Positions 1-38,877 of a stretch of DNA of 38,877 nt are shown here, one piece after another. This stretch comes from Arenibacter latericius DSM 15913 (GTDB lineage Bacteria; Bacteroidota; Bacteroidia; Flavobacteriales; Flavobacteriaceae): contig NZ_AUKX01000048.1 of NCBI RefSeq assembly GCF_000424985.1, forward strand, positions 1 through 38,877, given 5' to 3'. The notes below the pieces were generated by a model, which saw nothing but the letters and a program-made list of their open reading frames with translations, did not search any database and was not told the origin of the DNA. The position numbers and the translations under genes are program-made. Each line of letters starts with the position of its first letter. Positions within the stretch are counted from its first letter, which is position 1.

Positions 1-277
1 GCAGCCCCGCCATCCAAGTGCCCGTATATTCGGTAAAGCTTCTCTTGCAGGACTTGCATTTATAGCGCTGTGCACCCTTGTCCTTTCCGAAACGGACATA
101 TTTGGTATGGCCACAGTGCGGGCACTCGCCCATCATATTGTCGAGAAGATGTCGGCGGGAGGCCTGTGCCCTTGGACTTCCCGTAGTCACATCGTGCTTT
201 TCGATATCCTTGAGCAATCTCCGCCTGTCCACCAGAGGAAGCGAAAGGATCTTTTGTTTTAATTCTTCTAGTTCCAT
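1..277 (-). CDS. IS1595-family transposase, N-terminal part (runs off the window)
   Basis: The reading frame starts at the ATG whose complement is at 275-277 and is still open at base 1, so 92 residues are visible. After an N-terminal helical stretch rich in Leu, Lys and Arg there is a zinc ribbon: CPHCG near residue 51 and CKSCKRSF near residues 73-80, followed by TEYTGTWMAGL. This layout (ribbon, then a TGT-like motif leading into the DDE catalytic domain) is typical of ISXO2-like/IS1595 transposases. The catalytic domain would lie to the left of base 1 and cannot be judged. The codons are more GC-rich than those of the neighbouring genes, which fits a recently arrived element. I infer that the element's right end lies between about 280 and 404, because the remnant of a disrupted host gene begins there. 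The family call is fairly sure; intactness is unknown. Confidence 0.82.
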   Translation of the reverse strand, partial: MELEELKQKILSLPLVDRRRLLKDIEKHDVTTGSPRAQASRRHLLDNMMGECPHCGHTKYVRFGKDKGAQRYKCKSCKRSFTEYTGTWMAGL

Positions 278-404
278 ACCTAAAGATACAAATAATAGCT
301 ATTATAAACTAGAGCCTGGATGTCTTTGCATTATAAATAGGTTTTACATCCTTTAAGCTTCTTATAAATCCGATAAAATTGTCATTCTTACAGACCTATT
401 TGTT
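1..404 (-). mobile_element. Right part of an IS1595-like insertion sequence; exact end unresolved
   Basis: This holds the transposase start and about 125 bases of AT-rich flank. GGATGT at 318-323 and ACATCC at 346-351 form a short inverted repeat near the presumed element end, but I could not identify a terminal inverted repeat or target duplication because the other end lies outside the window. The right limit given is simply the in-frame stop that precedes the host-gene remnant. Confidence 0.45.
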
Positions 405-406
405 AA

Positions 407-577
407 AACGGGTTTAAAAGTGAGCAAAATTGCTATGGACATGCTATAATTTCAGTAGATTTATGCGTTATAGGGGAACAGAAATCTTTTAAATTATTTT
501 CAAAGATTTTAGGGAACCATGGTGGAGCGGAAGAAATGCGTTCTATGGAATTGATTTTTAATATATTAAAGGAATAA
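407..577 (+). pseudogene. eboA: C-terminal remnant of the gene ahead of eboB, probably eboA
   Basis: A frame open from the codon after the TAA at 404-406 to the TAA at 575-577 encodes 56 residues with normal protein character: it begins NGFKSEQNCYGHAIISVD and ends MELIFNILKE. It has no start codon at its beginning; the first ATG is far inside. It ends 9 bases before the eboB start, as an operon gene would. In ebo clusters eboA normally precedes eboB, and the expected N-terminal part is replaced here by IS1595-like DNA. I read it as eboA cut by the insertion. The identity rests on position, since I cannot recognise EboA from these 56 residues alone. Confidence 0.5.
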
Positions 578-586
578 AAAGTTGTT

Positions 587-1495
587 ATGGAAGAGAAAAT
601 GATGATTATTGACCCGCACGTACATATGACCGCTAGGACTACTGACGATTATGAGGCTATGGCGGAAGCAGGGGTGGTAGCTGTTATTGAACCATCATTT
701 TGGTTAGGTCAACCGCGTACACAAGTGGGGTCTTTTCAGGATTATTATAGTAGTTTGGTGGGCTGGGAGCCGTTTAGGGCTAGCCAATTTGGAATAAAGC
801 ACTATTGTACTATTGGTTTAAATTCTAAAGAAGCCAATAACGAAGCTTTGGCAGAGCAGGTAATGGAATTACTGCCACTTTATTTACATAAGGAAAATGT
901 AGTTGCAATTGGTGAGATTGGCTATGATGATCAAACTCCTGCTGAAGATAAATATTTTAGACTGCAGCTAGAACTTGCTAAAGAACTTAACTTGCCTGTA
1001 CAGGTACATACCCCGCATAGAGATAAAAAATCTGGAACTATTAGAAGTATGGAAGTGTGTTTAGAACACGGGTTGGATCCTTCTATGGTAGTTATTGATC
1101 ATAACAATGAAGAAACGGTTAAAGAAGTGCTTGATCGAGGTTTTTTAGCGGCATTTACTATCTACCCAAAAACGAAAATGGGAAATGAGAGAATGGTTGA
1201 GGTGGTTAGGAAATTCGGTAGTAATGGGATAATTGTGGATAGTTCTGCAGATTGGGGTGTAAGTGATCCTCTGGCAGTTCCAAAAACCGCATCTTTAATG
1301 CTGAAAAGAGGAATAGCTAGAGAAGATGTGGTAAAGACTTGCTATCAGAACGCTTTGGATATCTTTGGAATGAATGGAAAAATGAAAGAATCCGATTGGT
1401 TAAATCCTGAAGGTATTAATCAGACCAAATTATATAATGATAATAGTGTTTTAAGAGGACAAGAGCCAAAGGTAGATACCGATAAAATAGTATAA
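587..1495 (+). CDS. eboB: EboB, TatD-family metal-dependent hydrolase of the ebo cluster
   Basis: The 302-residue protein has the TatD/amidohydrolase TIM-barrel pattern: metal ligands H11 and H13 in PHVHM, E110 in AIGEIGYDD, H141 in QVHTPHRD, H172-region residues in VVIDHNNEE, and an Asp in IIVDSSADWG near 218. Generic TatD proteins are about 260 residues and act as nucleases or hydrolases; the longer variants in ebo (edb) clusters have no established substrate. The family call comes from these motifs, and the ebo assignment comes from the following genes, which give the full B-C-D-E-F order. The ATG at 587 follows the upstream remnant by 9 bases. The stop overlaps the eboC start (TAATG), so the two are translationally coupled. 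The original promoter was probably upstream of the interrupted eboA, so present expression may depend on the IS. Confidence 0.85.
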   Translation: MEEKMMIIDPHVHMTARTTDDYEAMAEAGVVAVIEPSFWLGQPRTQVGSFQDYYSSLVGWEPFRASQFGIKHYCTIGLNSKEANNEALAEQVMELLPLYLHKENVVAIGEIGYDDQTPAEDKYFRLQLELAKELNLPVQVHTPHRDKKSGTIRSMEVCLEHGLDPSMVVIDHNNEETVKEVLDRGFLAAFTIYPKTKMGNERMVEVVRKFGSNGIIVDSSADWGVSDPLAVPKTASLMLKRGIAREDVVKTCYQNALDIFGMNGKMKESDWLNPEGINQTKLYNDNSVLRGQEPKVDTDKIV

Positions 1496-2388
1496 TGAAT
1501 CCTATTATAAAAGGGTATTTACAGCTTACTAGGCCTGCTAACTTACCCACATCAGCTGCTGATATTTTGGCTGGAATCGCTATTTCTGGCTTTTTCTTGA
1601 CTAGTAGTCAGGAGTCTAGCTTGGGATGGCTAACGGTTTTATTATTGATGGGGTCTTCTGTACTCTTATATGCCTCTGGAGTGGTCCTGAATGATGTTTT
1701 TGATTATCGATTAGATCTGGTAGAGCGACCCGAAAGGCCAATCCCTTCAGGGGTAGTCTCGTTAACTTCAGCTGCTATTTTTGGAGGTGCTTTAATGGTT
1801 TTAGGGATTTTAGCTGCGTTTTGGGTGGGTATTACCAGTGGAGTAATTGCGCTTGGACTAGGGGCGTCTATTTTAATGTATGATACTTTAGGAAAGCACC
1901 ATTCTTTTTTTGGTCCCTTGAATATGGGGCTGTGTAGGGGGTTTAATCTATTATTAGGAATGTCTATTCTAGGTAATCTTATCCATTGGCAATATGCAAT
2001 AATTCCAATCGCTTATATAGCAGCAATTACTTTGATAAGTAGGGGAGAGGTGCATGGGGATAACAAAAAACATATTTTATTAGCGGCTATGTTGTATGTT
2101 ATGGTGGTATTAACAATCACAATAATCCTATTGTATACTGGTCAAAACATTCTCATATCTCTACCATTTATTCTTCTTTTTACCCTATTAATTTTTAGGC
2201 CATTGCTAAAAGCGTATAAAGAAAACTCACCTCACAACATAAAAATGGCGGTGAAAGCTGGGGTGATTTCCATTATTGTTTTGGATGCTGCCCTAGCGAC
2301 AGGATTCTCTTATTGGTGGGTAGGAGTTCTTACCCTGCTGTTGTTGCCTTTATCAATTTTTTTATCCAAACTATTTGCAGTAACTTAA
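1495..2388 (+). CDS. eboC: EboC, UbiA-family prenyltransferase
   Basis: This 297-residue polytopic membrane protein has the UbiA signature NDVFDYRLDLVERPERPIPSG at about residues 65-85, with the Asp-rich prenyl-diphosphate/Mg site, and a second polar motif around MYDTLGKHH. Eight or nine hydrophobic segments fill the rest. UbiA enzymes attach isoprenoid chains to acceptors at the membrane. Within ebo clusters the acceptor is unknown, and the cluster has been linked to moving metabolites such as the scytonemin precursor to the cyanobacterial periplasm. The start overlaps the eboB stop by one base, and eboD follows after 10 bases. I am sure of the family and confident of the ebo membership, but no substrate can be read from the sequence. 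Confidence 0.88.
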   Translation: MNPIIKGYLQLTRPANLPTSAADILAGIAISGFFLTSSQESSLGWLTVLLLMGSSVLLYASGVVLNDVFDYRLDLVERPERPIPSGVVSLTSAAIFGGALMVLGILAAFWVGITSGVIALGLGASILMYDTLGKHHSFFGPLNMGLCRGFNLLLGMSILGNLIHWQYAIIPIAYIAAITLISRGEVHGDNKKHILLAAMLYVMVVLTITIILLYTGQNILISLPFILLFTLLIFRPLLKAYKENSPHNIKMAVKAGVISIIVLDAALATGFSYWWVGVLTLLLLPLSIFLSKLFAVT

Positions 2389-2398
2389 TTTAAAAAGT

Positions 2399-3574
2399 AT
2401 GCAACATTATAAAACAATATCACAATCCTTTAAGGTGTCTTACGAATATAAGCTTCATTTTACCGAGCATATATTTAAGGAAGGTAATACACTGTTTAAG
2501 GACCTAATTAAAGAATACAATCCGAAAGGAAAGGTAAAGGTATTATTTGTTATTGATAGTGGGGTACTGGAATGTCACCCTAACTTATCCGATCAAATTA
2601 CAGCCTATTGTAAAGTTAATAGTGCAGAAATCTATGGTACCGAACAGATTGTTGTACCAGGGGGTGAGCAGTGTAAAAATGATTATGGTAATGTAGAGCG
2701 AATTTTACAAGCTGTTAATGATAACAAAATTTGTAGGCATTCTTTTGTGGTGGCTATAGGAGGTGGTGCTATAATAGATATGGTAGGATATGCTGCGGCT
2801 ATTGCTCATAGAGGGGTTAAACTAATCCGTATCCCAACTACCGTTTTATCTCAGAATGATTCTGCTGTTGGCGTAAAGAACAGTATTAATATTTTAGGAA
2901 AGAAAAACTTCCTAGGCACTTTTGCACCCCCTTATGCTATTATTAATGATCCCTTTTTCTTGACTACATTAGAGCAGCGAGATTGGATTTCTGGAATTTC
3001 GGAAGCTATAAAAGTTGCCCTTATTAAGGATAAGGTGTTTTTTGAGTTTTTAGAGCAAAATAGCTTAAAACTAAGGGATAGGGATATGCCAGCCATGCAA
3101 TACCTTATTTACAGATGTGCAGAAATGCACATGGAGCATATTGCACAAGGTGGTGATCCTTTTGAAAGCGGTTCTTCTAGGCCATTAGATTTTGGCCATT
3201 GGGCTGCGCATAAACTAGAGTTCATGACCAATTATCAATTGCGTCATGGGGAAGCAGTAGCAATAGGAATGGCATTAGATGTTACCTATGCTCACCTAAT
3301 TGGCATGATTGATAAAAGTACTTTAGATAGAATTTTGGAGGTGCTTCAAAATATAGGGTTCGATATACATATACCCTTATCTGAAGAGAAGGAAATAGAG
3401 GAGCTGTTAAATGGAATAGAAGAGTTTAGAGAGCATCTGGGAGGAGAACTTACCATTACACTTATCTCTGAAATTGGAGTTAAGCAAGATGTCCATGTTA
3501 TTGATCGAGAGATTATGAAAAATGCTATAGTGTGGTTAAATAATGAATTAGAACCTAAAATTTCAATCCAATAG
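2399..3574 (+). CDS. eboD: EboD, 3-dehydroquinate synthase-like sugar-phosphate cyclase
   Basis: The 391-residue protein has the dehydroquinate synthase fold markers: the NAD-binding GGGAIIDMVGYAAA at about 121-134, PTTVLSQNDSAVGVKNSIN around 146-163, and metal ligands E202, H267 (DFGHWAAHKLE) and H283 (RHGEAV). All three metal ligands are present, so catalysis is plausible. It is probably not the housekeeping AroB: it sits in the ebo operon, the region after PTT reads LSQNDSAVG rather than the usual AroB sequence, and it is longer than a typical AroB (about 355 residues). It may cyclise a sugar phosphate to a product used by the cluster. The stop codon TAG overlaps the GTG start of eboE. Confidence 0.87.
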   Translation: MQHYKTISQSFKVSYEYKLHFTEHIFKEGNTLFKDLIKEYNPKGKVKVLFVIDSGVLECHPNLSDQITAYCKVNSAEIYGTEQIVVPGGEQCKNDYGNVERILQAVNDNKICRHSFVVAIGGGAIIDMVGYAAAIAHRGVKLIRIPTTVLSQNDSAVGVKNSINILGKKNFLGTFAPPYAIINDPFFLTTLEQRDWISGISEAIKVALIKDKVFFEFLEQNSLKLRDRDMPAMQYLIYRCAEMHMEHIAQGGDPFESGSSRPLDFGHWAAHKLEFMTNYQLRHGEAVAIGMALDVTYAHLIGMIDKSTLDRILEVLQNIGFDIHIPLSEEKEIEELLNGIEEFREHLGGELTITLISEIGVKQDVHVIDREIMKNAIVWLNNELEPKISIQ

Positions 3575-4767
3575 TGCTGATAAAAGATAAATTTCACCTT
3601 AGTTATTGTACAAATATCCACCCAGGCGAAGATTGGAAGCAGACTTGGGAGAATTTAGAAGAATACCTTCCAAAAGTTAAGGAGCAGGTTTCTCCAAAGC
3701 AGCCATTTGGTGTTGGTTTACGCTTATCTAATGTAGCAAGCCTGGAGCTACAAGAAGGAAGTCGATTGCAAGAATTTAAAGATTGGCTAGAGGAGAACGA
3801 TCTTTATGTTTTTACTATGAATGGATTTCCTTATGGAAATTTTCATAATGAAAGAGTAAAGGATATGGTTCATGCGCCTGATTGGACTACCGCAGACCGA
3901 TTGGAGTATACTATACGACTTTTTAAACAACTCGCTTTTCTTCTGCCGAAAGGTATCAAAGGCGGAATTTCTACTTCACCTATAAGTTACAAATTTTGGC
4001 ATGCTTCTGAAAAAGCAACGGATAAGGCTTTTGTTGACGGTGCTACCAATATGATAGCGGTGGCATTGCAGTTAATAGACATAGAAGAGAAGACAGGAAA
4101 ACATCTGCATTTGGATATTGAACCGGAACCAGATGGAATGCTAGAAAATAGTGTTGAGGTATTGGAGTTTTATGGTAGCTATTTAATTCCAATCGGAACT
4201 AAGATTTTGGTAGATAAGCTTGGATGTACTACTTCCAAAGCCAAAGAATTAATTCTGAGGCATATTATGATCTGTTATGATGTATGCCATTTTTCTCTTG
4301 CCTATGAAGAGCCTCAATATACTTTGAAGAAATTTAAGGACGCCGGAATAGAGGTAGGAAAGATACAAGTGAGTTCTGCACTAAAGATCCTTTTCGAGGA
4401 AGGTAATAATGAAGCAATTTGGCAAACCTTAGAAAGGTTTAACGAACCTACTTATTTGCATCAAGTTACCCGCAAAAAGGGTGATCAGGTGTTTACATAT
4501 AGGGATCTACCGGAGCTTTTGACCAAAAAAGGAGATTTTACCGAGTTGCGAGCGCACTTTCATGTGCCTATTTTTATGGAGCAATACGAATCTTTATTTT
4601 CTACTCAAGATCAGATTTTAAAAGTTTTGGAGTTGCTTAAAAAGGATCCATTTTCGGACCACTTGGAAATAGAGACCTATACATGGGACGTATTGCCAAA
4701 AGAATTAAAGATGGAGCTATCAGCATCTATAGTTCGTGAAGTGAAATGGTTAAAGAATAAGTTGTAA
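3574..4767 (+). CDS. eboE: EboE, sugar-phosphate isomerase/epimerase-like TIM-barrel protein
   Basis: This 397-residue protein reads as a xylose-isomerase-like/AP-endonuclease-2-type TIM barrel. Metal-type residues occur in LHLDIEPEPDG (near residue 177), ICYDVCHFSLAYEEP (near 232) and in RAHFHVPIF (near 328). The start is GTG at 3574, overlapping the eboD stop (TAGTG). No ATG nearby would keep the conserved N-terminus KFHLSYCTNIHPGEDW, so the GTG is the supported start. The reaction is unknown; proteins of this group isomerise or epimerise sugars or related polyols. The gene is followed after 3 bases by eboF. The call is secure at fold and cluster level only. Confidence 0.85.
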   Translation: MLIKDKFHLSYCTNIHPGEDWKQTWENLEEYLPKVKEQVSPKQPFGVGLRLSNVASLELQEGSRLQEFKDWLEENDLYVFTMNGFPYGNFHNERVKDMVHAPDWTTADRLEYTIRLFKQLAFLLPKGIKGGISTSPISYKFWHASEKATDKAFVDGATNMIAVALQLIDIEEKTGKHLHLDIEPEPDGMLENSVEVLEFYGSYLIPIGTKILVDKLGCTTSKAKELILRHIMICYDVCHFSLAYEEPQYTLKKFKDAGIEVGKIQVSSALKILFEEGNNEAIWQTLERFNEPTYLHQVTRKKGDQVFTYRDLPELLTKKGDFTELRAHFHVPIFMEQYESLFSTQDQILKVLELLKKDPFSDHLEIETYTWDVLPKELKMELSASIVREVKWLKNKL

Positions 4768-4770
4768 ATA

Positions 4771-6147
4771 ATGAAGAAGACTGTTGTTATAAATGTTGTA
4801 GGATTGTCTAGAGGATTAATAGGAGAGCATACTCCATTTATTAAATCCTTTTTGGATAAAGGAAGTTGGGGTGCTATTACTCCGCAATTGCCTGCAGTTA
4901 CCTGTGCGGCACAAGCTACCTATTTAACGGGTAAAACACCTGCAGAACATGGAATAGTGGCTAATGGGTGGTATTTTAAAGAAGAACATGAGATAAAATT
5001 TTGGCGACAATCTAATACCCTTATACAATCAGATAAGATTTGGGATAAGTTAAAGAAAAAGGATCCCAATTTTACCTGTGCTAATCTTTTTTGGTGGTAC
5101 AATATGTATTCTAATGCCGATTTTAGTGCAACTCCTAGGCCTAATTACTTGGCAGATGGAAGAAAAATCCCAGACTTTTATTCGCATCCTGCAGCACTAC
5201 GCGATACACTTCGGGACGAATTAGGAGATTTTCCATTGTTTCACTTTTGGGGCCCAAAAACCTCTATAAAATCTAGTCAGTGGATAGCGGATGCTACTAT
5301 TAAAACAGATAGCTTACACAATCCTACACTTACTTTGGTGTATTTGCCACACTTGGATTATAATTTGCAGCGTCATGGTAAGGATTTTTCAAAAATAGGG
5401 AAGGATTTACGAGAGATAGATGCTGTGGTTAAACAATTGGTAGATCATTTTGAAAGTAAGTCGGCTAATGTTATTCTTCTTTCCGAATATGGTATAACCA
5501 ACGTTACTAACCCCGTCCATTTAAATAGGGTTCTTAGAAAGGAAGGTTATATCGGTATTAGGGTAGAACGTGGATTAGAATTATTAGATGCAGGTGCAAG
5601 TGATGCTTTTGCTGTTGCAGATCATCAATTGGCACATGTGTATGTGAAAGACCCTAATAATATAGATAAAATTAAAAACCTCCTTAAAAAAGTAAAAGGG
5701 GTAGAGCAGGTCTTATCTGGAGATGAAATTAAAGAGGTTCACTTGAATCATGAGCGCTGTGGGGATATAGTGGTAGTAGCTGATAAGGATTCTTGGTTTA
5801 CGTACTATTTTTGGTTAGATGATAAAAAGGCTCCTGATTATGCTAGGATGGTAGATATTCATAAAAAACCAGGTTATGATCCTGTGGAAATGTTGACAGA
5901 CCCTAAGGATAAATTGGTGATGCCCAAAGTAGCATGGAAATTACTGAAAAAGAAGCTAGGCTTTAGGTCTGTATTGGATATTATTCCTTTAGATGCCACC
6001 TTGATAAAAGGTTCTCATGGTAGAATTCCTGAAGATAGAAATGACCTTCCTATACTTATCAGCAACAAAAAGGGAGACAAAATTGCGGACTCTTTATTAG
6101 CAACAGAAGTTTTTGGAGTAATAGAAAATCATATCTTAGATACCTAG
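4771..6147 (+). CDS. eboF: EboF, nucleotide pyrophosphatase/phosphodiesterase-like protein
   Basis: The 458-residue protein belongs to the alkaline-phosphatase superfamily, NPP/type I phosphodiesterase branch. The nucleophile region PAVTCAAQATYLTGKTPAEHG lies at about 41-61 (Thr 44 the likely nucleophile), YLPHLDYNLQRHG is at about 191-203, and a C-terminal GSHGRIPEDRNDLPILIS gives the last metal His. There is no signal peptide, so it should act in the cytoplasm. Alkaline-phosphatase-like proteins close the ebo clusters described in bacteria and eustigmatophyte plastids. The substrate is not known. The next gene begins one base after its stop codon, so both are likely in one transcript. Confidence 0.86.
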   Translation: MKKTVVINVVGLSRGLIGEHTPFIKSFLDKGSWGAITPQLPAVTCAAQATYLTGKTPAEHGIVANGWYFKEEHEIKFWRQSNTLIQSDKIWDKLKKKDPNFTCANLFWWYNMYSNADFSATPRPNYLADGRKIPDFYSHPAALRDTLRDELGDFPLFHFWGPKTSIKSSQWIADATIKTDSLHNPTLTLVYLPHLDYNLQRHGKDFSKIGKDLREIDAVVKQLVDHFESKSANVILLSEYGITNVTNPVHLNRVLRKEGYIGIRVERGLELLDAGASDAFAVADHQLAHVYVKDPNNIDKIKNLLKKVKGVEQVLSGDEIKEVHLNHERCGDIVVVADKDSWFTYYFWLDDKKAPDYARMVDIHKKPGYDPVEMLTDPKDKLVMPKVAWKLLKKKLGFRSVLDIIPLDATLIKGSHGRIPEDRNDLPILISNKKGDKIADSLLATEVFGVIENHILDT

Positions 6148-6148
6148 A

Positions 6149-6502
6149 ATGAAACTTTTTTCGAAAATATTCGCATTTATATTTGCCATACTGTTTGTCT
6201 GGTCAGCCGTCCTGCAATATAACGATCAGGATGCATGGATGTGGTACGCTATCTATGGTATAGCTGCATTGGCTTCTGTATTTTTTATTTTTAATAGATT
6301 ACTGTTATCGGTAGGGGTATTGCTCTCTTTTGCTTATTTAATAGGGAGCTATATTTTTTGGCCGGAAAAATATGAAGGAGTATCTATTGGAGGTGGGGAT
6401 ATAGATAATATAGAACGCGCTAGAGAGTCGCTCGGACTTTTAATAAGTGCTATGGTAATGCTTTTTTACGCTTGGCGAATTAGATTTTCTAAGAAAGCTT
6501 AA
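6149..6502 (+). CDS. TMEM220-like small membrane protein
   Basis: The 117-residue protein has four hydrophobic segments (about 5-20, 32-49, 51-68 and 92-109) with the characteristic NDQDAWMWYAIYG motif after the first one. This matches the transmembrane family 220 (TMEM220), found in animals and bacteria and without a known function. It starts one base after the eboF stop, so it is probably co-transcribed with the ebo genes and may work with EboC at the membrane; that is inference from position. Its stop codon overlaps that of dnaX on the other strand (TTAA at 6499-6502), leaving no room for a terminator between the converging genes. Confidence 0.78.
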   Translation: MKLFSKIFAFIFAILFVWSAVLQYNDQDAWMWYAIYGIAALASVFFIFNRLLLSVGVLLSFAYLIGSYIFWPEKYEGVSIGGGDIDNIERARESLGLLISAMVMLFYAWRIRFSKKA

Positions 6503-8340
6503 ATATCTAGGTCGAATTCTTTTCTAAGCAAGTCGATAGCTGGATTTTTCTCTCTTAGTTTAAGATATTTTTCCTCTGGGGTAAATGCGAATTTTTTCGC
6601 GCTGGTTTCGTTTACCGTTATTTCTAAGGTGATGAAGTGATTGTGGAGTTTTTGTTTTAAGGTTTCGATTAGGTCATACTTCTCTCGCTCCACTTCTTTT
6701 TTCATGGTGTCATTGGGAAGCTCAATCCAAATCACAAAATCTTCCTTTAATTTAGGACGATCTGCATTTAAATTGGAGGCTAATATTTTCTGACCCTTCT
6801 TGTCGATCATATCAACAAAATCTGCCCAATGTTTTTGTAGTTCCTGTTCTGTAAAAACTGATTTAGGCAAACTACTTTCATCTATTACCTCGTCTTTCTT
6901 ATTGAGTTCGTGCTCTTTTTTCGCCTTTAAACTAGACAAACTAAGGCCAGATACTCTTTTCTTACTCCCTTTTAAGTCAATCTTAATTTTTTTAGCCTCA
7001 GAACTCTTAGCTTCTTCAAGCGTAGCTGACTGCTTTTGTATAGTAGGTTTTGCAGCTACAGTAGGTGCAGTAGCCGAAGTAGTATCGCTTGCAGTTGGTG
7101 TATTTTGAGTTTGCTCTTGTTGATGGGTTGGAGTAACAATCGAGGAAGCTCCTTCGGTGGCTTTTTGAGCTGCTGGAGCATTTGCCTTCCTCTCTTTTTT
7201 ATTGACTCTATAAAAAGAAGCAGGAATTATAAAGTCGGGCCTACCTCGACCAGTTTCTAAGTGCTTAGACTTTTTTTTTTCTCCATCAAAGTCGATGGAG
7301 GCTAATTTCATTAGGGTTAGTTCTACAAGTAGTCGTTGATGCTTACTGCTTTTGTATTTTGTATCGCAATCATTCGCTAGGTCTATAGCTTCCAAAAGGA
7401 ACGAACCCGATGTTTTTTGCGATTGTTCTAAATATTGTTTTTTTGCTTCTTCGCCAACTTCTAATAGCGGGATGGTGTTTTGGTGCTTGCAGACCATTAA
7501 ATCTCTAAAATGAGAAGCTAGGCCAATTATAAAATGATGCCCATCAAAACCTTGTGCTAACGTTTCATTAAATAAAACTAATAAACCTGGAATGTCTCGA
7601 CCTAAAATAAGATCGGTAGCCTTAAAGTAAGTGTCGTAATCTAAAACATTTAGATTCTCGGTTACCGCTTTTCTAGTTAATTTTTTTCCAGAAAAGCTAA
7701 CTACCCTATCAAAAATAGAAAGGGCATCACGCATGGCACCATCTGCTTTTTGAGCTATGATGTGTAGTGCGTCGTCATCTGCATCTATCTCTTGATTGTC
7801 TGCAATATATTTTAAGTATTCAGCCGTATCTTTTACTGTAATCCGCTTAAAATCGAAAATCTGACAGCGAGATAGAATAGTAGGGATTATTTTATGTTTC
7901 TCTGTGGTGGCTAGAATAAAAATAGCATGTGCCGGTGGTTCTTCTAACGTCTTTAAAAAAGCGTTAAAGGCCGCTTGGGACAACATGTGCACCTCATCTA
8001 TAATGTATACCTTATATTTCCCTACTTGTGGTGGAATCCGTACTTGGCTAGTAAGCTCCCTAATATCATCTACCGAGTTGTTAGATGCGGCATCCAGCTC
8101 AAAAATGTTAAAAGCAAAATCTTCATCTTCTGATGCTACTGCTTGCTGATTAATCTGTTTTGCTAATATTCTTGCGCAGGTAGTTTTTCCAACTCCTCTA
8201 GGACCGGTAAACAATAACGCTTGGGCCAAATGATTGTTTTCAATGGCGTTGGTTAACGTATTGGTAATAGCCTGCTGCCCTACCACATCCTTGAAAGTTT
8301 TGGGTCTATATTTTCGTGCAGATACTATAAAAGGTTCCAA
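6499..8340 (-). CDS. dnaX: DNA polymerase III subunit gamma/tau
   Basis: The 613-residue clamp-loader ATPase has Walker A GPRGVGKT (46-53), sensor/DEVHMLSQAAFNAFLKTLEEPP as Walker B, and ATTEKHKIIPTILSRCQ (sensor 1, Arg finger SRC). The four-cysteine zinc module usual between Walker A and DAASNNSVDDIR is missing (the stretch reads INQQAVASEDEDF), which to my knowledge is the normal flavobacterial form. The collar domain ends near residue 350, followed by a low-complexity Ala/Thr/Lys linker and a C-terminal tau-specific domain ending in RKEFDLDI. A run of ten A residues in the coding strand at codons 354-357 lies exactly at the collar-linker boundary and may permit a shorter gamma form (see the separate entry). 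It diverges from rnpB. Confidence 0.96.
   Translation of the reverse strand: MEPFIVSARKYRPKTFKDVVGQQAITNTLTNAIENNHLAQALLFTGPRGVGKTTCARILAKQINQQAVASEDEDFAFNIFELDAASNNSVDDIRELTSQVRIPPQVGKYKVYIIDEVHMLSQAAFNAFLKTLEEPPAHAIFILATTEKHKIIPTILSRCQIFDFKRITVKDTAEYLKYIADNQEIDADDDALHIIAQKADGAMRDALSIFDRVVSFSGKKLTRKAVTENLNVLDYDTYFKATDLILGRDIPGLLVLFNETLAQGFDGHHFIIGLASHFRDLMVCKHQNTIPLLEVGEEAKKQYLEQSQKTSGSFLLEAIDLANDCDTKYKSSKHQRLLVELTLMKLASIDFDGEKKKSKHLETGRGRPDFIIPASFYRVNKKERKANAPAAQKATEGASSIVTPTHQQEQTQNTPTASDTTSATAPTVAAKPTIQKQSATLEEAKSSEAKKIKIDLKGSKKRVSGLSLSSLKAKKEHELNKKDEVIDESSLPKSVFTEQELQKHWADFVDMIDKKGQKILASNLNADRPKLKEDFVIWIELPNDTMKKEVEREKYDLIETLKQKLHNHFITLEITVNETSAKKFAFTPEEKYLKLREKNPAIDLLRKEFDLDI
7271..7300 (-). 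promoter_or_regulatory. Candidate slippage/frameshift site in dnaX (hairpin + A10)
   Basis: In the coding direction, a perfect 7-bp hairpin (CTCCATC, loop GACTTT, GATGGAG; plus-strand 7281-7300) is followed at once by ten A residues (plus-strand T run 7271-7280), read as GAA AAA AAA AAG. Gain of one A in the transcript, or a -1 ribosomal slip, gives K-V-stop straight away, and a protein of about 358 residues that ends just after the clamp-loader collar domain. Loss of one A also stops within five codons. Known dnaX genes make gamma by -1 frameshifting (E. coli, A AAA AAG) or by transcriptional slippage on an A run (Thermus). Use of the site here is inferred. Confidence 0.5.
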
Positions 8341-8359
8341 GAGTTGAATATTTATTTAA

Positions 8360-8378
8360 GACCTCTAATAAGGAGGTC
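8360..8378 (-). promoter_or_regulatory. Hairpin in the dnaX 5' leader
   Basis: GACCTC at 8360-8365 and GAGGTC at 8373-8378 form a 6-bp stem with a 7-base loop, 20 bases before the dnaX start and inside the leader predicted from the -7 box at 8392-8399. It could affect translation or act on mRNA stability; no specific function can be assigned. Confidence 0.35.
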
Positions 8379-8391
8379 GATAGCTATGGTA

Positions 8392-8399
8392 CAAATATA
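8392..8399 (-). promoter_or_regulatory. -7 box of the dnaX promoter
   Basis: Read on the minus strand, TATATTTG matches the Bacteroidota -7 consensus TAnnTTTG and would give a leader of about 45 bases for dnaX. No TTG is found at the usual 17-23 bases upstream, so the promoter is only half supported. Confidence 0.4.
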
Positions 8400-8464
8400 A
8401 AAATAGCTTTCAATTATAGTCCCTATTTAACCTAGTTTAGCATTTTATTTATCAACAATTGAGC

Positions 8465-8472
8465 TATCTTTG
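8465..8472 (+). promoter_or_regulatory. -7 box of the rnpB promoter
   Basis: TATCTTTG fits TAnnTTTG and ends 4 bases before the predicted 5' end of the RNase P RNA, the right spacing for a transcription start at about 8477. A clear -33 TTG is not visible. Confidence 0.55.
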
Positions 8473-8476
8473 CCCT

Positions 8477-8790
8477 AAGCAGGTCGCCTTATCGCTGATT
8501 TCAATCTTTTGGAACCAGAGGAAAGTCCGGACACCATAGTGCAGTATAGCGGGTAACGCCCGTCCGTCGTGAGGCGAGGACAAGTGCAACAGAGAGAAGG
8601 TACAGGTAATGCTGTAGTGAAAGCAGGTAAACTCTATACGGTGCAACGCCATGTAAATCAGTGTTCGAGGGCTGCACGCTCAAGCTGAAGGGTAGGCGGT
8701 TAGAGTTATTGAGCAATCAATAACCTAGATAAATGATAAGGAAGTCTATATATTAATATAGGCTACAGAATCCGGCTTATGGCCTGCTTT
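8477..8790 (+). ncRNA. rnpB: RNase P RNA (class A)
   Basis: The conserved core is plain: GAGGAAAGTCCGGAC near 8518-8532 (CR I), the P-loop region with ACAGAGAGAAGG and GTGAAAGCAGGTAAAC in the middle, and ACAGAATCCGGCTTATGG at 8765-8782 (CR V). The ends pair as helix P1 (AAGCAGG with CCTGCTT). RNase P RNA cuts the 5' leader from pre-tRNAs. The gene diverges from dnaX across about 135 bases that hold both -7 boxes. P1 is followed by a T-rich run at 8788-8793 that may help termination. An apparent minus-strand ORF inside it is not a gene. Confidence 0.97.
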
Positions 8791-8850
8791 TTTATATTTT
8801 AAATAGATAACAGTCGCTAAGCTGCGTGTATTGGATCTATACAAGATTGG

Positions 8851-9408
8851 TTAAGGAGTTTCTACATCTCCAGTCCATTCGAAAAAACTAAAAATACTAC
8901 CCCCATATCTTCTTTGGTTGGTATAATGAGCTATCTCGGAAAGGTCGGTATGTTTGGGGTGTTCAATAATAAGAACACCATTCTCTAAAAGTAGCTCCTT
9001 TTCAAAAACTAGGTTTGCAATTTGAGAAAAATCGGATAATGGAAAATCATAAGGAGGATCAGCAAAGATAATATGTGCTTTTGTAGAGGTTTTTTCTAAG
9101 TACTCATAGACATCCTTCTTAACTGCATTAATGGGGAATTCATTTTTTTCAGCGGTCTCGGAAATATATCTAACACACCCTTGATGTGCATCTACAGCAA
9201 TTATATTTTCAGTACCCCTAGAAGCAAATTCATAACTTATGTTCCCAGTGCCAGAAAATAGGTCTAATACTTTAAGGTCTTCAAAATAATAATTATTGTT
9301 AAGTATGTTAAATAGCGCTTCCTTGGCCATATCTGTGGTTGGACGAACGGGAAGCTTCTTTGGGGCCATTAATCGTAGCCCCTTTTTTTTACCTGAAATG
9401 ATACGCAT
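8851..9408 (-). CDS. rsmD: 16S rRNA (guanine(966)-N(2))-methyltransferase
   Basis: The 185-residue protein starts MRIISGKKKGLRL, the usual RsmD N-terminus (RIIxGxxKGxxL), then RPTTDMAKEALFNIL (22-36), the SAM-binding LDLFSGTGNISYEFASRG (48-65) and the catalytic FADPPYDFP (115-123, DPPY at 117-120). Its length equals the family norm. It methylates G966 of 16S rRNA during 30S assembly. It lies 3 bases downstream of the DUF3822 gene and is probably transcribed with it from the pseudopilin-like gene at 10876. Confidence 0.93.
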   Translation of the reverse strand: MRIISGKKKGLRLMAPKKLPVRPTTDMAKEALFNILNNNYYFEDLKVLDLFSGTGNISYEFASRGTENIIAVDAHQGCVRYISETAEKNEFPINAVKKDVYEYLEKTSTKAHIIFADPPYDFPLSDFSQIANLVFEKELLLENGVLIIEHPKHTDLSEIAHYTNQRRYGGSIFSFFEWTGDVETP

Positions 9409-9411
9409 AGG

Positions 9412-10251
9412 TTAAAAAGAATTTAAGAGTGTAAAATCTATCGATTCTCGATCTAGATTTCCAAAGTGAAAATGGTTGGCGTGGGAGGGGATAAAAATTG
9501 ATATATCCTTAATGTAAGTATGACAGAGCTGAAAGAGGGGATCCCCTTCTTCTATTGAACCAAATAGTTTTAATTTAGTCGTCTCTGTGTCTAACTTTAG
9601 TTGCTCTAGGGTAAATAATAAGTAATAAATAAAATCTTCCTTAGCGGTAAAACTAAAATTGTTGTACAGTAGTAGTTTTTTGTTTTGGATAACGGTTATA
9701 TCCATGTGTTCTTCCATTACATGAACATAACAAATAGGCTCGTTGGTGCTACCGTGGCTATTTATGAGATTTTTTATCAATACTGTTCCGTTGTGCATAA
9801 ACTCAAAATCCCCAAATAAATCGTAGATATAGTTGTTTATATTAACAAAGGGTACATAAACATTAACCATGTCCATATTAGCGATTTCATCATATTCGAG
9901 ATGATCGTTTGCCAATATTTTTGCGTTGAACTTTAGGTAGTTGGCTAATTCATCTTTGTTAAAAAGAGCATTGGGAACAAGACAGAATAGATTGTTTCTG
10001 TGTATAACAACTACTTCGGAAAATTGTATTTTCTGTATTTCGTTATCCTCAAAAAGTTGTTTTATTTCTTTTTGCAGGGCATAAGGAGTTAGTTCACTTT
10101 CGAAACTTATTCTTTCGGAAGTGATAACAGTATTGGAAAGTGTGTCCAATACACAAAAAGAAAGTCCATTCAAGCTAACTTGAATGGACAATTTATGATA
10201 TTCCGATTTAGATTCTTCTAAAATCTTATTGGTCGTTTCGTTTGTCATAGA
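9412..10251 (-). CDS. DUF3822 family protein
   Basis: The protein resembles the Bacteroidota-specific DUF3822 family: an early LSIQVSLNGLSFCVLDT motif (near residues 19-35), a middle section ending in NDHLEYDEIANMDMVNVYVP, and a C-terminal IYYLLFTLEQLKLDTE region. The fold is thought to be actin/ATPase-like, but no biochemical role is established. I chose the ATG at 10251 (MTNETTNK), which overlaps the upstream gene by 26 bases; an in-frame ATG at 10269 would add six residues and overlap by 44. Placement between the pseudopilin-like gene and rsmD is a recurring flavobacterial order as far as I recall. Confidence 0.75.
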   Translation of the reverse strand, partial: SMTNETTNKILEESKSEYHKLSIQVSLNGLSFCVLDTLSNTVITSERISFESELTPYALQKEIKQLFEDNEIQKIQFSEVVVIHRNNLFCLVPNALFNKDELANYLKFNAKILANDHLEYDEIANMDMVNVYVPFVNINNYIYDLFGDFEFMHNGTVLIKNLINSHGSTNEPICYVHVMEEHMDITVIQNKKLLLYNNFSFTAKEDFIYYLLFTLEQLKLDTETTKLKLFGSIEEGDPLFQLCHTYIKDISIFIPSHANHFHFGNLDRESIDFTLLNSF

Positions 10252-10876
10252 TAGATGGCCAATTTCCACTGGTACTTACCTCGGTCATGGATCCAACTTT
10301 GATTACGCTGCCATTAACTTCATCAACGTTGATCTGAGCATTTTCTTTTGCTAGTAATTCTTTAGGTTGGTCGTGTAAAACAACATCTTTATTTACTTTA
10401 ACTTCAAATACAGGGGCTTTATAACCTCCTTTTTCAACAATTCCAGATTTCATGTCGAATTGCTCATTATTTTTTGCATAAGGAACATTCATCATAGTCT
10501 TATAACGAGTGTCGCTCTTAAATAATGAATCTTTAACCGATACAAAACCAAGCGTATCTATAATCTTTACTTCTTTTAACATGTCAATGCCAAAATGCTT
10601 GTCGTATTCCATATAAGAGGAATCTCTTTGCTGTGTAAGGATATATTTGCCAGTATCCACAAATTTAATCAAAGAATTAAAATCTTTGGCGTATTTTCCA
10701 TTTACGCTTTTATAAGCCTCTTGCGAATTTCTAATATCCTTAAGATTCGCTATTACCTTGGCAAAACGCTCTTGTTTAACTTTCTTAAACTCAATAGGGC
10801 CATTGATAGATTTATAGATCATAAACGCTAATCCTATACTTACCAGCCAAAGAAAAATCTGTAATACGGTCTTCAT
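10226..10876 (-). CDS. Pseudopilin-like membrane-anchored protein of unknown function
   Basis: This 216-residue protein has one N-terminal membrane helix (residues 5-22), then a long amphipathic helix (FKKVKQERFAKVIANLKDIR) leading into SQEAYKSVNGKYAKDFNSL. That last pattern recalls the helix and first loop of type II secretion pseudopilins, but no prepilin-peptidase cleavage motif (G-F before the helix) is obvious. The remainder is a soluble, charge-rich domain, expected outside the cytoplasm if the helix is an uncleaved anchor. I do not recognise a named family. Its last 26 bases overlap the start of the DUF3822 gene, so the two are translated from one message. Confidence 0.65.
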   Translation of the reverse strand: MKTVLQIFLWLVSIGLAFMIYKSINGPIEFKKVKQERFAKVIANLKDIRNSQEAYKSVNGKYAKDFNSLIKFVDTGKYILTQQRDSSYMEYDKHFGIDMLKEVKIIDTLGFVSVKDSLFKSDTRYKTMMNVPYAKNNEQFDMKSGIVEKGGYKAPVFEVKVNKDVVLHDQPKELLAKENAQINVDEVNGSVIKVGSMTEVSTSGNWPSIYDKRNDQ

Positions 10877-10942
10877 TTCTTATGTGTTATTATATTTAGT
10901 GGTTGTCACAAATCTACAATTTTTTTTTAATGCCAAAAGCAT

Positions 10943-10970
10943 TTGGCCTTAAAAATACTGATTATCTTTG
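10943..10970 (+). promoter_or_regulatory. Promoter of the RecD-like helicase gene
   Basis: TTG at 10943-10945, a 17-base spacer, and TATCTTTG at 10963-10970 give a near-perfect Bacteroidota promoter. Transcription should start about 7 bases after the box, that is at 10976-10978, which coincides with the ATG at 10978. Confidence 0.7.
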
Positions 10971-10977
10971 AAGACCT

Positions 10978-12417
10978 ATGAATATTATATCTGACACTAG
11001 TTTTTATAAATTACTAAAAGAGAAATTTCCACACCACCCAACGCTTAAACAGTCGGTTGCTTTACAGCAACTTGCGACCTTTGCGTTATCAAAAGAAAAG
11101 GACACCGTTTTTTTATTGAAGGGCTTTGCAGGAACTGGAAAAACCACTATTGTTGGTACTATTGTAACCAATTTGTGGAATACAACCATGAAATCGGTAT
11201 TGTTGGCTCCTACTGGAAGGGCAGCAAAAGTTATGTCTAATTATTCAGGGACACAAGCATTTACTATTCATAGGAAAATTTATTTCCCTAAAAAACAAAG
11301 AGGAGGTGGGGTGCAGTTTGTACTTTCTCCTAATAAACATAAGAATACGCTGTTTATTGTAGATGAAGCCTCGATGATTTCTGATAGTCCCACGGATTCT
11401 AAATTAATGGAGAATGGATCTTTATTAGATGATTTAATGACCTATGTCTATTCTGGTCATAATTGTAAACTTATATTAATAGGAGATACAGCGCAGTTAC
11501 CACCTGTTCATTTAAATCTTAGTCCGGCATTAGATGAGGGGCAATTGTCCTTACATTATAATAAGGAGGTGATTAATATGGAAATGGATGAAGTGGTGAG
11601 GCAGGCAGAGGATTCAGGGATATTAGCCAATGCTACTAATTTAAGAGAGCAGTTACAGAGTGAATTTTATGATGATTTTAAATTTTCAGTCTCTCCCTAT
11701 GCCGATATTGTGCGATTAATTGATGGGCACGACATACAGGAAGCTATAGATGAATCCTATTCTCAAAATGGAAAAGAGGAAACCGCAATCATTGTTCGTT
11801 CTAATAAAAGGGCTAATCTGTACAATGAAAATATTAGAAATAGAATCCTATTCCTAGAAAATGAATTGGCAGTTGGGGATTATATGATGGTGGTGAAGAA
11901 TAACTATTTCTGGCTTAAACCTTCTTCTGAAGCTGGGTTTATTGCCAATGGAGATATTATAGAGATATTAGAAATCTTTGCAATTAAGGAATTATACGGA
12001 TTTAAATTTGCTGAAGTAAAGGTGAAAATGGTAGATTATCCCAATCAGAAACCCTTTGAGACGGTATTGTTATTAGATACTATAATGGCAGAAACGCCGT
12101 CTTTACCTTATGAGGACGGTAACCGTTTATATCAAGAAGTAATGAAAGATTACGCTGATGAGACATCTAAGTATAAAAAGTTTTTGGCAGTTAAGAACAA
12201 TACTTTTTTCAATGCCCTTCAGGTTAAATTTTCCTATGCTATTACCTGTCATAAATCGCAGGGTGGACAATGGAATACGGTTTTTGTAGAGCAGCCCTAT
12301 TTGCCTAATGGTATCGATAAGGAATATCTAAGGTGGCTTTATACTGCCATCACTAGGGCAAAGGACAAGCTGTATTTAATAGGGTTTAAGAACGATTTTT
12401 TTCTTGATTCGGAATAG
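10978..12417 (+). CDS. RecD-like superfamily 1 DNA helicase (AAA ATPase)
   Basis: The 479-residue protein carries helicase motifs in order: motif I GFAGTGKTT (49-57), Ia LLAPTGRAAKVMS (near 79-91), II FIVDEASMI (near 127), III LIGDTAQLPPV (near 163), and the UvrD/RecD C-terminal motifs FSYAITCHKSQGGQW (near 421) and LYTAITRAKDKLYLIGF (near 452). It is much smaller than RecD2 (about 700-750 residues) and lacks a RecBC context, so it should be named only as an ATP-dependent RecD-like helicase, likely in DNA repair or recombination. The start ATG sits at the predicted transcription start, so the mRNA appears leaderless. The DUF4126 gene follows after 27 bases. Confidence 0.88.
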   Translation: MNIISDTSFYKLLKEKFPHHPTLKQSVALQQLATFALSKEKDTVFLLKGFAGTGKTTIVGTIVTNLWNTTMKSVLLAPTGRAAKVMSNYSGTQAFTIHRKIYFPKKQRGGGVQFVLSPNKHKNTLFIVDEASMISDSPTDSKLMENGSLLDDLMTYVYSGHNCKLILIGDTAQLPPVHLNLSPALDEGQLSLHYNKEVINMEMDEVVRQAEDSGILANATNLREQLQSEFYDDFKFSVSPYADIVRLIDGHDIQEAIDESYSQNGKEETAIIVRSNKRANLYNENIRNRILFLENELAVGDYMMVVKNNYFWLKPSSEAGFIANGDIIEILEIFAIKELYGFKFAEVKVKMVDYPNQKPFETVLLLDTIMAETPSLPYEDGNRLYQEVMKDYADETSKYKKFLAVKNNTFFNALQVKFSYAITCHKSQGGQWNTVFVEQPYLPNGIDKEYLRWLYTAITRAKDKLYLIGFKNDFFLDSE

Positions 12418-12444
12418 CCTAATTTAGCAGTAAACTAAAAGCGC

Positions 12445-13017
12445 ATGGCTTTTGAGACCATTTTAAGCATTTTTCTAGGGATAGGCCTTGCTGCATCTGT
12501 AGGCTTTAGAATTTTCTTACCCCTATTTGCCCTAAGTTTAGCGGCCTATTTAAATGTATGGGAATTAAATGATAATTGGGAATGGATAGGTAGTATTCCG
12601 GCTTTAATTACATTGGGAGTAGCTACCGTGGTTGAAATTTTCGCATACTTTATTCCTTGGGTAGATAATTTACTAGACGGCTTTGCAGTTCCTTTGGCGG
12701 GAATTGCAGGGACAGCGGTTATGGTTTCTACAGTTGCAGATTTAGATCCTATTATCTCTTGGACTCTGGCTATAATTGCAGGAGGTGGTACGGCAACTGC
12801 CATTAAAAGCACCTCTGCCACAGGAAGAATAGCTTCATCGACTACTACGGGGGGAATAGCAAATCCTATAATTGGACTAGTGGAAACAGTGGTAGCGGTA
12901 GTAATGACAGTCTTGTCTATCTTTGTGCCCATGCTTGCCGCTATCTTAGTGGTCGTAATATTATTAGTTCTTTTTAAATTATATAAGAAACTAAGAACTA
13001 AATCTAATCCGAACTAA
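12445..13017 (+). CDS. DUF4126 family membrane protein
   Basis: The 190-residue polytopic protein begins with a hydrophobic segment (FETILSIFLGIGLAASVGFR), has PLFALSLAA, a WVDNLLDG motif near residue 72, a Gly/Ala/Thr-rich middle (AIIAGGGTATAIKSTSATGR, about 111-130) and a C-terminal hydrophobic hairpin. This arrangement is that of DUF4126, a family with no known function; the repeat-like halves suggest a small transporter or channel, which is only inference. It follows the helicase gene closely and probably shares its transcript. Confidence 0.75.
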   Translation: MAFETILSIFLGIGLAASVGFRIFLPLFALSLAAYLNVWELNDNWEWIGSIPALITLGVATVVEIFAYFIPWVDNLLDGFAVPLAGIAGTAVMVSTVADLDPIISWTLAIIAGGGTATAIKSTSATGRIASSTTTGGIANPIIGLVETVVAVVMTVLSIFVPMLAAILVVVILLVLFKLYKKLRTKSNPN

Positions 13018-13089
13018 AATTAACCAATTTTCAATTGAAAGGATCACCCAAAACTGGTTGTAAAATACTAATGAAGATATGCGTCTTAC

Positions 13090-13118
13090 ACTTGCCGGAA
13101 CGAGGTAGTCCGGCAGGT
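13090..13118. repeat. 10-bp inverted repeat upstream of kdsB
   Basis: ACTTGCCGGA at 13090-13099 and TCCGGCAGGT at 13109-13118 pair with one G-T wobble around the loop ACGAGGTAG. It is GC-rich in an AT-rich intergenic stretch (13018-13149), has no T run behind it, and so looks like a palindromic repeat unit rather than a terminator. Only one copy is present in the window. Confidence 0.5.
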
Positions 13119-13149
13119 ATGACCATTAAAAATAAATAAATATCAACAT

Positions 13150-13878
13150 ATGAAAATCATCGCAATGATACCCGCACGCTATGCAGCTTCTAGGTTTCCT
13201 GGAAAGTTAATGCAAGATTTGCAGGGAAAACCAGTTATACAAAGAACTTATGAGGCGGCGGTAAAAACAGGCTTGTTTCAGGAAGTATACGTAGTAACAG
13301 ATAGTCTGGTTATTTATGAATGCATTGAAAAAATAGGTGGTAAAGCCATAATGAGTAAGAAGGAGCACGAATGCGGTAGTGATCGTATTGCCGAAGCTGT
13401 GGAGAATATGGACGTAGATATCATCGTAAATGTTCAGGGAGACGAACCTTTTACGGATAGGGAGAGTCTTGCAGGGGTTATAGAAGTGTTTAAAGACGAC
13501 CATAAGAAGGAAATAGACCTTGCATCACTTATGACAAGGATAACAGATTGGGTAGAAATTAATGACCCTAATACGGTGAAGGTTATTGTAGATAAAGAGA
13601 GTTTTGCCCTTTATTTTTCAAGAGCTCCTATACCGTACCCAAGAGCACGGGAATTAGATATCCCTTATTATAAGCATAAGGGGGTATATGCTTTTAGGAA
13701 AGAAGCCTTAATGGATTTTCAAAGACTGCCTATGCAAATATTGGAAGCGACAGAAAAAATAGAAGCAATCCGGTATTTAGAATATGGTAAAAAAATAAAA
13801 ATGGTGGAAACTAATATTTCTGGAATTGAAATAGATACCCCAGAAGATTTAGAAAAGGCCAAGAATGTATGGAAGTAG
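13150..13878 (+). CDS. kdsB: 3-deoxy-manno-octulosonate cytidylyltransferase (CMP-Kdo synthetase)
   Basis: The 242-residue enzyme activates Kdo as CMP-Kdo for the lipopolysaccharide inner core. Visible motifs are [20 protein letters not shown] (7-26, the nucleotide-binding loop), VVTDS (48-52), VNVQGDEPF (94-102, with the Mg-binding Asp) and [11 protein letters not shown] near 178-188. Its length matches KdsB (about 250). It heads a four-gene operon with a HAD phosphatase (10-base overlap), a KdnB-like oxidase and an acyltransferase, all fitting envelope glycolipid synthesis. The presence of a KdnB homologue raises the possibility that the real substrate is 8-amino-Kdo, as for the Shewanella enzyme; the sequence alone does not decide that. 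Confidence 0.95.
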
Positions 13879-14588
13879 ATTATAATAAGATAAAAGTAAT
13901 TGGATTTGATGCAGATGATACCTTATGGGTAAATGAGACCTATTTTAGGGATACTGAAGAAAAATTTGCAAGTCTTTTAGATAAGTATGAAACCAAGAAT
14001 AAGATCGACCAAGAGCTCTATAAGACTGAAATAAATAACTTAGAGATTTATGGTTACGGGGTTAAAGGGTTTATGTTGTCCATGATAGAATCGGCATTAG
14101 ATTTATCAAATAATAAGATATCTCAAGCAACCATTGGGGATATTCTTAATCTTGGAAAGGAAATGTTGTCACATCCAGTAGAATTATTGGATGGAGTGGA
14201 AGAAGTATTACAAAAATTAAAGGATCACTATCGTTTAATAGTTTTAACTAAAGGAGATTTATTAGATCAGGAGCGGAAATTGGAAAAATCTGGCCTCTCT
14301 AAATATTTTCACCATGTGGAAGTTTTAAGTGATAAAAAGGAGATAAACTATAAAAACCTTTTAGAGCACTTGCGAATTCCAGTATCGGAATTTTTAATGG
14401 TAGGGAATTCCTTAAAATCGGATATCCTTCCCATAATAAATATAGGAGCTAAAGCGATTCATATTCCTTTTCATACCACTTGGCAGCATGAAGAAGTGAA
14501 ATTGGAGGAACATCAGAATGGTCATCTTACCCTGAACACCATTACTGATTTATTAAAATATCTTAACTATGGCAATGGAAGTAAGTAA
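13869..14588 (+). CDS. HAD-superfamily hydrolase
   Basis: The 239-residue protein has all HAD motifs: motif I FDADDTLW with nucleophile D14 and acid D16, motif II VLTKGD (near 117-122), a Lys in DKKEINYK (near 155) and motif [10 protein letters not shown] (near 172-179). The helical insert between motifs I and II (about 20-95) is a C1 cap, as in YjjG-type phosphatases, so it is not a KdsC-type (uncapped, about 180 residues) Kdo-8-phosphate phosphatase by sequence. It overlaps kdsB by 10 bases and the next gene by 20, so translation is coupled and a role in the same sugar pathway is likely. The substrate is unknown. Confidence 0.82.
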
Positions 14589-15702
14589 TAAGGAGAATGA
14601 GGAACAGATAGGAACAGAGGTAACACCTAATTATAGGAATTTCCCTATGGTTCCAAGGGTCATATTTGGTAATGGCTGTTTTAATCAATTGGGAGAGATC
14701 TTGCTACCAAAACGGAAAAGTGTTGAGGCTCCTATTATTTTTTTAATTGATGATGTTTTTGAAGGTACTTCACTTATATCTCGAGTTCCCTTATTTCCTA
14801 ACGATCAGATTATTTTTATCTCAGCAGAGGAAGAGCCTAAAACAGATCAGGTAGATATTTTAGTGAAGCAAGTGCGTAGCGAGTTTAAAGAACTTCCCTT
14901 AGGTATTGTAGGGATTGGGGGAGGAACCCTATTAGATTTGGCTAAAGCAGTTGCTATTATGTTGAATAATAAAGGGAAATCTGAGGAGTACCAGGGATGG
15001 GACTTGGTGAAAAAGCCATCCATCTATCATGTGGGTATTCCTACAATCAGCGGTACTGGTGCCGAGGTATCTAGGACAACAGTTTTATTAGGGCCAGAAA
15101 AGAAACTGGGTATAAATTCTGATTATACTACTTTTGACCAGGTAATCTTGGACCCAGACCTTACGAAAGGCGTTCCAAAAGAGCAGTGGTTTTATACAGG
15201 AATGGACTGCTATATTCATTGTGTAGAATCGTTAAATGGGACATTTTTAAATGCCTTTAGTCAGAGTTATGGGGAAAAAGCGTTAGAGTTGTGTAAAGAT
15301 GTTTTTTTAGAAGATTTGGAGGAATCAGAATCCAGAGATAAATTAATGATGGCGTCTTGGCACGGAGGGATGAGTATAGCCTATTCTCAAGTTGGTGTTG
15401 CCCATGCCATGAGTTATGGTCTCTCTTATTTATTGGGGGTTAGGCATGGTATTGGAAACTGCTTAGTTTTTCAATATTTAGAAGAGTTTTATCCGGAAGG
15501 AGTGGCTTTGTTTAATAAAATGATAGAAAAACACAACATATCCCTGCCAAAAGGAGTTTGTAGTGATTTAACCGATAGTGATTTTGATATCATGATTAAC
15601 GTGGCTCTTAGCCTAGAACCTCTTTGGGAAAATGCATTGGGTGCGGAATGGGAAAAACACATCAGTCCAGAGAAATTAAAATCAATATATCAAAAAATTT
15701 AA
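14569..15702 (+). CDS. kdnB: KdnB-like iron-containing alcohol dehydrogenase (Kdo 8-oxidase homologue)
   Basis: The 377-residue group III alcohol dehydrogenase has the NAD-binding GIGGGTLLDLAKAVA (115-129), VGIPTISGTGAEVSRTTV (155-172) and metal ligands D213, H217, H279 and H293. The stretch YQGWDLVKKP followed by GTGAEVSRT and NSDYTTFDQVILDPDLTK resembles KdnB of Shewanella, which oxidises Kdo at C8 so that KdnA can aminate it to 8-amino-Kdo. Its place after kdsB supports this. No KdnA-type PLP aminotransferase is in the window. The family call is firm and the KdnB assignment moderately so. The first 20 bases overlap the HAD gene; a second ATG two codons in is an equally possible start. Confidence 0.75.
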   Translation: MAMEVSNKENEEQIGTEVTPNYRNFPMVPRVIFGNGCFNQLGEILLPKRKSVEAPIIFLIDDVFEGTSLISRVPLFPNDQIIFISAEEEPKTDQVDILVKQVRSEFKELPLGIVGIGGGTLLDLAKAVAIMLNNKGKSEEYQGWDLVKKPSIYHVGIPTISGTGAEVSRTTVLLGPEKKLGINSDYTTFDQVILDPDLTKGVPKEQWFYTGMDCYIHCVESLNGTFLNAFSQSYGEKALELCKDVFLEDLEESESRDKLMMASWHGGMSIAYSQVGVAHAMSYGLSYLLGVRHGIGNCLVFQYLEEFYPEGVALFNKMIEKHNISLPKGVCSDLTDSDFDIMINVALSLEPLWENALGAEWEKHISPEKLKSIYQKI

Positions 15703-15747
15703 ACTGATATTGGCCTGTGGTTATCGGATTTTAATACCTTAGTTGGC

Positions 15748-16287
15748 ATGCAAACAATCGCAAAATTTATTTACTTTAAAGTATTAGGTTGGAAACTTAT
15801 TGGTTCTTTTCCCAAAGTAGCTAAATGCGTTATTATAGTAGTGCCTCATACCAGTTGGGTTGATTTTTTTCTTGGTCTTTTAGTGCGCCGCGTAGTAAAT
15901 GAGGAAATTAATTTTATAGGAAAGAAAAGTTTGTTTAAACCTCCTTTTGGATGGTATTTTCGTTGGATGGGAGGTGCACCTATAGATAGGAGCAAGAATA
16001 TGGATACGGTAAGTGCTACTGTTAAAGTATTTCAAGAGAAAAAACAGTTTAGACTTGCCTTATCTCCAGAGGGAACCAGAAAAAAGGTGAGTGAATGGAA
16101 GACTGGCTTCTATTATATAGCGAAAGCAGCGAATGTCCCCATTGTATTAGTCGCTTTTGATTTTGGTAAAAAACAAATTAAGTTTTCTGCGCCTCACTTT
16201 CCAACAGATAATAAAGAGCAGGACTTTGCTACTTACAAAGCATTTTATAAGGGCGTTTTAGGAAAAGTTCCTGAAAATAGTTTTTAA
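15748..16287 (+). CDS. 1-acyl-glycerol-3-phosphate acyltransferase-like protein (PlsC family)
   Basis: The 179-residue protein has the acyltransferase block HTSWVDF (H34 and D39, the HX4D catalytic pair), GGAPIDRSKN (75-84) and the phosphate-binding PEGTR (107-111), then GFYYIAKAANVPIVLVAFD. It is shorter than typical PlsC (about 240 residues) and lacks a clear membrane helix apart from KCVIIVVPH. Such short forms are common in Bacteroidota and may acylate lysophosphatidate or another envelope lipid. It lies 45 bases after kdnB, so it is probably the last gene of the kdsB operon. Its final codons form one arm of a hairpin shared with the end of yebC. Confidence 0.82.
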   Translation: MQTIAKFIYFKVLGWKLIGSFPKVAKCVIIVVPHTSWVDFFLGLLVRRVVNEEINFIGKKSLFKPPFGWYFRWMGGAPIDRSKNMDTVSATVKVFQEKKQFRLALSPEGTRKKVSEWKTGFYYIAKAANVPIVLVAFDFGKKQIKFSAPHFPTDNKEQDFATYKAFYKGVLGKVPENSF

Positions 16288-16304
16288 AAACCTTTTCAGG
16301 AACT
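16266..16304. terminator. 12-bp perfect inverted repeat between convergent genes
   Basis: AGTTCCTGAAAA at 16266-16277 and TTTTCAGGAACT at 16293-16304 are exact reverse complements around a 15-base loop. The left arm lies in the last codons of the acyltransferase gene and the right arm reaches the yebC stop codon. It is well placed to stop transcription from both sides, although there is no strong T run after either arm. Confidence 0.55.
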
Positions 16305-17013
16305 ATTCTTGCATGGTGTGATATACGTTTTGTACATCATCATCCTCTTCAATTTTCTCAAGTAATTTTTCTACATCTGCAGCTTCCTCCTCAGTTAACT
16401 CTTTGGTGACCTGTGGTATACGTTCAAATCCTGAAGATAAAATTTCTATCTCCCGGTTTTCTAGCTCCTTTTGTATAGCACCAAAACTTTCGAAGGGTGC
16501 ATATATTAAAATACCATCTTCATCAACGAAAACCTCTTCAGCTCCAAAGTCGATCATTTCTAATTCTAATTCCTCAGGGTCTAAACCTTCTGCGGGAATC
16601 CTAAAGTTACAGGTATGGTCAAACATAAATTCTACCGAACCTGAAGTGCCTAAACTTCCGTTACATTTATTAAAATAGCTTCTGATATTGGCAACGGTTC
16701 TAGTGTTATTATCTGTGGCAGTTTCTACTAAAATAGCAATGCCATGAGGTGCATATCCTTCAAAAAGCACTTCTTTATAATCCCCTAAACTCTTGTCCGA
16801 AGCTCTTTTTATAGCCCTTTCCACATTGTCTTTAGGCATATTTACTGCCTTGGCATTTTGGATTACGGCTCTTAACCTTGCATTAGAATCTGGATCTGGA
16901 CCACCTTCTTTTACCGCAATAACTATATCTTTACCTATTCTTGTAAAGGCTTTGGACATAGCAGACCACCTTTTCATCTTACGTGCTTTTCTAAACTCAA
17001 AAGCTCTTCCCAT
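16303..17013 (-). CDS. yebC: YebC/PmpR family protein
   Basis: The 236-residue protein opens MGRAFEFRKARKMKRWSAMSK, a Bacteroidota version of the YebC N-terminus, then GGPDPDSNARLRAVIQNAKA (38-57), MPKDNVERAIKRAS (59-72) and the acidic C-terminal part typical of the three-domain family. YebC proteins were annotated as transcription regulators; more recent work ties related family members to translation of polyproline stretches. The usual family length is 235-250. It has its own promoter (17041-17070) and converges on the acyltransferase gene. Confidence 0.93.
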   Translation of the reverse strand: MGRAFEFRKARKMKRWSAMSKAFTRIGKDIVIAVKEGGPDPDSNARLRAVIQNAKAVNMPKDNVERAIKRASDKSLGDYKEVLFEGYAPHGIAILVETATDNNTRTVANIRSYFNKCNGSLGTSGSVEFMFDHTCNFRIPAEGLDPEELELEMIDFGAEEVFVDEDGILIYAPFESFGAIQKELENREIEILSSGFERIPQVTKELTEEEAADVEKLLEKIEEDDDVQNVYHTMQE

Positions 17014-17040
17014 TGTTCGGTTTAATTTTAATTACGGAAA

Positions 17041-17070
17041 CAAATTTAACAATTTTTAAAACTGCAACAA
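17041..17070 (-). promoter_or_regulatory. yebC promoter
   Basis: On the minus strand TTG (17070-17068), a 19-base spacer and TAAATTTG (17048-17041) match TTG-N17-23-TAnnTTTG. The predicted start near 17034 gives a leader of about 20 bases. It lies between yebC and the pterin dehydratase gene, so yebC can be expressed alone. Confidence 0.6.
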
Positions 17071-17079
17071 GCGTTATAT

Positions 17080-17367
17080 CTATTCGCTATCAATTATTTC
17101 TTCAATTTTATGTGCCAGTTTAAAATCCTTTTCAGTTACTCCGTTTGCGTCATGGGTATTAAGTCTAATGTGCAAGGAGTTGTATACGTTATTCCAGTCT
17201 GGATGATGGTTTTGTGCCTCACACTCAAAGGCAATTCTCGTCATTACAGAGAAGGCTTCTTTAAAATTTTTAAATTCGAAAGATGTTTCCAAAGCTCCCT
17301 CTACATATTCCCAACCCTCTAGTTGTTCTAATCTCTTTTCTATTTCTTCTTTTGATAATGTGCTCAT
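17080..17367 (-). CDS. 4a-hydroxytetrahydrobiopterin dehydratase (pterin carbinolamine dehydratase)
   Basis: The 95-residue protein fits PCD/PhhB: the active-site motif NHHPDW at 53-58 and a following YNSLHIRLNTHDANGVTEKD (62-81), with GWEYVEG at 18-24. It regenerates tetrahydrobiopterin after aromatic amino acid hydroxylation; many bacteria have copies with a less defined role (dimerisation cofactor-like or pterin-related). No phenylalanine hydroxylase is in the window. It lies 48 bases after the RmlD-like gene on the same strand. Confidence 0.9.
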   Translation of the reverse strand: MSTLSKEEIEKRLEQLEGWEYVEGALETSFEFKNFKEAFSVMTRIAFECEAQNHHPDWNNVYNSLHIRLNTHDANGVTEKDFKLAHKIEEIIDSE

Positions 17368-17415
17368 ATTGTCGATTTTTCTAAAGTTAATAAAATTACC
17401 CTTCTCTTTTACGAG

Positions 17416-18234
17416 CTATTCTGTAAAGATATGTTGGTCTATAATGTCTTGATAATTAAAACGTAGGTATTTGGGTAGTATATTGTATTTAGGTAACACC
17501 GCTAGATATCTATCTTCGTTAGTGGTATATACCCGTTTGTAGATAGGATGGGTTTTATCCATGCGATCTACAATTTCAAATATAAAATCTTCGTGGTGGA
17601 TAAGGTCTTCGGAGCCTAAGTGGAAAACTCCTGTCTTATCTCTATTTATTATATAATGAATCTGCTGGGTAAGTTTGTCGTCACTAGTGACGTTCATAAT
17701 TAAATTAGGAAATACTTCTAGTGGTTCATTCTGCTGCAGCGAAGTTTTTATCGCCCTTACTCTTGGGGAGCTGCTGCCAAAGACCATAGGAACCCTTAGA
17801 ATAGTCATTTTGGATTTGGGTATCCGTAGCAGCATATTTTCTATTTTAATTTTTAACCTTCCATAGATGCTTTCGGAAAAGGTCTTGTCATATTCATAAG
17901 ACGGGAATTTACTGTAGGCATCAAAAACGTTTGCAGAGGATATAAAATATAGCTTACAATTATTCTTAAGGATATATTCTATAATGTGTTGATGGGCGAT
18001 TATTTGTGCTTGGAAGTTGCCTCTAAGAGCAGAGATGATTAGGTCTGGTTTAATTCTATCTAAGATTTGGACAATATCATCCTCCTCTAAATCATACCTA
18101 TGGAACTGATGGTTATTCTCAAAACTCCTTCTGGCGGAATAATAAGTTCCATAGGTATCAAAATAAGAATTTAATTCCCGGTAAATAGCATTTCCAATAA
18201 AGCCACTGGCTCCTAATATTAGTATTTTATTCAT
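17416..18234 (-). CDS. NAD(P)-binding sugar-nucleotide reductase/epimerase, RmlD-like
   Basis: The 272-residue Rossmann protein starts ILILGASGFIGNAIYREL (glycine-rich NAD(P) loop G-A-S-G-F-I-G at 8-14), has DLIISALRG (near 69), YFISSANVFD (near 96-105) with a YEYDK active-site-like region around 114-118, and ILRVPMVFGSS. It belongs to the extended short-chain dehydrogenases related to dTDP-4-dehydrorhamnose reductase. The catalytic Tyr-x-x-x-Lys reads YGRLK near 128, consistent with activity. Its substrate is unknown. It lies 38 bases downstream of gcvT, with which it may be co-transcribed. Confidence 0.75.
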   Translation of the reverse strand: MNKILILGASGFIGNAIYRELNSYFDTYGTYYSARRSFENNHQFHRYDLEEDDIVQILDRIKPDLIISALRGNFQAQIIAHQHIIEYILKNNCKLYFISSANVFDAYSKFPSYEYDKTFSESIYGRLKIKIENMLLRIPKSKMTILRVPMVFGSSSPRVRAIKTSLQQNEPLEVFPNLIMNVTSDDKLTQQIHYIINRDKTGVFHLGSEDLIHHEDFIFEIVDRMDKTHPIYKRVYTTNEDRYLAVLPKYNILPKYLRFNYQDIIDQHIFTE

Positions 18235-18272
18235 CCGGTCATCTCCTTTCCCTCACTCAAATATTTAATAGG

Positions 18273-19358
18273 TTATACTTTATAGAAAGGAGGCTTAACA
18301 ATTACTGCTGGTACCGTCTTTTTCCTAATTTGGATAAAAATGGAATTTCCAACGCTTGAAACTTCTGTGGGAACAAATCCAAGTCCAATTCCTTTTGATA
18401 GGGATGGAGACATCGTTCCAGAAGTTACTTTTCCTATAACGTTACCATCTTCGTCTACTATTTCATACCCATGTCTTGGAATTCCTTTTTCTGTAAGTTC
18501 AAACCCAATAAGCTTTCGTTTTGGTCCAGCTTCCTTCTCTTTGGCGAGGGCTTCGCTATTGACGAAATCTTTGGTGAATTTAGTAATCCACCCCAAACCT
18601 GTTTCCAAAGGGGAGGTAGTATCATCAATATCATTCCCGTAAAGGCAGTAACCCATTTCTAATCTTAAAGTATCTCTTGCAGCCAAGCCAATAGGTTTTA
18701 TCCCATAATCGGCACCAGCTTCAAATACCTTCTCCCATATTTCCTGAACTTCCTCGTTCTTACAATAGATTTCAAATCCACCAGATCCGGTATATCCAGT
18801 TGCGGAAATGATAACATGCGGTTTGTCAGCAAAATCAGCTACTTCAAAGGTGTAAAACTTTAATGCCGATAGGTCTACCGAAGTTAGTTTTTGCATGGCT
18901 TCTACTGCCTTTGGCCCCTGAATGGCTAATAGGGAGTAGTCTTCGGAAATATTACGCATTTCTGCACCAATTTCCTTATTGTATTTGCTGATATGCTCCC
19001 AGTCTTTATCGATGTTGCTCGCATTTACCACCAATAAATATTGGTCTTCTTTCATTTTATAAATGATAAGATCGTCTACTATACCTCCTGTTTCATTGGG
19101 AAGACAACTGTACTGCGCTTTCCCAATAGTTAACTTGGAAGCATCATTTGAACTTACTTTTTGAATTAGGTCTAAAGCTTTTGGACCACTAATTAGAAAC
19201 TCTCCCATATGGGATACATCAAACACCCCTACACCATTTCTAACGGTTTCGTGTTCTGCATTTACTCCTTCATAGGATACGGGCATGTTAAATCCAGCAA
19301 AAGGAACCATTTTAGCTCCTAATGCCTCATGAGTTTTAGTTAAGGCTGTATTTTTCAT
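18273..19358 (-). CDS. gcvT: Aminomethyltransferase (glycine cleavage system T protein)
   Basis: The 361-residue protein transfers the methylene group from the H-protein-bound aminomethyl intermediate to tetrahydrofolate, releasing ammonia. Family marks are [20 protein letters not shown] (10-29), [11 protein letters not shown] (44-54), [11 protein letters not shown] (near 193-203) with the folate-site residues, and [18 protein letters not shown] (near 229-246). The length is typical (about 360). The other glycine-cleavage genes are not nearby, as is usual in Bacteroidota. No glycine riboswitch is recognisable in the 146 bases upstream. Confidence 0.96.
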
Positions 19359-19504
19359 TTAATTAGTTTAAAAGGTAAAAGTATCGAAAATTAATCGATG
19401 TAAAAATGCAAGCAGATTTTTGTTTTCACAATTTAGTGTTAATCAATACGGATTAAAAAGGGAGTCAGATTAACTAATCTTTATATCTTAAACCTGAGCA
19501 AACC

Positions 19505-20800
19505 TTATTTAGTACTCAAAAAGTCTTTTACCTCTTGATAGTTAGAGATACGTATAGATTTTTTCTTTTTACCTAAAAGCTTAGCAATACTATCAGGCAT
19601 TTCTATATTTTCTTGAATAGTATCCTCTACCACATCTAAAAACTTTACTGGGTGAGCGGTTTCTAAAAATATACCATAATATTCTGGATGTTTATCCAGA
19701 TATTTTTTCAGCCCTAAATAGCCTACGGCTCCATGTGGATCTGCTACATAATTATAATCATTATATAGGGAGAGCATCGCTTGCTTAGTCTCCTCATCAG
19801 TAAAGGAATAAGAGCTTAAGTTTTTGGATAGTTCTTGGAAATTATCCTTGTATAAATGTCTAATCCGAATAAAGTTACTAGGGTCTCCTACGTCCATGGC
19901 ATTAGAAATTGTGGCAATGGAGGCTTTTGGATTGTACGATCCAGTGGCCATAAAGTGGGGAACAATATCATTTGCATTGGTGGCGGCAATAAAGTGTTTG
20001 CACGGCATCCCTAGTTTTTGCGCCATAATCCCTGCGCAGATATTTCCAAAATTTCCGCTTGGTACTGAAAATATAATTTCCTTACCTAAAGATTTAGCAT
20101 GTTTATAGGTGAAAAGGAAATAGAACATTTGCGGAAGCCATCGGGCAACATTAATACTATTGGCAGAGGTCAGTTGCATTTTTTCTGTGATATCTTTGTC
20201 TAGGAAGGCCGATTTTACCATTTCCTGACAATCGTCAAAGGTACCATCTACTTCTAAGGCGGTAATGTTTTTGCCTAGTGTGGTTAATTGCTTTTCCTGA
20301 ATATCACTTACTTTTCCACTTGGGTAAAGTATAACAACTTTAACTCCCGAGACACCTAGAAATCCGTTTGCCACCGCTCCACCTGTGTCACCAGAGGTAG
20401 CTACTAGAACGGTTATTTCAGTGCTTTTTTCATTGGAAAAATATCCTAGGCAACGTGCCATAAATCTAGCGCCAACATCTTTAAAGGCCATGGTAGGCCC
20501 ATGAAAAAGCTCTAGAGCACCGATGTTGTTAGTGATAGGTACTACGGGGAAGTTGAAGTCTAAAACGTCCTCCAAAATCTCCTTTAATGCCTTTTCGGGA
20601 ATATCATCCCCTACAAACTGCTGAATAGCTTTAAGGGCAATCTCGTGATTGGATAATGATTCTATATTATCAAAGAAGGAAGCGGGTAGGGGTTGGATGT
20701 CTTCAGGAAAATATAATCCCCTATCTGGTGCTATGCCTTTTATAACAGCCTCTTTAAAGGAGACCATTGGTGCTTTTTTATTTAGACTGTAATATTTCAT
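19505..20800 (-). CDS. thrC: Threonine synthase
   Basis: The 431-residue PLP enzyme converts O-phosphohomoserine to threonine, the last step of the pathway. PLP lysine K107 lies in GPTMAFKDVGARFMAR, the phosphate-binding loop is ATSGDTGGAVANGF (near 133-146), and SVPSGNFGNICAG is near 241. The N-terminal YYSLNKKAPMVSF and the length match the bacterial class that lacks the extra SAM-binding domain of plants. It is the last gene of the thrABC operon, 42 bases after thrB. No clear intrinsic terminator follows; AGATTA/TAATCT at about 19467-19480 is a small hairpin. Confidence 0.96.
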   Translation of the reverse strand: MKYYSLNKKAPMVSFKEAVIKGIAPDRGLYFPEDIQPLPASFFDNIESLSNHEIALKAIQQFVGDDIPEKALKEILEDVLDFNFPVVPITNNIGALELFHGPTMAFKDVGARFMARCLGYFSNEKSTEITVLVATSGDTGGAVANGFLGVSGVKVVILYPSGKVSDIQEKQLTTLGKNITALEVDGTFDDCQEMVKSAFLDKDITEKMQLTSANSINVARWLPQMFYFLFTYKHAKSLGKEIIFSVPSGNFGNICAGIMAQKLGMPCKHFIAATNANDIVPHFMATGSYNPKASIATISNAMDVGDPSNFIRIRHLYKDNFQELSKNLSSYSFTDEETKQAMLSLYNDYNYVADPHGAVGYLGLKKYLDKHPEYYGIFLETAHPVKFLDVVEDTIQENIEMPDSIAKLLGKKKKSIRISNYQEVKDFLSTK

Positions 20801-20842
20801 TTGTGTGGTGTTTTATTCTTCAATTGATATAAGGGAACTAAC

Positions 20843-21769
20843 TTATAGGATCTTGATTCCGTCGGTATTTATTTTTGAAACGTGTACATCGTAGTCTACG
20901 CCTATTTTTTGATATACGTTCTTCATGGCATTTGCTACTTTTAGGGCATTTTCTTCCCCTCTACTCAGCGCGAAAATTGAAGGTCCTGATCCTGAGATTC
21001 CACAGCCCAAAGCACCTGCTTCCAATGCATTTTCCTTTACTTTATCAAAGCCAGGTATAAGTATAGAACGTATAGGTTCTACAATATGATCTACAAGGGA
21101 TCTGCCTATCAATTCATAATCACTAGTATAAAGTCCGGCTATCAATCCGCCAACATTTCCCCATTGTTTAATTCCGTCTTCTAGAGATATATTTGTTTTT
21201 AGAATTCGTCTAGAATCAGAAGTTTTCACTTCTATTTGTGGATGAATTACGGTGGCGTAGAGTTCCGTTGGAGTGGGAATTTTAACAATGTCTAACGGGT
21301 GGTAACTGCGTACTAAGGTAAAACCGCCAAATAGGGCAGGAGCAACATTATCTGCATGGGGTACTCCGCTCGCTAACCGCTCACCTTCCATGGCAAATTT
21401 TACCAATTGTAAATTAGAAAAAGGACGGTCTAAAAGCTCATTCATTGCCCATACCGCTCCAGAGGAACTAGCAGCGCTACTTCCTATTCCACTTCCAGCT
21501 TTAATTTTTTTGTAAATTTCAATTTCGAAACCGCCATTGTAATTGCTTTCCGCTAAAAATGCTAAACCAGCTACTCCAGCTACATTTTGTAGGGTTTCAG
21601 TAGGTAAGTCTTGTCCGGTAAGTTTGGTTATCTTTATTCCTTTTTTAGGAGTTTTTCTAATGATGATTTCATCACCTACGGTCTCTAATGCCAGCCCTAA
21701 TACATCGAAACCGCAGGAAATATTTGCGATTGTGGCTGGCGAAAATATCTTTATCTCGTTTGAATTCAT
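20843..21769 (-). CDS. thrB: Homoserine kinase
   Basis: The 308-residue GHMP kinase phosphorylates homoserine. It shows FSPATIANISCGFDVLGLAL (9-28, homoserine/N-terminal motif), the ATP-binding GSGIGSSAASSSGAVWA (91-107), and the C-terminal GCGISGSGPSIFAL (near 254-267). The length equals the family norm. It sits 76 bases after thrA and 42 before thrC, in pathway order, and should be governed by the leader attenuator at 24361-24459. Confidence 0.96.
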   Translation of the reverse strand: MNSNEIKIFSPATIANISCGFDVLGLALETVGDEIIIRKTPKKGIKITKLTGQDLPTETLQNVAGVAGLAFLAESNYNGGFEIEIYKKIKAGSGIGSSAASSSGAVWAMNELLDRPFSNLQLVKFAMEGERLASGVPHADNVAPALFGGFTLVRSYHPLDIVKIPTPTELYATVIHPQIEVKTSDSRRILKTNISLEDGIKQWGNVGGLIAGLYTSDYELIGRSLVDHIVEPIRSILIPGFDKVKENALEAGALGCGISGSGPSIFALSRGEENALKVANAMKNVYQKIGVDYDVHVSKINTDGIKIL

Positions 21770-21845
21770 ATTCTTCTGAATTGTAATTAATTAAAGGTAG
21801 CTCTTTCTCTAAATAATTTTAGAAATTGGCTAGGTGTCATTTTGG

Positions 21846-24290
21846 TTAAAAATTACCCACACGGATAATATCGGCAAAAATACCAGAGGCCGTAACATCG
21901 GCTCCTGCTCCCGCTCCTTTAATAATCATTGGCTGGTTGGGATAGCGTTCAGTATAGAACAAAACAATATTGTCACTGCCTTCTAAATTATAAAAATCGT
22001 GTCCTTTGGGGATGCGTTGTAGTCCTACACTTGCTTTGCCATCCTCAAACTGAGCTACATACTTTAGTTTGCTATCGGCTGCAACTGCTTGTTGATACAT
22101 TTCTTGGAAGGAAGATTCATGTTCTTTTAACGTTCTGAAAAAATCCTCGTTGTTGTTAGTTTCTAGACTCTCTTTTGGTAAGAACGGTTGGTTTTCAATA
22201 TCTTCTATATCTAAAACGTTGCCACTTTCCCGGGCTAGAATTAGAATTTTTCTCATAACGTCTATCCCGCTAAGGTCAATTTTTGGATCTGGTTCTGTAT
22301 AACCTTCTTGCTGTGCTGTTTTAACCACATCGTGGAAGGTTGTGGTGTCATTAAAGTTATTAAATACAAAATTTAGACTCCCAGAAAGTACGGCCTGTAT
22401 TTTTAATATCTTATCACCAGACGCAACTAAATTCTTTAAGGTATCTATAATAGGTAGTCCTGCGCCTACATTAGTTTCAAAAAGGAAAGGAGCATTGTAT
22501 TTTCGAGCTAAATCTTTTAATTCTTGATAATTAGTGAATTGGGAAGAGCAGGCTATTTTATTACAGGTAACTACAGAAATGCTGTTCTTTAAATAGGAAT
22601 GGTAGGTTTTAGACACCTCTTCACTAGCGGTATTATCTACAAAAATACTATTCCTGTAATTTAGCATCATCACCTTGTCATAGAATAGGGCTTTATCTGC
22701 TTTTTCTCCTTCAGCTAATAATATTTCCCAATTTTTTAGGGATATGCCGTCCTCATCAAAAAGCATTGTTCTAGAGTTAGATATACCAATTACACGGATG
22801 TTTAGTTTTAGTTTCTCTTTTAAATATTTCTTTTGAAGTTGAATCTGATTTAAAAACTTGGCTCCAACATTACCAACTCCCATTACAAACAGGTTCAACT
22901 GTTTTACATTTTCTTCAAAAAACTCTTCATGTAAGCTGTTAAGTGCTTTTTTAACATCTGATTTTAAGATTACAGCAGAAATATTTCGTTCCGATGCCCC
23001 TTGTGCAATAGCTCTAATATTTACATTGTTCCTACCCAAAGTGCTAAACATTTTTCCACTTAACCCTTGGTGGCTTTTCATATTATCCCCTACCAAGGCA
23101 ACAATAGCAAGGTCTTTTTCGGTTATTACCGGCTTTATCTTCCCACGGGAAATTTCAAAATCGAAGGCTTCGTTAATTATGGAAACTGCCTTTTGAGTGT
23201 CCTGATTAGAAATTCCTACACATATAGAATGTTCCGAGGACGCCTGAGTAATTAGAACCACGCTGATATCGGCATTGGAGAGCACTTCGAAAAATCGCTT
23301 TGATATTCCAGGAATGCCTACCATGCCTGGTCCTTCTAAAGATAATAAGGCCACTTCCTCTATATGGCTTATTCCTCTTACAGTTTTTCCTTGGCCATTA
23401 GTACTTCTTGAAATTAAGGTGCCTGGCTCGTCAGGTTTAAATGTATTTTTAATAATAATTGGAATGCCTTTAGACAGTACTGGCTGTATCGTAGGAGGGA
23501 ATAAAACTTTTGCTCCAAAGTGGGACAGCTCCATAGCTTCTTCATAGGAAATTTTAGGAATGGACATCGCTTGTTTTACTATTTTTGGATTTGCTGTGTA
23601 CATGCCACTTACATCTGTCCAGACTTGCAGCGCTTCTGCATCTAAGGCATTGGCGACGATTGCTGCAGTATAATCTGAGCCACCACGCCCTAAAGTAGTA
23701 GAGTCCCCAGAAACAGAGGATGCAATAAACCCTCCCATCACTAGTACTGTGTTTTTATGATCTTTTAGGGCTTCCAAGCAATTGCTATTGGTGAGCTGAA
23801 AGTTTACCGTATTTTTACCATGAGACACATTGGTCTTTATTATTTCTCTACTGTCTATATGTGCTGCGTCTATACCCTCAGCTATAAAATGCTCGCTAAT
23901 GATATAAGACGATAGCAATTCCCCATAGCTCACAATTTTATCAGAGAGCTTGGGGGTTATTTCTCCAATTAAAAAAGCACCTTCTAACAAGGTTTCCAAG
24001 GTGTTTAGTTCACTTTTCACCTTACTGAGCATCTTGCTCTGAGAGTGGATTGGTATTAGTTCTTTTATGGTGTTTAAATGCCTGTCCTCGATTTCTTTAA
24101 AGGAAGTTTTATAAGAAATGTCTTGGGTGCATGCCAAGGCTGCTGACGTTAATAAAAGATCGGTAATTCCGCCAAGGGCAGAGACTACAACAATAATTTT
24201 GTCGGATTTCTGATTGGCGATTATGTTTTTTACTAAATTGATATTCTTGGCATTGGCAACAGAAGTGCCACCGAATTTTAGAACTTTCAT
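21846..24290 (-). CDS. thrA: Bifunctional aspartokinase I / homoserine dehydrogenase I
   Basis: The 814-residue fusion performs the first and third steps toward threonine. Aspartokinase part, residues 1 to about 300: KFGGTSVAN (5-13), VVSALGGITDLLL (35-47), GRGGSDYTA near 207. Two ACT-type regulatory segments follow (about 310-460; EEVALLSLEGPGMVGIPG and ALVGDNMKSHQGLSG). The homoserine dehydrogenase part starts near 465 with the NAD-binding FVMGVGNVGAKF and carries ETNVGAGLPIIDTL and EGYTEPDPKIDLSGIDVMRK, the catalytic Asp/Lys region. The length agrees with E. coli ThrA (820). The ACT segments suggest feedback by threonine. Expression should respond to the leader peptide upstream. Confidence 0.97.
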   Translation of the reverse strand: MKVLKFGGTSVANAKNINLVKNIIANQKSDKIIVVVSALGGITDLLLTSAALACTQDISYKTSFKEIEDRHLNTIKELIPIHSQSKMLSKVKSELNTLETLLEGAFLIGEITPKLSDKIVSYGELLSSYIISEHFIAEGIDAAHIDSREIIKTNVSHGKNTVNFQLTNSNCLEALKDHKNTVLVMGGFIASSVSGDSTTLGRGGSDYTAAIVANALDAEALQVWTDVSGMYTANPKIVKQAMSIPKISYEEAMELSHFGAKVLFPPTIQPVLSKGIPIIIKNTFKPDEPGTLISRSTNGQGKTVRGISHIEEVALLSLEGPGMVGIPGISKRFFEVLSNADISVVLITQASSEHSICVGISNQDTQKAVSIINEAFDFEISRGKIKPVITEKDLAIVALVGDNMKSHQGLSGKMFSTLGRNNVNIRAIAQGASERNISAVILKSDVKKALNSLHEEFFEENVKQLNLFVMGVGNVGAKFLNQIQLQKKYLKEKLKLNIRVIGISNSRTMLFDEDGISLKNWEILLAEGEKADKALFYDKVMMLNYRNSIFVDNTASEEVSKTYHSYLKNSISVVTCNKIACSSQFTNYQELKDLARKYNAPFLFETNVGAGLPIIDTLKNLVASGDKILKIQAVLSGSLNFVFNNFNDTTTFHDVVKTAQQEGYTEPDPKIDLSGIDVMRKILILARESGNVLDIEDIENQPFLPKESLETNNNEDFFRTLKEHESSFQEMYQQAVAADSKLKYVAQFEDGKASVGLQRIPKGHDFYNLEGSDNIVLFYTERYPNQPMIIKGAGAGADVTASGIFADIIRVGNF

Positions 24291-24335
24291 GGTTCGATTG
24301 GATTAAAAAATAAAACTGATTCGTGAGAAAAAATG

Positions 24336-24443
24336 AAAAAACGGACGTATATGTAGTAGCTTACCCCAATGGGGTAATAGTACCGATAACGGTAATAGCA
24401 GTATTACCATTGAATAATGGTAAAATGCTTAAATTGATGTCCG
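24336..24443 (-). promoter_or_regulatory. thr operon attenuator-like leader with three competing hairpins
   Basis: Inside and behind the leader peptide gene are three near-perfect stems, in transcript order: 24423-24404 (8 bp), 24394-24381 (5 bp) and 24377-24361 (7 bp). All use TTACC/GGTAA arms, so arms of different hairpins can pair with each other and give mutually exclusive folds. An outer pairing GTCCG (24439-24443) with CGGAC (24342-24346) closes the region and is followed in the transcript by six U (24341-24336), a possible terminator. The arrangement suits ribosome-stalling control by threonine and isoleucine. Confidence 0.6.
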
Positions 24444-24459
24444 ATTTTATTAAAGTCAT
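24361..24459 (-). CDS. thrL: thr operon leader peptide (Thr/Ile-rich)
   Basis: A 32-residue ORF begins 10-15 bases after the predicted transcription start and ends 70 bases before thrA. Its second half reads NTAITVIGTITPLG, with four Thr and three Ile codons in eleven, next to an earlier stretch with more Ile; the N-terminus is MTLIKSD. Enterobacterial ThrL is likewise a run of Thr and Ile codons. The codons overlap the hairpin series described at 24336-24443. Too small for an independent protein, it is best explained as a regulatory peptide whose translation speed reports charged tRNA-Thr and tRNA-Ile. Confidence 0.72.
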   Translation of the reverse strand: MTLIKSDINLSILPLFNGNTAITVIGTITPLG

Positions 24460-24463
24460 GGTG

Positions 24464-24492
24464 TTGTTAAAGAATCAAATGTAGTATTTTTG
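24464..24492 (+). promoter_or_regulatory. nnr promoter
   Basis: TTG at 24464-24466, an 18-base spacer and TATTTTTG at 24485-24492 match the Bacteroidota consensus. The predicted start near 24499 gives a leader of about 60 bases. It overlaps the opposed thr promoter. Confidence 0.55.
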
Positions 24493-24505
24493 ATTGCTCT
24501 ATCAA
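24476..24505 (-). promoter_or_regulatory. thr operon promoter
   Basis: On the minus strand TTG (24505-24503), a 19-base spacer and TACATTTG (24483-24476) match TTG-N17-23-TAnnTTTG. Transcription should begin near 24469, about ten bases before the leader peptide ATG. Confidence 0.65.
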
Positions 24506-24559
24506 ATACTTAATCTAATTTTTATGATATTGATAAATTTAACCTAATATTCTTGTTAA

Positions 24560-26065
24560 ATGAAGATTTTTAATGCCAAAGAAATATATGATGCTGATAA
24601 AATCACATTAAAAAGACAGAGTATAAATGCTGATGCTCTAATGGAAAGAGCTGCCATTCAGATTTTTAACTGGCTGCATAACTATTTAAAAGACTCTAAA
24701 TCTCCCATTTATATTTTCTGTGGAGTGGGTAATAATGGAGGGGATGGTTTGGTGGTTGCACGGCATCTAATACAGCATGGATATAAGGTTGCTGTTTATA
24801 TCATAAACTTTAGTGAGCGGCGGTCTAAAGAATTTTTAACTAATCTAAATAGGCTAGAGAAGTTGAATGTGTATATCACTAATATGGACGAGTTTTCTAG
24901 TTTTCCGCAATTGGAGGAGAAGGCAATAATCCTTGACGCTATTTTCGGAATTGGCCTGGAAAGAGATGTAGCTCCATGGATTTTAAACGTTTTCAGGGAA
25001 ATTAATAAGTCTAATTCATTTGTTATATCTGTTGATATTCCTTCTGGTGTTTATATGAATCATAAGGTTCCGGAGGTTGATGAGGCCATTAAATGTAATC
25101 ACCTTCTTAGTTTCCAAGTGCCAAAACTTATATTTTTTCTTCCAAATACGGGGGTGTTTCTTAATAGTTGGGAGCTCTTGGATATAGGGTTAGATCAGGA
25201 GTTTCTTTATAATGCACCATCTACTTTCCAATATGTAGCTAAGGAGAACGCCTTAGCCTTATACCGTCCTAGGGAGAAATACTCTCACAAAGGTACCTAT
25301 GGTCATTCATTAATTATTGGCGGGAGTTACGGGAAAATTGGAGCCGTAATATTGGCTTCAAAGGGATGTCTTCATTCTGGTAGTGGACTAGCAACTGCTT
25401 TCGTTCCCAAATGTGGCTATATACCGCTGCAAACTGCAGTACCCGAATTAATGGTGCTTACTGATGGCAATGATTTAGAAATTGATAATATTAATTTTGA
25501 TTTTACGCCTTCTGTTATTGGTATTGGGGTGGGAATGGGAACTAGTGATAATACTGTAAAAGCATTTTCTCAGTTTTTAAAAAATAACACTATTCCCTTG
25601 GTTATAGATGCAGACGGGCTAAATATTCTTTCTCGGAATCCAGAGTTACTTCTTTTGTTGCCGCCACAAACGGTTCTTACGCCACATCCTAAAGAATTAG
25701 AGCGAATTTTGGGGAGGTGGAAAAACGATTTTGATAAATTGGAAAAAGTAAAACAATTTTCTGAAAAGTACGACTGTGTTGTGGTGATTAAGGGTGCGCA
25801 TACCATTACTATTTATAAGGATAATGGGTATGTGAATTCTACTGGGAATCCAGGAATGGCAACAGGAGGTAGTGGAGATGTGCTTACAGGAATAATCTCT
25901 GGCTTAATTGCGCAGGGATATACAGCTCTAGATGCTGCTGTACTTGGGGTGTTTCTACATGGTAGGGCAGGTGATATGGCTGTAGAGCAATGCGGAATGT
26001 CTGCAATGCTAGCTACTGATATTACAACGCATATTGGAAAGGCTTATTTAGAATTGTTAAGCTAA
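24560..26065 (+). CDS. nnr: Bifunctional NAD(P)H-hydrate repair enzyme
   Basis: The 501-residue protein repairs damaged NADH/NADPH hydrates. The N-terminal YjeF epimerase domain (about 1-215) has the loop CGVGNNGGDGLVVARHL near 54-70 and the catalytic-site Asp region LDAIFGIGL near 129. The C-terminal ADP-dependent dehydratase, ribokinase-like (about 225-501), has KGTYGHSLIIGGSYGKIGA near 237-255, TPHPKELERILG near 381, and the anion-hole/catalytic motif NPGMATGGSGDVLTGIISG near 431-449. Domain order and length match bacterial Nnr. It diverges from the thr operon through overlapping promoters. Confidence 0.95.
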   Translation: MKIFNAKEIYDADKITLKRQSINADALMERAAIQIFNWLHNYLKDSKSPIYIFCGVGNNGGDGLVVARHLIQHGYKVAVYIINFSERRSKEFLTNLNRLEKLNVYITNMDEFSSFPQLEEKAIILDAIFGIGLERDVAPWILNVFREINKSNSFVISVDIPSGVYMNHKVPEVDEAIKCNHLLSFQVPKLIFFLPNTGVFLNSWELLDIGLDQEFLYNAPSTFQYVAKENALALYRPREKYSHKGTYGHSLIIGGSYGKIGAVILASKGCLHSGSGLATAFVPKCGYIPLQTAVPELMVLTDGNDLEIDNINFDFTPSVIGIGVGMGTSDNTVKAFSQFLKNNTIPLVIDADGLNILSRNPELLLLLPPQTVLTPHPKELERILGRWKNDFDKLEKVKQFSEKYDCVVVIKGAHTITIYKDNGYVNSTGNPGMATGGSGDVLTGIISGLIAQGYTALDAAVLGVFLHGRAGDMAVEQCGMSAMLATDITTHIGKAYLELLS

Positions 26066-26147
26066 GTATTTGTATGGTTTGCCTAGGGGTTGGGTAAGAT
26101 ACTGGCTAGAAACTTTAGTAAATGTGAGTGTGGTAATATAATGTTAT

Positions 26148-26546
26148 TTAGGATCGGATTCTTCTTTTTATCCATGCTAGCGCATTGTCTAAATCGATGA
26201 AAAATTTCATGTTTTTCTTGTAAAACAACCTTTCTATATTGAAATTATGCATGTCTATTTCCTTTATGGATACCACTGCAAGGGCTTTTAGATTTTCTAT
26301 TTCCCGAAGTTGATTGTAAATCATTGGGTCTATAGCGTAGGAGTATTTGCGTAAGCTTATAAATCCAAAGTTTTTATCCCTAAAATGGATTTCTATGATG
26401 CCTAGAATTTGAAATAATCGCTCTCCATTAACGGTGGAACCTTCGTCAAAAATGGAAATCATATAATCGTCATAGACCTGTATTTTGCCAATCTCTAATT
26501 GGTACTCTCTAACGATTATAGTTTTATTCGGTCTTTCGACTTTCAT
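26148..26546 (-). CDS. STAS/SpoIIAA-like small protein
   Basis: The 132-residue protein is a flavobacterial type I associate with the STAS-like group. An N-terminal beta strand with YQLEIGKIQVYDDYMISIFDEG leads to HFRDKNFGFISLRKYSYAIDP (near 55-75), then LKALAVVSIKEIDMHN and a C-terminal helix LDNALAWIKRR. No catalytic residues are evident. Family members are often found in several copies in flavobacteria and have no established role. It is cytoplasmic, with no signal or membrane segment. I am not sure of the function; the fold assignment is from overall pattern only. Confidence 0.55.
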   Translation of the reverse strand: MKVERPNKTIIVREYQLEIGKIQVYDDYMISIFDEGSTVNGERLFQILGIIEIHFRDKNFGFISLRKYSYAIDPMIYNQLREIENLKALAVVSIKEIDMHNFNIERLFYKKNMKFFIDLDNALAWIKRRIRS

Positions 26547-26859
26547 TTATGGTGGTTTATATAGTGTCTCTTAAACGAATGTATAATTAAGAGTCTCTAT
26601 TTTAAAAAGTATTAGATTAAAGACTTAATAATCGTTTATATGGAAAACAAAGAAATATTTTGTATATAGATTCTTACATTAACTGTTTAAAACCTTTTCA
26701 TATTTCTAAGTGTGGTAAAGGGGTATTAGGAGGGGTGAAAAAATTAAAAAGGAGTAACAAATATTTGCTACTCCTTTTTAATAGATACTTATATGTTAAG
26801 GGCTAGATTAAACTAAGCCTGTAACTTAGATTTAGTTGTCATTTTAGCGTAGCCTCCAA
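26547..26859. other. Intergenic region between the STAS-like gene and clpC
   Basis: About 310 bases, AT-rich, with no convincing ORF. The only clear element is the hairpin terminator at 26746-26779. The promoter of the minus-strand STAS-like gene should lie in the part near 26550-26650, but I see no good TTG/TAnnTTTG pair. Confidence 0.6.
26746..26779. terminator. Bidirectional intrinsic terminator after clpC
   Basis: AAAAAGGAGTA (26746-26756) pairs with TACTCCTTTTT (26769-26779) around a 12-base loop. In the minus direction the stem is followed by TTTTTAATTTTTTC, so it is well suited to end clpC transcription about 80 bases after the stop codon. Confidence 0.8.
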
Positions 26860-29403
26860 TTAAGTTTTGGATTCTTCGGCTTTGTTAATTTTGATGGTAA
26901 GCTCTTTCTTATCTTCATCTAAATCCATGTTAATGGTATCGCCTTCTTCTAATTTGGAGTTAACAATTTCCTCTGCTAGTGCATCTTCAATGTATTTTTG
27001 AATGGCTCGCTTTAATGGTCTTGCTCCATATTGTTTATCGAATCCTTTTTCGGCAATATAATCCTTTGCTTTTTCAGAAAGAATAAGGTTGTACCCTATA
27101 TTTTTAATTCTAGCGAACAGCTTTTTAAGTTCAATATCTATAATTTTATGGATATCTTCTCTTTCTAAGGCGTTAAAGACTACTACATCGTCTATTCTAT
27201 TTAAGAATTCAGGTGCAAATGCTTTTTTAAGGGCATTCTCAATTACACTCTTTTTGTGAGAGTCTGCTTGAGCCTTTTTCGCTGAAGTTCCAAAACCAAC
27301 TCCCTGACCGAAGTCTTTAAGTTGTCTCGCACCGATGTTAGAGGTCATTATAATGACCGTATTTCTAAAATCGACCTTCCTGCCTAAACTATCGGTAAGG
27401 AAACCGTCGTCTAATACTTGCAATAACATGTTAAAGACATCTGGATGTGCCTTTTCTATCTCATCTAATAGAATTACAGAATAGGGCTTACGGCGTACTT
27501 TTTCTGTTAACTGTCCGCCTTCTTCATATCCAACATATCCCGGAGGTGCTCCTACTAATCTAGAGATTGCAAATTTCTCCATGTATTCGCTCATGTCTAC
27601 TCGTATTAAGCCATCTTCAGAATCAAATAATTCTTTTGCGAGTATTTTTGCGAGTTGTGTTTTTCCAACCCCGGTTTGACCCAAGAAAATAAAAGAGCCA
27701 ATAGGTTTATTAGGATCCTTTAATCCGGCACGGTTTCTTTGTATGGCTTTCGCTACCTTAGAAACTGCATCATCCTGGCCTATTACATTTGCTTTAATTA
27801 TTTCCGGTAATTTAGCAAGTTTATTGCTTTCCGTCTGTGCAATTCTGTTTACTGGAATACCACTCATCATAGAAACAACATCGGCTACGTTATCCTCAGT
27901 TACTGTTTCTTTATGGAGTTTACTATCTTCTTCCCATCGTTCTTGAGCAAGTGCTAAATCTTTTTCAATTCGCTTTTCATCGTCTCTAAGCTTGGCAGCT
28001 TCCTCATACTTTTGTTTTTTAACGACTGAGTTCTTTAGTTCCCGAACATCTTCTAGTTTTTTCTCTAATTCTAAAATTTGTTTTGGCACGTCCATATTAA
28101 CGATATGTACTCTAGAACCGGCTTCATCCAATGCGTCTATAGCTTTGTCTGGTAGAAACCTATCCGTCATATACCGGCTTGTAAGTTTTACACAGGCAGT
28201 AATTGCTTCTTCTGTATAAATTACATTATGATGTTCTTCATACTTACCTTTAATATTCTTAAGTATCTCAATAGTTTCTTCAACGGTAGTAGGTTCTACT
28301 AGTACCTTTTGAAATCTTCTCTCTAAGGCACCGTCTTTCTCGATGTACTGACGGAACTCGTCTAAAGTGGTTGCGCCAATACATTGAATCTCACCTCTTG
28401 CTAAGGCAGGTTTAAACATGTTGGAAGCGTCTAAGCTGCCAGTAGCTCCTCCTGCACCAACAATGGTGTGAATTTCATCAATAAATAAGATAACATCGTC
28501 ATTTTTTTCCAATTCGTTCATCACCGCTTTCATGCGTTCTTCAAATTGGCCACGATATTTTGTCCCAGCTACTAAAGAGGCTAGGTCTAGGGTTACTACT
28601 CTTTTATTGTATAGAATCCTAGATACCTTTTTATTAATAATCCTAAGAGCTAAACCTTCTGCAATAGCGCTTTTTCCTACACCAGGTTCACCTATTAGTA
28701 GGGGGTTGTTCTTTTTCCTTCTACTAAGTATTTGTGATACTCGTTCAATTTCTTTTTCACGTCCCACTACAGGGTCTAGTTTGTTTTCTTCTGCCATTCT
28801 GGTCAGGTCCCGTCCAAAATTGTCCAATACTGGAGTTTTGGATTTCTTGTTTCCCTTTGGAGTGCTAGCGCCAAATGTGCTTTCTTTCTCCTCATGGGAA
28901 TCACCGGAATCACTAGGAAAGGATTCCGAGGTAGGGGAGTCTATAAAATCATCATCACTTGTAATCATAGATTTAAATTGATCTTTTACCCCATCATAAT
29001 CTACTTTTAACTTATGAAGTAGTTTGGTAGTGGGGTCATTCTCATTGCGTAAAATACAAAGCAATAGATGCGCTGTATTAATAGAGGAGCTTTGAAAAAG
29101 CTTTGCCTCTAAAAATGTTGTTTTTAACGCACGCTCTGCTTGTCTGGTAAGATGCAGGTTCTTTTTGTCCTTTTGTACACTTCCAGAATTGGGGTTTGCC
29201 GGACTTAGAATTTCCACTTTTCTCCTGAGGTGGTCCAAGTCTACGTCCAAGGCATCTAAAATGCTGATAGCTTTTCCGTTGCCATCCCTAAGTAGTCCCA
29301 ACATTAAGTGCTCAGTACCAATAAAGTCGTGCCCCAATCTTAGGGCTTCTTCTTTACTGTAAGCAATAACGTCTTTAACTCTAGGGGAAAAATTGTCGTC
29401 CAT
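26860..29403 (-). CDS. clpC: ATP-dependent Clp protease ATP-binding subunit ClpC
   Basis: The 847-residue Hsp100 unfoldase has a double Clp N-domain (1-150), an acidic Ser/Glu linker (151-180), the first AAA module with Walker A GEPGVGKS (238-245) and Walker B LFIDE (306-310), a coiled middle/UVR-like segment (about 440-485), and the second AAA module with GQTGVGKT (575-582) and ILLDE (644-648). The VGF tripeptide at 702-704 is the likely ClpP-docking loop, so it should feed ClpP rather than act as a ClpB disaggregase. The middle segment is short, as in ClpC. Single-gene unit, with the terminator at 26746-26779; gyrA diverges on the other side. Confidence 0.95.
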   Translation of the reverse strand: MDDNFSPRVKDVIAYSKEEALRLGHDFIGTEHLMLGLLRDGNGKAISILDALDVDLDHLRRKVEILSPANPNSGSVQKDKKNLHLTRQAERALKTTFLEAKLFQSSSINTAHLLLCILRNENDPTTKLLHKLKVDYDGVKDQFKSMITSDDDFIDSPTSESFPSDSGDSHEEKESTFGASTPKGNKKSKTPVLDNFGRDLTRMAEENKLDPVVGREKEIERVSQILSRRKKNNPLLIGEPGVGKSAIAEGLALRIINKKVSRILYNKRVVTLDLASLVAGTKYRGQFEERMKAVMNELEKNDDVILFIDEIHTIVGAGGATGSLDASNMFKPALARGEIQCIGATTLDEFRQYIEKDGALERRFQKVLVEPTTVEETIEILKNIKGKYEEHHNVIYTEEAITACVKLTSRYMTDRFLPDKAIDALDEAGSRVHIVNMDVPKQILELEKKLEDVRELKNSVVKKQKYEEAAKLRDDEKRIEKDLALAQERWEEDSKLHKETVTEDNVADVVSMMSGIPVNRIAQTESNKLAKLPEIIKANVIGQDDAVSKVAKAIQRNRAGLKDPNKPIGSFIFLGQTGVGKTQLAKILAKELFDSEDGLIRVDMSEYMEKFAISRLVGAPPGYVGYEEGGQLTEKVRRKPYSVILLDEIEKAHPDVFNMLLQVLDDGFLTDSLGRKVDFRNTVIIMTSNIGARQLKDFGQGVGFGTSAKKAQADSHKKSVIENALKKAFAPEFLNRIDDVVVFNALEREDIHKIIDIELKKLFARIKNIGYNLILSEKAKDYIAEKGFDKQYGARPLKRAIQKYIEDALAEEIVNSKLEEGDTINMDLDEDKKELTIKINKAEESKT

Positions 29404-29540
29404 AAAATATCCTTTCAGCTTTAAAAATAGTAAATCTATATCAAACTATGGCAAATACTATACCTAATATTAAATAAACTCATTATAGTGATAAAAAAAA
29501 TCAATTCATCTAAAAATTTCTACTTAGAATTTGTTAATCT

Positions 29541-29548
29541 TATCTTTG
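29541..29548 (+). promoter_or_regulatory. -7 box of the gyrA promoter
   Basis: TATCTTTG fits TAnnTTTG, with no TTG at the expected upstream distance. Transcription from about 29555 would give gyrA a leader of about 105 bases, which contains the perfect hairpin ATACTTT/AAAGTAT at 29566-29582. Confidence 0.4.
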
Positions 29549-29658
29549 CTCACAAGTGTTGATAAATACTTTACAAAAGTATGGCATAATTGCGATGATA
29601 GTGTCGATTTTATGTATATTGTCGTGCTTTTTTTAACTAATTATAGAGAAGATTTTAA

Positions 29659-32223
29659 ATGGCAGAAAGAGAAAAATTAATTTCGGTTAACATTGAAGAT
29701 GAAATGAAATCTGCGTACATTGATTATTCAATGTCCGTCATTGTGTCACGTGCCCTGCCAGATGTCAGGGATGGTTTGAAGCCAGTACATAGAAGGGTTT
29801 TATTTGGGATGCATGAGTTGGGTGTTAGGTCTAATAGTGCCCATAAGAAATCGGCGCGTATTGTTGGTGAGGTGCTAGGTAAGTACCACCCACACGGTGA
29901 CACCTCTGTATATGATTCCATGGTGCGTATGGCACAGGAGTGGAGTTTACGGTATATGTTGGTAGATGGCCAAGGTAACTTTGGATCTATAGATGGTGAT
30001 AGTCCGGCAGCTATGCGTTATACGGAGGCCCGTATGCGTAAAATAGCGGATGATATGTTGATTGATATAGAAAAGGATACGGTAGATCATCAATTGAATT
30101 TTGATGATTCGCTAAAAGAGCCAACTGTTTTGCCTACTAGGGTTCCCAATCTATTGGTGAATGGTGCTTCTGGTATTGCGGTAGGGATGGCTACAAATAT
30201 GCCGCCTCATAACTTATCTGAAGTTGTTGATGGTACTATTGCTTATATTGATAATCATGATATTTCTATAGATGAAATTATCACTCATATTAAAGCACCA
30301 GATTTTCCAACTGGTGGTATCATTTATGGGTATGATGGCGTTAAAGAAGCTTTCCACACAGGGCGAGGACGTGTCATGATGCGTGCAAAAGCTCAATTTG
30401 AGGAAGTACAAGGGAGGGAATGTATTATTGTTACAGAAATCCCTTACTTAGTAAATAAGGCCGACATGATTAAGAAGACAGCGGACCTTGTTAACGAGAA
30501 AAAAATTGAAGGGATTGCTTCCATAAGGGATGAGTCGGATAGAAACGGGATGCGTATCGTTTATATACTAAAAAGAGATGCTATACCTAATATTGTACTT
30601 AATACCTTATATAAGTATACTGCATTACAATCTTCTTTTAGTGTAAATAATATTGCACTTGTAGGTGGAAGACCGCAATTATTGAACATCAAAGAGATCA
30701 TTCATTATTTTGTAGAGCACCGTCATGAGGTAGTAGTACGACGTACTGAGTTTGAACTGAAAAAGGCAGAAGACAGAGCTCACATATTGGAAGGTCTTAT
30801 TATTGCTTCAGATAATATAGATGAAGTGATTGCCATTATTAGAGGTTCTTCTAACGCGGAAGAAGCAAGAGAGCGGTTGATGGAGCGTTTTAAACTTAGT
30901 GAGATTCAGGCAAAGGCCATTGTAGATATGAGGCTGCGTCAATTAACCGGACTGGAGCAAGATAAACTAAGAGCTGAGTATGAGGAGATCATTGCCCTTA
31001 TAACAGAATTAAAGGATATTTTGGCTAGGAAGGAACGTAGAATGGAAATCATTAAGGAAGAGCTACAAGAGATAAAGTCTAAATATGGAGATGAGAGACG
31101 TTCTGAAATAAATATTGCTGGTGGGGACTTAAGTATGGAAGATATGATTCCAGATGAGCAAGTGGTTATTACCATTTCCCATGCAGGTTATATTAAAAGA
31201 ACACCATTATCAGAATACAAAACACAGAATAGAGGAGGAGTGGGTCAAAAAGCTTCTTCTACAAGAAATGAAGATTTCTTGGAGCACTTGTTCGTAAGTA
31301 CTAATCACCAGTATATGCTGTTCTTTACGAAAAAAGGTAAATGTTTCTGGATGAGAGTGTACGAGATTCCGGAAGGTACTAGGACATCTAAAGGACGTGC
31401 TATCCAAAACCTTATCAATATAGAAAATGATGATATGGTTAAAGCCTTTATTTCTACCAAAGATTTAAAGGATGAAGAATACATAAATAGTCATTATGTA
31501 ATTATGGCTACTAAAAAAGGAGTTGTTAAAAAGACTTCCTTGGAGCAGTATTCAAGACCAAGACAAAATGGTATTAATGCAATTGGAATTAGAGAAGGGG
31601 ATGAGCTGTTAGAAGCTAAACTGACCACTGGTTCTAGTCAGATATTCTTAGGGCTTAAATCTGGAAAGGCCATTAGATTTGAAGAGAATAAGACAAGACC
31701 GATGGGAAGAAATGCATCTGGTGTTAGAGGTATAACCCTAGACAGTGATAATGATGAGGTGATAGGAATGGTTGCAGTCCATAATTTTGATGAGGAGATA
31801 TTGGTTGTTTCTGAAAATGGATATGGAAAACGTTCCAGCATCGAGGATTATAGGGTAACCAATAGAGGAGGTAAGGGTGTGAAAACCATCTCTGTTACCG
31901 AAAAAACTGGAGATTTAGTTGCTATTAAAAACGTTTCTGATGCAGATGATCTTATGATTATCAATAAGTCTGGTATCGCAATTAGGATGAGCGTGGAGGA
32001 TTTAAGAGTTATGGGACGTGCTACTCAGGGAGTGCGACTTATAAATATTAAAGGGAAAGATTCTATTGCAGCAGTTGCTAAAGTGATGAAGGACGAAGAA
32101 GAAATAGAGGATGTTGACAATTTAGATGTTGACAGCTTGGATGTTGACAGCTTGGATGTTGATTCTACCAATGAGGATGGCACGACTCTTGATAATAATG
32201 AAGAGCAAACTGAAAAAGAATAA
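29659..32223 (+). CDS. gyrA: DNA gyrase subunit A
   Basis: The 854-residue topoisomerase II subunit has the N-terminal [20 protein letters not shown] (22-41), the catalytic tyrosine Y121 in [10 protein letters not shown], and the quinolone-resistance region GDTSVYD at 80-86, where the residue matching E. coli Ser83 is Thr82 and the Asp87 equivalent is Asp86. The C-terminal beta-pinwheel carries a GyrA-box-like QNRGGVG near 528, supporting gyrase rather than topoisomerase IV. The last 40 residues are highly acidic and include a tandem repeat of LDVDS (DNA repeat at 32110-32163). A TPR protein gene follows after 33 bases. Confidence 0.97.
32110..32163 (+). repeat. Tandem 15-bp repeat in the 3' end of gyrA
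   Basis: GATGTTGACA(A/G)(T/C)TT(A/G) occurs three times (32110, 32125, 32140) and a fourth, partial copy begins at 32155. It encodes [19 protein letters not shown] in the acidic GyrA tail. Units 2 and 3 are identical, as expected from recent replication slippage. Confidence 0.85.
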
Positions 32224-32256
32224 CTATAAACACTACTATAAATTAATCTTTTTGAA

Positions 32257-33519
32257 ATGAAAACAAATATTTTAATACTATCCACTATGTTTTGCAGCGT
32301 AGTAGGATTTTCTCAGAAAAGTGAAATTAGAACTGCTGATAGGGCTTTAAGGTCTGGTAATGCGGCAGAGGCGAAAGCTGCTCTAGAAAGTGCTTCCTCT
32401 TTAATAGATGGGGCTAATGACAAAATGCAAGCTGAATACTATCTTTTAAAAGGTAAGGCATATTCAGAACTAGCTAAAAAAGGAGAAGCTGATGCTTTTG
32501 ATGTTGCTATAGCTTCCCTTAGAAAGGTAGGTGAGGTTGAAAAAGCCAATGGCAGATCTAAATACACCTCAGAAGCTAATGAAAAGCTTGCTGGTATGAC
32601 AGTTGATTTGGTAAATGCAGCTGTAGAGGATAATAATAACGAAAGGTTCAAAGAAGGAGCAGAGAAGCTTTATTTGGGATACCAATTAAGTCCTAAAGAT
32701 ACTGTTTACCTTTATTATGCTGCCAGTAGTGCAGTAAATGGAGGGCATTTTGAGCAGGCTCTTGAGTACTACAATGAATTAAAAGAACTTAACTACGATG
32801 GGAGCGGAATAGTTTATAAGGCTACCAATGTTGAGACAGGTGAAGTTGAGGAGATGGATAAAACTCAAAGAGAGTTAATGGTAAAATCTGGCGCTTATAA
32901 AGATCCTGTAGATGAAAAAACACCTTCTAAAACAACAGAGATTGTTAAGAACGTTGCATTAATTTACACGCAATTAGGTCAGGATGATAAAGCTTTGGAA
33001 GCCTATAAGGACGCTAGAGCTAAAGATCCAAAAGATGTTAACCTTATTTTGAACGAGGCTAACTTGTATTATAAAATGGGAGATAAGGAGAAATTCAAGT
33101 CTTTAATGGCAGAAGCTACAGAAGTAGCTCCAGACAACCCAGACCTTTTCTACAATATTGGAGTAATCAATATGGAGCAAGGTAATATAGAAGAGGCAAG
33201 AGCGGCTTATAAGAGAGCTATTGAAATTAACCCTAAGTATGTAAACGCTCAGCTAAACCTTTCTACTACCTATGTAAATGAAGGGAATAGCCTGATTGAT
33301 GAGATGAATTCTTTAGGAAATTCTAAAAAGGATATCGCGAGATATGATGAGCTAAAAGAGCAAAAAGATAGCTTATTCCGTGATGGTGCTATTATTTTAG
33401 AAGATGCTATTAAAGAATCTCCTGATAATCAAGGGATTTTAACGCAACTTAAAAATATATATGGAGCGTTAGGTGATAATGAGAACTTTATGCGTGTAAA
33501 AAAGCTTTTAGGTGAGTAA
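32257..33519 (+). CDS. Secreted tetratricopeptide-repeat protein
   Basis: The 420-residue protein has a signal peptide (MKTNILILSTMFCSVVGFSQ, cleavage likely after about residue 19 or 20, FSQ). The rest is helical. Recognisable TPR units include the ones around FEQALEYYNELKELNYDG (near 168), NVALIYTQLGQDDKALEAYK (near 232), ANLYYKMGDKEKFKSL (near 267) and the canonical DLFYNIGVINMEQGNIEEAR...IEINPKY (near 293-328). It is probably periplasmic and scaffolds protein interactions. No enzymatic domain is visible. It follows gyrA by 33 bases, so it is probably read from the gyrA transcript, and a strong terminator lies 24 bases behind it. Confidence 0.85.
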   Translation: MKTNILILSTMFCSVVGFSQKSEIRTADRALRSGNAAEAKAALESASSLIDGANDKMQAEYYLLKGKAYSELAKKGEADAFDVAIASLRKVGEVEKANGRSKYTSEANEKLAGMTVDLVNAAVEDNNNERFKEGAEKLYLGYQLSPKDTVYLYYAASSAVNGGHFEQALEYYNELKELNYDGSGIVYKATNVETGEVEEMDKTQRELMVKSGAYKDPVDEKTPSKTTEIVKNVALIYTQLGQDDKALEAYKDARAKDPKDVNLILNEANLYYKMGDKEKFKSLMAEATEVAPDNPDLFYNIGVINMEQGNIEEARAAYKRAIEINPKYVNAQLNLSTTYVNEGNSLIDEMNSLGNSKKDIARYDELKEQKDSLFRDGAIILEDAIKESPDNQGILTQLKNIYGALGDNENFMRVKKLLGE

Positions 33520-33542
33520 TTAGCGCAAAAAATATAATACCT

Positions 33543-33576
33543 AAAAAAAGCCGTCTGTTAAACGACGGCTTTTTTA
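33543..33576. terminator. Bidirectional intrinsic terminator
   Basis: AAAAAAGCCGTC (33544-33555) and GACGGCTTTTTT (33564-33575) pair perfectly over 12 bp around an 8-base loop, with T runs in both directions. It serves the TPR gene from the left and the NlpC/P60 gene from the right. Confidence 0.93.
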
Positions 33577-33581
33577 TTTTA

Positions 33582-34334
33582 TTAAATTATCTTTTTTATT
33601 ACTCTTAAACTATGGGTGTAGGTGTTGGCTTCGGAACTAAAAATCCCAGCATGATCTAGTCTATCTAATCTTACTTTTCCATAGGAGTGAATAATATAAT
33701 TGTTATCCATTATAATTCCTACATGGTCTATAATACCCTCATCATTGTCGAAAAAGGCCAAATCCCCAGGTTCACTTTCTTCTATAAAGCTTAGTGCCTC
33801 CCCTTGTTTAGATTGTTCTTCAGCTTCCCTTAAAAGTTGGTAGCCGTTTATTTTGTACACCATTTGGGCCAGGCCAGAAGAATCTATACCGAAGGCGCTC
33901 TTGCCACCCCATAAGAACGGGGCGTTTAGATAGAGTAATGCGGTTTCTATTAATTGACCTCTTCCTTGGTATCCATTAGAGCATGAACCGTCAAAATAAT
34001 GCTTTAAAACCTTGGGTTCTAATATAGTTGACCCTAGAACAATAGGTAAAAGTACGCTAGTGTCGGTTTCAATAAATGAAATTAAGTCTGAAGAAATTTT
34101 TGTGTCTTCAGCATTCTCTATTTCTAAATATTGCTGTTCATTGATAAGAACAAACTGTTGATTATTGACCCAGCCTTCATATCTGTCGAACGCAATACGG
34201 ATCCTGCTCCATTTTTTTCGTTGTTCTAGGACTTTAAAATGTTCCCCATACAACAATTGAGTTTTCATTTCCCCACTATCCTCTGGAATGGAACGTACTG
34301 GGACAAGGCTGAGGTGGCAAATACCGTACTGCAT
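33582..34334 (-). CDS. NlpC/P60 (C40) family protein with the catalytic Cys replaced by Ser
   Basis: The 250-residue protein has an N-terminal SH3b-like part (about 1-65; VPVRSIPEDSGEMKTQLLYGE), a second segment (66-110), and a C-terminal NlpC/P60 domain from about 120. Family members cut peptidoglycan stem peptides using Cys-His-His. Here the motif that should be DCSG reads D151-S152-S153-G154, so Ser takes the place of the nucleophile; the codon is TCT. The His residues are kept (H204 in IDHVGIIM, H216 in YIIHSYGK). It lacks a signal peptide. It lies 22 bases after the thiolase stop on the same strand, so it is likely the second gene of that unit. The fold is certain; activity is doubtful. 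Confidence 0.85.
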   Translation of the reverse strand: MQYGICHLSLVPVRSIPEDSGEMKTQLLYGEHFKVLEQRKKWSRIRIAFDRYEGWVNNQQFVLINEQQYLEIENAEDTKISSDLISFIETDTSVLLPIVLGSTILEPKVLKHYFDGSCSNGYQGRGQLIETALLYLNAPFLWGGKSAFGIDSSGLAQMVYKINGYQLLREAEEQSKQGEALSFIEESEPGDLAFFDNDEGIIDHVGIIMDNNYIIHSYGKVRLDRLDHAGIFSSEANTYTHSLRVIKKII

Positions 34335-34356
34335 TGATTTGCTTTACAAGAACTTA

Positions 34357-35532
34357 TTAATTTTTTTCTATGATTATTGCTGAAGCTCCGCCACCACCAT
34401 TACATATGGCAGCTGCTCCTATTTTACCATTGTTTTGTTCTAAAACACTCAGTAGGGTAATGATAATTCTAGCGCCAGAACAGCCAAGTGGATGTCCTAA
34501 AGATACTGCGCCGCCGTTAACGTTTACTTTTTCGTCGCTTAGGCCTAATATTTTCATATTAGCAAGTCCTACAACTGAAAAAGCTTCGTTAAATTCGAAG
34601 AAGTCAACATCTTTTAAATCAATTCCTGCTTTGGTTAGTGCTTTAGGCAGTGCTTTTGCCGGTGCGGTAGTAAACCATTTTGGTTCATGGGCAGCATCTG
34701 CATATGCTTTTATAGTAGCTAATGGAGATATACCTAATTCTTTAGCTCTTTCTGCACTCATTAAAACAAGCGCAGCAGCACCGTCATTTATAGTAGAAGC
34801 ATTAGCAGCTGTAACTGTTCCGTCTTTGGAAAATGCCGGACGCAGGCTCGGTATTTTATCAATCTTTACATTTTTAAATTCTTCATCTTCAGTCACCATT
34901 ATAGGTTCTCCTCTTCTTTGGGGTACCTCTACGGGAACTACTTCATGGGCAAATTTTCCGTTGGCCCACGCATCTGACGATCTTTGGTAAGACTGTATGG
35001 CAAAATTATCCTGGTCTTCTCTGCTAAAATTATATTCTGTTGCACAGGCATCTGCACAGGTGCCCATTGCTTGTTGGTCATAGGCATCTACAAGGCCATC
35101 TTTTTGTAATCCGTCCTCAAGACTGGCAGGACCAAATTTCTGTCCGTTCCTTAGATGAATGTAATGTGGAATCATGCTCATGTTTTCCATCCCACCAGCT
35201 ACAACTATCTCATTGTCGCCTACTGCTATGGATTGGGCCGCTTGCATAACTGCTTTCATTCCCGAGGCACATACCTTATTCACTGTAGTACAAGGCACGG
35301 TGTCTGGAATACCTGCGAAAAGTGCTGCTTGTCTAGCTGGGGCCTGTCCTACACCTGCCTGTACAACATTTCCCATAAGTACCTCTTCTACTAGTGAAGG
35401 AGATAACTTAATCTTGTCTAGTGCACCTTTTATAGCAATAGCTCCTAGTTTAGGAGCGGGAACGGTGGACAACGACCCCATAAAGCTTCCTATAGGGGTT
35501 CTAGCCGCAGAAACGATCACAACATCTTTCAT
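34357..35532 (-). CDS. Acetyl-CoA C-acyltransferase (thiolase)
   Basis: The 391-residue thiolase starts at the ATG at 35532 (MKDVVIVSAARTPIGSFMG), the conserved N-terminus; an upstream in-frame ATG at 35592 would add 20 unconserved residues. The nucleophile Cys lies in NKVCASGMKAV (near 84-94), His in EFNEAFSVVGLA (near 337), and the second Cys in CNGGGGASAIII near the end (AAICNGG). GGAVSLGHPLGCSGARI gives the last His. It makes or splits acetoacetyl-CoA-type compounds in fatty acid or acetyl-CoA metabolism. The length is the family norm. It is probably the first gene of a pair with the NlpC/P60 gene. Confidence 0.94.
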   Translation of the reverse strand: MKDVVIVSAARTPIGSFMGSLSTVPAPKLGAIAIKGALDKIKLSPSLVEEVLMGNVVQAGVGQAPARQAALFAGIPDTVPCTTVNKVCASGMKAVMQAAQSIAVGDNEIVVAGGMENMSMIPHYIHLRNGQKFGPASLEDGLQKDGLVDAYDQQAMGTCADACATEYNFSREDQDNFAIQSYQRSSDAWANGKFAHEVVPVEVPQRRGEPIMVTEDEEFKNVKIDKIPSLRPAFSKDGTVTAANASTINDGAAALVLMSAERAKELGISPLATIKAYADAAHEPKWFTTAPAKALPKALTKAGIDLKDVDFFEFNEAFSVVGLANMKILGLSDEKVNVNGGAVSLGHPLGCSGARIIITLLSVLEQNNGKIGAAAICNGGGGASAIIIEKN

Positions 35533-35742
35533 TGAATTCGGATTTTTTGTTCTTTGCGAAATTAATAAAATAATGCGCAATGAGATGGGCAACTGAGTAA
35601 TAATCTACAATTTTATATTTTAATACCCTGCTATATGTTTTAGGTTCATTGTAGGGTGATATTGTGCATTGTAATCGAAAGGATAAATTTGGTTACTAGG
35701 TAGAGTAATGTGTCTAATGTGTAGATTTAATATAATATTCTC

Positions 35743-35750
35743 TATTTTTG
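35743..35750 (+). promoter_or_regulatory. -7 box upstream of the 7TM-HD gene
   Basis: TATTTTTG fits TAnnTTTG and predicts a start near 35757, 12 bases before the ATG at 35769. This argues against the in-frame TTG at 35748 as a start, since it lies inside the box. No clear -33 TTG was found. Confidence 0.45.
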
Positions 35751-35768
35751 ACAATATATACTATTGGA

Positions 35769-37829
35769 ATGCGCACGTTTTTAGACCGCCTTTACAAAAA
35801 CCAATCACTGGTTTATAAATACTTTCTTTATTTTTTCACTGTTTTTGTTATAGTGTTTTTCTTTCCTCGTGGAGGTAAGTTTAAATACGAGTTTCAGAAG
35901 GGTAAACCTTGGCAGTATGATAATTTTTATGCCCCTTTTGATTTTTCCATAAACAAAGGTGAAGCGGAAATTAATAAAGAAAAGGAAAAAATTAGGGCTG
36001 GTAGAGTAGATTACTATAACTATGATGAACAAATCGTTAAGGAGGTAGATAGTATCATCCAATTAGAGATCCCAATGATTTTTGATGATGGTAATTATTC
36101 CTATCTCCAAATAAACCAATTTCAACAAGTTGCAAAGGAAATGGTGGATGAGCTCTACAATGTTGGGATTCTTTCCAAAGTGGGGCGTCCAACAAATAGA
36201 AGTAGCCTATATTTATTAAAGAACAACGAGGCAAAAAAACTACCAATAAATAGTATTTATAAGTTATCTGATGTAAGTAAAGTGGTAGAGAACATTTTGG
36301 CCCAAAAGAATCTTTCCAAATTAGAGCCGGAATTCCAACAGTTGTTTTTTAGCACAATTAAACCTAATCTAAGTTTCAATGAAGACCTTTCTAATAAAGA
36401 ATTAGAGGCAGAATTCTCTAAGATTTCTTATAGGTTGGGTAATGTAGATGAAGGGAAACTGATTATCGCTAAAGGCGAAGTGGTAGAAGAAGAGGATTTA
36501 AGGGTATTAGAATCCCTTAAAAGTGAGTATGAATCCAAATTATGGGGTAAGAACAATCAATATTATGTGATCTTTGGCTATACAGTTTTAGTAGCAATGG
36601 TATTGACTATGCTGTTCCTTTTCCTGAAAAAATATCGTTATGAGGTTTTTCAGGACAATACCAAAATTACATTTATTGTGGTGAATATCCTTTTAATGGT
36701 GTTTGTCACAACTATAATTGTAAAATATAACGAAAGTCTAGTATTTGTTGTTCCGCTTTGCATTCTCCCTTTAATACTTAAAACCTTTTTTGATGCTAGA
36801 CTAGGGCTATTTGTACATGTGCTTACTGTTTTAATTTTGGGGTTTGTGGTGCCTAATAGTTATGAGTATATATTTCTACAGACCTTGGCTGGGATTGTTA
36901 CCATTTTATCGGTTTCAGAATTATATAAAAGGGCCAATCTGTTTATTTCTGTAGGGCAAATTACTCTGATTTATATAGTTGGGTATTTTGCCTTTCATAT
37001 GATTCATGAAGGTAATATAGATGATATTCAATGGATGGCATTTGGATTTTTCTTATTAAATGGGATGATCACTTTATTTGTACAGCCCTTGATTTATGTA
37101 TTTGAAAAAATATTTGGTTTGGTGTCTGACGTATCCTTGTTAGAATTGTCTGATACTAATTCCAAATTATTAAAAGAACTCTCTAATAGGGCGCCGGGAA
37201 CTTTTCATCACTCTTTGCAGGTTGCTAATTTGGCTGAAGCTGCTGCGAACGAAATTGGAGCCAATGCTATGTTAGTTAGAGTTGGTGCTCTTTATCATGA
37301 TATCGGAAAAATGAACAATCCAACATATTTTACCGAGAATCAGATTACCAATGTTAACCCTCACGACGATTTAGAGCCTATAGAGTCGGGTAGGATAATT
37401 ATAGACCATGTTATCCAAGGAATAGAGATAGCGCGTAAAAACAATGTCCCAGACCGTGTAATTGACTTTATACGCACTCATCATGGGACATCTTTGGTGT
37501 ATTACTTTTATAAAAAGCAAAAAGCGCTACAAGAGGAAATAGGAGGAGAAGTAAATGATGCGGATTTTAGGTATCCTGGTCCGGCTCCCTTTTCTCGTGA
37601 AACTGCCATATTGATGATGGCCGATTCTGTGGAAGCGGCTTCTAAGAGTTTAAAGAATCCTTCTTTTACAGGAATTAATGATTTTGTTGAAAAAATAGTA
37701 AATGGGCAGATTTCCGAGAATCAATTTTTAAATGCAAATATTACCTTTAAAGAGATAGAAACTATTAAGAAAGTGCTGAAACAGAAGCTGATAAACATCT
37801 ATCATTTAAGGGTGGAATATCCCGAATAA
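35769..37829 (+). CDS. 7TM-HD domain phosphohydrolase (PgpH-like)
   Basis: The 686-residue protein has one N-terminal membrane helix (about 18-33), a large extracytoplasmic domain (about 35-260, the 7TMR-HDED type), a cluster of seven hydrophobic helices (about 263-445) and a cytoplasmic HD domain with HH at 480-481 (GTFHHSLQVANLAEAAA) and HD at 510-511 (YHDIGKMNNP). The same architecture in Listeria PgpH hydrolyses cyclic di-AMP; whether that is the substrate here is inference. ATG 35769 is chosen because it follows the -7 box. The tRNA promoter lies downstream. Confidence 0.9.
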   Translation: MRTFLDRLYKNQSLVYKYFLYFFTVFVIVFFFPRGGKFKYEFQKGKPWQYDNFYAPFDFSINKGEAEINKEKEKIRAGRVDYYNYDEQIVKEVDSIIQLEIPMIFDDGNYSYLQINQFQQVAKEMVDELYNVGILSKVGRPTNRSSLYLLKNNEAKKLPINSIYKLSDVSKVVENILAQKNLSKLEPEFQQLFFSTIKPNLSFNEDLSNKELEAEFSKISYRLGNVDEGKLIIAKGEVVEEEDLRVLESLKSEYESKLWGKNNQYYVIFGYTVLVAMVLTMLFLFLKKYRYEVFQDNTKITFIVVNILLMVFVTTIIVKYNESLVFVVPLCILPLILKTFFDARLGLFVHVLTVLILGFVVPNSYEYIFLQTLAGIVTILSVSELYKRANLFISVGQITLIYIVGYFAFHMIHEGNIDDIQWMAFGFFLLNGMITLFVQPLIYVFEKIFGLVSDVSLLELSDTNSKLLKELSNRAPGTFHHSLQVANLAEAAANEIGANAMLVRVGALYHDIGKMNNPTYFTENQITNVNPHDDLEPIESGRIIIDHVIQGIEIARKNNVPDRVIDFIRTHHGTSLVYYFYKKQKALQEEIGGEVNDADFRYPGPAPFSRETAILMMADSVEAASKSLKNPSFTGINDFVEKIVNGQISENQFLNANITFKEIETIKKVLKQKLINIYHLRVEYPE

Positions 37830-37858
37830 AAATTATTTAAAAAAAGATGTGAAAAAAG

Positions 37859-37889
37859 TTGGTTAATCGTAAATGAAGGTATACATTTG
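37859..37889 (+). promoter_or_regulatory. tRNA operon promoter
   Basis: TTG at 37859-37861, a 20-base spacer and TACATTTG at 37882-37889 match the Bacteroidota promoter. The expected start near 37896 is about 29 bases before tRNA-Ser. Confidence 0.65.
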
Positions 37890-37924
37890 CAACCGCAATT
37901 TAATGCACGATCTTGAAGATTATG

Positions 37925-38008
37925 GGAGAGGTGCCGGAGTGGTAACGGAGCAGATTGCTAATCTGTCGACGGGTAACTGTCGCCAGGGTTCGAGTCCCTG
38001 TCTCTCCG
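37925..38008 (+). tRNA. tRNA-Ser (GCU)
   Basis: The 84-base gene has a closed cloverleaf: acceptor GGAGAGG with TCTCTCC (one G-U), D-arm around GCCGGAGTGGTAACGGAGC, anticodon stem GCAGA/TCTGT with loop TTGCTAA (anticodon GCT), the long variable arm typical of Ser, and T-arm GGTTCGAGTCC. Reads AGC and AGU. CCA is not encoded. Confidence 0.96.
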
Positions 38009-38042
38009 CTTTTTTTTAAGGAATCACAATGGGTAACCATTT

Positions 38043-38117
38043 CGGGGTGTAGCGTAGCCCGGTCATCGCGCCTGCTTTGGGAGCAGGAGGTCGCAGGTTC
38101 GAATCCTGCCACCCCGA
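38043..38117 (+). tRNA. tRNA-Pro (UGG)
   Basis: The acceptor CGGGGTG pairs with CACCCCG, D-arm AGCGTAGCCCGGTCATCGCG, anticodon stem CCTGC/GCAGG with loop TTTGGGA (anticodon TGG), and T-arm CAGGTTCGAATCCTG. It follows tRNA-Ser by 34 bases in the same transcript. CCA is not encoded. Confidence 0.97.
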
Positions 38118-38140
38118 CAAACCTAGCAATAGGACAAACT

Positions 38141-38178
38141 AAAACACTGTTAATCGTATGATTATCAGTGTTTTTTTT
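38141..38178 (+). terminator. Intrinsic terminator of the tRNA operon
   Basis: AAAACACTG and CAGTG-T8 form a stem (38141-38149 with 38166-38174); inside it, after a T-T mismatch, TAATC pairs with GATTA around the loop GTAT. The stem ends in eight T. A group IIC intron end lies directly behind it, as such introns prefer. Confidence 0.93.
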
Positions 38179-38180
38179 GT

Positions 38181-38290
38181 GTGTGCCTAGCATGGGCGAT
38201 ATCTATAGGGTGCAAGTCCCGAACACGCTCTAGCAGTGGGAAGTGTTAGCCTAAAGCAAGGGTGTCCATCGTGAGGTGGAATCTGAAGGG
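38181..38290 (+). mobile_element. Group IIC intron, 5' fragment (domain I start)
   Basis: It begins GTGTGCC (the GUGYG 5' end of group II introns) and continues with conserved domain I blocks: ATCTATAGGGTGCAAGTCCC (38201-38220), GAACACGCTC, AAGTGTTAGCCTAAAGCAAG, then GGGTGTCCATCGTGAGGTGG and GAATCTGAAGG ending near 38290. This order is that of class C introns, which insert right behind terminator hairpins. Homology stops at 38290, before any reverse-transcriptase ORF or the catalytic domain V. The rest is either deleted or displaced beyond the IS element to the right. Confidence 0.8.
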
Positions 38291-38551
38291 ATCATGACCA
38301 ATTGTTGTGTTTATGCAAACAATGAACCTTAAATATTATTTCAAATTAATAAAGTTTTACATATACGATTAACTGAGTTTTACTCAAATATATTCTTTCA
38401 TTTTACTCAAGTGGTTTTTTATTGATTTTTATCGGATTTCGTGAATCTGCGATTTCTTTGCTTGTCCGATGAAACCGACGAAGAAGGTTCATGAATACAT
38501 TAATGTAAAAATAATTAACAATGAATAAAACGAACAGGGCATTAACCCGCA
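38291..38551. other. AT-rich junction between intron fragment and IS
   Basis: About 260 bases without a recognisable gene. ATTGTT/AACAAT near 38301-38323 could form a small hairpin. The left end of the IS1380-like element must lie in this stretch or the 170 bases after it, but I could not identify its terminal repeat. Confidence 0.5.
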
Positions 38552-38722
38552 TTATTCACCAAGAGTTTTTTCTTCAAGGAATTTGAGGATAAATTTTGCA
38601 TTCCCTGGATTAAGGTAATTTTCCGGGATAGTTTTCCAGCTGTTAGATGAACCTTCTGTAAATTTTAGTGCAGATATGACTATTTTTAGTCCTGATATTG
38701 TTGAAATTTCCCGATAAGGCAT
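38552..38722 (-). CDS. Small ORF behind the IS transposase, unknown
   Basis: A 56-residue frame starts at the ATG complement of 38720-38722 (MPYREISTISGLKIVISALK) and ends EKTLGE-stop at 38552. It has normal amino acid composition, and it is in the same frame as the preceding transposase fragment, with only the TAA at 38762-38764 and 13 codons between them. It could be the far C-terminus of a transposase split by a nonsense change, a passenger ORF, or chance. I do not recognise it. Confidence 0.35.
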   Translation of the reverse strand: MPYREISTISGLKIVISALKFTEGSSNSWKTIPENYLNPGNAKFILKFLEEKTLGE

Positions 38723-38761
38723 AGGTATCCCAAGACTGATAAACAGTGAGATGAGTAACTT

Positions 38762-38877
38762 TTAGCCAGAGAGCAATTCCTGGAATAGATGCTGGTACAC
38801 AAAGGCTTTGGAGAGCCGGTAATAAATTCTTCTTTTGGTTATTTTAATGGTAGCACCTATTTTCAGCAGGTGAGTCC
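38762..38877 (-). CDS. IS1380-like transposase, C-terminal end (runs off the window)
   Basis: The frame is open from the last base of the window to a TAA at 38762-38764, giving 38 residues. THLLKIGATIKITKRRIYY followed by LSKAFVYQHLFQELLSG has the pattern of the IS1380/DDE group 1 C-terminus (hLhKhxaxhxxxxRRhxhxLsxxFPYxxLF). The catalytic DDE part is outside the window. The family call rests on this short stretch. Confidence 0.55.
   Translation of the reverse strand, partial: THLLKIGATIKITKRRIYYRLSKAFVYQHLFQELLSG

Follow-up and report, generated by a model that had tools for sequence, protein, structure and literature searches.

The ebo locus of Arenibacter latericius DSM 15913: an intact eboA on another contig, a neighbouring insertion sequence, and a TMEM220 gene that often accompanies ebo in related bacteria

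An insertion sequence (IS) standing directly before an ebo operon whose first gene is not in place raises the question of whether the operon has been damaged or has its ordinary arrangement, and what the membrane-protein gene at its far end contributes. The window, i.e. the whole stretch of 38,877 nucleotides analysed here (contig C41), begins in such a way. With a probability of roughly 0.7, it holds part of an ordinary Arenibacter ebo locus, consisting of an intact eboA, genes inserted in this genus, and eboBCDEF followed by TMEM220, in which the IS is specific to this strain and has little effect; the promoter in the spacer, the pathway, and the role of TMEM220 are parts of this reading that we infer.

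Profile matches support the ebo identity that the original prediction gave to the cluster (Table 1). The EboC and EboE equivalogs exceed their curated cut-offs, and the remaining matches are to TatD, dehydroquinate synthase-like, and PF01663 proteins, in the order eboB-C-D-E-F that is expected for the ABCDEF type. The packing is as tight as had been described, ranging from 1-base overlaps to 10-base gaps, with TMEM220 (start at 6149) one base 3' of eboF (end at 6147) and converging with dnaX in a 4-base overlap. The EboC translation contains DVFDYRLD, which is a DxxDxxxD motif. As for EboD, the aroB model yields 240.4 bits, under its cut-off of 305, and a separate AroB of the same genome is encoded on contig C12. 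EboA is also encoded in this genome, its gene not being contiguous with eboB. According to the available text of Yurchenko et al. 2016 (PMC5133447), Bacteroidetes operons of the ABCDEF type have the same six genes, and Arenibacter is named among them as having a separated eboA, as seen here; this strain differs from that description by an extra, strain-specific IS between eboA and eboB.

Table 1. Features of the window from its first base to dnaX, with the evidence for each
Feature	Position	Strand	Description	Evidence
IS1595-type insertion sequence, right end	1-316	-	cut off by contig start	NF050000 49.6 bits (cut-off 28)
8-bp target-site duplication TGGATGTC	317-324	.		same letters at IS end on contig C11
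ThuA-GSDH-PKD-cytochrome c gene, last codons and stop	317-340	+		alignment with G007 L027
Intergenic spacer	341-586	+	probable eboB promoter region	86% to G007 spacer; conserved box
eboB	587-1495	+	TatD-family hydrolase, 302 aa	PF01026 71.7 bits, E 8.1e-20
eboC	1495-2388	+	UbiA-family prenyltransferase, 297 aa	NF035940 382.9 bits (cut-off 250), E 1e-114
eboD	2399-3574	+	dehydroquinate-synthase / sugar-phosphate-cyclase paralogue, 391 aa	NF004852 573.9 bits (cut-off 333)
eboE	3574-4767	+	TIM-barrel protein, GTG start, 397 aa	NF035939 493.1 bits (cut-off 250), E 4.2e-148
eboF	4771-6147	+	type I phosphodiesterase / nucleotide pyrophosphatase family, 458 aa	PF01663 220.1 bits, E 8.2e-65
TMEM220-family membrane protein	6149-6502	+	117 aa, four helices	PF15071 73.3 bits (Pfam gathering cut-off 27)
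dnaX	6499-8340	-	DNA polymerase III gamma/tau; right edge of conserved ebo slot	

TMEM220 often accompanies ebo in related bacteria. Among 395 genomes of the phylum, it is present in 24 of the 31 ebo-positive versus 26 of the 364 ebo-negative ones, the latter including G102, which was counted among the 50 TMEM220 genomes with 22.6 bits, below the cut-off. By genus, the values are 16/19 and 15/152, respectively. Fisher p values are 1e-18 for genomes and 2e-11 for genera, uncorrected for relatedness; the two draws, of 198 and 395 genomes, share members and cannot be treated as independent. Of the 24 copies in ebo-positive genomes, 7 are no more than 6 kb from eboE, compared with 0.07 expected, and the other 17 are farther away or on another contig. 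Other genera of the same family have a contiguous eboABCDEF-TMEM220 between miaE and dnaX. Both co-occurrence and co-location back the earlier suggestion that TMEM220 is a partner of ebo. Its description as an added gene, however, should be qualified, since it is common to many flavobacterial ebo operons and is not an addition of this strain. No report of a link between TMEM220 and ebo, or of TMEM220 in bacterial operons, was found in the literature, and "tmem" has 0 occurrences both in the main text of PMC5133447 and in PMC6282210.

TMEM220 is not obligatory for ebo, because it is absent in 7 of the 31 ebo-positive genomes and was not seen, within the available and partly contig-cut flanks, at 32 named ebo loci out of 80, a set that comprises the best 80 of 590 confirmed relatives and is therefore biased towards Flavobacteriaceae. 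Nor was it found on plasmids, where 5 ebo loci out of 47 records were examined, 4 of these 5 being outside Bacteroidota. The gene could be a passenger, inherited or transferred together with ebo without any shared function. Such an origin fits the single order shared by 36 of the 48 linked named loci, mostly in the miaE-dnaX slot (best 80 of 590), as well as the ebo-negative genomes that carry TMEM220. One inherited block, however, does not explain five different placements (after eboF on the same or on the opposite strand, before eboA on the same strand or divergent from it, and beside eboE), and the enrichment holds at the genus level. On balance, a passenger appears unlikely.

We tentatively prefer, at slightly below even odds, to regard TMEM220 as a seventh, frequently recruited ebo component in Bacteroidota, located in the inner membrane and acting as a partner of EboC or as an exporter of its product. 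Its AlphaFold2 model has a mean pLDDT of 94.8, with helices at residues 3-25, 29-47, 53-69, and 85-116; a structure search with this model gave no informative fold match. The family match in Table 1 places the Arenibacter protein together with human TMEM220 in PF15071, and the accessible literature on this family consists mostly of human cancer studies, with no bacterial function found there. In the proposed mechanism, the operon would direct the synthesis, at the inner membrane, of a small prenylated molecule with whose help a metabolite passes to the periplasm. EboD would cyclize a sugar phosphate, EboC would carry out the prenylation, EboB, EboE, and EboF would be responsible for tailoring or hydrolysis, and EboA would serve as a scaffold. 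TMEM220, as a four-helix inner-membrane component, would act with the membrane-embedded EboC or move its product.

Characterized ebo systems provide the basis for comparison. According to the available text of Klicki et al. 2018 (PMC6282210), the Nostoc punctiforme cluster has homologous EboA, B, C, E, and F in common with this one; its eboD, however, lies apart, and the cluster serves scytonemin, a cyanobacterial pigment. Deletion of ebo stops scytonemin formation there, and the authors propose export of a precursor. EboC of Maribacter, Zobellia, and Algoriphagus (Ubi-297; available text of PMC9235831) belongs to the same group, with the same DxxDxxxD motif and operon; these enzymes were assayed, whereas Arenibacter EboC is known here from its sequence. 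In membrane-fraction assays, such homologues farnesylate 8-hydroxyquinoline-2-carboxylic acid (8-HQA; PMC9235831, available text), which may not be the native reaction. The same genera offer a natural contrast within the best 80 of 590 relatives: eboF-TMEM220 in the same order is found in the only Zobellia and in 3 of 4 Maribacter loci, and loci without TMEM220 include all 4 of Algoriphagus (and 4 of 9 of Chitinophaga). If TMEM220 is indeed a seventh component, it would explain how mostly soluble pathway enzymes feed a periplasmic step, and would give a first functional context to a membrane protein family common to bacteria and humans. Its link with ebo provides one concrete genetic test for the function of both.

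Alternatively, periplasmic sugar oxidation (ThuA/GSDH/cytochrome c and 3-keto-disaccharide hydrolase) could be the common purpose of TMEM220 and ebo, which would also account for the inserted genes that part eboA from eboB. Such genes occur in 16 of the 80 named ebo loci (best 80 of 590). In 6 Arenibacter loci and in Croceivirga thetidis they stand in the interval from eboA to eboB; Chitinophaga has them next to ebo in 5 loci, and Algoriphagus, Allomuricauda, Jejuia, Salegentibacter, and Seonamhaeicola in one locus each. Where TMEM220 is not linked to ebo, 6 of 40 loci also have them nearby (of 42 unlinked places, G249 and G398 being left aside, with TMEM220 recognised in 34 of the 40), and the Ketogulonicigenium ebo adjoins Gfo/Idh oxidoreductases, with a c-type cytochrome ~5 kb off. 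However, a sugar-oxidation gene lies within 5 ORFs of ebo in only 3 of the 31 ebo-positive genomes (this one, G345, and G244), a rough count, as ORF calling missed some ebo genes (e.g., L256, L279, and L284). Copies per genome are many (1-21 for GSDH and 0-26 for 3-keto-disaccharide hydrolase among the matches listed), so 3/31 is about what chance could give. A role of these genes as true ebo partners is unproven, and the explanation as a whole seems improbable. Related ORFs were also observed ~5 kb past eboF in G228.

As for the element in front of eboB, the original prediction named it correctly as an IS1595-type transposase. Its N-terminus (2-277) matches NF050000, the IS1/IS1595 zinc-binding domain, above the cut-off, and the match to the Pfam IS1595 zinc ribbon, at 25.1, falls slightly short of its cut-off of 25.4. 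In addition to this zinc-ribbon N-terminus, there are a 12-bp terminal inverted repeat (305-316), which pairs with GGCTCTAGTTTA on contig C11, and a target duplication of 8 bp, the length typical of the IS1595 family. The element was cut by the assembly, because the window begins at a contig end and its first 291-317 bases are repeated at 100% at 8 further sites in the genome, each also at most 36 bases from a contig end. C11 terminates, 4.5 kb past eboA, in the opposite end of this insertion, with 352 IS bases compared with 316 on C41 and with the C-terminal part of the transposase, also on the minus strand. Judging by the sequence of these two ends, C11 and C41 are probably joined through the IS. 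Damage is limited to the last few codons of the upstream ThuA/sugar-dehydrogenase/cytochrome-c gene, named after the Pfam domains of its G007 homologue, the body of which (C11:109295-112510) is parted from them by the IS. Searched for as an exact 42-base match, this IS end was found at 0 of 17 sister ebo loci. Since the transposase is directed away from eboB, no read-through into eboB is expected from it. Most likely, this strain-specific IS, flanked by the inserted sugar-dehydrogenase gene and the eboB spacer, changes little.

The open 56-codon frame at 407-577, originally taken for an orphan C-terminus, lies within the spacer upstream of eboB and is non-coding. It has no Pfam or NCBIfam match in a profile search, and aligns with 86% DNA identity to the corresponding spacer of G007; the equivalent frame is interrupted in G007, G002, and G003, with no conservation as a protein. 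An EboA C-terminus was thus ruled out by the absent family match and the alignment as spacer DNA with interrupted frames. The upstream region, said to have lost its native promoter to the IS, is still there: a TAnnTTTA box at 456-463, with a GTTAAAA-n-TTTAAAA block upstream, is kept at -123 to -137 in 18/18 genomes, and the spacer would be the promoter of eboBCDEF-TMEM220.

Finally, eboA itself is intact at C11:107113-107964, with no internal stop. Its product is 83% identical to G002 EboA and matches the NF035938 domain with 150.5 bits (cut-off 50), which rules out loss of the gene; the longer family model NF035937, applied to the G002 protein only, gives 184.9, below its cut-off of 320. Within the genus, eboB is present in 18/18 genomes and eboA once in each. 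In 17/17 sister genomes the two are separated by 1.3-9.8 kb, and the contiguous ebo genes begin with eboB, preceded by an unrelated gene or a relic of one; through the C11-C41 join, eboA and eboB are apart in this genome as well. Both outcomes that the original prediction had listed as refuting its eboA claim were thus observed, as the remnant is not EboA and the sister operons start at eboB. The view that the IS destroyed eboA and the native promoter, so that the strain would be a natural eboA mutant or the operon would be driven by the IS, draws on the IS and the open frame directly before eboB, and has almost no probability left given the intact copy, the non-coding nature of the supposed remnant, the sister loci with separated genes and no such IS end, and the direction of the transposase. 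The question is now settled, and a natural eboA mutant would be a false premise for experiments. In the present reading, eboA would be transcribed separately from eboBCDEF-TMEM220.

The frames and family matches bear out a tightly packed eboB-C-D-E-F order with TMEM220 directly behind it. NCBIfam equivalog models score EboC and EboE far over their cut-offs, profile search places EboB with TatD, EboD with dehydroquinate-synthase-like proteins and EboF with the type I phosphodiesterase family, and the gene after eboF matches PF15071 (73.3 bits). EboD is, by its scores, a paralogue: it reaches 240 against the aroB model, below the cut-off of 305, which another gene of this genome, on contig C12, exceeds with 342. 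EboC contains DVFDYRLD, corresponding to the DxxDxxxD motif given for the EboC group in excerpts of PMC9235831.

With EboA of sister genome G002 as query, each of the 18 genus genomes (this strain and 17 sisters) gives one match free of stops. In this strain eboA is intact: it lies on contig C11, ~4.5 kb before the IS, with 83% identity to the G002 protein and 150.5 bits against the EboA domain model (cut-off 50), which contradicts the original prediction that the insertion had destroyed it. In 17/17 sisters, too, eboA lies apart from eboB (by 1,281-9,774 bases); the excerpted text of PMC5133447 already states that eboA is separated in Arenibacter. In the sisters examined, opposite-strand genes, 3-keto-disaccharide-hydrolase-like ones and others, occupy the interval, and most of these sisters also have the ThuA/dehydrogenase gene there.

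As for the open 56-codon frame, proposed earlier to be an orphan EboA C-terminus, no Pfam or NCBIfam model matches it, and its region aligns with the spacer between upstream gene stop and eboB start in sister G007, with shorter or weaker DNA alignments in G003 (72%) and G002 (66%). The corresponding frames are broken in all three, and the EboA assignment was rejected. What gave rise to the reading as a natural eboA mutant is the edge of a contig together with a spacer that happens to hold an open frame.

A long frame stops 247-266 bases short of eboB in 15/17 sisters, spanning 904-1,071 residues of the 3.5 kb stretch examined. Its G007 version encodes ThuA, glucose/sorbosone dehydrogenase, PKD and cytochrome c domains. 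The same gene is a C-terminal relic in G002 (locus L028) and even less in G003 (L029), although both keep the eboB spacer. All 18 spacers carry a TAnnTTTA box 123-137 bases before eboB, with a conserved GTTAAAA...TTTAAAA block upstream of it. The Bacteroidota promoter -7 form is TAnnTTTG, to which this box is close. In this strain the spacer would drive expression of eboBCDEF-TMEM220, and eboA would have its own promoter.

The window start is a contig end, and its first 291-317 bases recur at 8 other places in the genome, each <=36 bases from a contig end, as expected for a multi-copy IS breaking the assembly. The identical copies suggest a recent burst of the element. The transposase N-terminus lies on the window and a C-terminal stretch on C11, both on the minus strand, and a 12-base inverted repeat is common to the two IS ends, as is the 8-base target duplication TGGATGTC. 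An exact 42-base search with the window IS end gave no match at the sister loci (0/17). According to the two flanks compared, the dehydrogenase-like protein has its last four residues exchanged for three IS-derived ones.

Same-family relatives have a contiguous ppk ... miaE(-) - eboABCDEF-TMEM220 - dnaX(-) layout. Since Arenibacter retains both borders, the genes between its eboA and eboB are most simply read as a later insertion. Among the best 80 of 590 relatives, TMEM220 follows eboF in 31/32 named loci with miaE or dnaX matched, eboF present and >=1.5 kb on each side, the lone exception being L162 (Confluentibacter). In Croceivirga thetidis (L170) two minus-strand genes, homologous to junction genes of several Arenibacter, stand between eboA and eboB; L169 and L175, the other two loci of this genus, have a compact layout. 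In Zhouia amylolytica (L183) eboE, the sole ebo gene detected between miaE and dnaX, has the look of a remnant from an operon since lost from this slot. In Maribacter litopenaei (L155) two frames match EboA and 453 bases separate the eboE match from the eboF match, suggesting that the operon, or else its sequence, is frameshifted.

Co-occurrence across the phylum, together with varied placement, supports TMEM220 as a partner of ebo on comparative grounds. In 198 genomes, EboE and EboA are each found in the same 16, and TMEM220 in 13 of these versus 14/182 others. A draw of 395 genomes, overlapping the first, has EboE in 31, TMEM220 in 50 and both in 24, so that TMEM220 occurs in 24/31 EboE-positive versus 26/364 EboE-negative genomes (Fisher p ~1e-18; by genus 16/19 versus 15/152, p ~2e-11; relatedness uncorrected in both). 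Seven of the 24 genomes having both carry TMEM220 <=6 kb from eboE (expected 0.07): 4 have it behind eboF, 2 ahead of eboA and 1 next to eboE. Among the 80 named loci, the best 80 of 590 confirmed relatives, TMEM220 is nearby in 48, and the position after eboF recurs in other Bacteroidota; 4 further Chitinophaga loci have none nearby. Simple co-inheritance could yield such an association, but the varied placements speak against it. Against a fixed role stand the 7/31 ebo genomes without TMEM220 and the 17/24 co-occurring copies not near ebo. No TMEM220-ebo link was met in the literature searched on both.

AlphaFold2 on 37 aligned TMEM220 proteins predicts four helices (mean pLDDT 94.8). Invariant positions include N25, D26, D28, W32, E89, R92, E93 and G96, and in the model lie at the helix 1-2 turn, on helix 2 and near the helix 4 start; fold search with this model gave no informative match. 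According to excerpts of PMC9235831, 8-hydroxyquinoline-2-carboxylic acid is farnesylated by the EboC homologues from Maribacter, Zobellia and Algoriphagus. In Nostoc, ebo deletion blocks scytonemin formation, for which the study's authors suggest that ebo helps precursors reach the periplasm (PMC6282210, in excerpt). The ebo product may be a prenylated small molecule, made at the inner membrane and aiding passage to the periplasm, and TMEM220 a membrane component acting with EboC or its product.

Locations of features, spacings and TMEM220 placements (placements among 80 named loci, the best 80 of 590 relatives)
Feature	Location	Detail
Five ebo genes and TMEM220-family gene	window 587-6502, plus strand	
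Spacing B/C		-1 base
Spacing C/D		10 bases
Spacing D/E		-1 base; eboE start GTG
Spacing E/F		3 bases
Spacing F/TMEM220		1 base
Open 56-codon frame	window 407-577	
Match to G007 DNA before eboB	window 313-600	86%
TAnnTTTA box	window, -131 relative to eboB	
eboA	C11:107113-107964	
ThuA/dehydrogenase gene body, this strain	L066:9296-12511, on C11	transposase stretch follows
IS-end copies	contigs C1, C6, C17, C19, C33, C46, C48, C70	100% identical over 291-317 bases
TMEM220 after eboF, same strand		36
TMEM220 before eboA, same strand		6
TMEM220 before eboA, divergent		5, all Chitinophaga
TMEM220 after eboF, opposite strand		1
Region where eboA and eboB stand apart, Croceivirga thetidis	L170:3039-7033	
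Lone eboE, Zhouia amylolytica	L183:~9652-11877	
Three frames overlapping in tandem	window 13150-15702	presumably KdsB-like cytidylyltransferase, HAD-family protein, iron-containing alcohol dehydrogenase-like protein

Sugar-oxidation genes (ThuA/dehydrogenase/cytochrome c and 3-keto-disaccharide-hydrolase) are next to ebo or within it in 16/80 named loci, the best 80 of 590 relatives, and adjoin TMEM220 away from ebo in 6/40 loci. They are a weaker lead, suggested by gene neighbourhood, and a partnership with ebo or TMEM220 is not claimed, because among the 31 ebo genomes such a gene was seen within five ORFs in only 3 and ~5 kb off in a fourth, and the ThuA/dehydrogenase and 3-keto-disaccharide-hydrolase families have many copies per genome among the matches listed. 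In five Chitinophaga loci (L180, L182, L186, L188 and L203) a second, ThuA-only match and the ThuA/dehydrogenase gene precede TMEM220, itself divergent from eboA, so that the three elements stand side by side. On a Ketogulonicigenium vulgare plasmid (L290) a rearranged ebo cluster adjoins two Gfo/Idh/MocA oxidoreductases and a sugar phosphate isomerase; ~5 kb beyond them lie a c-type cytochrome and a dehydrogenase.
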